This document shows positions 1 through 49,487 of a stretch of DNA of 49,487 nt, in pieces (the stretch's first letter is position 1; the number at the start of each line of letters is the position of its first letter). Made by a program: the position numbers and the translations under genes. The notes beneath the pieces are model-generated. The model was not told the origin of the DNA. It saw nothing but the letters and a program-made list of their open reading frames with translations, and searched no databases. Origin of the DNA: Chloroflexaceae bacterium (GTDB taxonomy: Bacteria > Chloroflexota > Chloroflexia > Chloroflexales > Chloroflexaceae); assembly GCA_025057155.1 (NCBI GenBank), contig JANWYD010000025.1:1-49487 (forward strand). Reading direction: 5' to 3'.

Positions 1-109
1 GTTGAGCGCGGTGGACCCACCCCGTCCCATCCCGAACCGGGTCGTGAAACGCCGCAGCGCCGATGATACTGGGGTTTGAGCCCTGGGAACGTAGGTCCAC
101 GCACGCTAC
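1..109 (+). rRNA. rrf: 5S ribosomal RNA, 5' end cut off by the window
   Basis: The sequence carries the 5S signature: CCCATCCCGAACCGGG, then GTGAAACGCCGCAGCGCCGATG, and near the end GGGAACGTAGGTCC. Roughly the first dozen bases of the gene lie outside the window, so its left end is artificial. The 3' end is approximate, because helix I cannot be closed without the missing 5' strand. A strong terminator follows directly, so this is probably the last gene of an rRNA operon running in from the left. Confidence 0.9.
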
Positions 110-122
110 TACGCTTCAAGTA

Positions 123-163
123 AAAGGTCAGGAGTGATAAGCATCACTCCTGACCTTTGTTTG
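123..163 (+). terminator. Intrinsic terminator of the rRNA operon
   Basis: A perfect 16-bp stem (123-138 with 143-158) closes on the tetraloop AAGC. It is followed by GTTTGTT. It sits just after the 5S gene. The stem reads AAAGGT to AGTGAT on the left arm, with A-rich sequence before it and T-rich sequence after it, so it could stop transcription in both directions. Confidence 0.9.
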
Positions 164-235
164 TTCTGGGGGCAATATCTTTAAGGCGCTCCTTGCGGTA
201 TGGTCCCTCTCCCTACCTTCTCCCGCCGGGAATAG

Positions 236-1018
236 CTATGATCCGCTGGCCTCGTCGAGTCCGGCGCGGCCGCGAAAGGCCGGGTCGCGGATGTCAATTT
301 CCTGGCCGGCCAGGTCAGCCGCTACAGGATGACAGAGGTAGGCAACAGCCCGCGCTGGTATGCGCGGATCAGCCAGGTCCTCGCGACGCAAGCGGCTAAT
401 GGCGTTGATGCCCGAGGCCCGAATGCTGACCTGCATATCGGTGTCAACCACCCCCGGGCGCAACCCATACGTCCGAATGCCGCGTTCGCCAAACTCCAGC
501 CTGATCGCCTGGGTAAGCATGGCCAGGCCTGCCTTGGCGGCGCAGTAGGCGCTCCAGCCCTCACGCGGTGTGCTCGCCGCTCCCGAACTGATGTTAATGA
601 TTACCCCTCCGCCTCGCTGTACCATCACCGGCAGCGCCGCCCGGCAGCCATGAAATGCGCCGACCAGGTTCACCCTGATCGCGGTGGCCCACGCCTCTGG
701 ATCGACAGCGTCGAGAAAGGCGATAGGTTCGATGATCCCGGCGTTGTTCACCAGGATGTCAAGCCGTCCAAACCGCTCCAGGCTGCCTTCGACCACGGCC
801 TGAACTTCACTGAAGTTGCGCACGTCACAGATTGGCGTCCACCCCAGATCGTTGACCCGGGCCAGTTCGCCGGTCAGTTCCTCGGCGGCTTCCATGGTGC
901 GCACCGTGGCTACTACGGTTGCCCCGCGGCGCGCCAGTTCCAGGGCCGTGGCCCTGCCAATGCCACGACTCGCCCCCGTGATGATGACCACTCTTCCATC
1001 GAGCCCCAGTTCGCTCAT
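236..1018 (-). CDS. Short-chain dehydrogenase/reductase (SDR) family oxidoreductase
   Basis: This 260-residue protein is a classical SDR. Its Rossmann dinucleotide motif TGASRGIG is at residues 14-21 and the structural motif NNAG at 91-94. The catalytic set is Ser144/145 (NISSG), Tyr158 and Lys162 (YCAAK). After the active site it has RPGVVDTDM, typical of the PG motif region. It should catalyse an NAD(P)H-dependent carbonyl/alcohol interconversion; the substrate cannot be read from sequence. The start is the ATG before MSELGLDG, chosen because the SDR fold begins there and AAGGAA lies about 8 bases upstream. A longer open frame exists upstream but looks non-coding. The gene appears monocistronic and is transcribed toward the 5S terminator. 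Confidence 0.9.
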   Translation of the reverse strand: MSELGLDGRVVIITGASRGIGRATALELARRGATVVATVRTMEAAEELTGELARVNDLGWTPICDVRNFSEVQAVVEGSLERFGRLDILVNNAGIIEPIAFLDAVDPEAWATAIRVNLVGAFHGCRAALPVMVQRGGGVIINISSGAASTPREGWSAYCAAKAGLAMLTQAIRLEFGERGIRTYGLRPGVVDTDMQVSIRASGINAISRLRREDLADPRIPARAVAYLCHPVAADLAGQEIDIRDPAFRGRAGLDEASGS

Positions 1019-1260
1019 AGGTTTTGTTCCTTCATTGATGTGACATGAGACCGTGGATGGGCGGGTTTGGGAGAGCTGCGTTCTTCCGAGAAAGGTCTTT
1101 TTCTCCTGTCGTTGCGTGGCGAAGCCGTATGTGGCGCCTGACGTGAACATAGCTGGTTGGAGGAGATTGGGAGCGAGGTTCCCCAGGCGCTGCCGCCCGT
1201 GGCCGCCGCGGTGACCGTGCCGTTCGAGTTCTTTGTATGCAGACAGGTACGGTAACGGGC

Positions 1261-1289
1261 AGTATACGAAAAAAAGACCCAACCTTCAA
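1261..1289 (-). promoter_or_regulatory. Sigma70-like promoter for the SDR gene
   Basis: On the minus strand, TTGAAG (1284-1289) is separated by 17 bases from TATACT (1261-1266). This predicts a 5' leader of about 235 bases before the SDR start, unless a closer promoter exists. The region 1290-1570 between the two divergent promoters is noticeably AT-richer than its surroundings. It holds no convincing gene, only a short palindrome around 1512-1527. Confidence 0.5.
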
Positions 1290-1571
1290 GCCAGGCTTCG
1301 GAAGTCATAGTTCCCAAGTAAATTATTATTTGATGAACAGATCCAAAATTTGCTGATGCTGGCAACCCGGTATGCCAGTGACCACATGCTCACAAAGGGA
1401 GCCGCGCCTCGATTGGAGTAAGACGACAGTTTGTACAGTTACTACATTCTTGTTTATATAGCAGTCCTCTTCAGGTTGTGAAGCCCGGAGTATCAGACGT
1501 ACCCGTCGGGACGCAGCGCGCTGCGTTCTTACGCGCGGCCGCTGCTTAGAGATGGCGTAGGACTGTATATA

Positions 1572-1599
1572 TTGACAAATCAAAGAGATTCTGTTAAAT
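1572..1599 (+). promoter_or_regulatory. Sigma70-like promoter for the secreted protein gene
   Basis: A perfect TTGACA (1572-1577) is followed after 16 bases by TTAAAT (1594-1599, 4 of 6 consensus). A strong ribosome-binding sequence, AAGGAGGT, follows at 1635-1642. A seven-codon open frame (ATG at 1624, TGA at 1645-1647) overlaps that element and contains two AGG codons in a row, though this may be accidental. Confidence 0.55.
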
Positions 1600-1775
1600 T
1601 TGAGCATTAATTCTTCCCTGCAGATGAGTTGCATAAGGAGGTCATGAGCGGGCAATTAGCACCTGATGTTCCGCCGGACAATCTGAGCATTTTGGAGAAG
1701 CCATATTCGGTCTGGCGCCCGAGTCGCCCTTGTCGTGTCGTTCGCTCCGCAATCAGACAGAAATGGACACTCATC

Positions 1776-3341
1776 ATGCTGTACAGACGTGCGACGCTGG
1801 TCGTGATGGTGGCGCTGCTCGTAATGATGACGGGGTTGACGCTTCCGGTGGCGATGGCGCAAAGCAAAGGGGAGGGAGGCCCCGCTCCAGCGCAGGCGCC
1901 TGGTCAGACGATCAACGGCACGCCCCTGACCGTAAGGGTGCTGGATAACCTGGCTATGGCGGTGAACTTTGACGGGCGCAGGCAATTCTTCGCTGACACC
2001 GACGGAGGTACGTTTGTTCAGGTAGATGGTATTGTCTATGGCAGTACGCCGGCGGCAGGCGGCGGATTTGCCCCGCGGCCGTTTACGCCGGTATCCAATA
2101 GTCCGGTGACCGGTTCAGGTACCGCAGCTGATCCCTTCAGGATCGCGACAGAGGTCGAAGCCGGGACATCCGGCGTCCGTGTCTCACAGGTAACGACCTA
2201 TGTGAACGGCGAGCGACGGTATCGTGTTGACATCACGGCCAGAAACACATCATCGGCCAACCGCAACGTGCGCATATTTCACGGCGCCGATCTCTTCCTC
2301 AACTTCCCGGGGAACGTTCTCGATTTCGGCTTTGGCTTTTTTGATCCGCCCACCGGCGCAGTAGGCGCCCTCTCTCAGGATCAGCGCTCGGTTCAGGTCT
2401 TCATTCCCATAACCGCACCGACTGCCTACCAGGAAGCCTTCTACGCCACCTTCTGGAGCCGGATCGGCGGCGCCAATGGCGCCCCCGGGCCGGGCTTTGA
2501 CAACACGATCAATTCTAGTTTCCACGATACGGCAGCCGGTCTGCAATACGATCGGACCCTCGCTCCCGGCGCCAGCGAGACGGTCAGCCTGTTCGGGGCC
2601 TTTGGCCTGGCCGACGATGTGGGGATTAGGCCACCGGCGCTTGAGTTGCCCCCGGAACCGGCCGATGTCTGGGTTGTCATCCGCCCGTCATTCAATCTGT
2701 CCGTGGCGCCGCGATCCATCATTGTCTTCGAGATCGTGATCACCAATATCGGAAGGGGCGCTGCTAGCAGCACCGAGATCATCTTTCCGTTTGATCCGGA
2801 TCTGCTGCAGGTGGTTGATGCGAGCTTCGATGTCCCAACCACGTGGGTGGCAGCCGTCAACCGCGACTCGCTGGTGATCCGCAGCGGTCTGCTTGGCCCC
2901 CGTTCCGGGCGCACTCGAGGAACCATTCGCTTCACGGTGCGCGAGAATGCGCGACAGGGTGGCACTATCACCGGCCGGGTGCAACTCCGCTGGACGGACG
3001 GCGGCAGGGGCGGTCGCAGTCAGAGTAATCTCTTCGTGATCCCGGTAGGCCCTACCGCACAAAGCAGTCCTACCTATGTTATCGTGGTCGAGCCAGCGGC
3101 GGGATCCTCTGGCGCCGTATTCAGGTTCACGAGCCCGATCTTCGTCCCGCGTGAGCCAGTGGGAGTCTGGTACAACTTGCCTGACGGTCGCGTCGTTGCG
3201 GTCAACACGCTCCGCGCCAATGATGAGGGGGCTTTGACAGTCAACTTCACCAGTCGCGATCTGCCGCCCGGAACCTACTCGATGGTTTTCTACGGCCTGT
3301 GGAGTGAGTTTACAGCGGTGACGCCGTTTGTGATCCGGTAG
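1776..3341 (+). CDS. Secreted protein with a C-terminal DUF11/CARDB-like beta-sandwich domain
   Basis: The predicted product has 521 residues. It begins with a clear signal peptide (MLYRRATLVVMVALL..., likely cleaved after AMA near residue 30). The mature part is all-beta in character. Residues of roughly 260-400 (VIRPSFNLSVAPRS to FVIPVGPT) resemble a repeat-type extracellular adhesion or CARDB/DUF11 sandwich. No catalytic motif is visible, so the function is unknown; a cell-surface or exported role is inferred. Start choice is uncertain. ATG 1776 gives the best signal peptide, but it has no obvious ribosome site. The in-frame ATG at 1644 sits only two bases after a perfect GGAGG and would add 44 hydrophilic residues before the signal peptide. 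Confidence 0.7.
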   Translation: MLYRRATLVVMVALLVMMTGLTLPVAMAQSKGEGGPAPAQAPGQTINGTPLTVRVLDNLAMAVNFDGRRQFFADTDGGTFVQVDGIVYGSTPAAGGGFAPRPFTPVSNSPVTGSGTAADPFRIATEVEAGTSGVRVSQVTTYVNGERRYRVDITARNTSSANRNVRIFHGADLFLNFPGNVLDFGFGFFDPPTGAVGALSQDQRSVQVFIPITAPTAYQEAFYATFWSRIGGANGAPGPGFDNTINSSFHDTAAGLQYDRTLAPGASETVSLFGAFGLADDVGIRPPALELPPEPADVWVVIRPSFNLSVAPRSIIVFEIVITNIGRGAASSTEIIFPFDPDLLQVVDASFDVPTTWVAAVNRDSLVIRSGLLGPRSGRTRGTIRFTVRENARQGGTITGRVQLRWTDGGRGGRSQSNLFVIPVGPTAQSSPTYVIVVEPAAGSSGAVFRFTSPIFVPREPVGVWYNLPDGRVVAVNTLRANDEGALTVNFTSRDLPPGTYSMVFYGLWSEFTAVTPFVIR

Positions 3342-3367
3342 GGGAAACGGGCGTGCAACCGGTAACG

Positions 3368-3400
3368 CACCACCTCGTGCCTCGAAGGCACGAGGTGGTG
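3368..3400 (+). terminator. Perfect 15-bp hairpin after the secreted protein gene
   Basis: The arms 3368-3382 and 3386-3400 are fully complementary with a three-base loop CGA. There is no T run after it, so it may end transcription weakly or stabilise the mRNA end. A second inverted repeat follows, with arms near 3422-3437 and 3473-3489 (AGGGCTGATGCA and its complement) and one mismatch. Confidence 0.5.
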
Positions 3401-3507
3401 GTCATTGGCGTTCTGTCTAACCAGGGCTGATGCAGAGTCCGCCTCCGGCGGGGTTTGGTGCTTACCCCGAAGGCTTTGCATCAGCCCTGACCGTGTAACG
3501 GCAGGGC

Positions 3508-3535
3508 TTGACAAATCCTCCGGGCGGATTAAGAT
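3508..3535 (+). promoter_or_regulatory. Sigma70-like promoter for the winged-helix-like gene
   Basis: TTGACA (3508-3513), 16 bases, then TAAGAT (3530-3535, 4 of 6). Transcription would begin near 3542. This leaves about 29 bases of leader carrying GGGAGGGCGAGG before the ATG at 3571 and argues against the upstream in-frame starts at 3508 and 3544. Confidence 0.55.
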
Positions 3536-3570
3536 ACAAACAGATGTTCGTTCGAGGCGGGAGGGCGAGG

Positions 3571-4143
3571 ATGACCCTGGATACGGCCGATATTCCTCAG
3601 GCGGATCAGCTCTGGGATGTGGCGCGGGTAGCCGAGGCGATCGCGCGGGGCCGCCACGACACCGAAGAGATCGCGGCATACATCGGCATGAAGGTGCCGC
3701 GCCAGGGGCACTACTATACCCAGGCGGCGCGTATCCTCGGGCTGGTGACGGAGGGCGAACCCGGTGAAGCGCCGCGCCTCACCACCCTCGGGCGAAGCTT
3801 CGTGCGCAGCAACCGGGTTGAGCAGCGCACCTTTCTGCGCCGCTTATTGCTCCAGCGCGAGCCGACCCGCTCGGTCATTATCAGGCTGCGCGCCCGTGAC
3901 GGGCTGGATCGCCAGGAACTGGCTGAGACCCTTCAGCAACTGGCGCCGCTCGCCGCCAGCACCGCCAGCCGGCGCGCCCACACCATCGCGGCATGGCTCT
4001 GCGCGGTAGATCTGGCTGAGTGGCAGAATGATCGGCTGGTGTACACCGGCCCGGCTTTCGTCGGCGCCGCCGGGGCGCAGGCGTCTTCACCGGCAGGTGA
4101 TGCAGAAGGTTGGGGAAACGTGAGTTCCCCCTGGTCACGGTAG
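3571..4143 (+). CDS. Small winged-helix-like protein (DUF7226-like), possible DNA-binding protein
   Basis: The 190-residue product has an N-terminal half (residues about 10-75) of the form AxAIARGxxDTEEIAxYIGM...RQGHYYTQAARILGLV. It resembles the small winged-helix module often appended to restriction enzymes and AAA proteins. The second half is a predicted helical region with no known motif. No nuclease residues are visible, so it is described only as a likely nucleic-acid-binding protein. The start at 3571 has a good ribosome site and follows a promoter. The last ten codons (4112-4130) run through a copy of the dispersed 19-nt hairpin described in the findings, so the C terminus may have been altered by that repeat. 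Confidence 0.6.
   Translation: MTLDTADIPQADQLWDVARVAEAIARGRHDTEEIAAYIGMKVPRQGHYYTQAARILGLVTEGEPGEAPRLTTLGRSFVRSNRVEQRTFLRRLLLQREPTRSVIIRLRARDGLDRQELAETLQQLAPLAASTASRRAHTIAAWLCAVDLAEWQNDRLVYTGPAFVGAAGAQASSPAGDAEGWGNVSSPWSR
4112..4130 (+). repeat. Copy of the 19-nt GGGGAAA-CCNGR-TTTCCCC hairpin family
   Basis: The element reads GGGGAAACGTGAGTTCCCC. It lies inside the 3' end of the preceding gene. It matches the family in length and in the outer stem, but the first loop-proximal pair (A/G) is broken. Confidence 0.5.
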
Positions 4144-4161
4144 GCGGTACAGGAGCAACCT

Positions 4162-4947
4162 TCACGGTTGCACCACAGTAACCGCCTCCACTGCTGTTTC
4201 CACACTGAGGGGCGCGCCGCCTGGCTGGAGCCAGGCCAGAAACTCGATGTTGCCGGCCGGTCCGCTGAGGGGGGAGCGGGTCAGGCCGCGCGGGGTCAGG
4301 CCCAGTTCCGCGGCTGTCGCCAATACCTCGCGGAGCACAGCCTGGTGAACAGCGGGGTCGCGCACCACGCCGCCACGGCTCACGTGCTCGGGGCCAGCCT
4401 CGAATTGCGGCTTGATCAGCGCCACGATCCAGCCGGTCGCACGCACGAGCCGGCGCACAGCCGGCAAGACCAGCTTCAAAGAGATAAACGATACGTCAAT
4501 GGTTGCACAGTCGGCCGTGACTCCGCCGGGCAGGGCTTGCAGATGGCGAATGTTGGTGCGTTCAAGGACCGTCACTCGCGGGTCGGAGCGCAGGCGGTAG
4601 TCGAGCAAGCCGTAGCCCACGTCCACGGCGTAGACGTGAGCAGCGCCCCGCTGCAGCAAGACGTCGGTGAAGCCCCCGGTGGAGGCGCCGACGTCGAGGG
4701 CCACAAGTCCCGCAGGGCTAAGCCCGAAGACGTCGAGGGCGTGGGCGAGTTTGTAACCCCCACGGCTGACGTAGGGTAGCGCCGCTGTCACCTCGACGGC
4801 AGCGTCTTCGTCTACCAGAACGCCGGGTTTGGTTGCTGGCTGGCCCGCGACACGCACGCTCCCGGCCAGCACGAGGGCCTGGGCCTTGCTGCGCGTCTCG
4901 GCCAGTCCGCGTGCGACCAGAAGTTGGTCAAGGCGTGTTTTTGCCAT
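4162..4947 (-). CDS. tlyA: TlyA family rRNA (cytidine-2'-O)-methyltransferase
   Basis: The 261-residue protein has an N-terminal S4 RNA-binding domain ([20 protein letters not shown], residues about 1-60) and an FtsJ/RrmJ-like methyltransferase domain. The SAM-binding motif is [11 protein letters not shown] near residue 85, and KPQFE lies near 185. Family members methylate the ribose of C1409 in 16S and C1920 in 23S rRNA. The usual hemolysin name is historical. The start at MAKTRL overlaps the 3' end of the upstream gene by 20 bases, which implies translational coupling in the glyS operon. An open frame extends upstream but only in a shadow of that neighbour. Confidence 0.93.
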
Positions 4948-5305
4948 ACTCCTCGTGACCGGGCGGGGCTCGCCTGGCGCGTTCGCGCTCCAGGCGAGCG
5001 ATCTCCTGTTCCAACTCCGCCGCCATTTGCCGTAACCAGGCCGGTGGGGGGTTGTGGGGATCGTTGAGCTTCGGGCGCAAGCGGCGCAATTCGGCTTTGC
5101 GTTGTCGCAGGGCGGCATCAAGGGTGCCGGAGGGTTCGGGCGGCGGCGTGGGCGGCTCCGCTTGCGTCTCCAGGTAGGCCACGACCAGTTCGCTCAAGAG
5201 TTCGTCCAGGTCGCGATCGGCATGCTCCAGCAAACGCAGCAGTTTAGCCCGCTGCGCCGCGGTAAGATAGATCCGCGTGGGAATGGCGAAGCGACCTTCG
5301 TCCAT
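4928..5305 (-). CDS. Small conserved hypothetical protein, RHH-like N terminus and coiled coil
   Basis: The 125-residue product starts with [16 protein letters not shown]...[14 protein letters not shown], a pattern like a ribbon-helix-helix protein (strand then two helices). A proline-rich linker ([10 protein letters not shown], about 52-61) follows, then a highly charged helical tail that probably forms a coiled coil. It lies 3 bases after glyS and overlaps tlyA by 20 bases, so it is expressed with them. The function is not recognised. A regulatory or ribosome-linked role is only suggested by its place between a tRNA synthetase and an rRNA methylase. Confidence 0.7.
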
Positions 5306-5308
5306 CGC

Positions 5309-6925
5309 TTAGCGTAGCTTCTCGCGCAGGTAGAGCGGCAGGTCGGCAACGGGCACCCGCTCCTGGGCCATGGTATCACGGTCACGCACAGTCACGGTGT
5401 CGGCGAGCGCCGGTTCTTTGCCTTCGCCAAGGGTGTCAAAGTCCACCGTAATGCAATACGGCGTGCCAATTTCGTCCTGACGGCGGTAGAGCTTGCCGAT
5501 AGCGCCGGTATCATCATACACCGTCCGCGCGCCGAGTTCCAGTTGGAGCTGGCGGCGGATGCGGCGCGCCGTCTCAACCATCGCGTCGTGGTTGCGTTTG
5601 AGGGGGAAGACGGCGACTTTTACCGGCGCCAGGCGGGGTCGCAGGCGCAGGACGGTGCGGAAGTGCTCATCGATCAACGGTTGGGCCTGGCCGCGCAGCT
5701 TCTTGCCCAATTCGATGGCATCGGCGCCGGGCATGGCCAGGAGCGGCTCAACCTCCGGCAGACGCTCGGGCAGATGGCTGCGAATGGCCTCACCATAAGC
5801 GAGGAGAGCGTCGCGCGCCTCGGAGTGGAGTTTCTCACTGCGGCCTACCGATTTGAGAAAGGCGGCGAGGGCGTCGGCCACGGCTTCGACTCTCTCCGGA
5901 GGCGGGGCTTTGGTCATCTCTTCAGCATAAGCCTCGCAGAGCACCGCCAGCGCGCCCCGTCCTACGCCAGCCGAAGGCTCGATCACGTAGGGTACGACGT
6001 GTTGCCGGCGTTCGGGATCAAAGTAGGTCAGCCGCGCCGTACTGTCGGAGTTCGGATTGACGCGCGCGGTCAGGTTCAGGCTGGCCTGATCCTTTGAATG
6101 TGAGCCCAGATCATAATCGGTACGGTTGGCAATACCCTCGATCTCCTGGGCGCCGAGGTCAGGATAGTGGTACATCAAATCGAAGGTGCGCTTGGAGTAA
6201 TGGGCCAGTTCATCGGGGGGCACATCATAGACGGTGATGCGTTCGCGGGGCACGCCGACGCTTTCCCACCAGCGCAGGCGCTCTTCGAGCCACTGCTGAT
6301 GCCAGACCTCGTCAGTGCCGGGCATGACGAAGTACTCGATCTCCATCTGCTCAAACTCGCGCACCCGGAAGAGGAAGTTGCGCGGGTTAATCTCGTTGCG
6401 GAAGGCCTTGCCAACCTGGGCGATGCCGAAGGGCAACTTGCGGCTGGTGGTTGCCAGCACGTTGGCGAAGTTGACGAAGATTCCCTGGGCAGTTTCGGGG
6501 CGCAGGTAGGCCAGGGCGCCGCTATCGGCCACGGGGCCGACCTGCGTGCTGAACATCATATTGAAGGGCCGCGGCTCGGTGAGGTCGGTCGAGCCGCAGT
6601 TGGGGCAGCGGCCGTGAATGTGATCGGCGCGCCAGCGGCTCTTGCAGGCGCGACAATCTACCAGGGGGTCGTTAAAGGTCTCTTCGTGGCCCGAGTACTT
6701 CCACACCAGGCGATTCATAAGAATGGCCGCGTCGAGACCCTCCATATCATCGCGCTCGTAGACATTGGCGCGCCACCATTCGGCGATGAGATTGTTTTTG
6801 AGTTCGACACCCAGAGGGCCGTAGTCGTAGATGCCCTGCAGCCCGCCGTAGATCTCGCTGCCGGGAAAGACAAAGCCGCGACGTTTGCACAAAGACACGA
6901 TTTGATTGAGGCTCGTAGCGGTCAT
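5309..6925 (-). CDS. glyS: Glycyl-tRNA synthetase, dimeric eukaryote-like type
   Basis: The 538-residue class II enzyme charges tRNA-Gly in the cytoplasm. It is the single-chain alpha2 type, not the GlyQ/GlyS heterotetramer. Visible motifs are [11 protein letters not shown] near the N terminus, a Cys4 zinc site CRACK...CPNCG near residues 90-110, [11 protein letters not shown], the class II motif region [11 protein letters not shown], the motif 2 region [19 protein letters not shown], and a C-terminal anticodon-binding domain (VAVFPLKRN onward). The start at MTATSLNQ has AGGAG about 9 bases upstream; the longer upstream frame enters the riboswitch terminator. It is the first gene of an operon with the small coiled-coil gene and tlyA. 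Expression is probably set by the glycine T-box immediately upstream. Confidence 0.96.
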
Positions 6926-6988
6926 AGATGCTGCTCCTGTATAGCGTAGCGGCGGGCGCCCGGCGCTCGCCTCAGCCCGGGGCAACAG

Positions 6989-7019
6989 AAAACCCCAGGC
7001 GACCAGTGTTCGCCTGGGG
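6989..7019 (-). terminator. Terminator arm of the T-box
   Basis: CCCCAGGCGA (7019-7010) pairs perfectly with TCGCCTGGGG (7002-6993) and is followed by TTTTCTGTT on the minus strand. In the antiterminated state the T-box sequence would sequester the 5' arm region. Confidence 0.9.
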
Positions 7020-7221
7020 ACGCATCATACCGACGCGCGGTTCCACCCCAGTTAGCGGCGCCCCGGGCGCACGCTCACCTCATTCAGGAGGAGCGCATAG
7101 CGCTTCCTCGGCGGCTCCCCGGCGCCCTTCCCCCAAACCGTACCACCGGGCTTGCACCATCCCCGGTTCGCTGGAGGCCGGCGCGCGGGGTACTCTTCCG
7201 GATCACAGCCGTCAAATTAAC
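6989..7221 (-). promoter_or_regulatory. Glycine T-box riboswitch controlling glyS
   Basis: Reading the minus strand, the leader begins with Stem I elements: CCGG-AAGAGTA-CCCC pairing with GGGG-GAAGGGCG-CCGG. This places GGC at 7124-7126 in the specifier position, a glycine codon. A conserved apical segment GCGAACCGGGGATGGTG lies between. The T-box sequence GGTGGAACCGCG is at 7036-7047 and its tRNA-binding bulge reads TGGA, which would pair with the UCCA 3' end of uncharged tRNA-Gly. The terminator follows: a 10-bp stem (7010-7019 with 6993-7002), a 7-base loop and TTTT. Low glycine charging should favour the antiterminator and switch glyS on. Confidence 0.93.
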
Positions 7222-7227
7222 GGCTTC

Positions 7228-7256
7228 AGTATACCACAGGCCAGTCGGCTCGTCAT
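7228..7256 (-). promoter_or_regulatory. Promoter of the glyS T-box transcript
   Basis: On the minus strand ATGACG (7251-7256, 4 of 6) is followed after 17 bases by TATACT (7228-7233). The -10 is preceded by TGG, giving an extended -10. The predicted start near 7221 is exactly where the T-box leader begins. Confidence 0.7.
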
Positions 7257-7293
7257 CCCCGGCATCCGTCTCCGCCATGGGCCATAGGGGGAC

Positions 7294-7312
7294 GGAGAAA
7301 CCGGGTGTCTCC
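7294..7312 (+). repeat. Copy of the 19-nt hairpin family
   Basis: GGAGAAACCGGGTGTCTCC. Relative to the family consensus, stem position 3 changes G to A and its partner changes C to T, so the pair is kept. Confidence 0.5.
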
Positions 7313-7389
7313 GCCTTCTCAGGTGCAGGGTTTTTCAAGCGAGAAGGGGTTTTCGGCATTCCAATGCGCTTACGATCCTCACCTCCCGC

Positions 7390-7417
7390 CCCCTCTCCCG
7401 CGCGCGGGAGAGGGGGG
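7390..7417. terminator. GC-rich palindrome downstream of the recombinase gene
   Basis: CCCCTCTCCCGCG meets its complement CGCGGGAGAGGGG. On the minus strand it lies about 105 bases after the xerD-like stop and before the glyS promoter. It could act as a transcript end, but there is no T run. Confidence 0.4.
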
Positions 7418-7523
7418 CGTTGGGGGTCCCGATGCCCCAGATGGCGCATGCGACGCGAGCATGGGCTGGAAAACTCTACACCTGAGAAGTTTCTCCGCCA
7501 CCCTGCCTGATCCGGACGGGAGC

Positions 7524-8477
7524 TCATTCCTCTTCCTTGACCAGCACCCCTTCGTACATTGCGGGGTGCTGGCCGTTGCGCCGAGGAAGCTCGCCTGGTC
7601 GCGCGGACCGCCGCCGGGCAGGCGAACCCTCGGGCAACTGGGTATAGATCTGGGTGGTAGAGAGCGAGGCGTGGCCAAGGCGTTCCTGAACCTCGCGGAG
7701 TTCGGCGCCGTTCTCCAGCAGATGGGCGGCAAAGGAGTGGCGGAGGGTATGCGGAGTCAGATCATGGAGTCCCACTTCCTCGGCATACCCCTTGAGAATA
7801 AGCCAGAGTCCCTGACGGGTGAGGCGCTTGCCGCGATGGTTCAGGAAGAGCGCATCGGTCGGCTGGCTCCCGTTGTGCAGCAGGCGGTTGCGGGCTGAGT
7901 CGAGGTACTCCTCAAGGGCAGTCAGCGCCGTTTCGCCAAGGGGCAGGACCCGTTCGCGGCCAGCCCGTCCCGTGCAGCGAATGGCTCCCTGTGCCAGCAG
8001 CACATCAGAGACATTCAACGCCACCAGTTCGCTCACGCGCAGCCCGGTGGCGTAGAGGAGTTCGAGCATCGCCTTGTCGCGTAATCCCTCAGGCGAGGAA
8101 GCGCGCAGCGGCAATTCCAGCAGTTCATCAACCTGGTGCTGAGACAGAGCCCTGGGAGGATAGCGATCCACCTTGGGCGAGTCGATGCATCGGGATGGAT
8201 CACCGGCAATAATGCGCTGCTCGGTGAGATAGCCGAAGAACGACTTGAGCGCCGCAGTGCGGCGGGCGATTGTCGAATTGGCGTAGCGCCGTTCGCGCAG
8301 GAACAACAGAAAGCCCAGCACGTGATCAGAAGTGACGCTTTGCCACTCGTTCAGGTTCTGGTCCCGCAGATAGGCGCAGAGTTGGTCGAGGTCGGTACGA
8401 TAGGCGGCAATGGTATTGGCAGATGTGCCTCGCTCCGCCGCCATGTACTCCAAAAACTGATCGACTTGCTCTTGCAT
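7524..8477 (-). CDS. xerD: Tyrosine site-specific recombinase of the XerC/XerD type
   Basis: The 317-residue protein has an N-terminal SAM-like core-binding domain (residues about 1-90; VDQFLEYMAAERGTS...) and a C-terminal catalytic domain. The catalytic residues are in place: Arg in ATGLRVSEL, His and Arg in HTLRHSFAAHLL, His in GHAS, and the nucleophile Tyr in TTQIYTQL. The C-terminal tail after the Tyr (EGSPARRRSARPGELPRR...) is longer and more basic than in E. coli XerD. In this context it is probably a housekeeping dimer-resolution recombinase and not a mobile integrase, since no att-like repeats or cargo flank it. AGGAA lies just before the start. XerC versus XerD cannot be decided from sequence alone. 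Confidence 0.88.
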   Translation of the reverse strand: MQEQVDQFLEYMAAERGTSANTIAAYRTDLDQLCAYLRDQNLNEWQSVTSDHVLGFLLFLRERRYANSTIARRTAALKSFFGYLTEQRIIAGDPSRCIDSPKVDRYPPRALSQHQVDELLELPLRASSPEGLRDKAMLELLYATGLRVSELVALNVSDVLLAQGAIRCTGRAGRERVLPLGETALTALEEYLDSARNRLLHNGSQPTDALFLNHRGKRLTRQGLWLILKGYAEEVGLHDLTPHTLRHSFAAHLLENGAELREVQERLGHASLSTTQIYTQLPEGSPARRRSARPGELPRRNGQHPAMYEGVLVKEEE

Positions 8478-8864
8478 ACGTTCCTATCTTGCCTAGCTAA
8501 TGAGTTGGATCTGCATGCGGCGGCGCCGCACATTGCCGCAAGAAACAACGAACTTCTCTGGAAGGGCTATGCCCTGCACACCTCTCCTGAGCTGTAACGT
8601 AGACAATCGCCCTGTCAGGTCGTATCCTGAGCCGGTAGCGGCGTGTGGGCGGCACAGCCGACCTGCGGGGCGCGGAATAGGGCGTATGGTACCGCAAAGG
8701 CAGGGTGGTGTCAACCGCGACCAGCAGCCCGGCTCAGGGGCTGCAGGCGGCATTTACCGCATCAGGAAGCCTCAGAACGCGCGCCGGCCCGCTTTACCGC
8801 GCCGGGCTGCGCTGACGCCGTTTCGGCAACGGCGCGGCAATTCAACGGGTGCGATACAGTCGCG
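8478..8864. other. Intergenic region: recombinase leader and promoter
   Basis: No gene is seen in these 387 bases. The left half would be the 5' leader of the recombinase transcript. The right half holds a small GC-rich hairpin near 8817-8834 that could end the zinc-ribbon transcript. Confidence 0.5.
8686..8714 (-). promoter_or_regulatory. Sigma70-like promoter for the recombinase
   Basis: A perfect TTGACA (8709-8714, minus strand) is followed after 17 bases by TACCAT (8686-8691, 4 of 6). It would give a leader of about 200 bases before the recombinase start. Confidence 0.5.
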
Positions 8865-9074
8865 TTAGAAGCAGCAACTCTCCTTGAAGCCGCAGTTGCG
8901 ACATCGGTGGAAGCTGGCCCACAGGTGCAACTCGGTGCCACAGTTGGGGCAGATGGCGGCCTCAGCGGTGGCGGGCTGGCAGAGGGTGACAGGAGGGGTT
9001 GCCTCCGGGCCTGCGAGAGTCCTGGCGAGGGCGCCGGGAAGCATCAGGCGGGGACGAGGGGAGTCACTACGCAT
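8865..9074 (-). CDS. Small zinc-ribbon protein
   Basis: The 69-residue product has a four-cysteine zinc ribbon in its C-terminal half: CPNCGTELHLWASFHRCRNCG, in which two CxxC knuckles are 13 residues apart, then a final SCC. The N terminus is basic and disordered in character. It is likely a small metal-binding or nucleic-acid-binding protein; nothing more specific can be said. A full AGGAGGT ribosome site lies 6 bases before the ATG, which supports a real gene despite its size. It is divergent from the lipid kinase. Confidence 0.75.
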   Translation of the reverse strand: MRSDSPRPRLMLPGALARTLAGPEATPPVTLCQPATAEAAICPNCGTELHLWASFHRCRNCGFKESCCF

Positions 9075-9218
9075 GCGTGAACCTCCTGGACGATGCGTTA
9101 TCGTAGTGGTTGTATTGTACCATTCCCGACCTCCCTCCGAGTGCGGAAACCCGGTCGTGCGTTGCCAGCGTCAGGGAGCTTGTAGATCATTTCGTTGCGC
9201 TCCCACAGAATCCTCGAC

Positions 9219-9248
9219 ACGACAGATCACGAGAGCGTATGGTATACT
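9219..9248 (+). promoter_or_regulatory. Extended -10 promoter for the lipid kinase gene
   Basis: ACGACA (9219-9224, 4 of 6), 18 bases, TATACT (9243-9248) preceded by TGG. The predicted start near 9255 leaves a leader of about 30 bases before ATG 9284. Confidence 0.55.
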
Positions 9249-9283
9249 GCCACTCGTTCTTGTGCCGCCTCTACGGCGAGATT

Positions 9284-10240
9284 ATGCAGACAATGCTCGT
9301 GTTTAACCCGAACGCGGGCCAGGCCGAGGCGCTGGAAAGCGAACTCGCCGCTGCCGCAGCCGTCTGGCGTGAAGCCGGGTGGCAGGTCGAGGTGCAGCCA
9401 ACTCTTGCCGCGGGTGATGGGCAGCGTCTTGCCCGTCTTGCGGCGGAGCGGAACTACGACCTGGTGGTGGCTGCCGGAGGCGATGGGACGATCAATGAGG
9501 TGATCAACGGCCTGGTGGGTTCACAGACGGCGCTGGCGACCTTGCCGCTGGGGACGATGAACGTCTGGGCGCGGGAGTTGCGCCTGCCCCTGCAGCCTCG
9601 CGCCGCTGCCGCGGCGATCCTCGACTGGGCGCCTTATCCTATTGATCTGGGCCGCGCGGGCGATCGCTATTTCCTGCTCATGGCAGGCATCGGATTCGAT
9701 GCAGCCATCACCGCTGGCGTGCGCCCTGCTGAGAAGCGCCGCTTTGGCGCCCTGGCCTACGTGTGGCGGGGCATTGAGCAGGTGCTGAGCGTGCGGGGCG
9801 CCAGCGCGCGCCTGACACTCGACGGGCGTCCGCTCCGTGGCCGCGTGCTGATGGTCGTGGTGGGAAACACCCAGCTGTATGGCGGACTGGTAAAAATCAC
9901 CCATCGCGCCTGCATTAATGACGGCTTGCTTGATGTGTGCGTTATCAAGGGCGAAAATGGCCTCAGCGCCCTGCGCAGCTTTTTCGCCATTCTTGGTCGC
10001 CGCCAGGGCCACGATCCGGAGATCCAGTATTACCGGGCACGGATGCTCACCGTAGTGGCCAGACCGGCCCTGCCGGTGCAGGTAGACGGCGACCCGATCG
10101 GGTTTACGCCCATGACCTTTGAAGTGGCGCCGGGGGCCCTGCAGGCCCTGCTGCCGCCCGATCTGCCCGAGGATCTGTTGCAGCAGAAGCCGGCCTCGGA
10201 AGCGCCATTGCCGCTGAGCCGCAGGCGGCGCCCGGCGTGA
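9284..10240 (+). CDS. Diacylglycerol/lipid kinase family protein (DagK/YegS type)
   Basis: The 318-residue protein has the diacylglycerol kinase catalytic domain. VFNPNAGQ is at residues 6-13, the nucleotide loop is AGGDGTINEVINGL near 65-78, and PLGTMNVWAREL near 88 replaces the usual GTGNDFAR. A C-terminal beta-sandwich domain ends in DGDPIGFTP. The protein should phosphorylate a lipid such as diacylglycerol or a sphingoid base at the membrane. The start was set at ATG 9284 because the family begins with hhhNPxAG within ten residues. The upstream extension has no matching sequence and contains the promoter. Confidence 0.9.
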   Translation: MQTMLVFNPNAGQAEALESELAAAAAVWREAGWQVEVQPTLAAGDGQRLARLAAERNYDLVVAAGGDGTINEVINGLVGSQTALATLPLGTMNVWARELRLPLQPRAAAAAILDWAPYPIDLGRAGDRYFLLMAGIGFDAAITAGVRPAEKRRFGALAYVWRGIEQVLSVRGASARLTLDGRPLRGRVLMVVVGNTQLYGGLVKITHRACINDGLLDVCVIKGENGLSALRSFFAILGRRQGHDPEIQYYRARMLTVVARPALPVQVDGDPIGFTPMTFEVAPGALQALLPPDLPEDLLQQKPASEAPLPLSRRRRPA

Positions 10241-10279
10241 CGCATCGGTGACGCGGAGCATACGTTTCCCAGTATTCCA

Positions 10280-11296
10280 ATGAACACCTGGTACAGAGTT
10301 GTGGCGACGTTGCTGATCCTGCTGCTAATGGCGCCCGCCGCTGGCTGCACGCAGCGACCTGCGGGGTTTGAGCAGTCAGGCGCAAACCCTGCGGTGCGCG
10401 GTAACGCCTTGCCTGGACGGCTGCTCTTCGTGCGTCAGGGGGTGATCTGGCAGTGGCGCGGGCGCGAGGCCGCCCCGCTGCTCGGCACGGGCGCGGCGTT
10501 CCAACCGGCCTGGGACCCGGAGGGCAAGCGGATTGCCTATATCGCGCGCGACAACAGCTTCAGCGATGTGTGGCTGGCCGATGAGACGGGGCAAGCCCTG
10601 ACTCGCCTCACCAACAACGGCTCCCAGGCCCCTCCGAATAGCCTGGCGCGCGCTGCCGAGAGTCGCTGGGCCTTTTACCCGGCCTGGTCGCCTGACGGGA
10701 GGCGCGTCGCCGTGGCCATGCAGACCCGGCCGCCTGCCGGCGAACCCCTGGCCGATGCCATGCTGGAGTTGATGTTGCTGCCGGTTGGCCCCGGCGCGCC
10801 GTTGCTGGCCTACAGTGATGGCGAGGCCAGTGTGGGGCGCAGTGTGTTCATTGCCGAGGGGACAGCGTTGATCTTTACCCGCGCCGGCGCCGGACCGACC
10901 GGCCACCAGGAGTTGTATCGCGTTGAGCTGGTGAGCGGCCGCGCCGAGGCGCTCGCGGGAGCGCCCCGGGGCAGCTATGATCCGGCCTGCACGCCTGATG
11001 GGCGCTGGCTGGTGTTCGCCGCGCAGCAGAATGAGCGCACGGATATCTTCGCGCTCCCCCTGGCCGGCGGCGTTCCTGTGAAACTCACCGATCAGGGAGC
11101 AGCGCGGGCGCCGGCGGTCTCACCGGATGGGCGCTTGCTGGCGTTTCTGGCGCTTGCTCCGGGCGAGCCGGGCTTCGACCTCTGGGTCGCCGAACTGAGC
11201 GCAGCACCCGATGGCGCCCTGATGGCCGGTCGATCACGCCGGTTAACGACGGGACTGGGGATTGACGCGGACTCGGGACTGACCTGGGCGCCATAG
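10280..11296 (+). CDS. Lipoprotein with TolB-like beta-propeller (WD40-like/PD40 repeats)
   Basis: The 338-residue product has a lipoprotein signal peptide, with lipobox APAAGC at about residues 18-23, so it should be anchored on the outer face of the membrane. It carries at least four PD40-type repeats: AFQPAWDPEGKRIAYIARD, AFYPAWSPDGRRVAVAM, SYDPACTPDGRWLVFAA and ARAPAVSPDGRLLAFLA, each a blade of a six-bladed propeller. Such proteins usually bind proteins or ligands and have no catalytic residues. It follows the lipid kinase by 39 bases and may be cotranscribed with it. Its partner is unknown. Confidence 0.85.
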   Translation: MNTWYRVVATLLILLLMAPAAGCTQRPAGFEQSGANPAVRGNALPGRLLFVRQGVIWQWRGREAAPLLGTGAAFQPAWDPEGKRIAYIARDNSFSDVWLADETGQALTRLTNNGSQAPPNSLARAAESRWAFYPAWSPDGRRVAVAMQTRPPAGEPLADAMLELMLLPVGPGAPLLAYSDGEASVGRSVFIAEGTALIFTRAGAGPTGHQELYRVELVSGRAEALAGAPRGSYDPACTPDGRWLVFAAQQNERTDIFALPLAGGVPVKLTDQGAARAPAVSPDGRLLAFLALAPGEPGFDLWVAELSAAPDGALMAGRSRRLTTGLGIDADSGLTWAP

Positions 11297-11304
11297 CCGG
11301 AGAC

Positions 11305-11940
11305 CTATCCCTGATCGTCCCGGAAGGCTGTAGCCAGGCCAGGGCGTCGCTGAATGATCTCGCACTCGGTGACAATGATGTCGAGAGGCACGTCGTGCGG
11401 CTCGTGCGGAAGGCCTGGCTCTTCCTGGACGGCGAAGGCCACCCCGACGCTCACACCGCGCACCTCTGCCAGCAAGCGATCGTAGAATCCTTTACCGTAG
11501 CCGAGACGGTAGCCGGCACGGTCGAAGGCCAGCAGGGGGGCCACGGTCAGGTCCCAGCTCCCGGGCGCGGCGAGGCGCATATCACGGGGGTGCAGCGTGC
11601 CGTGGGGACCGGCAACAAAGGCCTCCATGTCGAGCCGGTCAATCCAACTATGTGCAAGCCGCTGGTCGCTGCCCATGACGGGCACGGCCACAGCTTTGCC
11701 CGCGGCCAGCGCGGCATCGATCAGGAAGCGGGTATCCACTTCGGAGCGGATAGGCAGGTAGCAATGAATAGAAGCGGCGGCCTGAAAGACAGGTAAAGCA
11801 GCCACTCGCGCGCAGATGACTGCACTGCGCGCGGCGTGATCGTCAACGGCATCACGACGGGCGCTGGCCTGGCGCCGTAACGACCGTTTGAGGAAAGATG
11901 CCGGTAAGGGCGCTTCGCTCTCCGTTGCCCTGCCATCCAT
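11305..11940 (-). CDS. 5-formyltetrahydrofolate cyclo-ligase
   Basis: The 211-residue protein converts 5-formyl-THF to 5,10-methenyl-THF with ATP hydrolysis in one-carbon metabolism. Evidence is the N-terminal LKRSLRRQASARRDAV, the folate/ATP segment HCYLPIRSEVDTRFLI near 58-75, and the signature DRAGYRLGYGKGFYDRLL near 145-162. The length fits the family (about 190-210). The start is taken at the ATG at 11940. No clear ribosome site is seen, and a shorter start near the LKR segment is possible. It converges with the TolB-like gene; only 8 bases separate the stop codons. Confidence 0.92.
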   Translation of the reverse strand: MDGRATESEAPLPASFLKRSLRRQASARRDAVDDHAARSAVICARVAALPVFQAAASIHCYLPIRSEVDTRFLIDAALAAGKAVAVPVMGSDQRLAHSWIDRLDMEAFVAGPHGTLHPRDMRLAAPGSWDLTVAPLLAFDRAGYRLGYGKGFYDRLLAEVRGVSVGVAFAVQEEPGLPHEPHDVPLDIIVTECEIIQRRPGLATAFRDDQG

Positions 11941-12053
11941 GGCGTCGGAATCTATAGCGTTTCTCGAAAAGATTGAGCCGCGATGACGGCTGCGCGCGCG
12001 CAGCGAGGCGCGCAGCTCGGCGCACTCAGGGAATCGATCACCTGGTCAGCGCT

Positions 12054-12389
12054 CTAGAGATGCGGCGCCTTGATCTTGCGGATCACCTCCACGAATGGCG
12101 GATCGGGTTTGCGGCGCGGGTTGAACTTGAACCAGCCGAGTTCGGCTCGCACGGCTTGTTCCTTCAGCTCGGTAGCGCCCCAGATGAACGAGGCGCCGGT
12201 GATGCCGAGGAGGGCTGACCATCCGGGATTGGCCACAAAGAGGGATACGAGGATCAACAGCACGCCAAGCGCCAGAGGGTAGGGCCACCAGAGATAGCCA
12301 AGGTGGTACTCCAGACGGATGACCCAGAAGAAGCCGAAGCCGATGATGCCCAGACTGAACAGGCCGAGGGCAATTCCACTCCAGTGCAT
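12054..12389 (-). CDS. DUF4491 family small membrane protein, second copy
   Basis: The 111-residue protein has three predicted membrane helices (LALGLFSLGIIGFGFFWVI, PLALGVLLILVSLFVA, WSALLGITGASFIWG). It ends with the DUF4491 signature ATELKEQAVRAELGWFKFNPRRK. The function of this family is unknown. It is 15 bases downstream of another member (12405-12854), giving a tandem paralogous pair in one operon. Confidence 0.8.
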   Translation of the reverse strand: MHWSGIALGLFSLGIIGFGFFWVIRLEYHLGYLWWPYPLALGVLLILVSLFVANPGWSALLGITGASFIWGATELKEQAVRAELGWFKFNPRRKPDPPFVEVIRKIKAPHL

Positions 12390-12404
12390 TGGCTGGCGCT
12401 CCCT

Positions 12405-12854
12405 TCAATCGGTGCTGGCTGAGGATGGGCGATAGAGTTCGGACAGGGGTTCGGCCGGGCGCCATGGCGACCGCTGGGGAGCGACCGGGCGGCCAGTCGG
12501 CTCACGGTCGAGCAAGTCTGCGGTCGTGGCCGAACCGCCAGCGGCCAGATAGGCTGCGTGGCGCGGGTTGGCGGGATTGGCCGGGGCGTGACCTTTGCGC
12601 ACCCGCTTCGCTTGCCGGAACAGCTCGAAGGCGTCCCACAGGAGGGTCACGCCAACAATGCTACTGACGCCCGCCAGGATGAGCGAGGGGGTGAAGAGGG
12701 CGAAGGCGTTCAACCCCAGGCCGGCGATCGTCAGCAGCAGCGCGGGCGGCCAGATTCGCGGGCTGTGGGCCTCAAGCCAGCGTACGCCAACGTGACCCCA
12801 CCAGATGCCCAGAAACGTGGCGAGGGCCATCCAGAACCCGGCCAGTTGCAGCAT
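12405..12854 (-). CDS. DUF4491 family membrane protein, first copy, with C-terminal extension
   Basis: The 149-residue product has three predicted membrane helices in residues 1-75 and the family ending AFELFRQAKRVRKGHAPANPANPRH. A further 50-residue hydrophilic, proline-rich tail follows and is absent from its paralog next door. AAGGG lies 8 bases before the ATG. The two copies probably form a hetero-oligomer, or one arose by duplication; this is inference. Confidence 0.78.
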   Translation of the reverse strand: MLQLAGFWMALATFLGIWWGHVGVRWLEAHSPRIWPPALLLTIAGLGLNAFALFTPSLILAGVSSIVGVTLLWDAFELFRQAKRVRKGHAPANPANPRHAAYLAAGGSATTADLLDREPTGRPVAPQRSPWRPAEPLSELYRPSSASTD

Positions 12855-12924
12855 GCCCGTACCCTTCTAGCTCTCCCTCGCAAATCTATGCAAATCTCAA
12901 CAATTCTTCGTAAGAGATGCTACT

Positions 12925-12953
12925 ATTTTACCGATTATGGGGAGCGGTGTCAA
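12925..12953 (-). promoter_or_regulatory. Strong sigma70-like promoter for the DUF4491 pair
   Basis: On the minus strand a perfect TTGACA (12948-12953) is followed after 17 bases by TAAAAT (12925-12930, 5 of 6). It is divergent from the MarR promoter; the -35 boxes are only about 23 bases apart. Confidence 0.75.
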
Positions 12954-12975
12954 CTGTCGGTTGCCATTCCACGCC

Positions 12976-13004
12976 TTGACGGGCCAGATCCGGCTCTCTA
13001 TAAT
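12976..13004 (+). promoter_or_regulatory. Strong sigma70-like promoter for marR
   Basis: TTGACG (12976-12981), 17 bases, then a perfect TATAAT (12999-13004). The predicted transcription start near 13011 falls inside the palindrome at 13008-13019. Confidence 0.75.
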
Positions 13005-13007
13005 CGC

Positions 13008-13019
13008 TTGCAACTGCAA
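13008..13019. promoter_or_regulatory. Candidate MarR operator
   Basis: TTGCA-AC-TGCAA is a perfect inverted repeat that straddles the predicted transcription start. It is followed by a further TTGCA at 13024-13028. This is the usual place for MarR autorepression. The assignment to this regulator is inferred from position. Confidence 0.5.
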
Positions 13020-13045
13020 CTATTGCATCGCCGAGGGTCAAGCCT

Positions 13046-13507
13046 ATGTCTCCACCCGTAGCGCCCTCGATTGCCCACGAGCAGCACCGGCTCATTCACG
13101 ACATCTATGTCCTTCTCGATGATGGCGATCGGCGTGTGCTCCAGAAAGTCAACCTTTCGCCGCTGGAATTCTCGGTGCTCCAGCGTCTTGACACTGTTCA
13201 GGGTCGCCGTTTGACCGACATTGGCGCGGAGCTGCTGTGTGTGAAGAGCACGATCACGCGCCTGGTTGATCGGCTGGAGGCGCACGGGCTGGTGCGACGA
13301 ACGCCTGATCCTGATGATCGGCGGGCTCAGCGTCTGCTCCTTACTCCCCGCGGCCTGGCGTTGCGGGATGAGGCCGTGCGTTTGCACGACGCCGCGGTGG
13401 AGCGGCGCATGGGGCTTCTTGAGCCGGCGGAGCAGCAACAGCTGCGGGTCCTGTTGGAGAAACTGCGTGCCGGGCTGAGCCAGGATCTACACGCCAGCGA
13501 TCCCTGA
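13046..13507 (+). CDS. MarR family transcriptional regulator
   Basis: The 153-residue protein has the MarR winged helix-turn-helix. LSPLEFSVLQRLD (about 36-48) precedes the recognition region LTDIGAELLCVKSTITRLVDRLEAHGLV, and the wing motif DPDDRRAQRLLLTPRG is near 90-105. Terminal helices that form the dimer flank it. It should bind a palindromic operator and respond to a small ligand or oxidant; the ligand is unknown. The palindrome at its own promoter and the closely divergent DUF4491 promoter suggest that it controls itself and possibly that pair. Confidence 0.9.
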   Translation: MSPPVAPSIAHEQHRLIHDIYVLLDDGDRRVLQKVNLSPLEFSVLQRLDTVQGRRLTDIGAELLCVKSTITRLVDRLEAHGLVRRTPDPDDRRAQRLLLTPRGLALRDEAVRLHDAAVERRMGLLEPAEQQQLRVLLEKLRAGLSQDLHASDP

Positions 13508-13509
13508 TG

Positions 13510-13551
13510 TGAAAACAGCCGATAGGCCCCAGTGCGCTGCCGGTGTTTTCA
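13510..13551 (+). terminator. Hairpin after marR
   Basis: TGAAAACA (13510-13517) pairs with TGTTTTCA (13544-13551), extended inward by CCG/CGG. It starts two bases after the stop codon. The T run is inside the 3' arm and not after it, so termination strength is uncertain. Confidence 0.45.
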
Positions 13552-13638
13552 TCGGGTCAGTGTGCGGGCCATCAATGGGCGTCTAATACCAGAAGCCGCG
13601 CGAGCGGCAGGCTGCAGCGGCTGTCTGTTTCCCTGCGT

Positions 13639-14088
13639 CTACGAGCCGCAGATCCGGTCCAGGGCGGCGTTCCATGCCTTCATGCGCTCGGGGTCGCCCC
13701 CAACATCGGGGTGGTGCAGACGCGCCATAGCCTTGCGGATGGCATTGATCTCGTCTTCGCTCAGTTGACCGGCCAGACTGCTGATATCGAGAGTCCGCTG
13801 CGCAACCCTGGGCTCCGAGGTCATTCCGGCTTCGAGGCGCTGGGCGCGGGCGCGCCAGATGTCGCGTTCGTGGGCGAGGGAGGTATTCTCGCGCATCGTC
13901 TCCGTCAAGGTAGCGACCATCTTGGCGTGGGCACGCTGCGCTTCATTGGCAGCCATCAGCGCCTTCTCGAGTTGACGCCGCAACCCGCGGTTTAGCGCCT
14001 GGGCTTCGGCAAGCTCGCGCCGGAGTTGCTCATACTCACGCTGGGTACAAGCTTCCAGAGTCGGCGGAAGTTCTTCCGGCTGTAACAC
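13639..14088 (-). CDS. Coiled-coil protein with a C-terminal J-domain-like HPD segment
   Basis: The 149-residue product has a long heptad-rich helix (residues about 15-85; EYEQLRRELAEAQALNRGLRRQLEKAL...). A short C-terminal segment, AIRKAMARLHHPDVGGDPERMKAWNAAL, resembles helices II-III of a DnaJ J-domain, including the HPD tripeptide that stimulates DnaK. The usual first helix is replaced by LSEDEINAI. It could recruit Hsp70 to a coiled-coil partner; this is inferred from the motif. The start is GTG at 14088 with GGAGG six bases upstream. Confidence 0.7.
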   Translation of the reverse strand: MLQPEELPPTLEACTQREYEQLRRELAEAQALNRGLRRQLEKALMAANEAQRAHAKMVATLTETMRENTSLAHERDIWRARAQRLEAGMTSEPRVAQRTLDISSLAGQLSEDEINAIRKAMARLHHPDVGGDPERMKAWNAALDRICGS

Positions 14089-14658
14089 GCTCTACCTCCT
14101 CGCCAGTTGCCTCCTCCACCGTCGCAGTGGCGCTTGGCGATGGGACCTTTCCACATAATCGCGCCCGGTGGCAGCACGAGCTATAGTATAACGACTCCCG
14201 CGCACTTGCGCTAGGGGGGTTGTGGATAACGGCATCGTCATCCTCCTCTGCTCCGTCATGTGGCAAGCGGCTGCCTTACGGCAGCCGCTGGGGGCAGATG
14301 AGGGGAGCGACAGAGGGGAAAAAGAGGAAGGGGTTCGGCACGTCTGTCGCACCGTTGCCGAACCTGTATATGCAGTATAACAGATTTTGACGCACTGCGG
14401 TATCCAACTTTGGTCGGATTTGCGCGCCTGACCGGCCATCGCGTCTAGTATCGGGAGGCTGTGCCATCGCGCGGACCAGCAGGCTTGCAACCCGCTCGCC
14501 TTCGCGGTAGCATGGCTTCAGCGCCGTTCTACACCAGCCCTTTCGCCCGTCAGTGCGCCGTTAGCCGCGCCCGGACGCGCCGCAGCCGATAAAAAGCCGC
14601 CATCTACAATCGCTCTGGCCGCCAGCGAGGGGCGCCAGCCGCCAGCAGGAGCAGCCAC
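14089..14658. other. Intergenic region with hairpins and two -10-like boxes
   Basis: No gene is evident in these 570 bases. Reading toward the minus-strand coiled-coil gene there is TGTTATACT (-10 at 14374-14379), then at once a 9-bp stem (14332-14340 with 14356-14364) followed by CCTTCCTCTTTTT. A perfect 10-bp stem comes next (14266-14275 with 14280-14289, loop TTAC), and a second TATACT at 14185-14190. This resembles an attenuated leader or a short terminated RNA. No good -35 box accompanies either -10. Confidence 0.4.
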
Positions 14659-15066
14659 GTGAACGATCCCAGCCGCACGATCCGCGTGATCGCCTTCCGA
14701 ACGCCATTTGTGACCTTCGAGACCCGTTCGTGGCATCCGCCAATGAATGTGTATGAAACCGATGAGGGTCTGGTTATTATCGCCGATCTGGCCGGGGTGA
14801 ACCCGACCGATCTGCAGGTGTATGTCAAACCAAACCTGCTTGTCGTCCAGGGGCAGCGCCAGTTGACGCCTCCGCCCGGCCTGCGCCGCATCCACCGCAT
14901 GGAGATCGGCGCGGGGCGCTTTGAGGTGGAGGTGCCGATCGCCACCTCCATCGATCCGGAACGATCGGAGGGGCATTATCGCAATGGCTTGCTGGAGATC
15001 ATTCTGCCCTACGCCAGTGATCCGCCCCAGCGCGTGATGGTCATCCAGATCGAGGGAGGGCTGTGA
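14659..15066 (+). CDS. Hsp20 / alpha-crystallin small heat shock protein
   Basis: The 135-residue protein is a holdase chaperone in the cytoplasm. Its alpha-crystallin domain spans residues about 30-125, with PPMNVYETDEGLVIIADLAGV at the start of the domain, RIHRMEIGAGRFEVEVPIA in the middle and the conserved YRNGLLEIILPY near the C terminus (the A-x-x-x-G-L-like motif). The start is GTG with AGGAG about 7 bases before it. Its stop TGA overlaps the ATG of lon by one base, so the chaperone and protease are coupled. No CIRCE element was seen upstream. Confidence 0.9.
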   Translation: MNDPSRTIRVIAFRTPFVTFETRSWHPPMNVYETDEGLVIIADLAGVNPTDLQVYVKPNLLVVQGQRQLTPPPGLRRIHRMEIGAGRFEVEVPIATSIDPERSEGHYRNGLLEIILPYASDPPQRVMVIQIEGGL

Positions 15067-17528
15067 TGAGCAACCCCGCGGCCACTCCTGATAGAGCGGC
15101 GCCCCCTGGGAGCGTGGAGATTCCCTCCAGCATGCCTATTCTGGCGCTGCCCAATGGTGTGCTCTTCCCCGGAGCCGTGCTGCCTCTGGCCGTCGGAGGC
15201 GACCCCTGGGTGCGCCTGGTGGATGACGCCGCGCTCGGTTCGCGCTTCATCGGCCTGTTCCTGCGCACCGCGCCTGGCGACACCTTCGACCCGGCCACCC
15301 TGGCCGCCACGGGGTGCGCGGCGCAGATCGTGCGCCTGCTGCGCCAGCCTGACGGCAGTGTGCAGATGCTGCTCGAGGGCCACGCCCGCATCGCCATCGA
15401 GCAGATCGTCACCACCGCGACCTATCCCGTCGCCCGGGTGCGGGTGCTCACCGAGCCGCCCCCCGACGCCGAGACCGAGACGCTGGCGCGCACAGCGCGC
15501 GTGGCCTTCGAGGAGGTGGTGCGGCTCAGCCCCTCGCTGCCCGATCAACTCGCCATCATCGCCGCCAACATTCCCAATCCCGGCACCCTTGCCGACATGA
15601 TCGCTGCGAACCTGGGGCTGCGTCCGGCAGAACAGCAGCAGGTTCTCGATACGCTGGACATTTCGGCCCGGCTGCGCCTGGTGATCGGGTTCCTGGAGCG
15701 CGAACGGCAACTGCTGGATATCGCCAATCGCACCCGCGAAGACATGGCCCGCAGCCAGCGCGAGTATGTGCTGCGCCAGCAACTCGAAACGATCAAAAAG
15801 GAACTGGGCGAGACCGATGAGCGTGGGGCCGAAATCGCCGACCTGCGCAAGCGTCTCGAGGAGGCGGGGATGCCCGAAGTAGCGCGTCGCGAGGCCGAGC
15901 GCGAACTGGCGCGCCTGGAGCGCATGCCCCCCGGCGCCGCCGAGTATACCGTCAGTCGCACCTACCTGGACTGGCTGCTCGGTCTGCCCTGGAACAAGAG
16001 CACGCGCGACAATCTGGATCTGGAGCGGGCGCAACGCATCCTCGACGAGGATCACTACGATCTGGAGCAGATCAAGGAGCGCATTATCGAGTTCCTCGCC
16101 GTGCGCCGCTTGCAGTTTGAACAGGGCGATACCGAGGCTCGCAGCCCCATCCTCTGCTTCGTTGGCCCGCCCGGCGTGGGAAAGACCAGTCTGGGGCAGA
16201 GCATCGCCCGCGCCCTGGAGCGCAAGTTCGTGCGCGTCGCCCTCGGCGGCATTCGCGACGAGGCCGATATTCGCGGCTTTCGCCGCACCTACATCGGCGC
16301 CATCCCCGGACGGATCATTCAGGGCATTAACAGCGCCGGAAGCAATAACCCCGTGCTGATGCTGGATGAGGTGGATAAGATCAGCGCCGGCATTCAGGGG
16401 GACCCGGCTGCGGCGTTGCTTGAACTGCTCGACCCGGCGCAGAATAGCACCTTTGTTGATCGCTACCTGGACGTGCCCTTCGACATGAGCCGGGTGCTCT
16501 TCATCTGCACCGCCAATCAACTCGACACCATCCCCGGCCCGCTCCTCGACCGCATGGAGGTGTTGACCCTGGCCGGCTACACCGAACAGGAAAAGCTGCA
16601 CATCGCGCGGCGCTACCTCATTCCCCGACAGGTGCAGGCTAACGGTCTGGCCCCCCGCAGTGTCGCGCCCGCGCCCGCCGCCCCTGGCGAGACGCCGCCG
16701 AGCAACCTGCCCGACCAGGATGCGCTGGAGCGCGGCCACGCCCCCGAGTTGACTGACTCGGCTCTGCGGCGCCTGGTGCGCGAGTACACTCTCGAGGCGG
16801 GCGTGCGCGACCTGGAGCGACGCATCGGGACCATCTACCGCAAAATGGCCACCCGTCGCGCCACCGGCAAGCTCCTCCCGGAACGCATTGACGGCGCCGA
16901 CCTGGAAGACCTGCTCGGCCCGCCCCGGCGTCATGGCGGCATGATCCTCGGCGACGACGAGGTCGGCGTGGTCACCGGTCTGGCCTGGACGCCGGCGGGC
17001 GGCGATGCCTTGCTGGTGGAAGCCAGCGTGATGCCCGGCAACGGCCAGTTGATCCTCACTGGCCAGCTTGGCGATGTGATGCGCGAGTCAGCCCGCGCCG
17101 CACTGACGTATGCCCGCTCGCGGGCCGGCGAACTCGGCATTGACCCTGATATGTTTCAGAAGCGCGACATTCACATCCATGTGCCTGCCGGGGCCGTGCC
17201 CAAAGACGGCCCTTCGGCGGGGATCACCATCGCCTGCGCCATGATCTCCGCCCTTACCGGACGCAAAGCCTATAAGCGCGTGGCGATGACCGGGGAGATC
17301 ACCCTGCGCGGCCGGGTGCTGCCGATTGGGGGGCTCAAAGAGAAGCTCCTCGCCGCCCAGCGCGTGGGGGTCACCCGCGTGCTCATCCCCCGCGATAATG
17401 AACCCGATCTACGCGACGTGCCCGAAGAGACCCGCGCCGCGCTGGAGATCGTTGCGGTGGAGCACATGGACCAGGTCCTGCCGCACGTGCTCTACCCCGC
17501 GGAGACGCCTGTCGCTGAAACGGTGTGA
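15066..17528 (+). CDS. lon: ATP-dependent protease Lon (LonA)
   Basis: The 820-residue protein has the full LonA architecture: N-terminal substrate-binding domain (PILALPNGVLFPGAVLPLAV from about residue 22), coiled-coil helical region, AAA+ module and serine protease domain. Walker A is GPPGVGKTS near 367 and Walker B MLDEVDK near 432. The catalytic Ser is in KDGPSAG near 716 and the Lys in GGLKEKLLAA near 759. About 30 residues rich in Pro and Ala (APAPAAPGETPPSN) are inserted in the AAA lid, before ELTDSALRRLVREYT. The start ATG overlaps the hsp20 stop, and GGGAGGG lies upstream. It degrades misfolded and regulatory proteins, consistent with its chaperone neighbour. Confidence 0.97.
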   Translation: MSNPAATPDRAAPPGSVEIPSSMPILALPNGVLFPGAVLPLAVGGDPWVRLVDDAALGSRFIGLFLRTAPGDTFDPATLAATGCAAQIVRLLRQPDGSVQMLLEGHARIAIEQIVTTATYPVARVRVLTEPPPDAETETLARTARVAFEEVVRLSPSLPDQLAIIAANIPNPGTLADMIAANLGLRPAEQQQVLDTLDISARLRLVIGFLERERQLLDIANRTREDMARSQREYVLRQQLETIKKELGETDERGAEIADLRKRLEEAGMPEVARREAERELARLERMPPGAAEYTVSRTYLDWLLGLPWNKSTRDNLDLERAQRILDEDHYDLEQIKERIIEFLAVRRLQFEQGDTEARSPILCFVGPPGVGKTSLGQSIARALERKFVRVALGGIRDEADIRGFRRTYIGAIPGRIIQGINSAGSNNPVLMLDEVDKISAGIQGDPAAALLELLDPAQNSTFVDRYLDVPFDMSRVLFICTANQLDTIPGPLLDRMEVLTLAGYTEQEKLHIARRYLIPRQVQANGLAPRSVAPAPAAPGETPPSNLPDQDALERGHAPELTDSALRRLVREYTLEAGVRDLERRIGTIYRKMATRRATGKLLPERIDGADLEDLLGPPRRHGGMILGDDEVGVVTGLAWTPAGGDALLVEASVMPGNGQLILTGQLGDVMRESARAALTYARSRAGELGIDPDMFQKRDIHIHVPAGAVPKDGPSAGITIACAMISALTGRKAYKRVAMTGEITLRGRVLPIGGLKEKLLAAQRVGVTRVLIPRDNEPDLRDVPEETRAALEIVAVEHMDQVLPHVLYPAETPVAETV

Positions 17529-17537
17529 AACTATTTC

Positions 17538-17570
17538 GGATACTGGATTGCCGTATCTGGCGTCCCGAAG
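17538..17570 (+). repeat. GGATTGCCGT-type post-stop repeat, copy 1
   Basis: CGGATACTGGATTGCCGT, followed by GGCGTCCCGA, ten bases after the lon stop. The second half matches the copy at 45103-45126. Confidence 0.45.
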
Positions 17571-17758
17571 GAACCGGTAACAGGGCCGTGGAAAGTCGGT
17601 AGAATGGCGTTCCTCCTGACGTATTTACTGGTGAGGAGATTGACGGGAAGACCGATGGCGATCTATATTGTTCGACCCCGCAACGGGCTAGCTGTGCGCG
17701 CAGCAAACCTGATCGGCAGGGCTTTACCGAGCCGGCACGCCAGGCGCAGATCGCCGCA

Positions 17759-18841
17759 GTGCAGGAATTGCAGCAGCAGGACCCCGTTCAGCAAGAACTG
17801 CGGGCCTGGTTCGCGGAAGAACCGCAACGGGTGCGCTTCTACGGCCCTGTAACCGGCAACCGGATTGTTGATCTGGATCCGGAGGAGGTCGAACGTCTGC
17901 GCCAGGAGATCCCTGGCGACATGGTTGTCGCCAATCAACCGATCAGTGTCATTCATCCACGCCAGACCGCGGGGCGCAAGGTCAGCCTCGAGGAAGATGA
18001 CTACTGGCATCTACGCGCGATCGGGCTCGAAGCGGCGCGTAGCAACGGGTTTCAAGGCAGCGGCCGCGACGTGCGCGTGCTGGTGCTTGATACCGGCATT
18101 GACGAGAGCCATCCCGAATTGCAGGGTAAAATCGAACAGGCATGGTTCTTCGACCCGGAGACGTTGCAGATCAGAGCGATTACGAGTTATGATAGTGATG
18201 GACATGGAACCCACGTGACCGGCCTGATCTGCGGCGATACCGTCGGGGTCGCCCCTGGAGCGCGGATCTGGAACGGTCTCATGCTGCCCCGGCGGCGAGG
18301 CACCATTGCGAGTTTCGTAACCGCTCTCGAATGGGCGGCGCAGCACGCGGAAGTCCAGATCGTCAACATCTCCGCTGGCATTCACGGGTACGTTGATGAC
18401 CTGCACGACTCGATCGCCACGCTTTTGAGCGTAGGTGTCCTGGTGGTATGCGCAACGGGGAATGAGGGTGTCAATCAGACGCGCAGCCCGGGCAATTATG
18501 TGGAAGTGCTCTCCGTGGGCGCTACGACCCGGCAGGGACGGGTTGCCAGTTTCAGCAGCAGCGGCACCCTGGTGGTCAATAATCACCAGTACAGTGTTCC
18601 CGATGTGGTGGCGCCGGGAGCGGGGGTCTTTTCGAGCGTCATCGGGGGAGGATACGAAGCTTGGGACGGCACTTCGATGGCAACGGGAATCGTTTCCGGT
18701 CTCGCCGCGCTTATCCTCGAACGCTATCCAGCCATTCGCGTCCCCGACCTGCTCGATACAATCATGAGCACCAGCCTGGAACTCGAGCAGGTCGCCGTGC
18801 GGCAGGGATACGGGCTCGTGCAGGTGGTGGCAGCATTATGA
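17759..18841 (+). CDS. Subtilisin-like serine protease (S8), 5' end possibly frameshifted
   Basis: The catalytic set is complete: Asp111 (VLVLDTGID), His149 (DGHGTHVTG), Asn235 (ATGNEG) and Ser306 (GTSMATG). Residues 1-70 resemble the second half of an I9 propeptide (VDLDPEEVERLRQEIPGDMVVANQPISVI). The annotated start is a GTG without a clear ribosome site. The same frame is open upstream to 17603 without an ATG. A different frame offers ATG 17655 with GGGAAG before it and a plausible propeptide start, MAIYIVRPRNGLAVRAANLIG. A one-base deletion near 17710-17725 would join the two, so the gene may be shifted or have a sequencing error. No signal peptide is visible. It overlaps the next gene by 4 bases (ATGA). 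Confidence 0.85.
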   Translation: MQELQQQDPVQQELRAWFAEEPQRVRFYGPVTGNRIVDLDPEEVERLRQEIPGDMVVANQPISVIHPRQTAGRKVSLEEDDYWHLRAIGLEAARSNGFQGSGRDVRVLVLDTGIDESHPELQGKIEQAWFFDPETLQIRAITSYDSDGHGTHVTGLICGDTVGVAPGARIWNGLMLPRRRGTIASFVTALEWAAQHAEVQIVNISAGIHGYVDDLHDSIATLLSVGVLVVCATGNEGVNQTRSPGNYVEVLSVGATTRQGRVASFSSSGTLVVNNHQYSVPDVVAPGAGVFSSVIGGGYEAWDGTSMATGIVSGLAALILERYPAIRVPDLLDTIMSTSLELEQVAVRQGYGLVQVVAAL

Positions 18842-19257
18842 AACTTACCGGGATCGATATGAGCAAGATTGATGTGCAGTTGAAAAAGGCGCTTCGCAAC
18901 GCCAAACCCGATGATGTTTTCCGGGTGGTGATGACCTTGCAGCCAGCGACCGCGCTTGAGTCTGGCGTGCCAGAGTTTGAGCTTGACCCAACGCAGTTTG
19001 AGACGCGCGAGGAGTACCGACGGGAGTTGATCGCCGCGCGCCAGCGAAAAATGGACGCGGCGCTTCACGACACCCGCGAGGAGCTTGAACGGCTCCTGCC
19101 GGAGGTGCACGGCGGCAAGTTGAGCCATACGGTGGTCGTCGAAGGTCCGGCCAGACAGCTTATCTCGGCCCTGCAACTCTCCGGGGTGAGCCATGCCTCG
19201 CTCGATCAGCCATTGCACCTCGTCGAGCCACGGCAGTCCTCACCTGAGAAGGCCTGA
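18838..19257 (+). CDS. Small protein coupled to the subtilase, I9 inhibitor-like
   Basis: The 139-residue product starts at an ATG inside ATGA, overlapping the subtilase stop. Two segments, VFRVVMTLQPA (about residues 28-38) and SHTVVVEGPARQLISALQLSGVSHASLDQP (about 98-127), follow the strand-helix-strand pattern of I9 propeptide inhibitors, in which the last strand enters the protease active site. A helical charged region (REEYRRELIAARQRKMDAALHD) is inserted between them. The inferred role is a stand-alone chaperone or inhibitor of the upstream protease. No exact family was recognised. Confidence 0.6.
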   Translation: MKLTGIDMSKIDVQLKKALRNAKPDDVFRVVMTLQPATALESGVPEFELDPTQFETREEYRRELIAARQRKMDAALHDTREELERLLPEVHGGKLSHTVVVEGPARQLISALQLSGVSHASLDQPLHLVEPRQSSPEKA

Positions 19258-19307
19258 GCCCGTTGGACTGTGCTGAGCATGGCCTCCAACGGGCTGCCGG
19301 CGCCAGG

Positions 19308-19565
19308 CTACTTTCGCCCCCGCTCGATCAGCGTGATCGTCCGCGGGCCGCCGGTGTTGAAGACGCATACCTCGGCCCGTAGACCGCAAGCGCCGCAACC
19401 CCCGCCGCACACTTCTCCGTCGGCAAGCTGCAAGCGCCCTTTGCGCACCCAGAAGGCAAGCATATCCTCTAACACGCCCGGATCGACCCCCAGCCGCTGG
19501 CTTAATTCATTGAGCCTCACCGGGCCGCCGGCCGTTTCTAGCGCCTGTAAGACCTCGTGTAGCAA
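19308..19565 (-). CDS. feoC: FeoC-like winged-helix protein
   Basis: The 85-residue protein has a winged helix (LNELSQRLGVDPGVLEDMLAFWVRKGRLQL, about 17-46) followed by a loop with five cysteines: CGGGCGACGLRAEVC. The family places an Fe-S or metal-sensitive site there. It usually binds FeoB and affects its stability. It lies 10 bases after the membrane half of FeoB and is the last gene of the iron operon. Confidence 0.85.
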   Translation of the reverse strand: MLHEVLQALETAGGPVRLNELSQRLGVDPGVLEDMLAFWVRKGRLQLADGEVCGGGCGACGLRAEVCVFNTGGPRTITLIERGRK

Positions 19566-19575
19566 GCGCGCCTCC

Positions 19576-21312
19576 TCACCAACCCAGCAGCCGCCCGCCC
19601 TGGAACACCAGCAGGGCCGCCAGCCAGGCCACCACGAACTGCCCGATGATGCTGACCCACATCCAGCGGCTGCCGAACTCGTGGCGCGCGGCGGCCACGG
19701 TGGTCATACACGGGGTATAGAGCAGCACGAAGACCAGGAAGGCCAGCGCGGCCGCGGCCCCGTGACCGGCGCTGCTCGCCTCGAAACCCGCCCGCACCGC
19801 GGCGGCCAGCCCCTCCGGAGCCATCTCTTCTTCTTCCTCAGGGGCCTCCAGATCGACGCCGATGACCCCCGGCAGCGCCCGCAGCGCGTCGCCCGTGGCG
19901 CTGACCAGGCCGCCAGCGATGCCCAGCAGATCCTCGCCGAAGGTCGTCGGCGGCGTCTCGGCTTCCTCCTCCAGCTCCGCTACGGCATAGGTCTGCCCCA
20001 GGGTGCTGACCACCACCTCTTTCGCCACGAAGCCAGTCAGCAGGGCGCCGCTTGTCTCCCAGGCGCCGAAGCCCAGCGGCGTGAAAACCGGCGCGGCGGC
20101 GCCCGAAATGGCCGCGAAAGCGCTGTGCTCCACAGGCGTATGGGCGAAGCGGCCCTCGCCCCGCACCGGCAGCGCCAGCAACAACCAGACCACGATGCTC
20201 GTCGTCAGGATGATCGTTGAGGCCTTGCGCAGAAACGCCGCCGTGCGCTCCCACATCTGCCGCCAGACGCCCCGCGGCGTCGGCAGACGGTAGGGCGGCA
20301 ACTCCAGCACGAAGGGCGCGGGAGGCTGATTGCGGAACAGGGTGCGCCGGAGCAGCACGCCTATCAGGATCGCCACCGCGATCCCCGTGAGGTAGAGGCC
20401 GAAGATCACCAGTCCGGCCTGGGCGGGAAAGAAGATCGCCGCGATCAGCACGTAGACCGGCAGCCGGGCGCTGCAACTCATAAACGGCACCAGCAACCCG
20501 GTGAGGACGCGGTCGCGCCGACTATCGAGAGTGCGGGTAGCATAAATGGCCGGCACCGAGCAGCCGAAGCCGACGATCATCGGCAGGAAGCTCTTGCCAT
20601 GCAGGCCCAGGGCATGCATCAGCCGGTCCATCACAAAGGCGGCGCGGGCCATGTAGCCCGAGTCCTCCAGCAGGGCCAGGGCGAAGTAGAGGGCGAGCAG
20701 CACCGGGACAAAGACCAGCACCCCGCCCACCCCGGCTATCACCCCGTCCACGAGCAGCGACTCGAGCCAGCCGCCCCCCAGGCCCAGCGCGCCCAGCAGG
20801 GCGATGGTCCAGGCGCTGACCGGCCCGCTCAGGGTGGCATCGATCCAGTCCACGAAGGGAGCGGCGACATCGGTGGTGAGCTTGAAGACCACCCACATCA
20901 GCGCCAGGAAGATGGGGATGCCCAGCCAGCGGTGGGTCACCACCCGGTCAATGCGGTCGGAGAGGGTCAGGGGAGGCGCGGCGGGACGGGTGAGGGCCTG
21001 CCCGGCCAGGGCGTGCACGAAGCGGTAGCGCTGATCCACCAGGGCAACGTCGAGGTCCTCGCCGTAATGGGGGGCCAGGCGCTCGCGACTGGCGGCGAGG
21101 GCCGCGGCGACCGCCGGCCCGCCCAGACTCTCGGCCTCGGCCAGCAGAGCCTCATCGCCTTCGAGAAGCTGGATGGCGAGCCAGCGAAGCGGGTAACGCT
21201 CCGCAAGGGCGGGTATGGCCCGCAGGGCCGCGACCAGACGCTCCAACTCCGTTTCGATAGGCGGCGCATAGCGCAAGGGGACAGCGGGAGAAGCCAGAGG
21301 AACGGCGGTCAT
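19576..21312 (-). CDS. feoB: FeoB membrane domain (ferrous iron permease), separate gene
   Basis: The 578-residue product starts with a helical linker (residues 1-110, which resembles the guanine-nucleotide dissociation inhibitor region) and contains the two Gate repeats of Feo[15 protein letters not shown]...[23 protein letters not shown] and [12 protein letters not shown]. It has many membrane helices and ends with [21 protein letters not shown]. It should import Fe(II). The G domain is missing and is encoded by the upstream gene; the start ATG overlaps that gene's stop (ATGA). An acidic insertion, APEEEEEM, lies before the last helices. Confidence 0.93.
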
Positions 21313-21851
21313 CGCGCCACCTCCTTGAACGCAGGCTGCGCCGGGCGGATCGAGGCGGCAACCAGATCGCGCAGGGTCGCCTTCAACTCGTCAAGGCCCT
21401 GGCCCTTACTGGCAGCCATCACTACCACCGGGGCGCCGAGGGCTGCAGCCAGGGCCTCGGGGTTCAGGCGCAGACCGCGCGCGGCAGCCACGTCGGCCAT
21501 GTTCAGGGCCAGCACCAGGCGCGCTTCGGCTTCGAGCAACTGGGCGGTCAGATAGAGGTTGCGTTCGAGATTGGCGGCGTCAAGCACGTTGACCACAGCG
21601 TCGGGCCGTTCGCGCACGATGAAATCGCGGGCGATCTGTTCCTCCGGCGAACGGGCGGCCAGACTGTAGGTTCCTGGCAGATCAACCACGGTGATCTGAT
21701 GCTTGCCGAGGATCAGGCGACCCTCTTTGCGCTCCACCGTCTTGCCGGGCCAGTTGCCTACGTGCTGGCGCATACCGGTGAGGGCGTTGAAGACGGTGCT
21801 CTTGCCGACGTTGGGATTGCCGGCCAGGGCGATGGTCACCTCACGCATCAT
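21309..21851 (-). CDS. feoB: FeoB G domain (GTPase), separate gene
   Basis: The 180-residue protein carries all G motifs of FeoB: G1 GNPNVGKST, the G2 region [13 protein letters not shown]3 DLPGTYSL, G4 LNMAD (in place of NKxD, as in FeoB) and G5-like [10 protein letters not shown]. It ends soon after the G domain. Together with the gene after it this makes one complete FeoB. The double ATG at the start leaves two possible starts three bases apart. It overlaps feoA by 11 bases and the membrane gene by 4. Confidence 0.93.
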
Positions 21852-22089
21852 GCGGCTCCTCTCCAGTCACGAGAACCATCTGCGCGAGCCCGTAGCTCAG
21901 GGCCAGGCGCGTATCGCCGACCGCCACCAGCAGCGCGCCGCCATTGTCGCGCAGCACCGTCACCGTCGTGCCAGGGGTGAGGCCCAGTTCGGCCAGGCGA
22001 TGCGCGGCGCGCTGGCCGCCCTGGATGGCCACCAGACGCACCGTGGCGCCTTCGCCGGCAAGGGCCAGAGGCAAAGTGGGGATGGACAT
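21841..22089 (-). CDS. feoA: FeoA family protein, second copy
   Basis: The 82-residue SH3-like protein shows the FeoA pattern: [36 protein letters not shown] (residues about 10-46) and [12 protein letters not shown] near the end. FeoA proteins assist FeoB-mediated Fe(II) uptake. It overlaps the first feoA by one base (TGATG) and the feoB G-domain gene by 11. Confidence 0.9.
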
Positions 22090-22328
22090 CAGGCAGGCTC
22101 CACGACAACCAGCCGGGCCTCCTCCTTGCGAAGCGAGAGCCGGTAGCCTTTCACGGTCACTTCGATCGGATCGCCCAGGGGGGCGACTGCGGTCAGTGTC
22201 ACGTGCTCGCCGGGCACCAGACCCATCGCCAGCAGCCGGCGACGAAACTCGCGATCGCCCCCCAGCCGGCGAACTACGGCGTTCTGGTTCCGGGCAAGCC
22301 GGTCAAGGGTCACTTCAGAGACGCTCAT
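22089..22328 (-). CDS. feoA: FeoA family protein, first copy
   Basis: The 79-residue product has the FeoA SH3-like fold: GGDREFRRRLLAMGLVPGEHVTLTAVAPLGDPIEVTVKGYRLSLRKEEA, with the VKGY(R)xSLRxxEA ending typical of canonical FeoA. It is the first gene of the operon feoA-feoA-feoB(G)-feoB(TM)-feoC. It lies 17 bases after a DtxR-box-like palindrome. Confidence 0.92.
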   Translation of the reverse strand: MSVSEVTLDRLARNQNAVVRRLGGDREFRRRLLAMGLVPGEHVTLTAVAPLGDPIEVTVKGYRLSLRKEEARLVVVEPA

Positions 22329-22344
22329 AGGATAGCGACCAATC

Positions 22345-22360
22345 TTTGGGTAAACCTTAA
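22345..22360. promoter_or_regulatory. Candidate DtxR-type operator at the feo promoter
   Basis: TTTGGGTAAACCTTAA, an imperfect palindrome resembling the DtxR box pattern TTAGG...CCTAA. It lies between the -10 of the feo promoter and feoA, where a bound repressor would block transcription. A near-identical site is at 22499-22516. Confidence 0.6.
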
Positions 22361-22365
22361 CAGCA

Positions 22366-22395
22366 GGTATACCAGAGCGAGTCCCAGCCTCTCAA
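22366..22395 (-). promoter_or_regulatory. Promoter of the feo operon
   Basis: On the minus strand TTGAGA (22390-22395, 5 of 6), 18 bases, TATACC (22366-22371), with TGG before the -10. The start would be near 22359, inside the candidate operator. Confidence 0.65.
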
Positions 22396-22454
22396 GTAAC
22401 GCCGGGGCAACTTCAGGTAGAGAAATGAAAACCCATCCCGGCGCGAAAAGGCGC

Positions 22455-22483
22455 TTGACAGGGCGGAAACGGCGGCGTATGCT
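22455..22483 (+). promoter_or_regulatory. Promoter pointing toward the DtxR-type gene
   Basis: Perfect TTGACA (22455-22460), 17 bases, TATGCT (22478-22483). The palindrome at 22499-22516 begins just downstream of the predicted start. A leader of over 400 bases would precede the regulator gene, crossing the repeat region. Confidence 0.55.
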
Positions 22484-22498
22484 GGCCCCGACAAGGAA

Positions 22499-22516
22499 TT
22501 TAGGGTAAACCTGAAA
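22499..22516. promoter_or_regulatory. Second candidate DtxR-type operator
   Basis: TTTAGGGTAAACCTGAAA shares the core GGGTAAACCT with the site at 22345-22360 and has the TTAGG...CCTGAA half-sites of DtxR-type boxes. Confidence 0.6.
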
Positions 22517-22576
22517 TCAGTGGTTGGTTGGGTCAGGTAAGGCGGGACGGCAGGACGACCCCGGCAGGGCGATCGT

Positions 22577-22862
22577 GATAAGGATTAAGAATTGAATCCG
22601 GCATACCACATACCACGCTTATCCTTGCGACGGCATCGCTCGCTAAAGCCCTCGCTCAGGACATGGATGCCCCGCGGAGGCTTTCATGAACTCAGCAAGG
22701 GCTTATGAAGATGAATATAAAGCAGTATTCGCCGTATAGCCCGGCGGCTGAAGCCGCGGGCTACCGATGCGAAGCTCGCCTTCGCGGGCTATACCGGATT
22801 AAATTCTTAACCTTCATTAGCCCGCAGCGTTGGGCGATACCAGATGTAATTCTTAACGATCA
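22577..22862. repeat. MITE-like region: one inverted and two direct copies of a 25-30 bp element with an inner cruciform
   Basis: The unit TACCGGATTAAATTCTTAA occurs at 22791-22816, again as a variant at 22836-22862, and as its reverse complement at 22577-22606, so the outer parts form imperfect terminal inverted repeats. Inside, GTATAGCCCG (22734-22743) and CGGGCTATAC (22785-22794) are exact complements enclosing further GC-rich hairpins. No transposase is present. The region fills most of the space between the feo promoter and the DtxR-type gene. Confidence 0.55.
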
Positions 22863-22910
22863 TGAAAGTTGCCCTGCCAGGGTTGCCAGGATCGCCCTGC
22901 CAGGTCGCCC

Positions 22911-22919
22911 TGATATGGT
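22911..22919 (+). promoter_or_regulatory. Extended -10 directly at the regulator's start codon
   Basis: TGATATGGT (TGN before TATGGT) ends 9 bases before ATG 22929, so the mRNA would be leaderless or nearly so. No ribosome site is seen before this ATG, in agreement. No -35 is apparent. Confidence 0.35.
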
Positions 22920-22928
22920 ACAGACCCT

Positions 22929-23657
22929 ATGAGCGAAAGCGTCGAAATGTACCTGGTGATGACGGCGCTGTCACGCCGGGCGCCGGACCAGCCGGTGGCG
23001 GTGTCGCATCTGGCAAGCCGGCTGGGAGTGACGCAAGTCTCGGCGATCGAGATGTGCCACAAGTTGAGCGAGCGGGGGCTGATGCACTATCAGCCCTACA
23101 AGGGGGTCACCTTAACTGAGGCGGGGGAGGCGCAGGCCCAGGCGATCCTCTCGCGCCGGCGCCTGTGGGTGATCTTTCTGGTGGAGAATCTGGGCATCGC
23201 CCCCGAGGAGGCCGACGACCTGGCCTGCCAGCTCGAGCACATCACCTCGGAGCGGCTGGTGACGGCCCTGAAAGCCTTTCTGGAGCGCGCGCCGGCGTCC
23301 GGGTCAGAATGGGAGGCGGCGGGCGAGCCCGAGGCGCGCCCGCTGGACGCCTGCGCGGCAGGGGCGCGGGGCCGCCTTGCCGCCCTCGGCGTGCCGCCGG
23401 CTGCCGAGGCGTTTCTGCGGGGCCAGGGCCTGGCGCCGGGCGTTGAGGTCGAGGTGCAGGCGATCGGGGCCGACGGCGCGGTGCTCCTGGCGGTCGAGGG
23501 GCGTCCGGTTGCGCTCGCGCCGGCCCTGGCCGCGGGCATTACCCTTGCCGCAGCGCCCCGCTCGCAGACGCGGCAGGAAGCCTGGGCCCGTTGCAGCGCC
23601 TTCTGGGCGTGCCTGCGGGGCGAAGCCCGTGCCTGCGCCCCCGGCGCGCCAGATTAG
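22929..23657 (+). CDS. DtxR/MntR family metal-dependent regulator with a C-terminal FeoA-like domain
   Basis: The 242-residue protein has an N-terminal winged helix (VSHLASRLGVTQVSAIEMCHKLSERGLM, about 22-50). A metal-binding dimerisation domain follows with the ligand motif CQLEH near 98-102. The C-terminal SH3-like/FeoA-like domain starts near residue 150 (GLAPGVEVEVQAIG). It should bind Fe(II) or Mn(II) and repress iron uptake when metal is plentiful. The divergent feo operon and the two palindromes between them make it the likely feo regulator. The last 40 residues (RQEAWARCSAFWACLRGEARACA) are cysteine-containing and unusual. Confidence 0.9.
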   Translation: MSESVEMYLVMTALSRRAPDQPVAVSHLASRLGVTQVSAIEMCHKLSERGLMHYQPYKGVTLTEAGEAQAQAILSRRRLWVIFLVENLGIAPEEADDLACQLEHITSERLVTALKAFLERAPASGSEWEAAGEPEARPLDACAAGARGRLAALGVPPAAEAFLRGQGLAPGVEVEVQAIGADGAVLLAVEGRPVALAPALAAGITLAAAPRSQTRQEAWARCSAFWACLRGEARACAPGAPD

Positions 23658-23800
23658 CGCACTGAGCGGAATGCTTGATGCACCAGGACGCTGAGCGATT
23701 CCAGATGGGCAGAAAAGCCAAAAGCCGCCCCCAACCTGTGGGTAATGCACAGGCATATACCACCGGGGGGACAGGAAAAGCGCCAGCAACTGCAGAGAAA

Positions 23801-23876
23801 TGGTGCCAAGGGCCGGATTTGAACCGGCGACCCTCGCATTTTCAGTGCGATGCTCTACCGGCTGAGCTACCTTGGC
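23801..23876 (-). tRNA. tRNA-Phe (GAA)
   Basis: The minus strand folds as a 76-base tRNA. The acceptor GCCAAGG pairs with CCTTGGC, followed by A and an encoded CCA. The anticodon loop is CTGAAAA with anticodon GAA, and the T arm is GGTTCAAATCC. Confidence 0.97.
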
Positions 23877-23898
23877 GCACCGGCGAACGAGGATGAAC

Positions 23899-23973
23899 TG
23901 GTGGGCGATGACGGGATCGAACCGCCGACACCCTCGGTGTAAGCGAGGTGCTCTACCGCTGAGCTAATCGCCC
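23899..23973 (-). tRNA. tRNA-Val (TAC)
   Basis: A 75-base tRNA with acceptor GGGCGAT pairing ATCGCCC, encoded ACCA end, anticodon loop CTTACAC with TAC, and T loop TTCGATC. It lies 22 bases from the tRNA-Phe and is probably cotranscribed. Confidence 0.97.
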
Positions 23974-23982
23974 GACCGCCCG

Positions 23983-24072
<90 letters not shown>

Positions 24073-24111
24073 GTGATCCTCGATTGATTATACGTCGCCG
24101 GGGGCGGCTTG

Positions 24112-25161
24112 TCAAACGGCCAGCTCGGCCCGCAGGGCGTCGAGCTCGGAGGCAAGGGAACGGCGGAGCGCGGCCCGGCTTTCCGCGGGCAGGAAGCTGG
24201 CGGTGGCGGCCGTAAGCACGGCGGCGCAGAGGTCGTCGGCGGTGAAGCCGAAGTGGATGGCGGCGCGGCGGTACTCCTCGGTCAGGGTAGTGTGGAAGAA
24301 GGTCGGGTCGTCGGAGTTGATGGTCAGCGGCACGCCAGCGGCGCGGAGGCGCGGCAGGGGGTGGGTCTCCCAGGAGGGCACCGCACCGGTGAGCAGGTTG
24401 CTGGTAGGGCAGATATCGAGCACCACGCCGCGTTCGCGGAGGGTGACGACAAGCTCCGGGTCGTCCACGGCGCGAATGCCGTGGCCCAGGCGCGTAATGC
24501 CCAGGGCATTGATCGCCCCCCATACGCTGGCCGGACCGACCACCTCGCCGGCATGCGCCATCAAGCCAAGACCGGCGGCGCGAGCGGCGGCAAAGAGGGG
24601 AGCGAAGGGTTCGGGGGGATGGCCAATCTCATTCCCGCCGATGGACCAGCCGACCACGCCGCGCGGCCGCATAGCGCGGGCTACTTCAAGCACGGGCCAT
24701 GCCGGCTCGGTGCCATAGCCGCGCCCGTAGTCGAGCACCAGCCGCACCTGGGCGCCACCGTCGCGCTCCACGCGGGCAAAGCCGGCCATGGCCCCTTCAA
24801 TGGCCTCGCGCAGATCCACTCCGCGGTTGATATGCTGCATTGGCGAGATCATCACCTCGGCGTAGCGCACCTGCTGCTCGCTCAGGTCAAGACCGAGTTC
24901 GTAGGCCAGGCGCTCAAAGTCTTCGCCGTAGACAATGGCGCGGGCCAGGTCCATGAACACAGCGAGGAACTCGCCGAAATCGCGGTAGCGGAACAGGGCG
25001 GCTACATCGGCCTCGCTGCGCGCGCCGAGGTTCAGCCCGTTGCGCCGGGCGAGTTCGAGCAGCGTCCGGGGTGTAACGGCGCCTTCGAGATGGAGGTGGA
25101 GTTCGACCTTGGGCATGCGCCGGATGAACTGCTCGAGCTGGAGAGGAAGGACGCTCGGCAT
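24112..25161 (-). CDS. add: Adenosine deaminase family protein
   Basis: The 349-residue TIM-barrel hydrolase has the metal and substrate motifs of the family: HLHLEGA near residue 22, HAGE near 200, LGHGIRA near 227, and the Asp pair in NSDDPTFF near 283. The segment WSIGGNEIG replaces the usual DLAGDE. It deaminates adenosine to inosine, or a close relative such as aminodeoxyfutalosine; sequence alone does not decide this. It is 3 bases after prfA and in the same operon. Confidence 0.9.
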   Translation of the reverse strand: MPSVLPLQLEQFIRRMPKVELHLHLEGAVTPRTLLELARRNGLNLGARSEADVAALFRYRDFGEFLAVFMDLARAIVYGEDFERLAYELGLDLSEQQVRYAEVMISPMQHINRGVDLREAIEGAMAGFARVERDGGAQVRLVLDYGRGYGTEPAWPVLEVARAMRPRGVVGWSIGGNEIGHPPEPFAPLFAAARAAGLGLMAHAGEVVGPASVWGAINALGITRLGHGIRAVDDPELVVTLRERGVVLDICPTSNLLTGAVPSWETHPLPRLRAAGVPLTINSDDPTFFHTTLTEEYRRAAIHFGFTADDLCAAVLTAATASFLPAESRAALRRSLASELDALRAELAV

Positions 25162-25164
25162 TTC

Positions 25165-26247
25165 TCAGGCAATACCCGACGCCTTGAGCCGTTCGGCGTT
25201 GTCATGAACAATCAAGGCGTCAATAATCCGGCTCAAATCGCCATCGAGGATGGCGGGCAGATTGGAGAAGTTCTGCCCGATGCGATGGTCGGTCACGCGA
25301 TCCTGGGGGAAGTTGTAGGTGCGGATCTTCTCGGCGCGCTCGCCGGCGCCCACCTGGGCCAGGCGCGAGGTTCCCAGTTCGCGTTCTTTCTTCTCCTGCT
25401 CGCGAGCGTAGAGCCGGGCGCGCAGCACGGTCATAGCCTTCTCTTTGTTCTTAATCTGCGAACGCCCATCCTGGCAGGTGACGACAATCTCATCGGGGGT
25501 GCCGGGCCGGTACACCAGACGCACAGCCGAGTCGGTAGTATTGACGCCCTGCCCGCCGTGCCCGCCAGAGCGAAACACATCTACGCGCAGATCCTCGGGC
25601 CGGATCTCGACGGTAGCTTCCTCGACCTCGGGGAGCACGGCGACCGTCGCGGTGGACGTATGGATGCGCCCGCGGGCCTCAGTCGCGGGCACGCGCTGCA
25701 CCCGATGCACGCCGCCTTCGTACTTGAGCAGGCTATAGGCGCCCTCGCCGCGGATCTCGAAGATAATCTCCTTGAAGCCGCCGGGACCATTTTCGGTGGC
25801 GCTGTCAACCTCGACCTTCCAGCCGCGCTCTTCGGCGAAGCGCGAGTACATACGGAAGAGGTCGGCGGCAAAGAGCGCGGCCTCGTCGCCTCCCTCGCCC
25901 TGACGGATCTCCATTATGACGTCGCGAGAGTCGTTTGGATCACGCGGGAGAAGCAAGACGCGCAGTTCCTGCTCGAGGGCCTCCAGGCGCGCGCGCTGGT
26001 GCTGGAGCTCCTCCTGAGCGAGTGCACGCAGCTCAGGGTCATCGGCCTCGTGCAGGACGGCGCTGGCCTCATCGGCAGCGCGGCGGGCCTGTTTATAGTC
26101 GCGATAGGCGGCGACAACAGGTTCGAGATCGCGCTGCTCGCGGGCATACCGCTGCAACAGGGAGGGATTGCTCACCACCTCGGGGCGGGCGAGCAACTCG
26201 CCAAGTTCCTCGTAGCGCGCTTCAACAGCAGCAAGTTTATCAAACAT
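25165..26247 (-). CDS. prfA: Peptide chain release factor 1
   Basis: The 360-residue protein reads UAA and UAG and triggers peptide release at the ribosome. The tripeptide anticodon PAT is in QRVPATEARGRIHT. The catalytic GGQ is in GSGGHGGQGVNTTDSAVRL near residue 231. The C-terminal signature NFPQDRVTDHRIG is present. Length is normal for RF1, and the PAT motif rules out RF2. A GAGGACC ribosome site precedes the ATG. Confidence 0.97.
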   Translation of the reverse strand: MFDKLAAVEARYEELGELLARPEVVSNPSLLQRYAREQRDLEPVVAAYRDYKQARRAADEASAVLHEADDPELRALAQEELQHQRARLEALEQELRVLLLPRDPNDSRDVIMEIRQGEGGDEAALFAADLFRMYSRFAEERGWKVEVDSATENGPGGFKEIIFEIRGEGAYSLLKYEGGVHRVQRVPATEARGRIHTSTATVAVLPEVEEATVEIRPEDLRVDVFRSGGHGGQGVNTTDSAVRLVYRPGTPDEIVVTCQDGRSQIKNKEKAMTVLRARLYAREQEKKERELGTSRLAQVGAGERAEKIRTYNFPQDRVTDHRIGQNFSNLPAILDGDLSRIIDALIVHDNAERLKASGIA

Positions 26248-26297
26248 TCTCGGTCCTCAGGTGTTTATCCGGGAATGCTCAGAGCCAGGATCAAGTT

Positions 26298-26316
26298 AGG
26301 GAGACCAGATTTCCCT
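26298..26316 (+). repeat. Copy of the 19-nt hairpin family
   Basis: AGGGAGACCAGATTTCCCT followed by ATGCC. Stem position 1 changes G to A with its partner C to T, keeping the pair; position 6 makes a G-T pair. It lies about 50 bases upstream of prfA on the opposite strand. The rest of 26248-26430 shows no gene. Confidence 0.55.
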
Positions 26317-26430
26317 ATGCCTCATCGCCGAGCGTTAACTAGCCCGACAGCGATTAGCGCACGGGGACATCGGATTTCGCCGCGCCCCGGCTTGAGCTAC
26401 AAAGCCAGAAAATAGCGTTTCTCGCGAACC

Positions 26431-26478
26431 ACATAATAAGAGCACGGGACGACGAGCAACGGCCCGTCGGACCCGTGC
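26431..26478 (-). terminator. Intrinsic terminator after rpsU
   Basis: On the minus strand GCACGGG (26478-26472) pairs with CCCGTGC (26448-26442), with an inner CGACG/CGTCG pair. It is followed by TCTTATTATGT. Confidence 0.7.
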
Positions 26479-26497
26479 CAACATCATCAACATGCAG

Positions 26498-26689
26498 CTA
26501 AAGGCCCTTCGCCATCTTCTTGCGCCGGTTGCGCTCGGCGCGGCGTCGTTTCTCCTTGCGCTGTTCGCTCTTTGAAATGAAGTGCATCTTCTCGCGGTAC
26601 GTCTTCGTAATGCGCTCGGAGATCACGCCCTTATTAAAGCGACGGATCAGTTGCTCGACCGTCTCGCCTTCGCGACGTTCTACACGCAT
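26498..26689 (-). CDS. rpsU: 30S ribosomal protein S21
   Basis: The 63-residue basic protein matches S21: MRVERREGETVEQLIRRFNK at the N terminus, then EKMHFISKSEQRKEKRRRAERNRRKKMAKGL. It binds near the anti-Shine-Dalgarno region of the 30S subunit. The start at MRVERR is chosen over an upstream in-frame start that adds unrelated residues, because the family begins this way. No strong ribosome site is visible. Confidence 0.92.
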   Translation of the reverse strand: MRVERREGETVEQLIRRFNKGVISERITKTYREKMHFISKSEQRKEKRRRAERNRRKKMAKGL

Positions 26690-27151
26690 AGCTCTGTCGT
26701 TTGACGTGCGCGGCCACCGCAGTGGTCCGGGCATTAGTTGGAGCGCGGGGTATCGCCCCGCCCGGAATATCCGCGTTCGTCAATCGCCTGCTCACCCCCT
26801 TTGCCACAGATTTGGTGGACCCCGCACAGCTAACAGAGCCGTTGATGCAACACCATCCATAGTATAGACGAAGGAGTGCATTTGTGCAAGATAGCCGCTG
26901 CGCTGGCCGACGCCGGGCCTCAAGGCAGGCGCCGCTACTCCGCTCATTCCAGTGATGATGGTGGGCGGCTGCGCCGCCCTGAACCTCGTCGCCGAAGGCG
27001 GAAACGGCATCGGCCGTTCGTGTCGCGGTACGGCTGCTTCGGCAAGAGGGAGCCGGTGTTACAATGGACATAGACCAGAAATCCGGCAGGGTGCGGCTCT
27101 TCCAAGCCTTTGCAATCCACAGCCCGGTGTTCAGATTAGCGAGGAAGTGCA
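26690..27151. other. Intergenic region between rpsU and glgX
   Basis: No gene is supported. It holds the rpsU leader and promoter and, near 27058-27063, a TACAAT that could serve as a -10 for glgX with a weak -35. Several short GC-rich inverted repeats occur between 26900 and 27050. Confidence 0.5.
26861..26889 (-). promoter_or_regulatory. Probable promoter of rpsU
   Basis: On the minus strand TTGCAC (26884-26889), 17 bases, TATACT (26861-26866). This predicts a leader of about 165 bases before rpsU, which contains a GGGCGGGG...CCCCGC hairpin. Confidence 0.5.
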
Positions 27152-30148
27152 GTGACAACCACGCGCCCCGGCTTGCCCTATCCTCTTGGGGCCACATGGG
27201 ATGGATCGGGCGTCAATTTTGCCCTCTTCTCCGAACACGCGACCGCCGTTGAACTCTGTCTGTTCGACTCTCCCGATGCGCCGCGCGAGTCGGTGCGCAT
27301 CCCGCTTACTACGCAGACCGACCTGGTGTGGCACATCTACATTCCGCATCTGCGGCCCGGCCAGCTCTACGGCTACCGCGTCCACGGTCCCTACGAGCCT
27401 GCCGAGGGTCACCGCTTCAACCCGCATAAACTGCTGATTGACCCCTACGCCAGGGCGCTGCACGGCGACATTCGCTGGCATGACGCCGCCTTCGGCTATA
27501 CGATTCTGCATCCCGATGAAGATTGCTCCTACGACGAGCGCGACAGCGCGCCCTACGTGCCGCGCTGCGTGGTGATTGACCCGACCTTCGACTGGAGCGG
27601 CGACGAGCGGCCCGACCGCCCGCTGCACGACAGCATCATCTACGAGGCCCACGTCAAGGGCCTGACCATGCTGCATCCGGAGATCCCCGACGAGATCCGC
27701 GGCACCTACAGCGCCGTGGCCCATCCGGCGATCATCAACTACCTGCTGGAGCTGGGGGTTACTGCCATCGAGTTGCTGCCGGTGCACCAGTTCACCAACG
27801 ACCGGCTGTTGATCGAGAAGGGTCTGAGCAACTACTGGGGCTACAATACGATCAACTTTTTTGCTCCCGCGACCCAGTATTCCCGCTGCGCTCACCCCGG
27901 CGACCAGGTGCGCGAGTTCAAGCAGATGGTCAAGGCCCTGCACGCCGCAGGCATCGAGGTCATTCTGGACGTGGTCTACAACCATACGGCCGAGGGCAAC
28001 CACATGGGGCCGACGCTCTCGTTCCGCGGGATTGACAATGCGGCCTACTACCGCCTGGTTCCCGGCAACGAGCGTTACTACATGGACTACACCGGCACCG
28101 GCAACACGTTGAACATCGTCCACCCGCGGGTGCTGCAACTGGTGATGGACAGCCTGCGCTACTGGGTGAGCGAAATGCACGTGGACGGCTTTCGCTTCGA
28201 CCTGGCGGCGGCGCTCATGCGCGGCCTCTACGAGGGCGACCAGCTTTCCTCGTTCCTCGACACCATTCAGCAGGACCCTCTGCTGGCCCAGGTGAAGCTG
28301 ATCGCCGAGCCGTGGGACGTGGGTCCCGGAGGCTACCAGGTGGGCAACTTCCCGGTGAACTGGGCGGAGTGGAACGGCAAGTACCGCGATACGGTGCGCC
28401 GGTTCTGGAAGGGCGACGAGGCGCAGGTGGCCGAGCTGGCCTATCGCCTCAGCGGCTCCTCGGACCTCTACCAGCAGAGCGGGCGCAGCCCTCACGCTTC
28501 GATCAACTTCATCACCGCCCACGACGGTTTCACCCTGCGCGACCTGGTGAGCTACAACGAGAAGCATAACGAGGCCAACGGCGAGAACAACAACGATGGC
28601 GAGAGCCATAACAACTCCTGGAACTGCGGCGTCGAAGGCCCCACTGACGACCCGGAGATCAACGCCCTGCGCCTGCGGCAGCAGCGCAACCTCATGGCCA
28701 CCCTGCTGCTCTCCCAGGGTGTGCCGATGATCCTCCACGGCGATGAGCGCGGGCGCACTCAGGGCGGCAACAACAATGTGTATTGCCAGGACAACCCCAT
28801 CGCCTGGATGCGCTGGGATCTCGACGCCGACGGGCGGGCGATGCTGGAGTGGACCCGGCGCCTGATCGCGATGCGCAAGGCGCACCCGGTGCTGCACCGC
28901 GCCACGTTCTTCCAGGGGCGCGAGATCCACGGCGCGGGGGTGCGCGACATTGAGTGGTACCGCCCTGACGGCCAGCAGATGGACGATGACGACTGGAACA
29001 ATGGCATGGTGCGCTGCGTGGGGCTATTGCTGAACGGGCAGTTGATGGAAGAGTTTGACGCCCAGGGCCACCTGCTGCGCGATGACGTGCTGCTGTTGCT
29101 CTTCAACGCCTACCACGAGCCGCTACCCTTCATTCTCCCCGGCGTGGACGGCGGTCCTCTGTGGCAGCCGCTGCTGGACAGCAGCGCCCCTGACGGGCGC
29201 GACGACCTGCCGCCGTTGCCGCCGGGCGGCGTATACCCGCTGCAAGGCCGCTCGGTGGCGGTGCTGAGCCAGGACGGTGCGGCCTGGGCGGCGCTGTATG
29301 GCCGGGTGGAAACCGCGGCGCCTCCGGCTACGGCCCCGTTGCTGGGCGGGCCACCCCCCGAGATGCGCACGGTGGTGGGCAACCTGATTACTATTGCCGC
29401 CTTTCCCAGCCCGCAACTGGATAATCGCCGCGATATCAGCATCTATCTGCCGCCCAGTTATGATGAGGAGACGCGGCGCTACCCGGTGCTCTATATGCAC
29501 GATGGGCAGAACCTCTTCGACGCGGCCACGAGTTACGCCGGAGTGGAGTGGCAGGTGGATGAGACGATGGAGGCGCTGGCCCGCCAGGGTATCGAGGCGA
29601 TTGTGGTCGGCATCGCCAATATGGGCGAGCGGCGCATAGCGGAGTACAGCCCCTTTACCAGCGCCGAGAATGGAGTGGGCCTGGGCGACGCCTACCTGGC
29701 CTTTATCACCGATACCCTCAAACCGCACATTGACCGGAGCTTTCGCACCCGGCCCGAACCGGAGCACACGGGGATCATCGGCTCGTCCCTCGGCGGCCTG
29801 ATCAGCCTCTACGCCCTTTTCCGCCGGCCTGACGTGTTTGGTCTGGCCGGGGCCCTCAGCCCGTCGCTCTGGTTCGCCAACGGCGCCTTTTTCGCCTACC
29901 TGGCGGCTACCGACCACGCGCCGGGCCGGATCTACCTCGATGTGGGCACGGGCGAGCAGCCAGAGATGCAGAGAACCGCCCGGCGGCTGCGCCGTCTGCT
30001 CCTGGCGCGCGGTTACGACCGCGAGCGCCTGCGTTACCTCGAAGTGAAGGATGCCCGCCATACGGAGGCTGACTGGGCCGCGCGCTTCCCCGCTGTGGCG
30101 ACCTGGTTGCTGACGGGCAGGAGCGCCAGGCCGGACAGGCTGCCGTAG
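27152..30148 (+). CDS. glgX: GlgX-type glycogen debranching enzyme fused to a C-terminal esterase domain
   Basis: The 998-residue protein has an N-terminal CBM48 (about 8-110) and a GH13 catalytic barrel of the isoamylase/GlgX type. The nucleophile Asp is in GFRFDLA near 350, the acid Glu in IAEPWD near 386, and the third Asp in TAHDGF near 458. The GlgX domain ends near residue 735. After a Pro/Ala linker comes an Esterase D/Fes-like alpha/beta hydrolase with [25 protein letters not shown] and the nucleophile Ser in IIGSSLGG near 878. The catalytic His is probably in [10 protein letters not shown] near the end. The start is GTG 27152 after GAGGAAG. The debranching part should hydrolyse alpha-1,6 linkages in glycogen. 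What the esterase acts on is unknown. Confidence 0.92.
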
Positions 30149-30245
30149 GCGGCGACTGATGACGAAACCGGCAGACTGCGCGAGCGCCTTGTGCATCCGG
30201 CTCTCTGGAGGGCGGAGTCGCTGGCAGACGCGACTGTTCCGCAAC

Positions 30246-30254
30246 TGGTATAAT
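30246..30254 (+). promoter_or_regulatory. Extended -10 promoter directly at the start codon of the peptide-binding protein gene
   Basis: TGGTATAAT, with a perfect TATAAT at 30249-30254. Only 6 bases separate it from ATG 30261, so transcription should begin at the A of the start codon and the mRNA would be leaderless. No ribosome site is seen, in agreement. The -35 is weak. Confidence 0.7.
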
Positions 30255-30260
30255 GGGCGC

Positions 30261-31994
30261 ATGAGCATGCTTCCCACCCGTCGCCTGTTCTGGACCAGCC
30301 TGGTCGCGGCCCTGACGTTCCTGGCGGTGCTGGCCGGCTGCGACCTTGCCAGTGGTCCCTTCGCTTCCGCCCCTGGCGCGCCCGCTGCCCCCTCGCCCCC
30401 GGCCACCATCGCGCCGCCGACGCCGACGGCGCTGCCCCGCGGCGGCAATCTGACGGTGCGGCTGGAAGCCGACATCCCTGATCTGCGTCCCTGGCAGCCA
30501 CGCACGCGCGGCGAAGAGCAGGTAATCGGCCTGCTTTATGGAGGGCTGATGCGGCTGGACGCCCAACTGCGCCCTGTGCCCGATCTCGCCGAACGCTGGG
30601 AGACGACTCCTGATGGCCGGACGTTGACCTTCACGTTGCGCAGCGGTCTGACCTGGCACGACGGCGCGCCGCTCGACGCCTCGGACGTGCTTTTTACCCT
30701 GGAACGGCTGCGGGGGCTGCCGATGACCTCGACGGCGCTGCTGGCCGATCTGCGCTACATCAGCGCGGCCACGGCCCCGACGAGCAACACCGTGGTGCTG
30801 ACGCTGACCAGCCGCTTCGCTCCCCTCCTGGCCTCGCTGGCCGTGCCGGTGCTGCCCGCCCATGTGCTGGAGAACCGCGACTTCGGCAGTTTCAACTTCT
30901 GGGAGGCGCCGGTAGGCAGCGGTCCCTTCCGGCTGGCCGAGCGTGATCCCGGGCGCGCTATCGTACTCGAACGCTTCGAGAACTTTCACCGCGGGGCGCC
31001 GCTGCTCGACCGGGTGGCCTTCGTCGTGGCGCCCGATCCCGAGGTGGCCCGTCAGGCCCTCACCGACGGTCGGCTGCTGCTGGCGGAGTTGCCCTGGAGC
31101 GATCCGACCTCGCTGGCCGCCCGCCTGCCCGGCGCGTACCTGAGTTCGTACCCGGAGAATGGGTACTACTTCCTGGGCTTCAATCTGCGCGAAGGGCGGC
31201 CCTTCGCCGACCGGCGCCTGCGCCGCGCGCTGGCGCTGGCAGTGGACGTGCCCCGGCTGGTCGAGGCGGCAACGAACGGTCAGGGCATGCCCATCAACTC
31301 AACCGCGCTTCCCGGTTCCTGGGCCGATCTCACCCCTCCGCCCCGCGGAGGCGCCGATCTCGAGGCGGCGCGGGCGCTGCTCGACGAGGCAGGGTGGACG
31401 TTGCCCGCGGGGGCGACCATTCGCGAGCGGGAGGGCAAACCGCTGCGCGCCACGCTTTACGTGCGCGGCGACGACCAGCGACGCGTCGCGGCGGCCACGC
31501 GCATCGCCGAGACGGCCGCGGCGATTGGCATGCAGATTGAGGTGCAGCCCGCCGACTTCGCCTCGGTGATCCTGGCGCGGTACGCCCCGCCCTTTGATTT
31601 TGACCTGCTGCTGGGAAGCTGGAGCAATGGCGCCGGCGACCCCGACTTTGCCGATGTGATGTTCTACGACCCCGACGATTTCGCGCTGTTTCACTCCAGC
31701 CAGCTTATCCAGGGCGAGAGCGATAAACGTTCGACGCGCAACTTCGTCGGCTTTAGCGACCCGGCCTACGATAACCAGGCCCAGGCCGCCCGCCAGCTCT
31801 ACAGTCTTGAGGAGCGCGCCGCGGCGATCGCCCAGGCCCAGGCGCGCGTCGCCGAAGAGTTGCCGTACCTTTTTCTCTGGGCTGATCGTCTGCCCGTGGC
31901 CCTCAACGGGCGTGTAACCACCCTGGACGGCCCGGTGACGCTCGCGTCGCCGCTGTATATGTGGAACATCGAACGCTGGCATCTCTTGCCATGA
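30261..31994 (+). CDS. ABC transporter substrate-binding lipoprotein, family 5 (peptide type)
   Basis: The 577-residue product has a lipoprotein signal peptide with lipobox VLAGC near residue 25, then a Pro/Ala linker. The SBP family 5 fold follows: LYGGLMRLD, LAERWETTPDGRTLTFTLRSGLTWHDG near 120-150, VDVPRLVEAA and GSWSNGAGDPDF near 450. It should bind oligopeptides, nickel or a similar ligand at the outer membrane face or cell surface. No ABC permease or ATPase gene is adjacent, so it is an orphan. It overlaps the next gene by 4 bases (ATGA). Confidence 0.92.
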   Translation: MSMLPTRRLFWTSLVAALTFLAVLAGCDLASGPFASAPGAPAAPSPPATIAPPTPTALPRGGNLTVRLEADIPDLRPWQPRTRGEEQVIGLLYGGLMRLDAQLRPVPDLAERWETTPDGRTLTFTLRSGLTWHDGAPLDASDVLFTLERLRGLPMTSTALLADLRYISAATAPTSNTVVLTLTSRFAPLLASLAVPVLPAHVLENRDFGSFNFWEAPVGSGPFRLAERDPGRAIVLERFENFHRGAPLLDRVAFVVAPDPEVARQALTDGRLLLAELPWSDPTSLAARLPGAYLSSYPENGYYFLGFNLREGRPFADRRLRRALALAVDVPRLVEAATNGQGMPINSTALPGSWADLTPPPRGGADLEAARALLDEAGWTLPAGATIREREGKPLRATLYVRGDDQRRVAAATRIAETAAAIGMQIEVQPADFASVILARYAPPFDFDLLLGSWSNGAGDPDFADVMFYDPDDFALFHSSQLIQGESDKRSTRNFVGFSDPAYDNQAQAARQLYSLEERAAAIAQAQARVAEELPYLFLWADRLPVALNGRVTTLDGPVTLASPLYMWNIERWHLLP

Positions 31995-33022
31995 ACCCCT
32001 TCACCCAACGCGAGCGCATCACCGACCCTGAACGCTTCGCCGGGCGCTGGCGCGAGGTCGGAATGGTCTTCGAGCGCATTGAGGCTCGCCGCCCGGTATT
32101 GCTGACCGGGGCGCGCGGCACGGGCAAATCGTCGTTGCTGACCCACGTGGGGCAGTCGGCGGGCGCGGTGCTGGAGGATCCGACCCTGGAGGCGCTCTAC
32201 CTCGACCTGGCCCTGCTGCCCGACGCGGCGACGGTCTACCGGCTGATCGCCAGGGCGCTGGGGTGGCGCGGCGATACGCCGGACGCGGTGGAGACGGCCC
32301 TGAGCCGCGCGGGGCGCACGGTGCTGGTGTGCCTGGACCATGCCGAGGCGGCGGTAGAGGCCGGCTGGGGCGCGGATATGCTCGAACGTATGGCTCGCCT
32401 GGCCCGACGAAGCATTCCGGGGGAACCGGGCGGTCTGGTGCCTCGCGGCGACGGGGTCTTCGATCTGCTGCTGGTGGCGGCGGGAGGGGCGACGGCGCCC
32501 GAACTGAGCGAGCCGTTCGCCCAGGTGCGCCTGGGGGCCTTCGCGCCCGCTGAGGTGCGGCTCTTTGCCGAGGCGTACCTGGAGGAGACGGGCGTGACGT
32601 TCACCTCCGCCGAACTGCGCGAAGCGGCCGCGCTGAGCGCCGGCCACCCGGCCTACCTCCAGCGAGCCATGTTCCATCTGTTCGAGGCGCATAGCCGCCC
32701 GGATTATGACTGGCGGGCGGCCTACCTGGCCGAGGCCCGCGAGCGGCCGGTGCCCGGCGCGCCGCTGCCCCCCGAAGCCTTTGTGGGCCAGGGCGACGCG
32801 GCGCGCGATGAGGGCCGGGGCGGCGAACTGGCGACCCGGCAGGCGCCCTCCTCGCTGCCCGCCGCGCCTCTCGGCGGTGACCTGGGAGGGCTGCTCAATG
32901 CGGCATTGCCCCTGGTTCTGGCCCTGATCACCCTGCAGGTCCTCGGAAACTGGTTCGTGGCCGTGGCGGTGCTGGTCGCCGGTTACGGCGTGGTGGCGGC
33001 GCTGGCGCGGCGAGAGCAGTAA
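31991..33022 (+). CDS. AAA/STAND-like ATPase with C-terminal membrane helices
   Basis: The 343-residue protein has a P-loop ATPase domain: MNPFTQRERITDPERFAGR leads into Walker A GARGTGKSS near residue 42, and Walker B is TVLVCLDHAE near 112. A region typical of STAND/AAA NTPases (ELSEPFAQVRLGAFAPAEVRLFAEAYL) follows, then a Pro/Ala linker and two hydrophobic helices (LPLVLALITLQVLGNWFVAVAVLVAGYGVVAAL). The start ATG lies within the stop of the peptide-binding gene, so the two are coupled. It may sense or signal from the inner side of the membrane. The exact role is not known. Confidence 0.78.
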   Translation: MNPFTQRERITDPERFAGRWREVGMVFERIEARRPVLLTGARGTGKSSLLTHVGQSAGAVLEDPTLEALYLDLALLPDAATVYRLIARALGWRGDTPDAVETALSRAGRTVLVCLDHAEAAVEAGWGADMLERMARLARRSIPGEPGGLVPRGDGVFDLLLVAAGGATAPELSEPFAQVRLGAFAPAEVRLFAEAYLEETGVTFTSAELREAAALSAGHPAYLQRAMFHLFEAHSRPDYDWRAAYLAEARERPVPGAPLPPEAFVGQGDAARDEGRGGELATRQAPSSLPAAPLGGDLGGLLNAALPLVLALITLQVLGNWFVAVAVLVAGYGVVAALARREQ

Positions 33023-33025
33023 TAC

Positions 33026-33047
33026 GATTTTGGATTTTGGATTGCGG
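33026..33047 (+). repeat. GATTTTGG/GGATTGC post-stop repeat, copy 2
   Basis: Two tandem GATTTTG units followed by GGATTGCGG, starting 4 bases after the ATPase stop codon. Confidence 0.6.
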
Positions 33048-33125
33048 ACTGGGCGTGTCGGTGAGGTGTGGTGATTGTGAATAGCAAAGCGCATGTGAAA
33101 TCAGATCCAGGGAGAAGGAGGATCA

Positions 33126-33890
33126 ATGCCTGGTCCAAAGAACTACCTGATTGACATGGACGGGGTGCTGGTGCACGGGTCAAAACCCATTCCCGGCGCC
33201 AATGAGTTCATCAAGCGTCTGCGCGCCGCCGGAGCGCCGTTTCTGGTGCTCACCAACAACCCGACCTACACGCCGCGCGACCTGTCGGCGCGTCTGGAAC
33301 GCATCGGTCTGGAAGTGCCGCCAGAGGCGATCTACACCTCGGCGATGGCCACCGCCCGTTTTCTGCACAGCCAGCATCCGGGCGGCACGGCGTATGTGAT
33401 CGGGGAAGCGGGCCTTACCACTGCCCTGCACGACATCGGCTACACCATGACCGATCACGACCCCGACTATGTCGTCGTGGGCGAAACCACCGCGCTGAGC
33501 TATGAACGGCTCACACGGGCGGCGCGGTTCGTGGCGGCGGGCGCGCGCTTCGTCGCCACCAATCCTGACGTGAGCGGCCCCGGTGATGAAGGGATCGTAC
33601 CGGCCTGCGGAGCGATCGCGGCGCTGATCGCCGCCGCCAGCGGCGTGCAGCCGTACTTTGTGGGCAAGCCCAACCCGCTGATGATGCGCACCGCCCTGCG
33701 CACCCTTGGCGCTCACTCCGAAGACTCGGTGATGGTTGGCGACCGGATGGATACCGACATCATCGGCGGCACTGAGAGCGGCATGGAGACCATCCTGGTG
33801 CTTACCGGGGTCACCCGCCGCGAGGATGTGGATCGCTTCCCGTACCGCCCAACGCGGGTGCTGGGGTCGGTGGCAGAGATCGAGGTGTAG
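33126..33890 (+). CDS. HAD-IIA family phosphatase (NagD-like)
   Basis: The 254-residue protein shows HAD motifs: motif [10 protein letters not shown] near residue 10, motif II LVLTNNP near 40, a cap of the IIA type, the Lys of motif III in FVGKPNP, and motif [13 protein letters not shown] near 205. It should dephosphorylate small phosphorylated metabolites such as nucleotides or sugar phosphates. A strong ribosome site, AGGAGG, precedes the ATG. It is likely the end of a unit with the ATPase gene upstream, 103 bases away, though an internal promoter is possible. Confidence 0.92.
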
Positions 33891-33923
33891 GGAGGGCTAC
33901 GCCGTACCGCCAATGCTCAAAAA

Positions 33924-33946
33924 AAGGGCCTCCGGGAGGGCTTTTC
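33924..33946. terminator. Bidirectional terminator between convergent genes
   Basis: AAAGGGCCT and AGGGCTTTT form a 9-bp stem with one mismatch around the loop CCGGG. A run of A precedes the left arm and T follows the right arm, so it can stop transcripts from both the phosphatase and the deacetylase genes. Confidence 0.75.
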
Positions 33947-33989
33947 TTCCTCCCAGACCCTCCCATTCACGAACTTCCCGGAGGGGCCG

Positions 33990-34922
33990 CTAAAACCTTA
34001 CCCCCTCAAACAGATCGCGCTCATGGAGACCGGGCGGGGCTTCGGGGTAGGCGCGCATAAAGGTCTCGTAGCTGCCGAAGAGCCTGAGGAGGCGCGTCAG
34101 GAAGCGCGCCCGGCCACCGCCCTGGCTGGCGTGGCATGCCCCGGCCGCCTGGCGCGCCGCCAGTACCGGCAGCACATCAATACGGGCGTGAACGGGGAAC
34201 TCCACTTCGGCCAGGGCGGCGAGATCCACGTCCTGGTTGCGCCCAAAACGCCGCGGATCGCGCCCAAACAGGGGCATGAGCTGCACTATGATGCGCAGCA
34301 AGCGCCGCGGGAAGGTGAGAAAGTAGAGCTTCTGCGGCTGGTGGGCCGGCAAATCGCCGGGGTGCCGCGCCGGGTCGCCCGCGGCGTGAAAGGCCGCGAC
34401 TGTCGCCCGTTGAATGGCGATGTGGTCGGGATGGCGATACCCCCCGATCGGATCGAAGGTGATGACCACGTGCGGGCGCAGCCGGCGGATCTCGTGGGTG
34501 AGGCGGGCAGTTACGGCATCAAGGGGCTGCGCCGCCAGAGCCTCAGGGTGCTGGTTGGCGGGAGAACCGGGCATGCCCGAATCGCGGTAGCCGAGCATGG
34601 TCACGCTGCTCAGCCCCAGGATCCGGGCGGCGCAGCGCAGTTCGTCGCGACGCCGCTCGGCAAGGGAGGCGTAGCCTTCCAGGTGCTCCGGGTCGCTCGA
34701 ACCTTCCTCACCGCCAGTTGCGCAGATCAGGTGCACGCGGGCGCCGCTCCAGGCGTAGCGCGCCAGGGTGCCTCCGCAGCCAAAACTCTCATCGTCAGGG
34801 TGGGCGAAGATTGCCAGAAGTGTCGGCCACAGCCCATCCGTGGCCGTAACCGGGTCGGTTCTCGTTGTGAAAAGCTGATCGTCGGCAAGCATGGTTGTAT
34901 AATGCTCAGAGATCTTGTCCAC
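33990..34922 (-). CDS. PIG-L family deacetylase
   Basis: The 310-residue protein has the zinc motifs of LmbE/PIG-L enzymes: AHPDDES near residue 40 and HPDH near 165. It is likely an N-acetylglucosamine deacetylase acting on a GlcNAc-linked lipid or thiol precursor; the true substrate is unknown. The open frame starts at GTG 34922, but an ATG at 34892 is a second option, giving 300 residues beginning MLADDQLF. The GTG lies 7 bases after a TATACT box, so a leaderless mRNA would begin there. Confidence 0.9.
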   Translation of the reverse strand: MDKISEHYTTMLADDQLFTTRTDPVTATDGLWPTLLAIFAHPDDESFGCGGTLARYAWSGARVHLICATGGEEGSSDPEHLEGYASLAERRRDELRCAARILGLSSVTMLGYRDSGMPGSPANQHPEALAAQPLDAVTARLTHEIRRLRPHVVITFDPIGGYRHPDHIAIQRATVAAFHAAGDPARHPGDLPAHQPQKLYFLTFPRRLLRIIVQLMPLFGRDPRRFGRNQDVDLAALAEVEFPVHARIDVLPVLAARQAAGACHASQGGGRARFLTRLLRLFGSYETFMRAYPEAPPGLHERDLFEGVRF

Positions 34923-34929
34923 TCATGGT

Positions 34930-34935
34930 AGTATA
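34930..34935 (-). promoter_or_regulatory. TATACT -10 directly at the PIG-L start
   Basis: On the minus strand TATACT is followed after 7 bases by the GTG start codon. No -35 of good quality is seen. This is the second likely leaderless gene after the peptide-binding protein. Confidence 0.4.
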
Positions 34936-35029
34936 GCCTGATTTACCCGCAACGAACAGGCGGCCGCGGATGAGAGCATGCGAAAGGGTGTCACCCTGTT
35001 ACGAAATCTCTTGTTCATTCCAGAACTCT

Positions 35030-35048
35030 GGGGAAACCTGGTTTCCCC
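35030..35048 (+). repeat. Copy of the 19-nt hairpin family, near-consensus
   Basis: GGGGAAACCTGGTTTCCCC followed by ATGCCCCTGC. About 38 bases including the flank match the copy at 45669, starting at AGAACT. It lies 96 bases before the alpha/beta hydrolase start. The 220 bases between 34923 and 35143 hold no other feature. Confidence 0.75.
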
Positions 35049-35143
35049 ATGCCCCTGCTCGATAGGGAGCGGCGTAGCCGCGAGGGGGGTGTCACCAGCA
35101 CCGGCAGGCGAATGGATCGCTCACGAACAACCTGATCGAACCT

Positions 35144-35977
35144 ATGAACCACCAGCGCAAATACCCTTACGCCGTGCACCGCGTCGCGGCTGAGTTGACC
35201 CCCATTCCCCATCTGCAACGGGCGCCTTACAGCAGCCCGACCGAGCCGCGGCGCATTGTTACGGCCGATGGGGTAAGCCTTGCCGCCACGCTGTGGCGAC
35301 GGGGCGCGAGCCGGCTGGTGATCATCTGCCACGGCTTCGCCTCCTCGCAGCGCACGGCCTCGATTGTCTGGCTGGCCGAGCACCTGGCCGGCCCCTACGA
35401 TGTGCTGACCTTTGACTGGCGTGGCTACGGGCAGAGTGGGGGACTGGCCACCTTTGGCGGCGCCGAGGCCCGTGATCTGGAGGCGGTGCTTACGGCGGCC
35501 CGCGAGTGGGGCTACCGGCGGGTGGTGGTGGTGGCCGAGAGCATGGGCGGATTAATCACCCTGGCGTCACTCGGCGCGGTTAGCGATACGATGGGGTACC
35601 CTTTCCCCGACGCAGTGGCCACTGTCAGCGCCCCGGCGGCCTATGACCTTACCGGCGGCCTGCGACCGCACCTGGTCAGGCATGTGGCCCCCGTCTCCTG
35701 GCTGCGCCCGGTGGCGCCGTTGCTGGGGTTCCGGCTGGGGGAGGTGCAGCCGCCCACGCCCCTCGAGGTGGTGGAGCGCATCCGACTGCCGCTGCTGGTG
35801 ATCCACGGCGACCGCGATACGACTGTGCCGGTGCGCAACGCCTATCTGCTTAATGAGCGCAATCCGGCCATCAGCCTGCGCGTCTACCCCGGCGTTGATC
35901 ACGCCATCGTGGGGATGCGCGCCCGCAGCCCGCGCCTGCTGCTGGCCGATCTGCGCGCCCTGGTTGAGGAGAAGTGA
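35144..35977 (+). CDS. Alpha/beta hydrolase
   Basis: The 277-residue protein has the oxyanion-side motif CHGFASSQRT near residue 67 and the nucleophile elbow AESMGG near 131. The acid Asp is in IHGDRDTTV near 225 and the His in GVDHAIVG near 253. It resembles esterases and lipases of the acylglycerol lipase type. The substrate is unknown. Start is ATG 35144; no clear ribosome site. Confidence 0.88.
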   Translation: MNHQRKYPYAVHRVAAELTPIPHLQRAPYSSPTEPRRIVTADGVSLAATLWRRGASRLVIICHGFASSQRTASIVWLAEHLAGPYDVLTFDWRGYGQSGGLATFGGAEARDLEAVLTAAREWGYRRVVVVAESMGGLITLASLGAVSDTMGYPFPDAVATVSAPAAYDLTGGLRPHLVRHVAPVSWLRPVAPLLGFRLGEVQPPTPLEVVERIRLPLLVIHGDRDTTVPVRNAYLLNERNPAISLRVYPGVDHAIVGMRARSPRLLLADLRALVEEK

Positions 35978-35980
35978 TGC

Positions 35981-36010
35981 GATTTTGGATTTTAGATTTT
36001 GGATTGCCGT
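35981..36010 (+). repeat. GATTTTGG/GGATTGCCGT post-stop repeat, copy 3
   Basis: GATTTTGGATTTTAGATTTT then GGATTGCCGT, beginning 4 bases after the hydrolase stop codon. Confidence 0.65.
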
Positions 36011-36121
36011 AGTTTAACATGTGCGGAGCGCATACCGCTGCCAGGAACGCGCCGGCGCCGGACTATTGGTTATCACCGCACACCAGGGCTGCGCCCGGCC
36101 CGTACCCCCGAGTTTCCGCCT

Positions 36122-39100
36122 ATGCCTGAGATTACGTTGTTGATCGGCCCCGCCGCAGCGGGCAAGACCGAAGCGGCGCTGCGCGAACTGGCCGCGCCGC
36201 GGCGCGGTCGCGCCATTCTGCTGCTGCCGAGCGACCTGCACCGCCAGCGTCTCCTGCCGCATGGCACCCAGCCCGGCCTTACGGCGGGAACCTTCACCCA
36301 CGTAGCCAGAGTGCTGGCCCGCGCCAGCGGAGAGCGCCTCCGCCTGGCGAGCCAGGCCGTCCGTGCTACTGCGCTGCGCGCCGCACTGCGGGCCGAGGTG
36401 GCTGCAGGGCGGCTGCCCCGATTCAGCGGGGTGGCGACAAAGCGCGGTCTGGTGGAGGAGGCCCTGCGCCTCATCGGCGAGCTGCGCGCCGGGGCGATTG
36501 ACCCCGAGCGCCTGGCGACCGCCGGGGTAACGCCCTACGACGCCGAACTGGCGGCGATCTACCGCGCCTACCTGGCGGCCCTCGACCGGCTGGGTATGAC
36601 CGATGAAGATGGCCTTATCATCCGCGCCCGCGACCTGGTGGCGAGCAACCCGCACCTGACGCGTCATCTGGACCTGCTGGTGGTGGATGGCTTCGACCAG
36701 ATGACGCCAGTGCAGGTGCGTCTGACGCAGACGCTGGCCCGGCGCGCGGGGCGTGCGCTGATCACCCTCACCGGCGAGACGAGCGAACGCCCGACGCACC
36801 AGCGCTTCGCCCGCACTCTGGAGGCCCTGCGCGCGGCGCTGCCCGAGGCGCGCGTCACCCATCTGCCGCGTCGCGCTGCCTTCGCCCCCGCCCTGACGCA
36901 TATCGAGGGCCATCTGTTCACGCTCGACCCTGCGCCACGGGTGGACGCCAGCGGCACGGTAACAATCATCGGCGCGCCGGATCGCGAACGGGAAGTACGG
37001 GCGGCCCTGCGTCGCGTCCGCGGGCTGCTGGCCGACGGCGTGGCGCCCGAAGAGGTGGGGCTGATCTACCGGAGCGGCGATCACTATCCGGCGCTGGTGC
37101 GCGAGGTGGCGGCTGAGTACGGGCTGCCGGTAGCGCTTTACGCGGGCCGGCCCCTGAGCGAGGCCCCGCCGGTCGCGGCGCTGCGGGCGCTCCTCGAACT
37201 GCCGCCTGGCGACTATCCGTGCCGCGCACTGGTAGAGTGCTGGCGGGCCTTCGACACGCTGGCGCCGGCGGAGGTGCTCGGCGCAGCCGCGCCGCCGATC
37301 CTTACTTTCGCTGCCGCCGCCGCCCTGCTCGACCGCGCGACGCGCACGAGCGGAGTGGTGCGGGGTCTGCAACGTCTGCGCGGCGTGCTTTCGACCCTGG
37401 CCAGCACTGCGCCGCCGCTGCCCGACGATGAGGAACAGCCCCCCGCCACGCCCGAGGAAGCCGCGGCGCTGCTGGCCCTGCTCGACGCCTTCGTCGCATG
37501 GCTCGCCGCACCGCCTGTAGCTGCGCCAGGAACCTACGTGGCCTGGGTACGCCGGCTCCTCGGCTGGCAGGCCCCCGCCCCGCCGGCGCCGCGACGCTTA
37601 CCCTTCACCGATGCACAGGTTGCGCTGCTACGCCGCCTCCTCGACGAGCGAGCGCGGGTCGCCGCAGTGCTGGATGAGCCGCCCCTCACTCTTGCCGCCT
37701 TTGTGGACGAGTTCGGCGGCTTGCTCGACGGCGCGCGCGAAGACGGCGAAACGCCCCGGACCGGCAAGGTCGCGGTGCTGCCGATGCTCGCCGCGCGGGG
37801 TAGCGCCTTCGCCCACGTGGTAGTGCTGGGCGCCGCCGAAGGCGAGATTCCTGCGCCCGCGGTCGAGCCGCCCTTCTACACCCGCCGCGAGCGGGCGCTG
37901 CTCGCCGAGCGCGGCGCCGTCCCGCTGCCCGCCGACCCGGGTGATGAACGCTCCCTCTTTTACGAAGCGGTGACGCGGGCGCGGGCCGGCCTGGTCCTGA
38001 CCTACACTCGCCTGGATGAACGCGGCAACGAGATCCGCCCCTCGCCCTACCTGCACGCGCTGATGGATCTCTTCGCCAGCGGGGTCGCAAGGCGCGAGAT
38101 CCGCGCCGGCAGCCCGCCTGATCCTGATGAGGCCGCGTCGGCCCAGGAAGCCCTGATCGCTCACGCCGCCCGGGGGAATGACCTGGACTGGCCCCCCCCG
38201 GGCGTCCCCGCTGAACTGGCTGGCCACGCGCGCCGGGCGATCGCGGTGGAGCGTCAACGCGCGAGCGCCGCGCCGCACGGCCCCCACGAGGGCCTGGTAC
38301 ACCACCCCGCGGCGCTCGAAGCCCTGCGGCGCCGGTTCGGGCCAGGCTATCGCTGGAGCGCCACGCAGATCAACGACTACACCCTGTGCCCCTACCGGTT
38401 CGCCGCTGCCCACGTGCTGCGCCTCGCGCCGCGTGACGATCCCGAGGAGGGCCTGGCCCGGGCCGGGCGCGGACGGATCTACCACGCCATCCTCGCCCGC
38501 GCCGGGGCGCGCTGGGCGCGTCTCGGCCAGCCCTTCGACGCCGCCAGCGAAGCAGAGATCCTTGCCGCCCTCAGCGCCGCCGCCGAAGAAGTGCTTGACG
38601 TCGCTCCGCAAACCTATGGCTTCGAGCCGGGGCCTTTCTGGAACTGGGAGCGCCAGGAGGTAAAGGCCATTCTCGCGCGGGCCGTGCGCCGCTGGCTGCG
38701 CGACTCGAGCGGCTGGGAGGGCTTCCGGCCCGCGGGGGTCGAAGAGAGCTTCGGCGTGGGCCGGGGTCTGCCGCCGCTGCGCCTGGAGACCCCGGCAGGA
38801 CCGGCGCTGGTGGCGGGGCGCATTGACCGGATTGATCAGGACCCGCAGGGGCGCCTGGCGCTGATTGACTACAAGAGCGGCAGCGCTCCCGGCCCGCTGG
38901 AGCGAACCCTTACCGGCCAGGACGTGCAACTGACCCTGTACGTCCTGGCTGCCGAGCGCCTGGCGGGGCCGGGGCAGAGCGTGGCGCAGGCGGCGTTTCT
39001 GATGATCGGCAGCGGGCGGCGCAGCCGGCCCCTCACTCCCGCCGAGCGTCCTCGGGCCGAAGCGGCGCTGCGCGAACGGCTCGCCGCCGCGGTCAGCGGC

Positions 39101-39205
39101 AGCCGCGCGGGCGTGTTCCCGGTGCGCCCCACCGAGAAGTGCCCCCCGGCGTGCGCCTTCGCGGCCATCTGCCGGGTCAACCGTGACAAAGCGCCGCCCG
39201 CTTGA
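36122..39205 (+). CDS. AddB-like helicase/nuclease with PD-(D/E)XK domain and probable Fe-S cluster
   Basis: The 1027-residue protein has a P-loop near the N terminus (LLIGPAAAGKTEAAL, residues 6-20). A large degenerate helicase-like body follows, and the C-terminal nuclease domain has AGRIDRID near 898 and LIDYKSG near 914. Cys near 755 (TLCPYRF) and the terminal CPPACAFAAIC (about 1007-1017) fit the four-cysteine iron-sulfur staple of AddB. AddB is the partner of AddA in recombinational repair, but no AddA gene is nearby, so it may act alone or with a distant AddA. Start ATG 36122 is chosen from the P-loop position. Confidence 0.88.
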   Translation: MPEITLLIGPAAAGKTEAALRELAAPRRGRAILLLPSDLHRQRLLPHGTQPGLTAGTFTHVARVLARASGERLRLASQAVRATALRAALRAEVAAGRLPRFSGVATKRGLVEEALRLIGELRAGAIDPERLATAGVTPYDAELAAIYRAYLAALDRLGMTDEDGLIIRARDLVASNPHLTRHLDLLVVDGFDQMTPVQVRLTQTLARRAGRALITLTGETSERPTHQRFARTLEALRAALPEARVTHLPRRAAFAPALTHIEGHLFTLDPAPRVDASGTVTIIGAPDREREVRAALRRVRGLLADGVAPEEVGLIYRSGDHYPALVREVAAEYGLPVALYAGRPLSEAPPVAALRALLELPPGDYPCRALVECWRAFDTLAPAEVLGAAAPPILTFAAAAALLDRATRTSGVVRGLQRLRGVLSTLASTAPPLPDDEEQPPATPEEAAALLALLDAFVAWLAAPPVAAPGTYVAWVRRLLGWQAPAPPAPRRLPFTDAQVALLRRLLDERARVAAVLDEPPLTLAAFVDEFGGLLDGAREDGETPRTGKVAVLPMLAARGSAFAHVVVLGAAEGEIPAPAVEPPFYTRRERALLAERGAVPLPADPGDERSLFYEAVTRARAGLVLTYTRLDERGNEIRPSPYLHALMDLFASGVARREIRAGSPPDPDEAASAQEALIAHAARGNDLDWPPPGVPAELAGHARRAIAVERQRASAAPHGPHEGLVHHPAALEALRRRFGPGYRWSATQINDYTLCPYRFAAAHVLRLAPRDDPEEGLARAGRGRIYHAILARAGARWARLGQPFDAASEAEILAALSAAAEEVLDVAPQTYGFEPGPFWNWERQEVKAILARAVRRWLRDSSGWEGFRPAGVEESFGVGRGLPPLRLETPAGPALVAGRIDRIDQDPQGRLALIDYKSGSAPGPLERTLTGQDVQLTLYVLAAERLAGPGQSVAQAAFLMIGSGRRSRPLTPAERPRAEAALRERLAAAVSGSRAGVFPVRPTEKCPPACAFAAICRVNRDKAPPA

Positions 39206-39258
39206 CAGGGCTGATGCACCCGTGCTATCGTCGCACAAGGCGACTGGAAACACAGGAG

Positions 39259-39294
39259 TGCAACTCTCCGAGTGGTGCAACTCGGAGAGTTGCA
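39259..39294 (+). terminator. Long inverted repeat between the nuclease gene and proC
   Basis: TGCAACTCTCCGAG (39259-39272) and its exact complement (39281-39294) enclose TGGTGCAA. There is no T run. It lies about 54 bases after the nuclease stop and 46 before proC. It could be a stabilising mRNA end, a weak terminator or an operator. Confidence 0.5.
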
Positions 39295-39339
39295 TCCACA
39301 AGGAAAATCCCTACATGGAAACTCTCCACTGGAGAACTG

Positions 39340-40158
39340 ATGATTAAAGACCTGCAAATCGGCGTCATCGGCCCTGGAGCAATGGGCGAGGCGATTATCG
39401 GCGGATTGCTGCGCCAGGAACTGGTGGGACCGGATCAGATCCTGGCGAGCCATCCCCGCGAGGACCGCCGCCGCGAACTGGCGGCTCGCTACGGGGTGCG
39501 CACCACCCACGACAACGTCGCCGCCGCCGAGTGGGGCCGGGTGGTGATCTTCGCCGTCAAACCGCAGCAACTCAAGCGCGTGCTCCCCCCCCTGCGCGGC
39601 GTTCTGCGCGGCGAGGATCTGGCCATCTCGGTCGTCGCCGGGGCGACCATCGCCACCTTCGCCCAGGCCCTTGAGCATCCCGCCATCGTGCGCAGCATGC
39701 CCAACACGCCAGCGATCATCGGCGAGGGGATGACCGTCTGGACGGCGGGACCGGAAGTAAGCGAGAGCCAGCGCGGCTGGGCGCGCACGGTGCTCGGCGC
39801 CCTGGGCCGCGAACTGTTCGTTGACACCGAAGCCTACCTGGATATGGCCACGGCGATCAACGGCACCGGCCCGGCCTATTTCTTTCTGATGATGGAAGCG
39901 ATGATTGACGCTGGCGTGCATCTGGGTCTCTCACGGCGCATCGCCGAAGAACTGGTGTTCCAGACCATGCTCGGCTCGGTGCGCTACGCCATCCAGAGCG
40001 GCCTGCACCCGGCCCAGTTGCGCAACGCCGTGACCTCGCCGGGCGGCACCAGCGCCGCGGCCCTCGCCGAACTGGAGCGGGGCGGCATGCGCACCGTCCT
40101 CGCCGATGCTATCTGGGCCGCCTACCGGCGCTCCGTTGAACTGGGCAAGCAACAGTAA
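39340..40158 (+). CDS. proC: Pyrroline-5-carboxylate reductase
   Basis: The 272-residue protein has the Rossmann motif IGVIGPGAMGEAIIGGLL at residues 6-23, SMPNTPAIIGEGMT near 118-131, and the C-terminal catalytic and substrate motifs NGTGPAYFFLMMEAM and TSPGGTSAAALAELERGG. It makes proline from pyrroline-5-carboxylate using NAD(P)H. GGAGAACTG precedes the ATG. The upstream open frame has no homology. Confidence 0.96.
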   Translation: MIKDLQIGVIGPGAMGEAIIGGLLRQELVGPDQILASHPREDRRRELAARYGVRTTHDNVAAAEWGRVVIFAVKPQQLKRVLPPLRGVLRGEDLAISVVAGATIATFAQALEHPAIVRSMPNTPAIIGEGMTVWTAGPEVSESQRGWARTVLGALGRELFVDTEAYLDMATAINGTGPAYFFLMMEAMIDAGVHLGLSRRIAEELVFQTMLGSVRYAIQSGLHPAQLRNAVTSPGGTSAAALAELERGGMRTVLADAIWAAYRRSVELGKQQ

Positions 40159-40171
40159 CTCGAGCACGTCA

Positions 40172-40951
40172 ATGGTCACCTACGGTCGCCCGCGCCTGAT
40201 CACTGAAGACGACAAATACTACCGCGCCTACGTCGAGAGCTTCAAGCTACAGCGCAAGAACCAGAAAGCCATGCGCCCGCCGCGCCAGCGCGACCTCTTC
40301 GGCGCCGAGGCCGAGGCCGCTCTGCGCGCCTGGCTCGGCGAGCGTCTCGAACTCGACGAACGTCGCATTCTGGCCTACGAAGAGCGCCGCAACAGGCGGG
40401 GGGTGATCAAGTACCGGGAGCTGGACGCCCTGCACCTGGATGATCGCAGCGCGTGGGTGTTCGAGATCAAAGCCAGCCGCACCGCCAGCGCCCTGCGCCG
40501 CGCCGTCGCGCAACTGCAAGAGACCCGCGCCATCCTCAAACTGCTCTACCCCACGGTGCGGGTGACGATCCTGCTGGTGGACACCGGCATCCCTGCCAGC
40601 GTCGAGGAGGTCGAGGCGCTGATGGCCTCCGACCGGCCGCCGCCGCGCCGCCCGGAGTTGCTCAGCGAGGTCGCCGCCGCCGTGCCTGAACTGCGGCTGG
40701 TCGAGAGTCTGGAGGTGGAACCCGACGCCGAGCGGATTGACGTGCTCCGCTTCAGCGTCGAGGATATCATCGCCATCGTCGGGGCGGAAAACCTCTCGCT
40801 CGATTGGGAGGCCGACGACGAAGAGCCTGAGGAACCGGACGAGCCGTGCCCGGCCTCCTCACTATACGCCACCAGCGATGAGGGCGAGGAGGATCAGGAC
40901 GACGACGACAACCCGCTCGCCGCGGCGCTGCGCAAGGCCGGGCTGCGTTGA
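40172..40951 (+). CDS. Uncharacterised PD-(D/E)XK nuclease-like protein
   Basis: The 259-residue protein has a basic helix at the N terminus (KLQRKNQKAMRPPRQRDLFG). A core follows that fits a PD-(D/E)XK nuclease: Glu/Asp in YRELDALHLDDRS near residue 82, then WVFEIKASRT near 97, where E-x-K is the metal site. After residue 215 the tail is very acidic. It lies 14 bases after proC and 8 before murT. The two nuclease-like genes of this region (this one and the AddB-like one) may be related in DNA repair, but the exact family is not known. Confidence 0.7.
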   Translation: MVTYGRPRLITEDDKYYRAYVESFKLQRKNQKAMRPPRQRDLFGAEAEAALRAWLGERLELDERRILAYEERRNRRGVIKYRELDALHLDDRSAWVFEIKASRTASALRRAVAQLQETRAILKLLYPTVRVTILLVDTGIPASVEEVEALMASDRPPPRRPELLSEVAAAVPELRLVESLEVEPDAERIDVLRFSVEDIIAIVGAENLSLDWEADDEEPEEPDEPCPASSLYATSDEGEEDQDDDDNPLAAALRKAGLR

Positions 40952-40958
40952 GCCAGCG

Positions 40959-42392
40959 ATGACCATTCGCACCCCCCTGGCTATCGTAACAGGCAAAGTA
41001 GCCGGCGCCCTCTCGCGGCGGTTACGCCTCGGGGGCGGTACCACGCTGCCCGGCAGCCTGGCGCGCCGGGTAGCCCCGGACGTGCTCGGCACGCTCGCCG
41101 CGGCGCTGCCCCACGGCGTCGCGCTGCTCTCCGGCACCAACGGCAAAACCACGACCAGCCGCATGCTGGCCGACATTCTGCGCGTCAGCGGGGAGCGCGT
41201 GCTGCACAACCGCGCCGGGGCCAACCTGATCGCCGGCCTCACCGCCACGGCCATCGCCGGCGCCGACTGGCGCGGGCGCCCGCGCGCCACCATCGGCCTG
41301 TTCGAGACCGACGAAGCCGCGCTGCCCCGGGCGATCGCCGAAACCCGCCCGCGGCTGGTGCTCATCCACAACCTGTTTCGCGACCAGCTCGATCGCTACG
41401 GCGAAGTGGACACGATTGCCGCGGCCTGGCGCGCGGCCCTGCAAGAACTGCCCGCCGCAGCCACCGTGGCCCTGAACGCCGACGACCCTGCCGTGGCCGA
41501 CCTGGGGGCCAACCTGCGGGCGCAGGTCGTGTACTACGGCTTCGAGGACGGACGACATGCCACGGGGGCGGGGGCGCACATCGCCGATTCGCAGTTCTGC
41601 CGTCGCTGCGGCCAGCGGTACGCGTATCCTCTGGCCTTCTACGCCCACATCGGGCACTACCACTGCCCGAGCTGCGGGCACCGGCGTCCTGAAGCCCAGG
41701 TGCGGCTCGTCCGGCTCGATCTCAAGGGCGTCGAGGGAAGCCGGCTCTGCCTGCTCTACCCCGGCGGCGCGCTGGAGGTGGAACTGCCCCTGCCGGGTCT
41801 TTACAACGCGATGAACGCCACGGCCGCCATCGCCGCCGCCCTGGCGCTGGACGTAGCCCCGGCGAGCGCCAGAGCGGCCCTCGAAGGCTTCCGCGCCGCC
41901 TTCGGGCGCATTGAGCGCCTCACCGCCGGCCCGGGCGGCGCGCCGCTGCTGATCGCGCTGATCAAGAACCCCGTCGGGGCCAGCGAGACGGTACGGATGC
42001 TCGTGAATGGTGACACGCCCACGGGCGCCAGTCTCAACGGCCAGGCCGCCGGCGCCGGGCTGCACCTGCTCATCGCCATCAACGACCGCTTCGCCGATGG
42101 CACCGACGTCTCGTGGCTCTGGGACGCCGAGTTCGAACCCCTGGCGGAACGGCTGGCGCACGTCACGCTGAGCGGCGCCCGCGCCGAAGACATGGCCGTG
42201 CGGCTCAAATATGCCGGCGTGCCCGAAGCGCGCATGCGACTCGAACCCGATCTGGGGCGCGCCGTGGATACGGCCCTGTCGGAGTTGCCTGCCGGGGCGA
42301 CCCTCTTCATTCTGCCCACCTACACCGCCATGCTCGACCTGCGCGACCTCCTTGCCCGGCGTGGGTGGGCGCGACAATTCTGGGAAGTATAA
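40959..42392 (+). CDS. murT: MurT-type Mur ligase (lipid II amidation), orphan
   Basis: The 477-residue protein has the Mur ligase ATP loop SGTNGKTTTSRML near residue 58, a substrate region FETDEAALP near 112, and a Cys4 zinc ribbon typical of MurT (CRRCG near 213 and CPSCG near 235). A C-terminal DUF1727 domain contains NPVGASETVRML near 338. With GatD, MurT amidates the glutamate of lipid II. The usual gatD partner is not next to it. The end of the gene overlaps a TATAAT (42388-42393) that could serve the next gene. Ribosome site is not obvious. Confidence 0.9.
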   Translation: MTIRTPLAIVTGKVAGALSRRLRLGGGTTLPGSLARRVAPDVLGTLAAALPHGVALLSGTNGKTTTSRMLADILRVSGERVLHNRAGANLIAGLTATAIAGADWRGRPRATIGLFETDEAALPRAIAETRPRLVLIHNLFRDQLDRYGEVDTIAAAWRAALQELPAAATVALNADDPAVADLGANLRAQVVYYGFEDGRHATGAGAHIADSQFCRRCGQRYAYPLAFYAHIGHYHCPSCGHRRPEAQVRLVRLDLKGVEGSRLCLLYPGGALEVELPLPGLYNAMNATAAIAAALALDVAPASARAALEGFRAAFGRIERLTAGPGGAPLLIALIKNPVGASETVRMLVNGDTPTGASLNGQAAGAGLHLLIAINDRFADGTDVSWLWDAEFEPLAERLAHVTLSGARAEDMAVRLKYAGVPEARMRLEPDLGRAVDTALSELPAGATLFILPTYTAMLDLRDLLARRGWARQFWEV

Positions 42393-42460
42393 TGATGGGA
42401 CACCCTAGGGCCGTGCGCACGAGTTCGGAAGGGCTGCGCCTTCCTCGCAGGCCGGGCCGT

Positions 42461-42547
42461 GGGAGAAAGCCGGTTGTCCCGCCCTCCTTCCTCCTTCAAC
42501 GGCGAGGAATTTCTCTCAGGCAACCATCGGGGCAACCAGATTGCCCC
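42461..42547 (+). repeat. Two copies of the 19-nt hairpin family before moaB
   Basis: A degenerate copy near 42461-42480 and a clear one at 42529-42547, GGGGCAACCAGATTGCCCC. In the clear copy stem position 5 changes A to C and its partner T to G. It ends 21 bases before the moaB ATG, directly before its TAGGAG ribosome site. Confidence 0.65.
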
Positions 42548-42568
42548 ATACCTGTAGGAGCAAGACGT

Positions 42569-43078
42569 ATGGGCCACCAGGAGCACGAACAGCGCGCCCG
42601 CGAGGCTGCGACGGTCATTCGCTGCGGCGTGCTGACGATCAGCGATACGCGCACCCCCGAAACTGACGAAAGCGGCGCGATTATTCGCTCCCTGCTCACA
42701 CAGGCAGGACATGATGTGGTAAGATACGCGGTAGCGCGCGACGAACCGGTGGAGATCGCCGGTCTGGTGCGCGTCTATGCGGCAGAAGGGTGCAAACTGA
42801 TCATCACCAACGGCGGCACGGGCATTGCCCGCCGTGACAGCACCTTCGAGGCGATTGACGGTCTGCTGGAAAAACGACTGCCGGGATTTGGCGAATTGTT
42901 CCGCATGCTCTCCTATGGAGAGATTGGCCCGGCCGCGATGCTCTCGCGGGCTACGGCTGGCGTCTATCGTGAGGCGCTGATCTTTTGTCTGCCCGGCTCC
43001 ACCAATGCGGTTCGCCTGGCAATGGAACGGCTCATTCTGCCTCAACTGGCCCACCTGGTCTGGGAAACGGTGCGCTAG
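42569..43078 (+). CDS. moaB: Molybdenum cofactor biosynthesis protein B (MoaB/Mog family)
   Basis: The 169-residue protein has VLTISDTRTPETDESG near residue 20-35, TNGGTGIARRDSTFEAI near 83-99 and the acidic LPGFGELFRMLS. These are the molybdopterin-binding motifs of MoaB/MogA. It adenylylates molybdopterin or takes part in metal insertion; sequence alone does not separate MoaB from MogA. TAGGAG lies 8 bases before the ATG. No other moco genes are in the window. Confidence 0.93.
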   Translation: MGHQEHEQRAREAATVIRCGVLTISDTRTPETDESGAIIRSLLTQAGHDVVRYAVARDEPVEIAGLVRVYAAEGCKLIITNGGTGIARRDSTFEAIDGLLEKRLPGFGELFRMLSYGEIGPAAMLSRATAGVYREALIFCLPGSTNAVRLAMERLILPQLAHLVWETVR

Positions 43079-43100
43079 TGCCGCAGTGGTAGCAGTCGTC

Positions 43101-43109
43101 TGGTATACT
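43101..43109 (+). promoter_or_regulatory. Extended -10 promoter before the V4R gene
   Basis: TGGTATACT at 43101-43109; TATACT is at 43104-43109. The expected start near 43116 leaves a leader of about 57 bases. There is no strong -35. Confidence 0.5.
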
Positions 43110-43172
43110 GTGCTGCGTCGCAGCGTCAATACTGCCGTTCTCTGCATAGCTGTGTAAGGAGCCAGAGAGCCC

Positions 43173-43808
43173 ATGACGTCAGTAGAAGAATTCCGTGGCC
43201 TGCATTACCCCAACAAAATCGGACGGCTCACGTTCCTTTCCCTTGAAGAGGTTATGGGCCAGAATGGAGTGAAGGCGCTGCTCCGCCTGGCTGATCTCCC
43301 CCAGTATCTCGAGGCCTATCCTCCCAACGATCTGAAGCGTGAGTTCCCGTTCGAGGCCATCTCCGCCACCTCGGTAGCCTTAGGGACGATGTACGGCCCG
43401 CGTGGGGCGCGCGGTCTGGAACTGCGCATGGGGCGCGTGGCTTTCACCCTCGGGCTGAAGGAGTTCGGCCCCCTGCTGGGGATGGCTGACCTGGCCCTCA
43501 AGCTGATGCCGATCACCATGAAGTTGAAGATCGTGCTGAACGCCACGGCGCAGACATTTGACCGCTTCAGCGACCAGTCCAGCCACGTTGAAGAGGAACG
43601 CGGGCAGTTCGTCTACCATATCACTCGCTGCTCGAACTGCATTACGCGCCCCCAACCCGGGCCGGTATTCTACATGGCGCGGGGAATCATCGAAGAAGCG
43701 ACAGCCTGGGTCTCCGGCGGCCGCCGGTTCGCCGTGGAACAGTGCTCGTGCATCGGGCAGGGCGCCTCGTCGTGCAGTTTCACGATCAGTAAGGAACCTC
43801 TAGAGTAA
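43173..43808 (+). CDS. V4R (4-vinyl reductase-like) domain protein
   Basis: The 211-residue protein fits the V4R small-molecule-binding family. An N-terminal helical region is followed by a sandwich with conserved cysteines near the end: CSNCITRP (about 154), EQCSCIGQGASSC (about 190-202). The family includes BchJ, once proposed to reduce the vinyl group in bacteriochlorophyll synthesis, and also sensor proteins. No other photosynthesis gene is near. AAGGAG precedes the ATG at a long spacing. It may bind a hydrophobic ligand. Confidence 0.8.
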   Translation: MTSVEEFRGLHYPNKIGRLTFLSLEEVMGQNGVKALLRLADLPQYLEAYPPNDLKREFPFEAISATSVALGTMYGPRGARGLELRMGRVAFTLGLKEFGPLLGMADLALKLMPITMKLKIVLNATAQTFDRFSDQSSHVEEERGQFVYHITRCSNCITRPQPGPVFYMARGIIEEATAWVSGGRRFAVEQCSCIGQGASSCSFTISKEPLE

Positions 43809-43938
43809 CCGCGCTCACGCCTGACAACTCGCTCCTTCGCGGCATGCAGCAGCCACTCCAGCCGACTGTCGGACGATTGAGCTAGCAGCGCCGTTCATTG
43901 GCGCTTCGCCTACTCATACGGTCACACGGTGGCAGTTT

Positions 43939-44151
43939 ATGCTCCGCTGGCTTGCCATCAAGTTGATCCGCTTCTACCAACTGGCGATCTCTCCGTGGTT
44001 GCCTCCTAGCTGCATCTACACGCCGACCTGTTCACAGTATGGCATCGAGGCGATCAGCAAATACGGCGTGTTCAAGGGCGGCTGGTTGACCTTCAAGCGC
44101 CTGCTGCGCTGCGCCCCCTGGGGCCGCGGCGGGTATGATCCTGTTCCGTAA
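43939..44151 (+). CDS. yidD: Membrane protein insertion efficiency factor YidD
   Basis: The 70-residue protein has the family signature [30 protein letters not shown] and [19 protein letters not shown], including the two conserved cysteines (CIYTPTCS). It helps YidC-dependent membrane insertion. No rnpA, yidC or rpmH is adjacent here, although yidD is often in that cluster. Confidence 0.95.
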
Positions 44152-44394
44152 AGGCCCTGCAACCCTGCGCGCCGATCGGTCGTCATACCCGCAGAACAGA
44201 GGACCTATGACGAAAGTCCGGGATGCCCCTCCGCCCGCAGGGTGATGCCCGGAGGTGAATCCTGTGCCATACTGGGCGCAGTGCAGACCATCACAATGGC
44301 GCAGCAACACTCGCAGGCCAGATTGCCCTCCGGGCCAGCGCGCTGGCTCGGAACGCAGGTGCTCTAGCGGGTCCCGGCGTCAGGAAGGGTAACG
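44152..44394. other. Structured intergenic region with RNase P-like fragment
   Basis: Between yidD and the sigma factor there is no gene. Around 44190-44310 the plus strand has pieces in the order seen in the 5' half of bacterial RNase P RNA: GAGGA, GAAAGTCCGGG, GCAGGGTG, GGTGAATCC, GTGCCATAC and GCAGACC. The conserved 3' half (GTAAGAG, CCCGGCTTA) is absent. It could be a remnant, an unrelated structured leader or chance. A short palindrome GCCAGCGCGCTGGC is near 44335. Confidence 0.25.
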
Positions 44395-45072
44395 GTGGCA
44401 GAACCAACGCGTGAGTTGATCGTCCAGGCCCAGGCGGGTGATCCCCAGGCCCTGACCCAGATCGTTCTGGGACAGCAACATTATGTCTACAGCATCGCGA
44501 TGAGCGTGCTGAAGAACCCCGAAGATGCCGCCGACCTGACCCAGGAGGCGTTCATCAGGCTGTTTCGCGCATTGCCCCAATACAATGGCGAGAGTCGTTT
44601 TACCACCTGGCTGTACCGGCTGGTGGTCAATCTGTGCCGCGACGAGTTGCGCCGGCGCGGGCGCCAGGTGGCGATTGCCCCTCCGTCGTCCGACGACGAA
44701 GAAGCCGACCAGCTCGCCAGCATCGCGGACGACGACCGCTGGGCCAATCCCGCCGAGGCGCTCGACACCCGCGAACTGCGTGATCAGGTGCGTCAGGCGC
44801 TTGGGCAACTCGAGGAGCACTACCGGCTGGTGTTGACGTTGTACTACTTCGAGGATCTGAAGTACACTGACATTGCGGAGATCCTCGACATTCCGCTGAA
44901 CACTGTGAAGAGCCACATCCGGCGCGGGAAGGAGCGCCTGGCCGCCATTCTGGAGACCCAGGAGCATCCTCCGTCCGCGCGCGCGGCAACTCAGGCGCGT
45001 CGCGGCGACCGCCGGGACCACTTCCCCGGCGCCGCGCCGTTGCGTCTGCTGCCGGGCGCGACCGGAAGCTAA
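44395..45072 (+). CDS. ECF-type sigma70 family RNA polymerase sigma factor
   Basis: The 225-residue protein has region 2 (DLTQEAFIRLFRALPQYNGESRFTTWLYRLVVNLCRDELRRR, about 43-84) and region 4 (LEEHYRLVLTLYYFEDLKYTDIAEILDIPLNTVKSHIRRGKERL, about 140-182), separated by an acidic linker. The C-terminal tail is a disordered, basic 40 residues. Start is GTG with AGGAAGGG before it. The next gene encodes a membrane protein that probably controls it. Confidence 0.93.
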   Translation: MAEPTRELIVQAQAGDPQALTQIVLGQQHYVYSIAMSVLKNPEDAADLTQEAFIRLFRALPQYNGESRFTTWLYRLVVNLCRDELRRRGRQVAIAPPSSDDEEADQLASIADDDRWANPAEALDTRELRDQVRQALGQLEEHYRLVLTLYYFEDLKYTDIAEILDIPLNTVKSHIRRGKERLAAILETQEHPPSARAATQARRGDRRDHFPGAAPLRLLPGATGS

Positions 45073-45080
45073 TTCGACTT

Positions 45081-45126
45081 GGGATTTTGGATTTGGGATT
45101 TTGGATTGCCGTGGACGGCGTCCCGA
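45081..45126 (+). repeat. GATTTTGG/GGATTGCCGT post-stop repeat, copy 4
   Basis: Several GGGATTTTGG-type units, then GGATTGCCGT and GGCGTCCCGA, beginning 9 bases after the sigma factor stop. The end matches copy 1 after lon. Confidence 0.65.
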
Positions 45127-45161
45127 TGAGAGCTGGCGATTAACGGAACTGGTATAAGACG

Positions 45162-45635
45162 ATGCGTGACCCTCTGGAACCAACCGCGCGCGGATCTGAT
45201 GACGCCCTTGATCGGGTCCTGCGCCAGGAGCTGCGCTGGGAAGCGCCGCCAGACGTTACGGCGCGCTTGCTAGGGCTGATCCCCAACGGAAGTCTGTGGG
45301 CCGAGGCGTTGCAGCGCCCGCGCCCGCAGCCCTGGTACAGCACGCTCGTCCTGATCCTCACCGCCGTGGCAGTGGGCCTCTCGCTGGCGGTGGCCTGGCA
45401 GGTGCTCGGCTCGCTTGGCGCCGAACTGGGCATTTTCGCCATTCTGGAACAACTCCGCGCCATCCCCGCCATTGGCCTCCAGCGATTGTATGAGGCGTTG
45501 CCCGTCTCGCGCCAGATTGTGGCCGTGCTGGTGATCGTGCGCGAACAACTCCACTGGCTCCTGCTCGCGATTATGCTCTGGCTGGCCCTCGATGGCTGGC
45601 AGCCGCGGCGGCTTTCCGCGCGCCAGACGCGGTAG
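45162..45635 (+). CDS. Small membrane protein, probable anti-sigma partner
   Basis: The 157-residue product has a soluble N terminus of about 58 residues (DALDRVLRQELRWEAPPDVTARLLGLI) and two hydrophobic helices (STLVLILTAVAVGLSLAVAW about 60-79; QLHWLLLAIMLWLALDGW near 130-147). Its place right after an ECF sigma gene and its cytoplasmic-plus-membrane layout suggest an anti-sigma factor. The zinc motif of ZAS anti-sigmas is absent, so this is inference. TGGTATAAG lies just before the ATG and may be an additional -10. Confidence 0.65.
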   Translation: MRDPLEPTARGSDDALDRVLRQELRWEAPPDVTARLLGLIPNGSLWAEALQRPRPQPWYSTLVLILTAVAVGLSLAVAWQVLGSLGAELGIFAILEQLRAIPAIGLQRLYEALPVSRQIVAVLVIVREQLHWLLLAIMLWLALDGWQPRRLSARQTR

Positions 45636-45668
45636 TCCTCCCTTGCGGCCGCGCCCTCTCAAAGAACT

Positions 45669-45882
45669 GGGGAAACCCGGTTTCCCCACGCCCCTGCCCG
45701 TGGGAAAACCGCGGGCGCGCCCGCGCCGGTAGGAAAGAGACGGGAAACCCTTTCCCCACGCCCCTGCCAGGGTGCCAGGGGAAACCGGATTTCCCCACGC
45801 CCTGCTTGCCAAAGGCTTAAGGGAAACCCGGTTTCCGCTCACCCCTCCGTGCCGAAGGCTGAGCGGAAACCGGGCTTCCCCC
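45669..45882 (+). repeat. Cluster of five 19-nt hairpin-family copies
   Basis: Copies at 45669-45687 (consensus), 45742-45756 (shortened), 45778-45796, 45820-45838 and 45862-45880, spaced about 36-73 bases apart, all in one orientation. Three are followed by CACGCCC(C)TGC. The space 45636-45945 holds only these repeats and the terminator below. Confidence 0.8.
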
Positions 45883-45908
45883 TTGCTCTCGCCCGTCCAG
45901 AAAGCAGG

Positions 45909-45940
45909 CGGTGGCGCAACCCCTCCGGGTTGCGCCACCG
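45909..45940. terminator. Perfect 14-bp hairpin between convergent genes
   Basis: CGGTGGCGCAACCC (45909-45922), loop CTCC, then the exact complement (45927-45940). It separates the anti-sigma candidate and the surface protein gene. No T run on the plus strand; on the minus strand it comes just after the surface protein stop. Confidence 0.65.
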
Positions 45941-45945
45941 GGCAT

Positions 45946-47949
45946 TTACAGCCGGCTCCTGGCCCGGTGCAAGCGAATGGTGCGCGTGAGGAGCGTGCCG
46001 CCGAGGAGCATGATGCCCAGGAACGGCACGCCAGCGCTGGTTTCGGGCAAGGGCGCGGGCGGCGGTGACGGCGGCGCCGGGGCTACGGTCGGCCTCGGAG
46101 TGGCTGTCGGAGCACTGGTCGCCGTCGGTGCAGCAGTGGCCGTGCGGGCAGGGGTCGGGCTGCGCGGCGGCGGGTAGGGCACGGCGGTGGGAGTCACCTG
46201 CTGAGCAATCGGCGGCGTTGGCGGCTGCACGGCGCCTACAACCTGCACCGAGACGATGTTCGAGAACAACGGCGCCGGACTAAGCCCGTCGTAGAGCAAC
46301 TGTCCCTGGACAACAATCAAAGTGCCCGCCAAAACATCGGGCCTGACGCGAGTGGGAATGGTGATTTCAACCCCTTCGCCGGACTGGAGCTGGTCGAGGG
46401 TATAGTTCACATCATTGCCGCTGACAGCAGGATCAACGCCGCGATCGGCGCGCGCGCCCAGCACCTCCAGGTTGGCGGGCAGGGTGCTGCGCACGGTGAG
46501 GTTACGCAGGGTGTTCGCGCCATCGGCGGCAGGCGGGCGCGTGTTGCGCACGACCAGGGTGAAGTTGACCTGCTGGCCCGGGTAGGCGCTGCCCCAGTCG
46601 CTGGCCAGGCGGAAGAAGACGTCGGTCGTCACACCGGGGGGAGTAACCGGCGTTGCCGTGCTCGTGCCAATGGGAATGAGCGGCGCCGGCGTATTGGTCG
46701 GGCCGAGAGGCGCGCGCGTCGGACGCGGAGCGGCGGTGGGACGCACAATCGGACGAGACGGAGGGACAGCCGCCACCGTAGGCGGCTCCGTGGGCAGTTC
46801 AGGGATCACCACGGGCGGGGGCGGGGGCGGCGCGGGTGGCGCGGGCGGCGGCTGGGTAGGCGCGGGCGGCTCCGGTTCCTGTTCGCCCGACGGCGGCGGA
46901 GGCGGCGGCTCCGGCGGAGGAGGGCTGGTTGGCGGCACGCCGGGGGTCGGTGGTGGGCCGCCGGGGGTGGGCGTCGGGCCGCCCGGCGTCGGCGCCGGGC
47001 CGCCGGGGGTGGGCGTCGGGCCGCCGGGAGTGGGCGTCGGGCCGCCGGGAGTGGGCGAAGCGATCGGCGCACCACTGACCCGCACCACTACCGTGCGCGA
47101 GGTTTGCCCGCCTGCGGTGGCGGTATTGGCGATGTTCGCGCCCGCGGCGACAGTGGTCCGCACCCGCACCTGAATGGTCACCGTAGCCGGATTGGCATCG
47201 TTAACGGTCAGGGTGCACTGCACCGTCTGGCCGACATTACAGCTCCCGGAACTGGAACTGGCGCTCAGCACCTCCAACTCGGGACTGATCACATCCTGCA
47301 TCGTCACCTGTTGATTGGCCGTGCTATCGGTAACGACGGTGACGGCAAAGCTAAACTGCTGCCCCGGCGCAGCCTCGGACACCGAGGCGACTTTGAAGAC
47401 CCGCACGCCGGTGATGGGTACAGGAGTATCCGTCGGCGCAACCGTCGTCGGCGTGCCTGTGCCGACCGTAGGCGTCGGCGTGGCCGTCCCGCTCGTGGGC
47501 GTCGGCGTGGCTGCGCCGACCGTGGGCGTCGGCGTGGCTGTGCCGACCGTAGGCGTCGGCGTGGCTGTCCCGACGGTGGGCGTCGGCTCGGGGGTATTGG
47601 TAGGCGGCGTCGCAATGGGCGTCGCCGTCACAATCTGCTGGGGGCTGCCAGTATCGGTTGGCGTAGGCGTCTGCGTATCGGTAGGGAGCGGGGCCAGGGT
47701 ATTGGTGGGAAGCGGCGTATTTGTCGGAACGATGGTCGGCGGCAGGACGGGATCTACTGTGGGCGCTTCAGGGGTGCTTTCCTGAGCGGGCGCGAGTGGG
47801 GGAAAAACCAGACCCATCGCTCCCGCGTAGAGCGGGAAGGCGATCATCAGGATGCTGAGCAGGATCAACCCCAGTTCCAGCTTCGTCCAGCGCGCGGGGG
47901 CGCGGCCACGGCCAGGCGATGATGGGCGACCTCGTGAATGCGGCTGCAT
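45946..47949 (-). CDS. Cell-surface TP-rich DUF11 protein with an LPETS sorting signal
   Basis: The 667-residue protein has a basic N terminus and a membrane helix (LGLILLSILMIAFPLYAGAMG, about 26-46). A TP-rich stalk with tandem TPTVGTATP units (about 120-165) follows, then a first DUF11-like domain (about 175-290). Next come GGPTPTP repeats and a proline-rich stretch (about 295-400), and a second DUF11 domain (about 435-560). Another TP-rich stretch leads to the C-terminal signal LPETSAG. That signal is followed by the hydrophobic VPFLGIMLLGGTLL and the basic tail RTIRLHRARSRL. This is the layout of a sortase substrate. The sortase gene lies 14 bases upstream. GAGGAG precedes the ATG. Its function is likely a surface stalk or adhesion. 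Confidence 0.88.
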   Translation of the reverse strand: MQPHSRGRPSSPGRGRAPARWTKLELGLILLSILMIAFPLYAGAMGLVFPPLAPAQESTPEAPTVDPVLPPTIVPTNTPLPTNTLAPLPTDTQTPTPTDTGSPQQIVTATPIATPPTNTPEPTPTVGTATPTPTVGTATPTPTVGAATPTPTSGTATPTPTVGTGTPTTVAPTDTPVPITGVRVFKVASVSEAAPGQQFSFAVTVVTDSTANQQVTMQDVISPELEVLSASSSSGSCNVGQTVQCTLTVNDANPATVTIQVRVRTTVAAGANIANTATAGGQTSRTVVVRVSGAPIASPTPGGPTPTPGGPTPTPGGPAPTPGGPTPTPGGPPPTPGVPPTSPPPPEPPPPPPSGEQEPEPPAPTQPPPAPPAPPPPPPVVIPELPTEPPTVAAVPPSRPIVRPTAAPRPTRAPLGPTNTPAPLIPIGTSTATPVTPPGVTTDVFFRLASDWGSAYPGQQVNFTLVVRNTRPPAADGANTLRNLTVRSTLPANLEVLGARADRGVDPAVSGNDVNYTLDQLQSGEGVEITIPTRVRPDVLAGTLIVVQGQLLYDGLSPAPLFSNIVSVQVVGAVQPPTPPIAQQVTPTAVPYPPPRSPTPARTATAAPTATSAPTATPRPTVAPAPPSPPPAPLPETSAGVPFLGIMLLGGTLLTRTIRLHRARSRL
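46938..47059 (-). repeat. Tandem 21-base repeat coding for GGPTPTP units
   Basis: About six imperfect 21-base units within the surface protein gene, each coding for Gly-Gly-Pro-Thr-Pro-Thr-Pro or a close variant. Such arrays change length easily by slippage. Confidence 0.8.
47459..47591 (-). repeat. Tandem 27-base repeat coding for TPTVGTATP units
   Basis: About five units of 27 bases, each coding for a nine-residue Thr/Pro/Val/Gly block of the stalk. Confidence 0.8.
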
Positions 47950-47963
47950 ACCAACTCCTCGCT

Positions 47964-48866
47964 TCAGGAGCGCGGGCGGGCGTCGGCAAGGTCGGCAACG
48001 ACCACCAGACGCTGCGTGTCCCAGTTCGTGCAGGTAATCAGGGTCAGCACCGGCGTCGAGGTAGGCGCCATGACCTCAACCTGGGTGGGCCAGACCTGCA
48101 GCGTCTCGCGCACGCGGTAGACATAGCGCCAGCTCCCGGTCTCGACAATGACCTCGTCACCCGGTCTGAGCCGGCCAATATCCCTGAACACCGCGCCGCG
48201 CAACCCGGCATGGCCTGAGAGGACCGTATTGCCGATAGTGCCGGGCAGGGCGCTGCCATTATGGTAGCCCGCGGCGTACTCGGCCACTTCCCATTCGCCA
48301 TCAACAACGAAGATCTCGCGCACCGGCATATCGGCGCCGATGCCGGGCATGACCAGCCGCTGCGGGCGGGGATCATCGCTGAGGGGCCCCGCGGCGGGAA
48401 CGGCCTGCGGGGCCAGAAAAGCGTCGCGGGGCGCACCCCGCGCGGAAGGGTCGAGACGGGAGTCCTCGGGGCGAGTAAACGGCAGCGGCGCGCTCGCGCT
48501 CTGACCGGCAGCCGTGGGCACAACGAGTGGCGGCGTCGGCAGCGGCGCCATGGCCTGCGCCCGGGAAGCGCCCGGATTCATCCGTATATGCAAGAAATCG
48601 CGCACGGGGCCGTCGAACAGCCAGTAGCCAAAGGCGATCAGTGCGGCGACGACCAGCGCCCGCTCCAGCACCATCAACCCACGATCAACCCAGTTGCGCA
48701 GGCGGAAACCGCTCAGGGCGATACGTTGCTGCTGGGAGGCCGACCGCAGGCGAGCCGGACGGATCTGGTCCTCCCGGCTCGGCAGTTCGCTGACGAGCAG
48801 TTCAAGCAGCAGGTCGTCATCATCAGGCCCGGCGTCATTGCCGGGCGCGCGCGGCGTGCTTCTCAT
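47964..48866 (-). CDS. Sortase family transpeptidase
   Basis: The 300-residue protein has one membrane helix (VLERALVVAALIAFGYWLF) after a disordered N terminus. A Pro/Ala-rich linker leads to the C-terminal sortase beta-barrel. The catalytic His is in NTVLSGHAG, the Cys in LTLITCTNWD and the Arg in TQRLVVVADL. It should cleave the LPETS signal of the neighbouring substrate and attach it to the cell surface. The start is ATG 48866; a TTG at 48902 is possible with 12 more residues. Gene order sortase-substrate supports a dedicated pair. Confidence 0.9.
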   Translation of the reverse strand: MRSTPRAPGNDAGPDDDDLLLELLVSELPSREDQIRPARLRSASQQQRIALSGFRLRNWVDRGLMVLERALVVAALIAFGYWLFDGPVRDFLHIRMNPGASRAQAMAPLPTPPLVVPTAAGQSASAPLPFTRPEDSRLDPSARGAPRDAFLAPQAVPAAGPLSDDPRPQRLVMPGIGADMPVREIFVVDGEWEVAEYAAGYHNGSALPGTIGNTVLSGHAGLRGAVFRDIGRLRPGDEVIVETGSWRYVYRVRETLQVWPTQVEVMAPTSTPVLTLITCTNWDTQRLVVVADLADARPRS

Positions 48867-49487
48867 GGGGGGCTCGGTTGTCGGCGCGGCATTGGGGGGC
48901 AACCCTGAGGGTTACCCTGCCATAGTTCATTGCGGTCAGCCGGGGATCATTATACAACCTGGTCTGCACCATTGCAATAGTCTCATGCCTACAGAATGAG
49001 GGATTCGGCCTCGATTCAGGCGTCAAGTGTAAAGTGATGTGGAAAGAGCAGGCGGTCCAACCGGCGACAATGCATTACCCGCAAATCGGAAGGGCGGATC
49101 GCCCTCCCACTTTCCTGCCCGTCTGGACTGGCAGGAGCGACCGGTTGGGCGCCCCTGCCGGTTTGCCGAAGATTAGGGAGGGAGCAGGGGGCACGCTCGG
49201 CGCCGCCTGCTGCGCTCTCCTGGTAATCCTGCCGTAATGCGCTTACCAGCATGCTTGTTAGCGAATACGCGACGATCCCGCATCTCCTCCGGCGGTTCGA
49301 AGCTGTGCCGCCGCTACGTCCCGACCGCCGCGCGACGGACCGGGGCGTTGATGAACGGTCAGGCTGGAAAGGAGTTGCCGAGAACATTGCCAACTCATCG
49401 TTGCGCGCCATCCCTCGCGCCTGAACGCCCGTCTCTGATTGCCGGTCCAAATCATTTCGCTCATCGGTCGTCTGTGCATCGTTGTTG
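48867..49487. other. Intergenic end of the window
   Basis: No convincing gene is seen. A 144-codon minus-strand open frame (49016-49450) has no known motif and poor start context. GGGCAACCCTGAGGGTTACCC (48897-48917) is a related imperfect hairpin. A GGGCGGATCGCCC palindrome is near 49092-49104. Confidence 0.4.
48949..48977 (-). promoter_or_regulatory. Promoter of the sortase operon
   Basis: On the minus strand TTGCAA (48972-48977), 17 bases, perfect TATAAT (48949-48954). The predicted start near 48942 gives a leader of about 75 bases to ATG 48866. Confidence 0.7.

What the first reader, a model, noticed from the sequence alone, without database searches (positions are those of the whole stretch)
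17655..19257. Subtilase with split or frameshifted propeptide and a coupled inhibitor-like gene
The protease is followed, with an ATGA overlap, by a small protein whose two segments follow the I9 inhibitor pattern. The protease itself carries an I9-like N terminus whose beginning (MAIYIVRPRNG) is in another frame. No signal peptide is seen, so an intracellular protease with a dedicated inhibitor is possible. This pairing resembles a protease-antidote module, though that is speculative.
Basis: partly seen in the sequence, partly recalled or inferred. Interest (0 to 1): 0.6.

Follow-up and report, generated by a model that had tools for sequence, protein, structure and literature searches.

The report
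Subtilase paired with propeptide-like partner
An uncultured Chloroflexota-like bacterium carries a subtilisin-type protease gene that overlaps the gene of a small protein resembling a detached subtilisin propeptide; relatives keep the two together, and the small protein is probably the protease's own inhibitor, though this has not been tested.

Summary
A complete S8 subtilase domain (ORF 17759-18841) overlaps by ATGA a 139-aa ORF (18838-19257). The start MAIYIVRPRNG (17655) lies in another frame because the window is one base short there relative to two same-genus genomes, whose proteases are intact: a local mutation or assembly error, not the architecture. The pair is conserved in seven genomes, with stop/start overlap in 7 of 7; in the window's family 6 of 41 genomes have both genes and 35 neither at the thresholds used. 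[quoted passage not shown] Best reading: a cytoplasmic subtilase with a coupled, stand-alone, propeptide-like inhibitor. Binding and inhibition were not tested; a foldase role is the main rival; a toxin-antidote role has little support. Stand-alone I9-type inhibitors are known in eukaryotes and protease-inhibitor operons in bacteria, so this is a new variant of a known kind.

The parts
17759..18841 (+). subtilase (S8) ORF as readable in this window, GTG start; catalytic motifs VLDTGID, GHGTH, GNEG, GTSMAT present
   Evidence: ORF; Peptidase_S8 E 4.7e-47; motifs conserved in 7 aligned rows
17655..17758 (+). start of the protease N-terminal region (MAIYIVRPRNG...), first in another frame, then in the protease frame after a one-base difference near 17718
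   Evidence: unbroken in relatives
18838..18841 (+). ATGA stop/start overlap of the two genes
   Evidence: overlap also in the 6 other pairs
18838..19257 (+). 139-aa small protein, I9 propeptide-like, probable inhibitor
   Evidence: ORF; fold; profiles; co-occurrence
19257..19295 (+). strong G+C-rich hairpin just after the pair, no U-tract, possible transcript end between the convergent genes
   Evidence: fold, -30.3 kcal/mol for 19255-19310, z -2.86, 1 of 200 shuffles as stable; not listed as a terminator

Best explanation
A cytoplasmic subtilase made together with its own stand-alone propeptide-like inhibitor. Shown: the gene pair, its overlap, its conservation and co-occurrence, an intact catalytic domain, and an I9-like predicted fold of the small protein. 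Inferred: the overlap couples translation so that inhibitor appears whenever protease is made; the small protein packs its sheet on the protease as subtilisin propeptides do and lays its C-terminal tail (..LDQPLHLVEPR..) in the active-site cleft as a product-like inhibitor, holding the enzyme off in the cytoplasm until it is removed. The protease's own N-terminal region may be a second, diverged I9-like unit acting in cis as folding aid and first lock.
For: Pair in 7 genomes with overlapping stop/start in 7 of 7. In the family 6 of 41 genomes have both and 35 neither; the same 5 of 400 in a phylum sample. Small-protein model: VIA-align rank 1 is the Tk-SP propeptide 3afg, Z 8.4, 2.1 A over 85 residues; 16 of 50 rows are subtilase propeptides by my count. 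Profile match to 16 I9 domains 19.6, 0 of 60 column and 0 of 100 block shuffles reach it; to 7 long-form I9 domains 23.8, 0 of 200. Likeness to the protease N region 24.4, 0 of 60 and 0 of 100, ending in similar tails. Nearest PDB sequence of the catalytic domain is an intracellular subtilisin, 7xr8. Of the own genome's subtilase ORFs whose downstream end could be read (8 distinct), only this one has such a partner.
Against: No Pfam I9 match; Foldseek has no hit at E <= 0.001; the VIA tool warns that a Z near 8 can be a common arrangement and many other ferredoxin-like proteins are listed; hhalign probabilities 4-13%; the window member itself scores only E 0.14 with the long-form I9 HMM and the reverse search gives at best 0.038; pairwise likeness of small protein and protease is weak in 4 of 7 pairs. 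The seven genomes are partly close relatives. No binding or activity data; no complex was modelled; no signal-peptide predictor was run.
Confidence: 0.6

Rival explanations
1. The small protein is mainly a foldase, a propeptide supplied in trans that the catalytic domain needs to fold; inhibition is secondary or absent.
For: Subtilase propeptides act both as folding helpers and as inhibitors (PMC6993865, passages); the same fold and coupling evidence as above.
Against: The protease keeps an N-terminal region of its own that is itself weakly I9-like, so a second foldase seems less needed.
Confidence: 0.2
2. The small protein has a common ferredoxin-like fold and acts as a regulatory or substrate-handling partner without sitting in the active site.
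For: Ribosomal S6, ACT-type and HMA-type domains are also among the VIA-align rows; no Pfam I9 match.
Against: Rank 1 and 16 of 50 rows are subtilase propeptides, the I9 profile register and exact pairing with a subtilase.
Confidence: 0.13
3. A toxin-antidote module: the protease is toxic when freed and the small protein is its antidote, for stress-triggered self-digestion or competition.
For: Patchy distribution, 6 of 41 family genomes plus one genome of unstated lineage; a similar role in competition was proposed for protealysin and emfourin (PMC9505478, passages).
Against: No relative of the small protein in plasmids, phages or viral contigs; stable position in three same-genus genomes; no secretion signal by eye.
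Confidence: 0.07

Closest known systems
Stand-alone I9 propeptide-like inhibitors (Pleurotus inhibitor 1, yeast proteinase B inhibitor, Arabidopsis SPI1, Toxoplasma MIC5, Plasmodium SUB1-ProM; PMC6993865, passages)
   Same: Small separate gene product with a propeptide-like fold and little sequence likeness to I9; SUB1-ProM also lies beside subtilase genes
   Different: Those are eukaryotic and shown to inhibit or regulate; this one is bacterial, overlaps its protease gene, and is untested
Protealysin-emfourin operon of Serratia proteamaculans (PMC9505478, passages)
   Same: Intracellular bacterial protease and inhibitor genes in one operon
   Different: Emfourin is described as the inhibitor of protealysin, a metalloprotease, and as the prototype of another inhibitor family; here the protease is a serine subtilase
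Bacillus subtilis intracellular subtilisin Isp1 and its inhibitor IPI (PMC3901451, passages)
   Same: Cytoplasmic subtilisin with a reported protein inhibitor; nearest PDB sequence here is such an enzyme
   Different: IPI has an Ig-like fold and its gene is not near a subtilisin gene; Isp1 has an 18-residue propeptide, here the N region is over 100 residues

Membership tests
Peptidase family S8 (subtilase) | S8 domain with Asp, His, Ser triad and oxyanion Asn motifs | tested here: met
   PF00082 E 4.7e-47 over the full profile; DTGID, GHGTH, GNEG, GTSMAT in the aligned rows; motif roles recalled
Inhibitor_I9 (Pfam PF05922) | Score above Pfam's curated cut-off | tested here: not met
   No I9 match for any of 7 members; so it is called I9-like, not filed as an I9 member
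[quoted passage not shown]
   Model pLDDT 72.8 shows the order; best match Tk-SP propeptide Z 8.4; no Foldseek hit at E <= 0.001
Stand-alone propeptide-like inhibitor | Separate gene product, not part of a protease precursor | tested here: met
   Own ORF and start in 7 of 7 genomes
Stand-alone propeptide-like inhibitor | Inhibits a subtilase | not testable with these tools
   Needs an assay
Bacillus-type intracellular subtilisin (ISP) | Short N-terminal propeptide (18 residues in Isp1, PMC3901451) | tested here: not met
   Intact relatives have an N region of over 100 residues before the S8 domain
Toxin-antitoxin module | First protein toxic, second neutralises it | not testable with these tools
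   Needs expression tests

The most novel reading that the evidence does not exclude
A two-lock cytoplasmic protease: the subtilase carries a diverged I9-like unit in cis, and its operon supplies a second, related I9-like unit in trans with a similar C-terminal tail, a releasable, translationally coupled switch built by duplicating a propeptide.
Probability: 0.3. Interest if true: 0.6.

Novelty: new variant of a known kind. Interest (0 to 1): 0.42.

Why it matters
If right, it is a bacterial counterpart of the eukaryotic stand-alone propeptide-like inhibitors, with protease and inhibitor in one overlapping gene pair. It would suggest how such inhibitors arise (duplication of a propeptide) and give a compact system for asking how a cell keeps a cytoplasmic subtilase in check. 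The listings of my paper searches showed no bacterial stand-alone I9-type inhibitor; the library lacks most subscription papers, so this does not prove novelty.

Tried and rejected
Programmed frameshift as the cause of the broken N terminus: rejected on reading the bases near 17718 (no in-frame slippery heptamer by eye) and because the two aligned relatives are unbroken.

Weak hits dropped: L012 (Paraburkholderia) lies opposite another gene and L008 (G073) inside another gene, with no subtilase recognised beside them; L002 in the own genome has E 0.78.

Mobile-element reading: no match in plasmids, phages or viral contigs. Defence reading: PADLOC gave a general subtilase model and weak IetS matches.

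Protease model: pLDDT 38, unusable, and its fold search was not interpreted; so the N region rests on profiles alone, and in its comparison with I9 2 of 100 block shuffles reached the score.

Own-genome subtilases: a first look listed plus-strand ORFs only and was faulty for minus-strand matches; redone. Of 11 PF00082 matches, 9 had their stop inside the locus (8 distinct ORFs); only the window's has a match to the small family. Two of these (L038, L040) had under 200 bases of downstream sequence. Three of 84 plasmid records with distant subtilases were looked at; their (incomplete) annotation shows no overlapping small gene.

The phylum samples scored only some candidates per genome (10, 4), so their misses are not firm. 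A model of the complex could not be made with the single-chain tool.

Full report
What is there. The window is one contig of a 5.13-Mb genome of 189 contigs; the two nearest named records are MAGs of uncultured Chloroflexales and Chloroflexi. At 17759-18841 (+) is an ORF of 360 aa with a full S8 peptidase domain (PF00082, E 4.7e-47). It overlaps by ATGA (18838-18841) a 139-aa ORF ending at 19257. The protease frame is open back to 17603, but its first listed start is GTG 17759; the natural start, MAIYIVRPRNG at 17655, is in another frame. Aligned with two same-genus loci the window is one base short near 17718 and otherwise similar, and both relatives read through. The break is a single-base event in this genome or its assembly. 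Downstream of it selection looks purifying: dN/dS against G002 is 0.134 for the protease and 0.157 for the small protein, which favours a recent event or an error.

Conservation. The same pair occurs in G002, G004 and G001 (same genus), G017 and G019 (same family) and a MAG of unstated lineage, Bin_79R (L011, genome G452): seven genomes with the window. Stop and start overlap in 7 of 7, six as ATGA and one (G019) as TAATG. In the family the small protein is found in 6 of 41 genomes and this protease subfamily in the same 6; two further genomes (G011, G016) pass the looser protease threshold far more weakly, about 1e-36 against 1e-211. G003 (same genus) has neither, but is 84% complete. In a phylum sample both occur in the same 5 of 400 (not all candidates were scored), and among relatives of G452 the small protein is in 1 of 193, G452 itself. 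The co-occurrence is exact, but four of the six family genomes are of one genus, so these are not six independent events.

Context. Pfam confirms Hsp20, Lon, FeoC and FeoB beside the pair. Hsp20-Lon upstream and FeoC/FeoB downstream are kept in the window, G002 and G004; G001 keeps FeoC/FeoB only; none of these four genes was found in the fetched stretches of G017, G019 and L011, though G017's pair lies at a contig end. The two genes are the unit that is kept.

The small protein. It passes no Pfam cut-off (best DUF6023, E 0.013) and has no NCBIfam or PADLOC match; in the PDB by sequence there is one match, E 0.5, to AcrA. AlphaFold with a 4-row alignment gave pLDDT 72.8, pTM 0.59; after an N-terminal helix the elements run beta-(short helix)-alpha-beta-beta-alpha-beta. 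Foldseek found nothing at E <= 0.001; ranks 1-3 are a 112-residue chain of a protease entry (8c4z) and the two chains of the Tk-SP precursor 3afg, at E 0.06-0.21. VIA-align put 3afg first: Z 8.4, 2.1 A over 85 residues, model 8-128 on chain 16-112. Rank 2 is unrelated (Z 6.3, rmsd 13.5 A). Propeptides of CspB, Tk-subtilisin, subtilisin E and BPN', a fungal alkaline protease and PCSK9 follow at Z 4.9-5.8; I count 16 of 50 rows as subtilase propeptides, among other ferredoxin-like proteins. The tool warns that values near 8 can mean only a common arrangement, so this alone is suggestive.

Profiles. Sixteen of the 30 I9 loci returned for the phylum were used. hhalign of the small family against them scored 19.6 (0 of 60 column shuffles, 0 of 100 block shuffles, maximum 14.8; reversed 15.1). 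Against the 7 long-form I9 domains it scored 23.8 (0 of 200, maximum 19.7), aligning the LDP..YR..L..R segment, the long helix, the VVVEG strand, the second helix and the last strand in register. hhalign's own probabilities are only 4-13%. A long-form I9 HMM gives G001's small protein E 4.5e-5, G019's 0.0045 and the window's 0.14 in a database of 7; the small-family HMM against the 16 I9 domains gives at best 0.038. Against the protease N region the small family scored 24.4 (0 of 60, 0 of 100; maximum 19.6), over the last strand and tail, DQPLHLVEPRQ beside NQPISVIHPRQ in the window; six decoy windows of the catalytic domain scored 11.1-12.5. Single-pair alignments are weaker: of 1000 shuffles 58, 26, 9, 1, 221, 194 and 808 reached the score in the seven pairs. 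The N region against I9 scored 19.2: 0 of 60 column shuffles but 2 of 100 block shuffles reach it.

Mechanism. The pair reads best as a cytoplasmic subtilase and a propeptide-like inhibitor supplied in trans and coupled by the overlap. Shown: genes, conservation, fold likeness. Inferred: coupling, binding, tail in the cleft, inhibition, and cytoplasmic location (no leader by eye; the nearest PDB sequence is an intracellular subtilisin, E 2.3e-42). A foldase is the main rival. A toxin-antidote role has little beyond patchy distribution.

Compared with what is known. Stand-alone I9-type inhibitors are described in fungi, yeast, plants and apicomplexans (PMC6993865, passages). A bacterial protease-inhibitor operon is known for the metalloprotease protealysin (PMC9505478, passages). 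The Bacillus inhibitor IPI has another fold and is not gene-linked (PMC3901451, passages). In the phylum sample 56 of 56 listed I9 matches at E <= 1e-6 lie in open frames of at least 401 codons, so stand-alone I9 genes are not seen there at that threshold, which would miss diverged ones such as this. I rate the finding a new variant of a known kind.

Noticed in passing
window 14659-17528: Hsp20 and Lon genes overlap by four bases (GTGA at 15063-15066); the Hsp20-Lon order is kept in G002 and G004.
   Followed up: partly
window 19257-19295: A strong hairpin without a U-tract lies between the convergent small-protein and FeoC genes.
   Followed up: partly
L017 6210-8336: In G019 the gene upstream of the pair, on the same strand, reads as a protein kinase with WD40-like repeats, and a sensor-kinase-like gene lies convergent downstream (named by reading only).
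   Followed up: no
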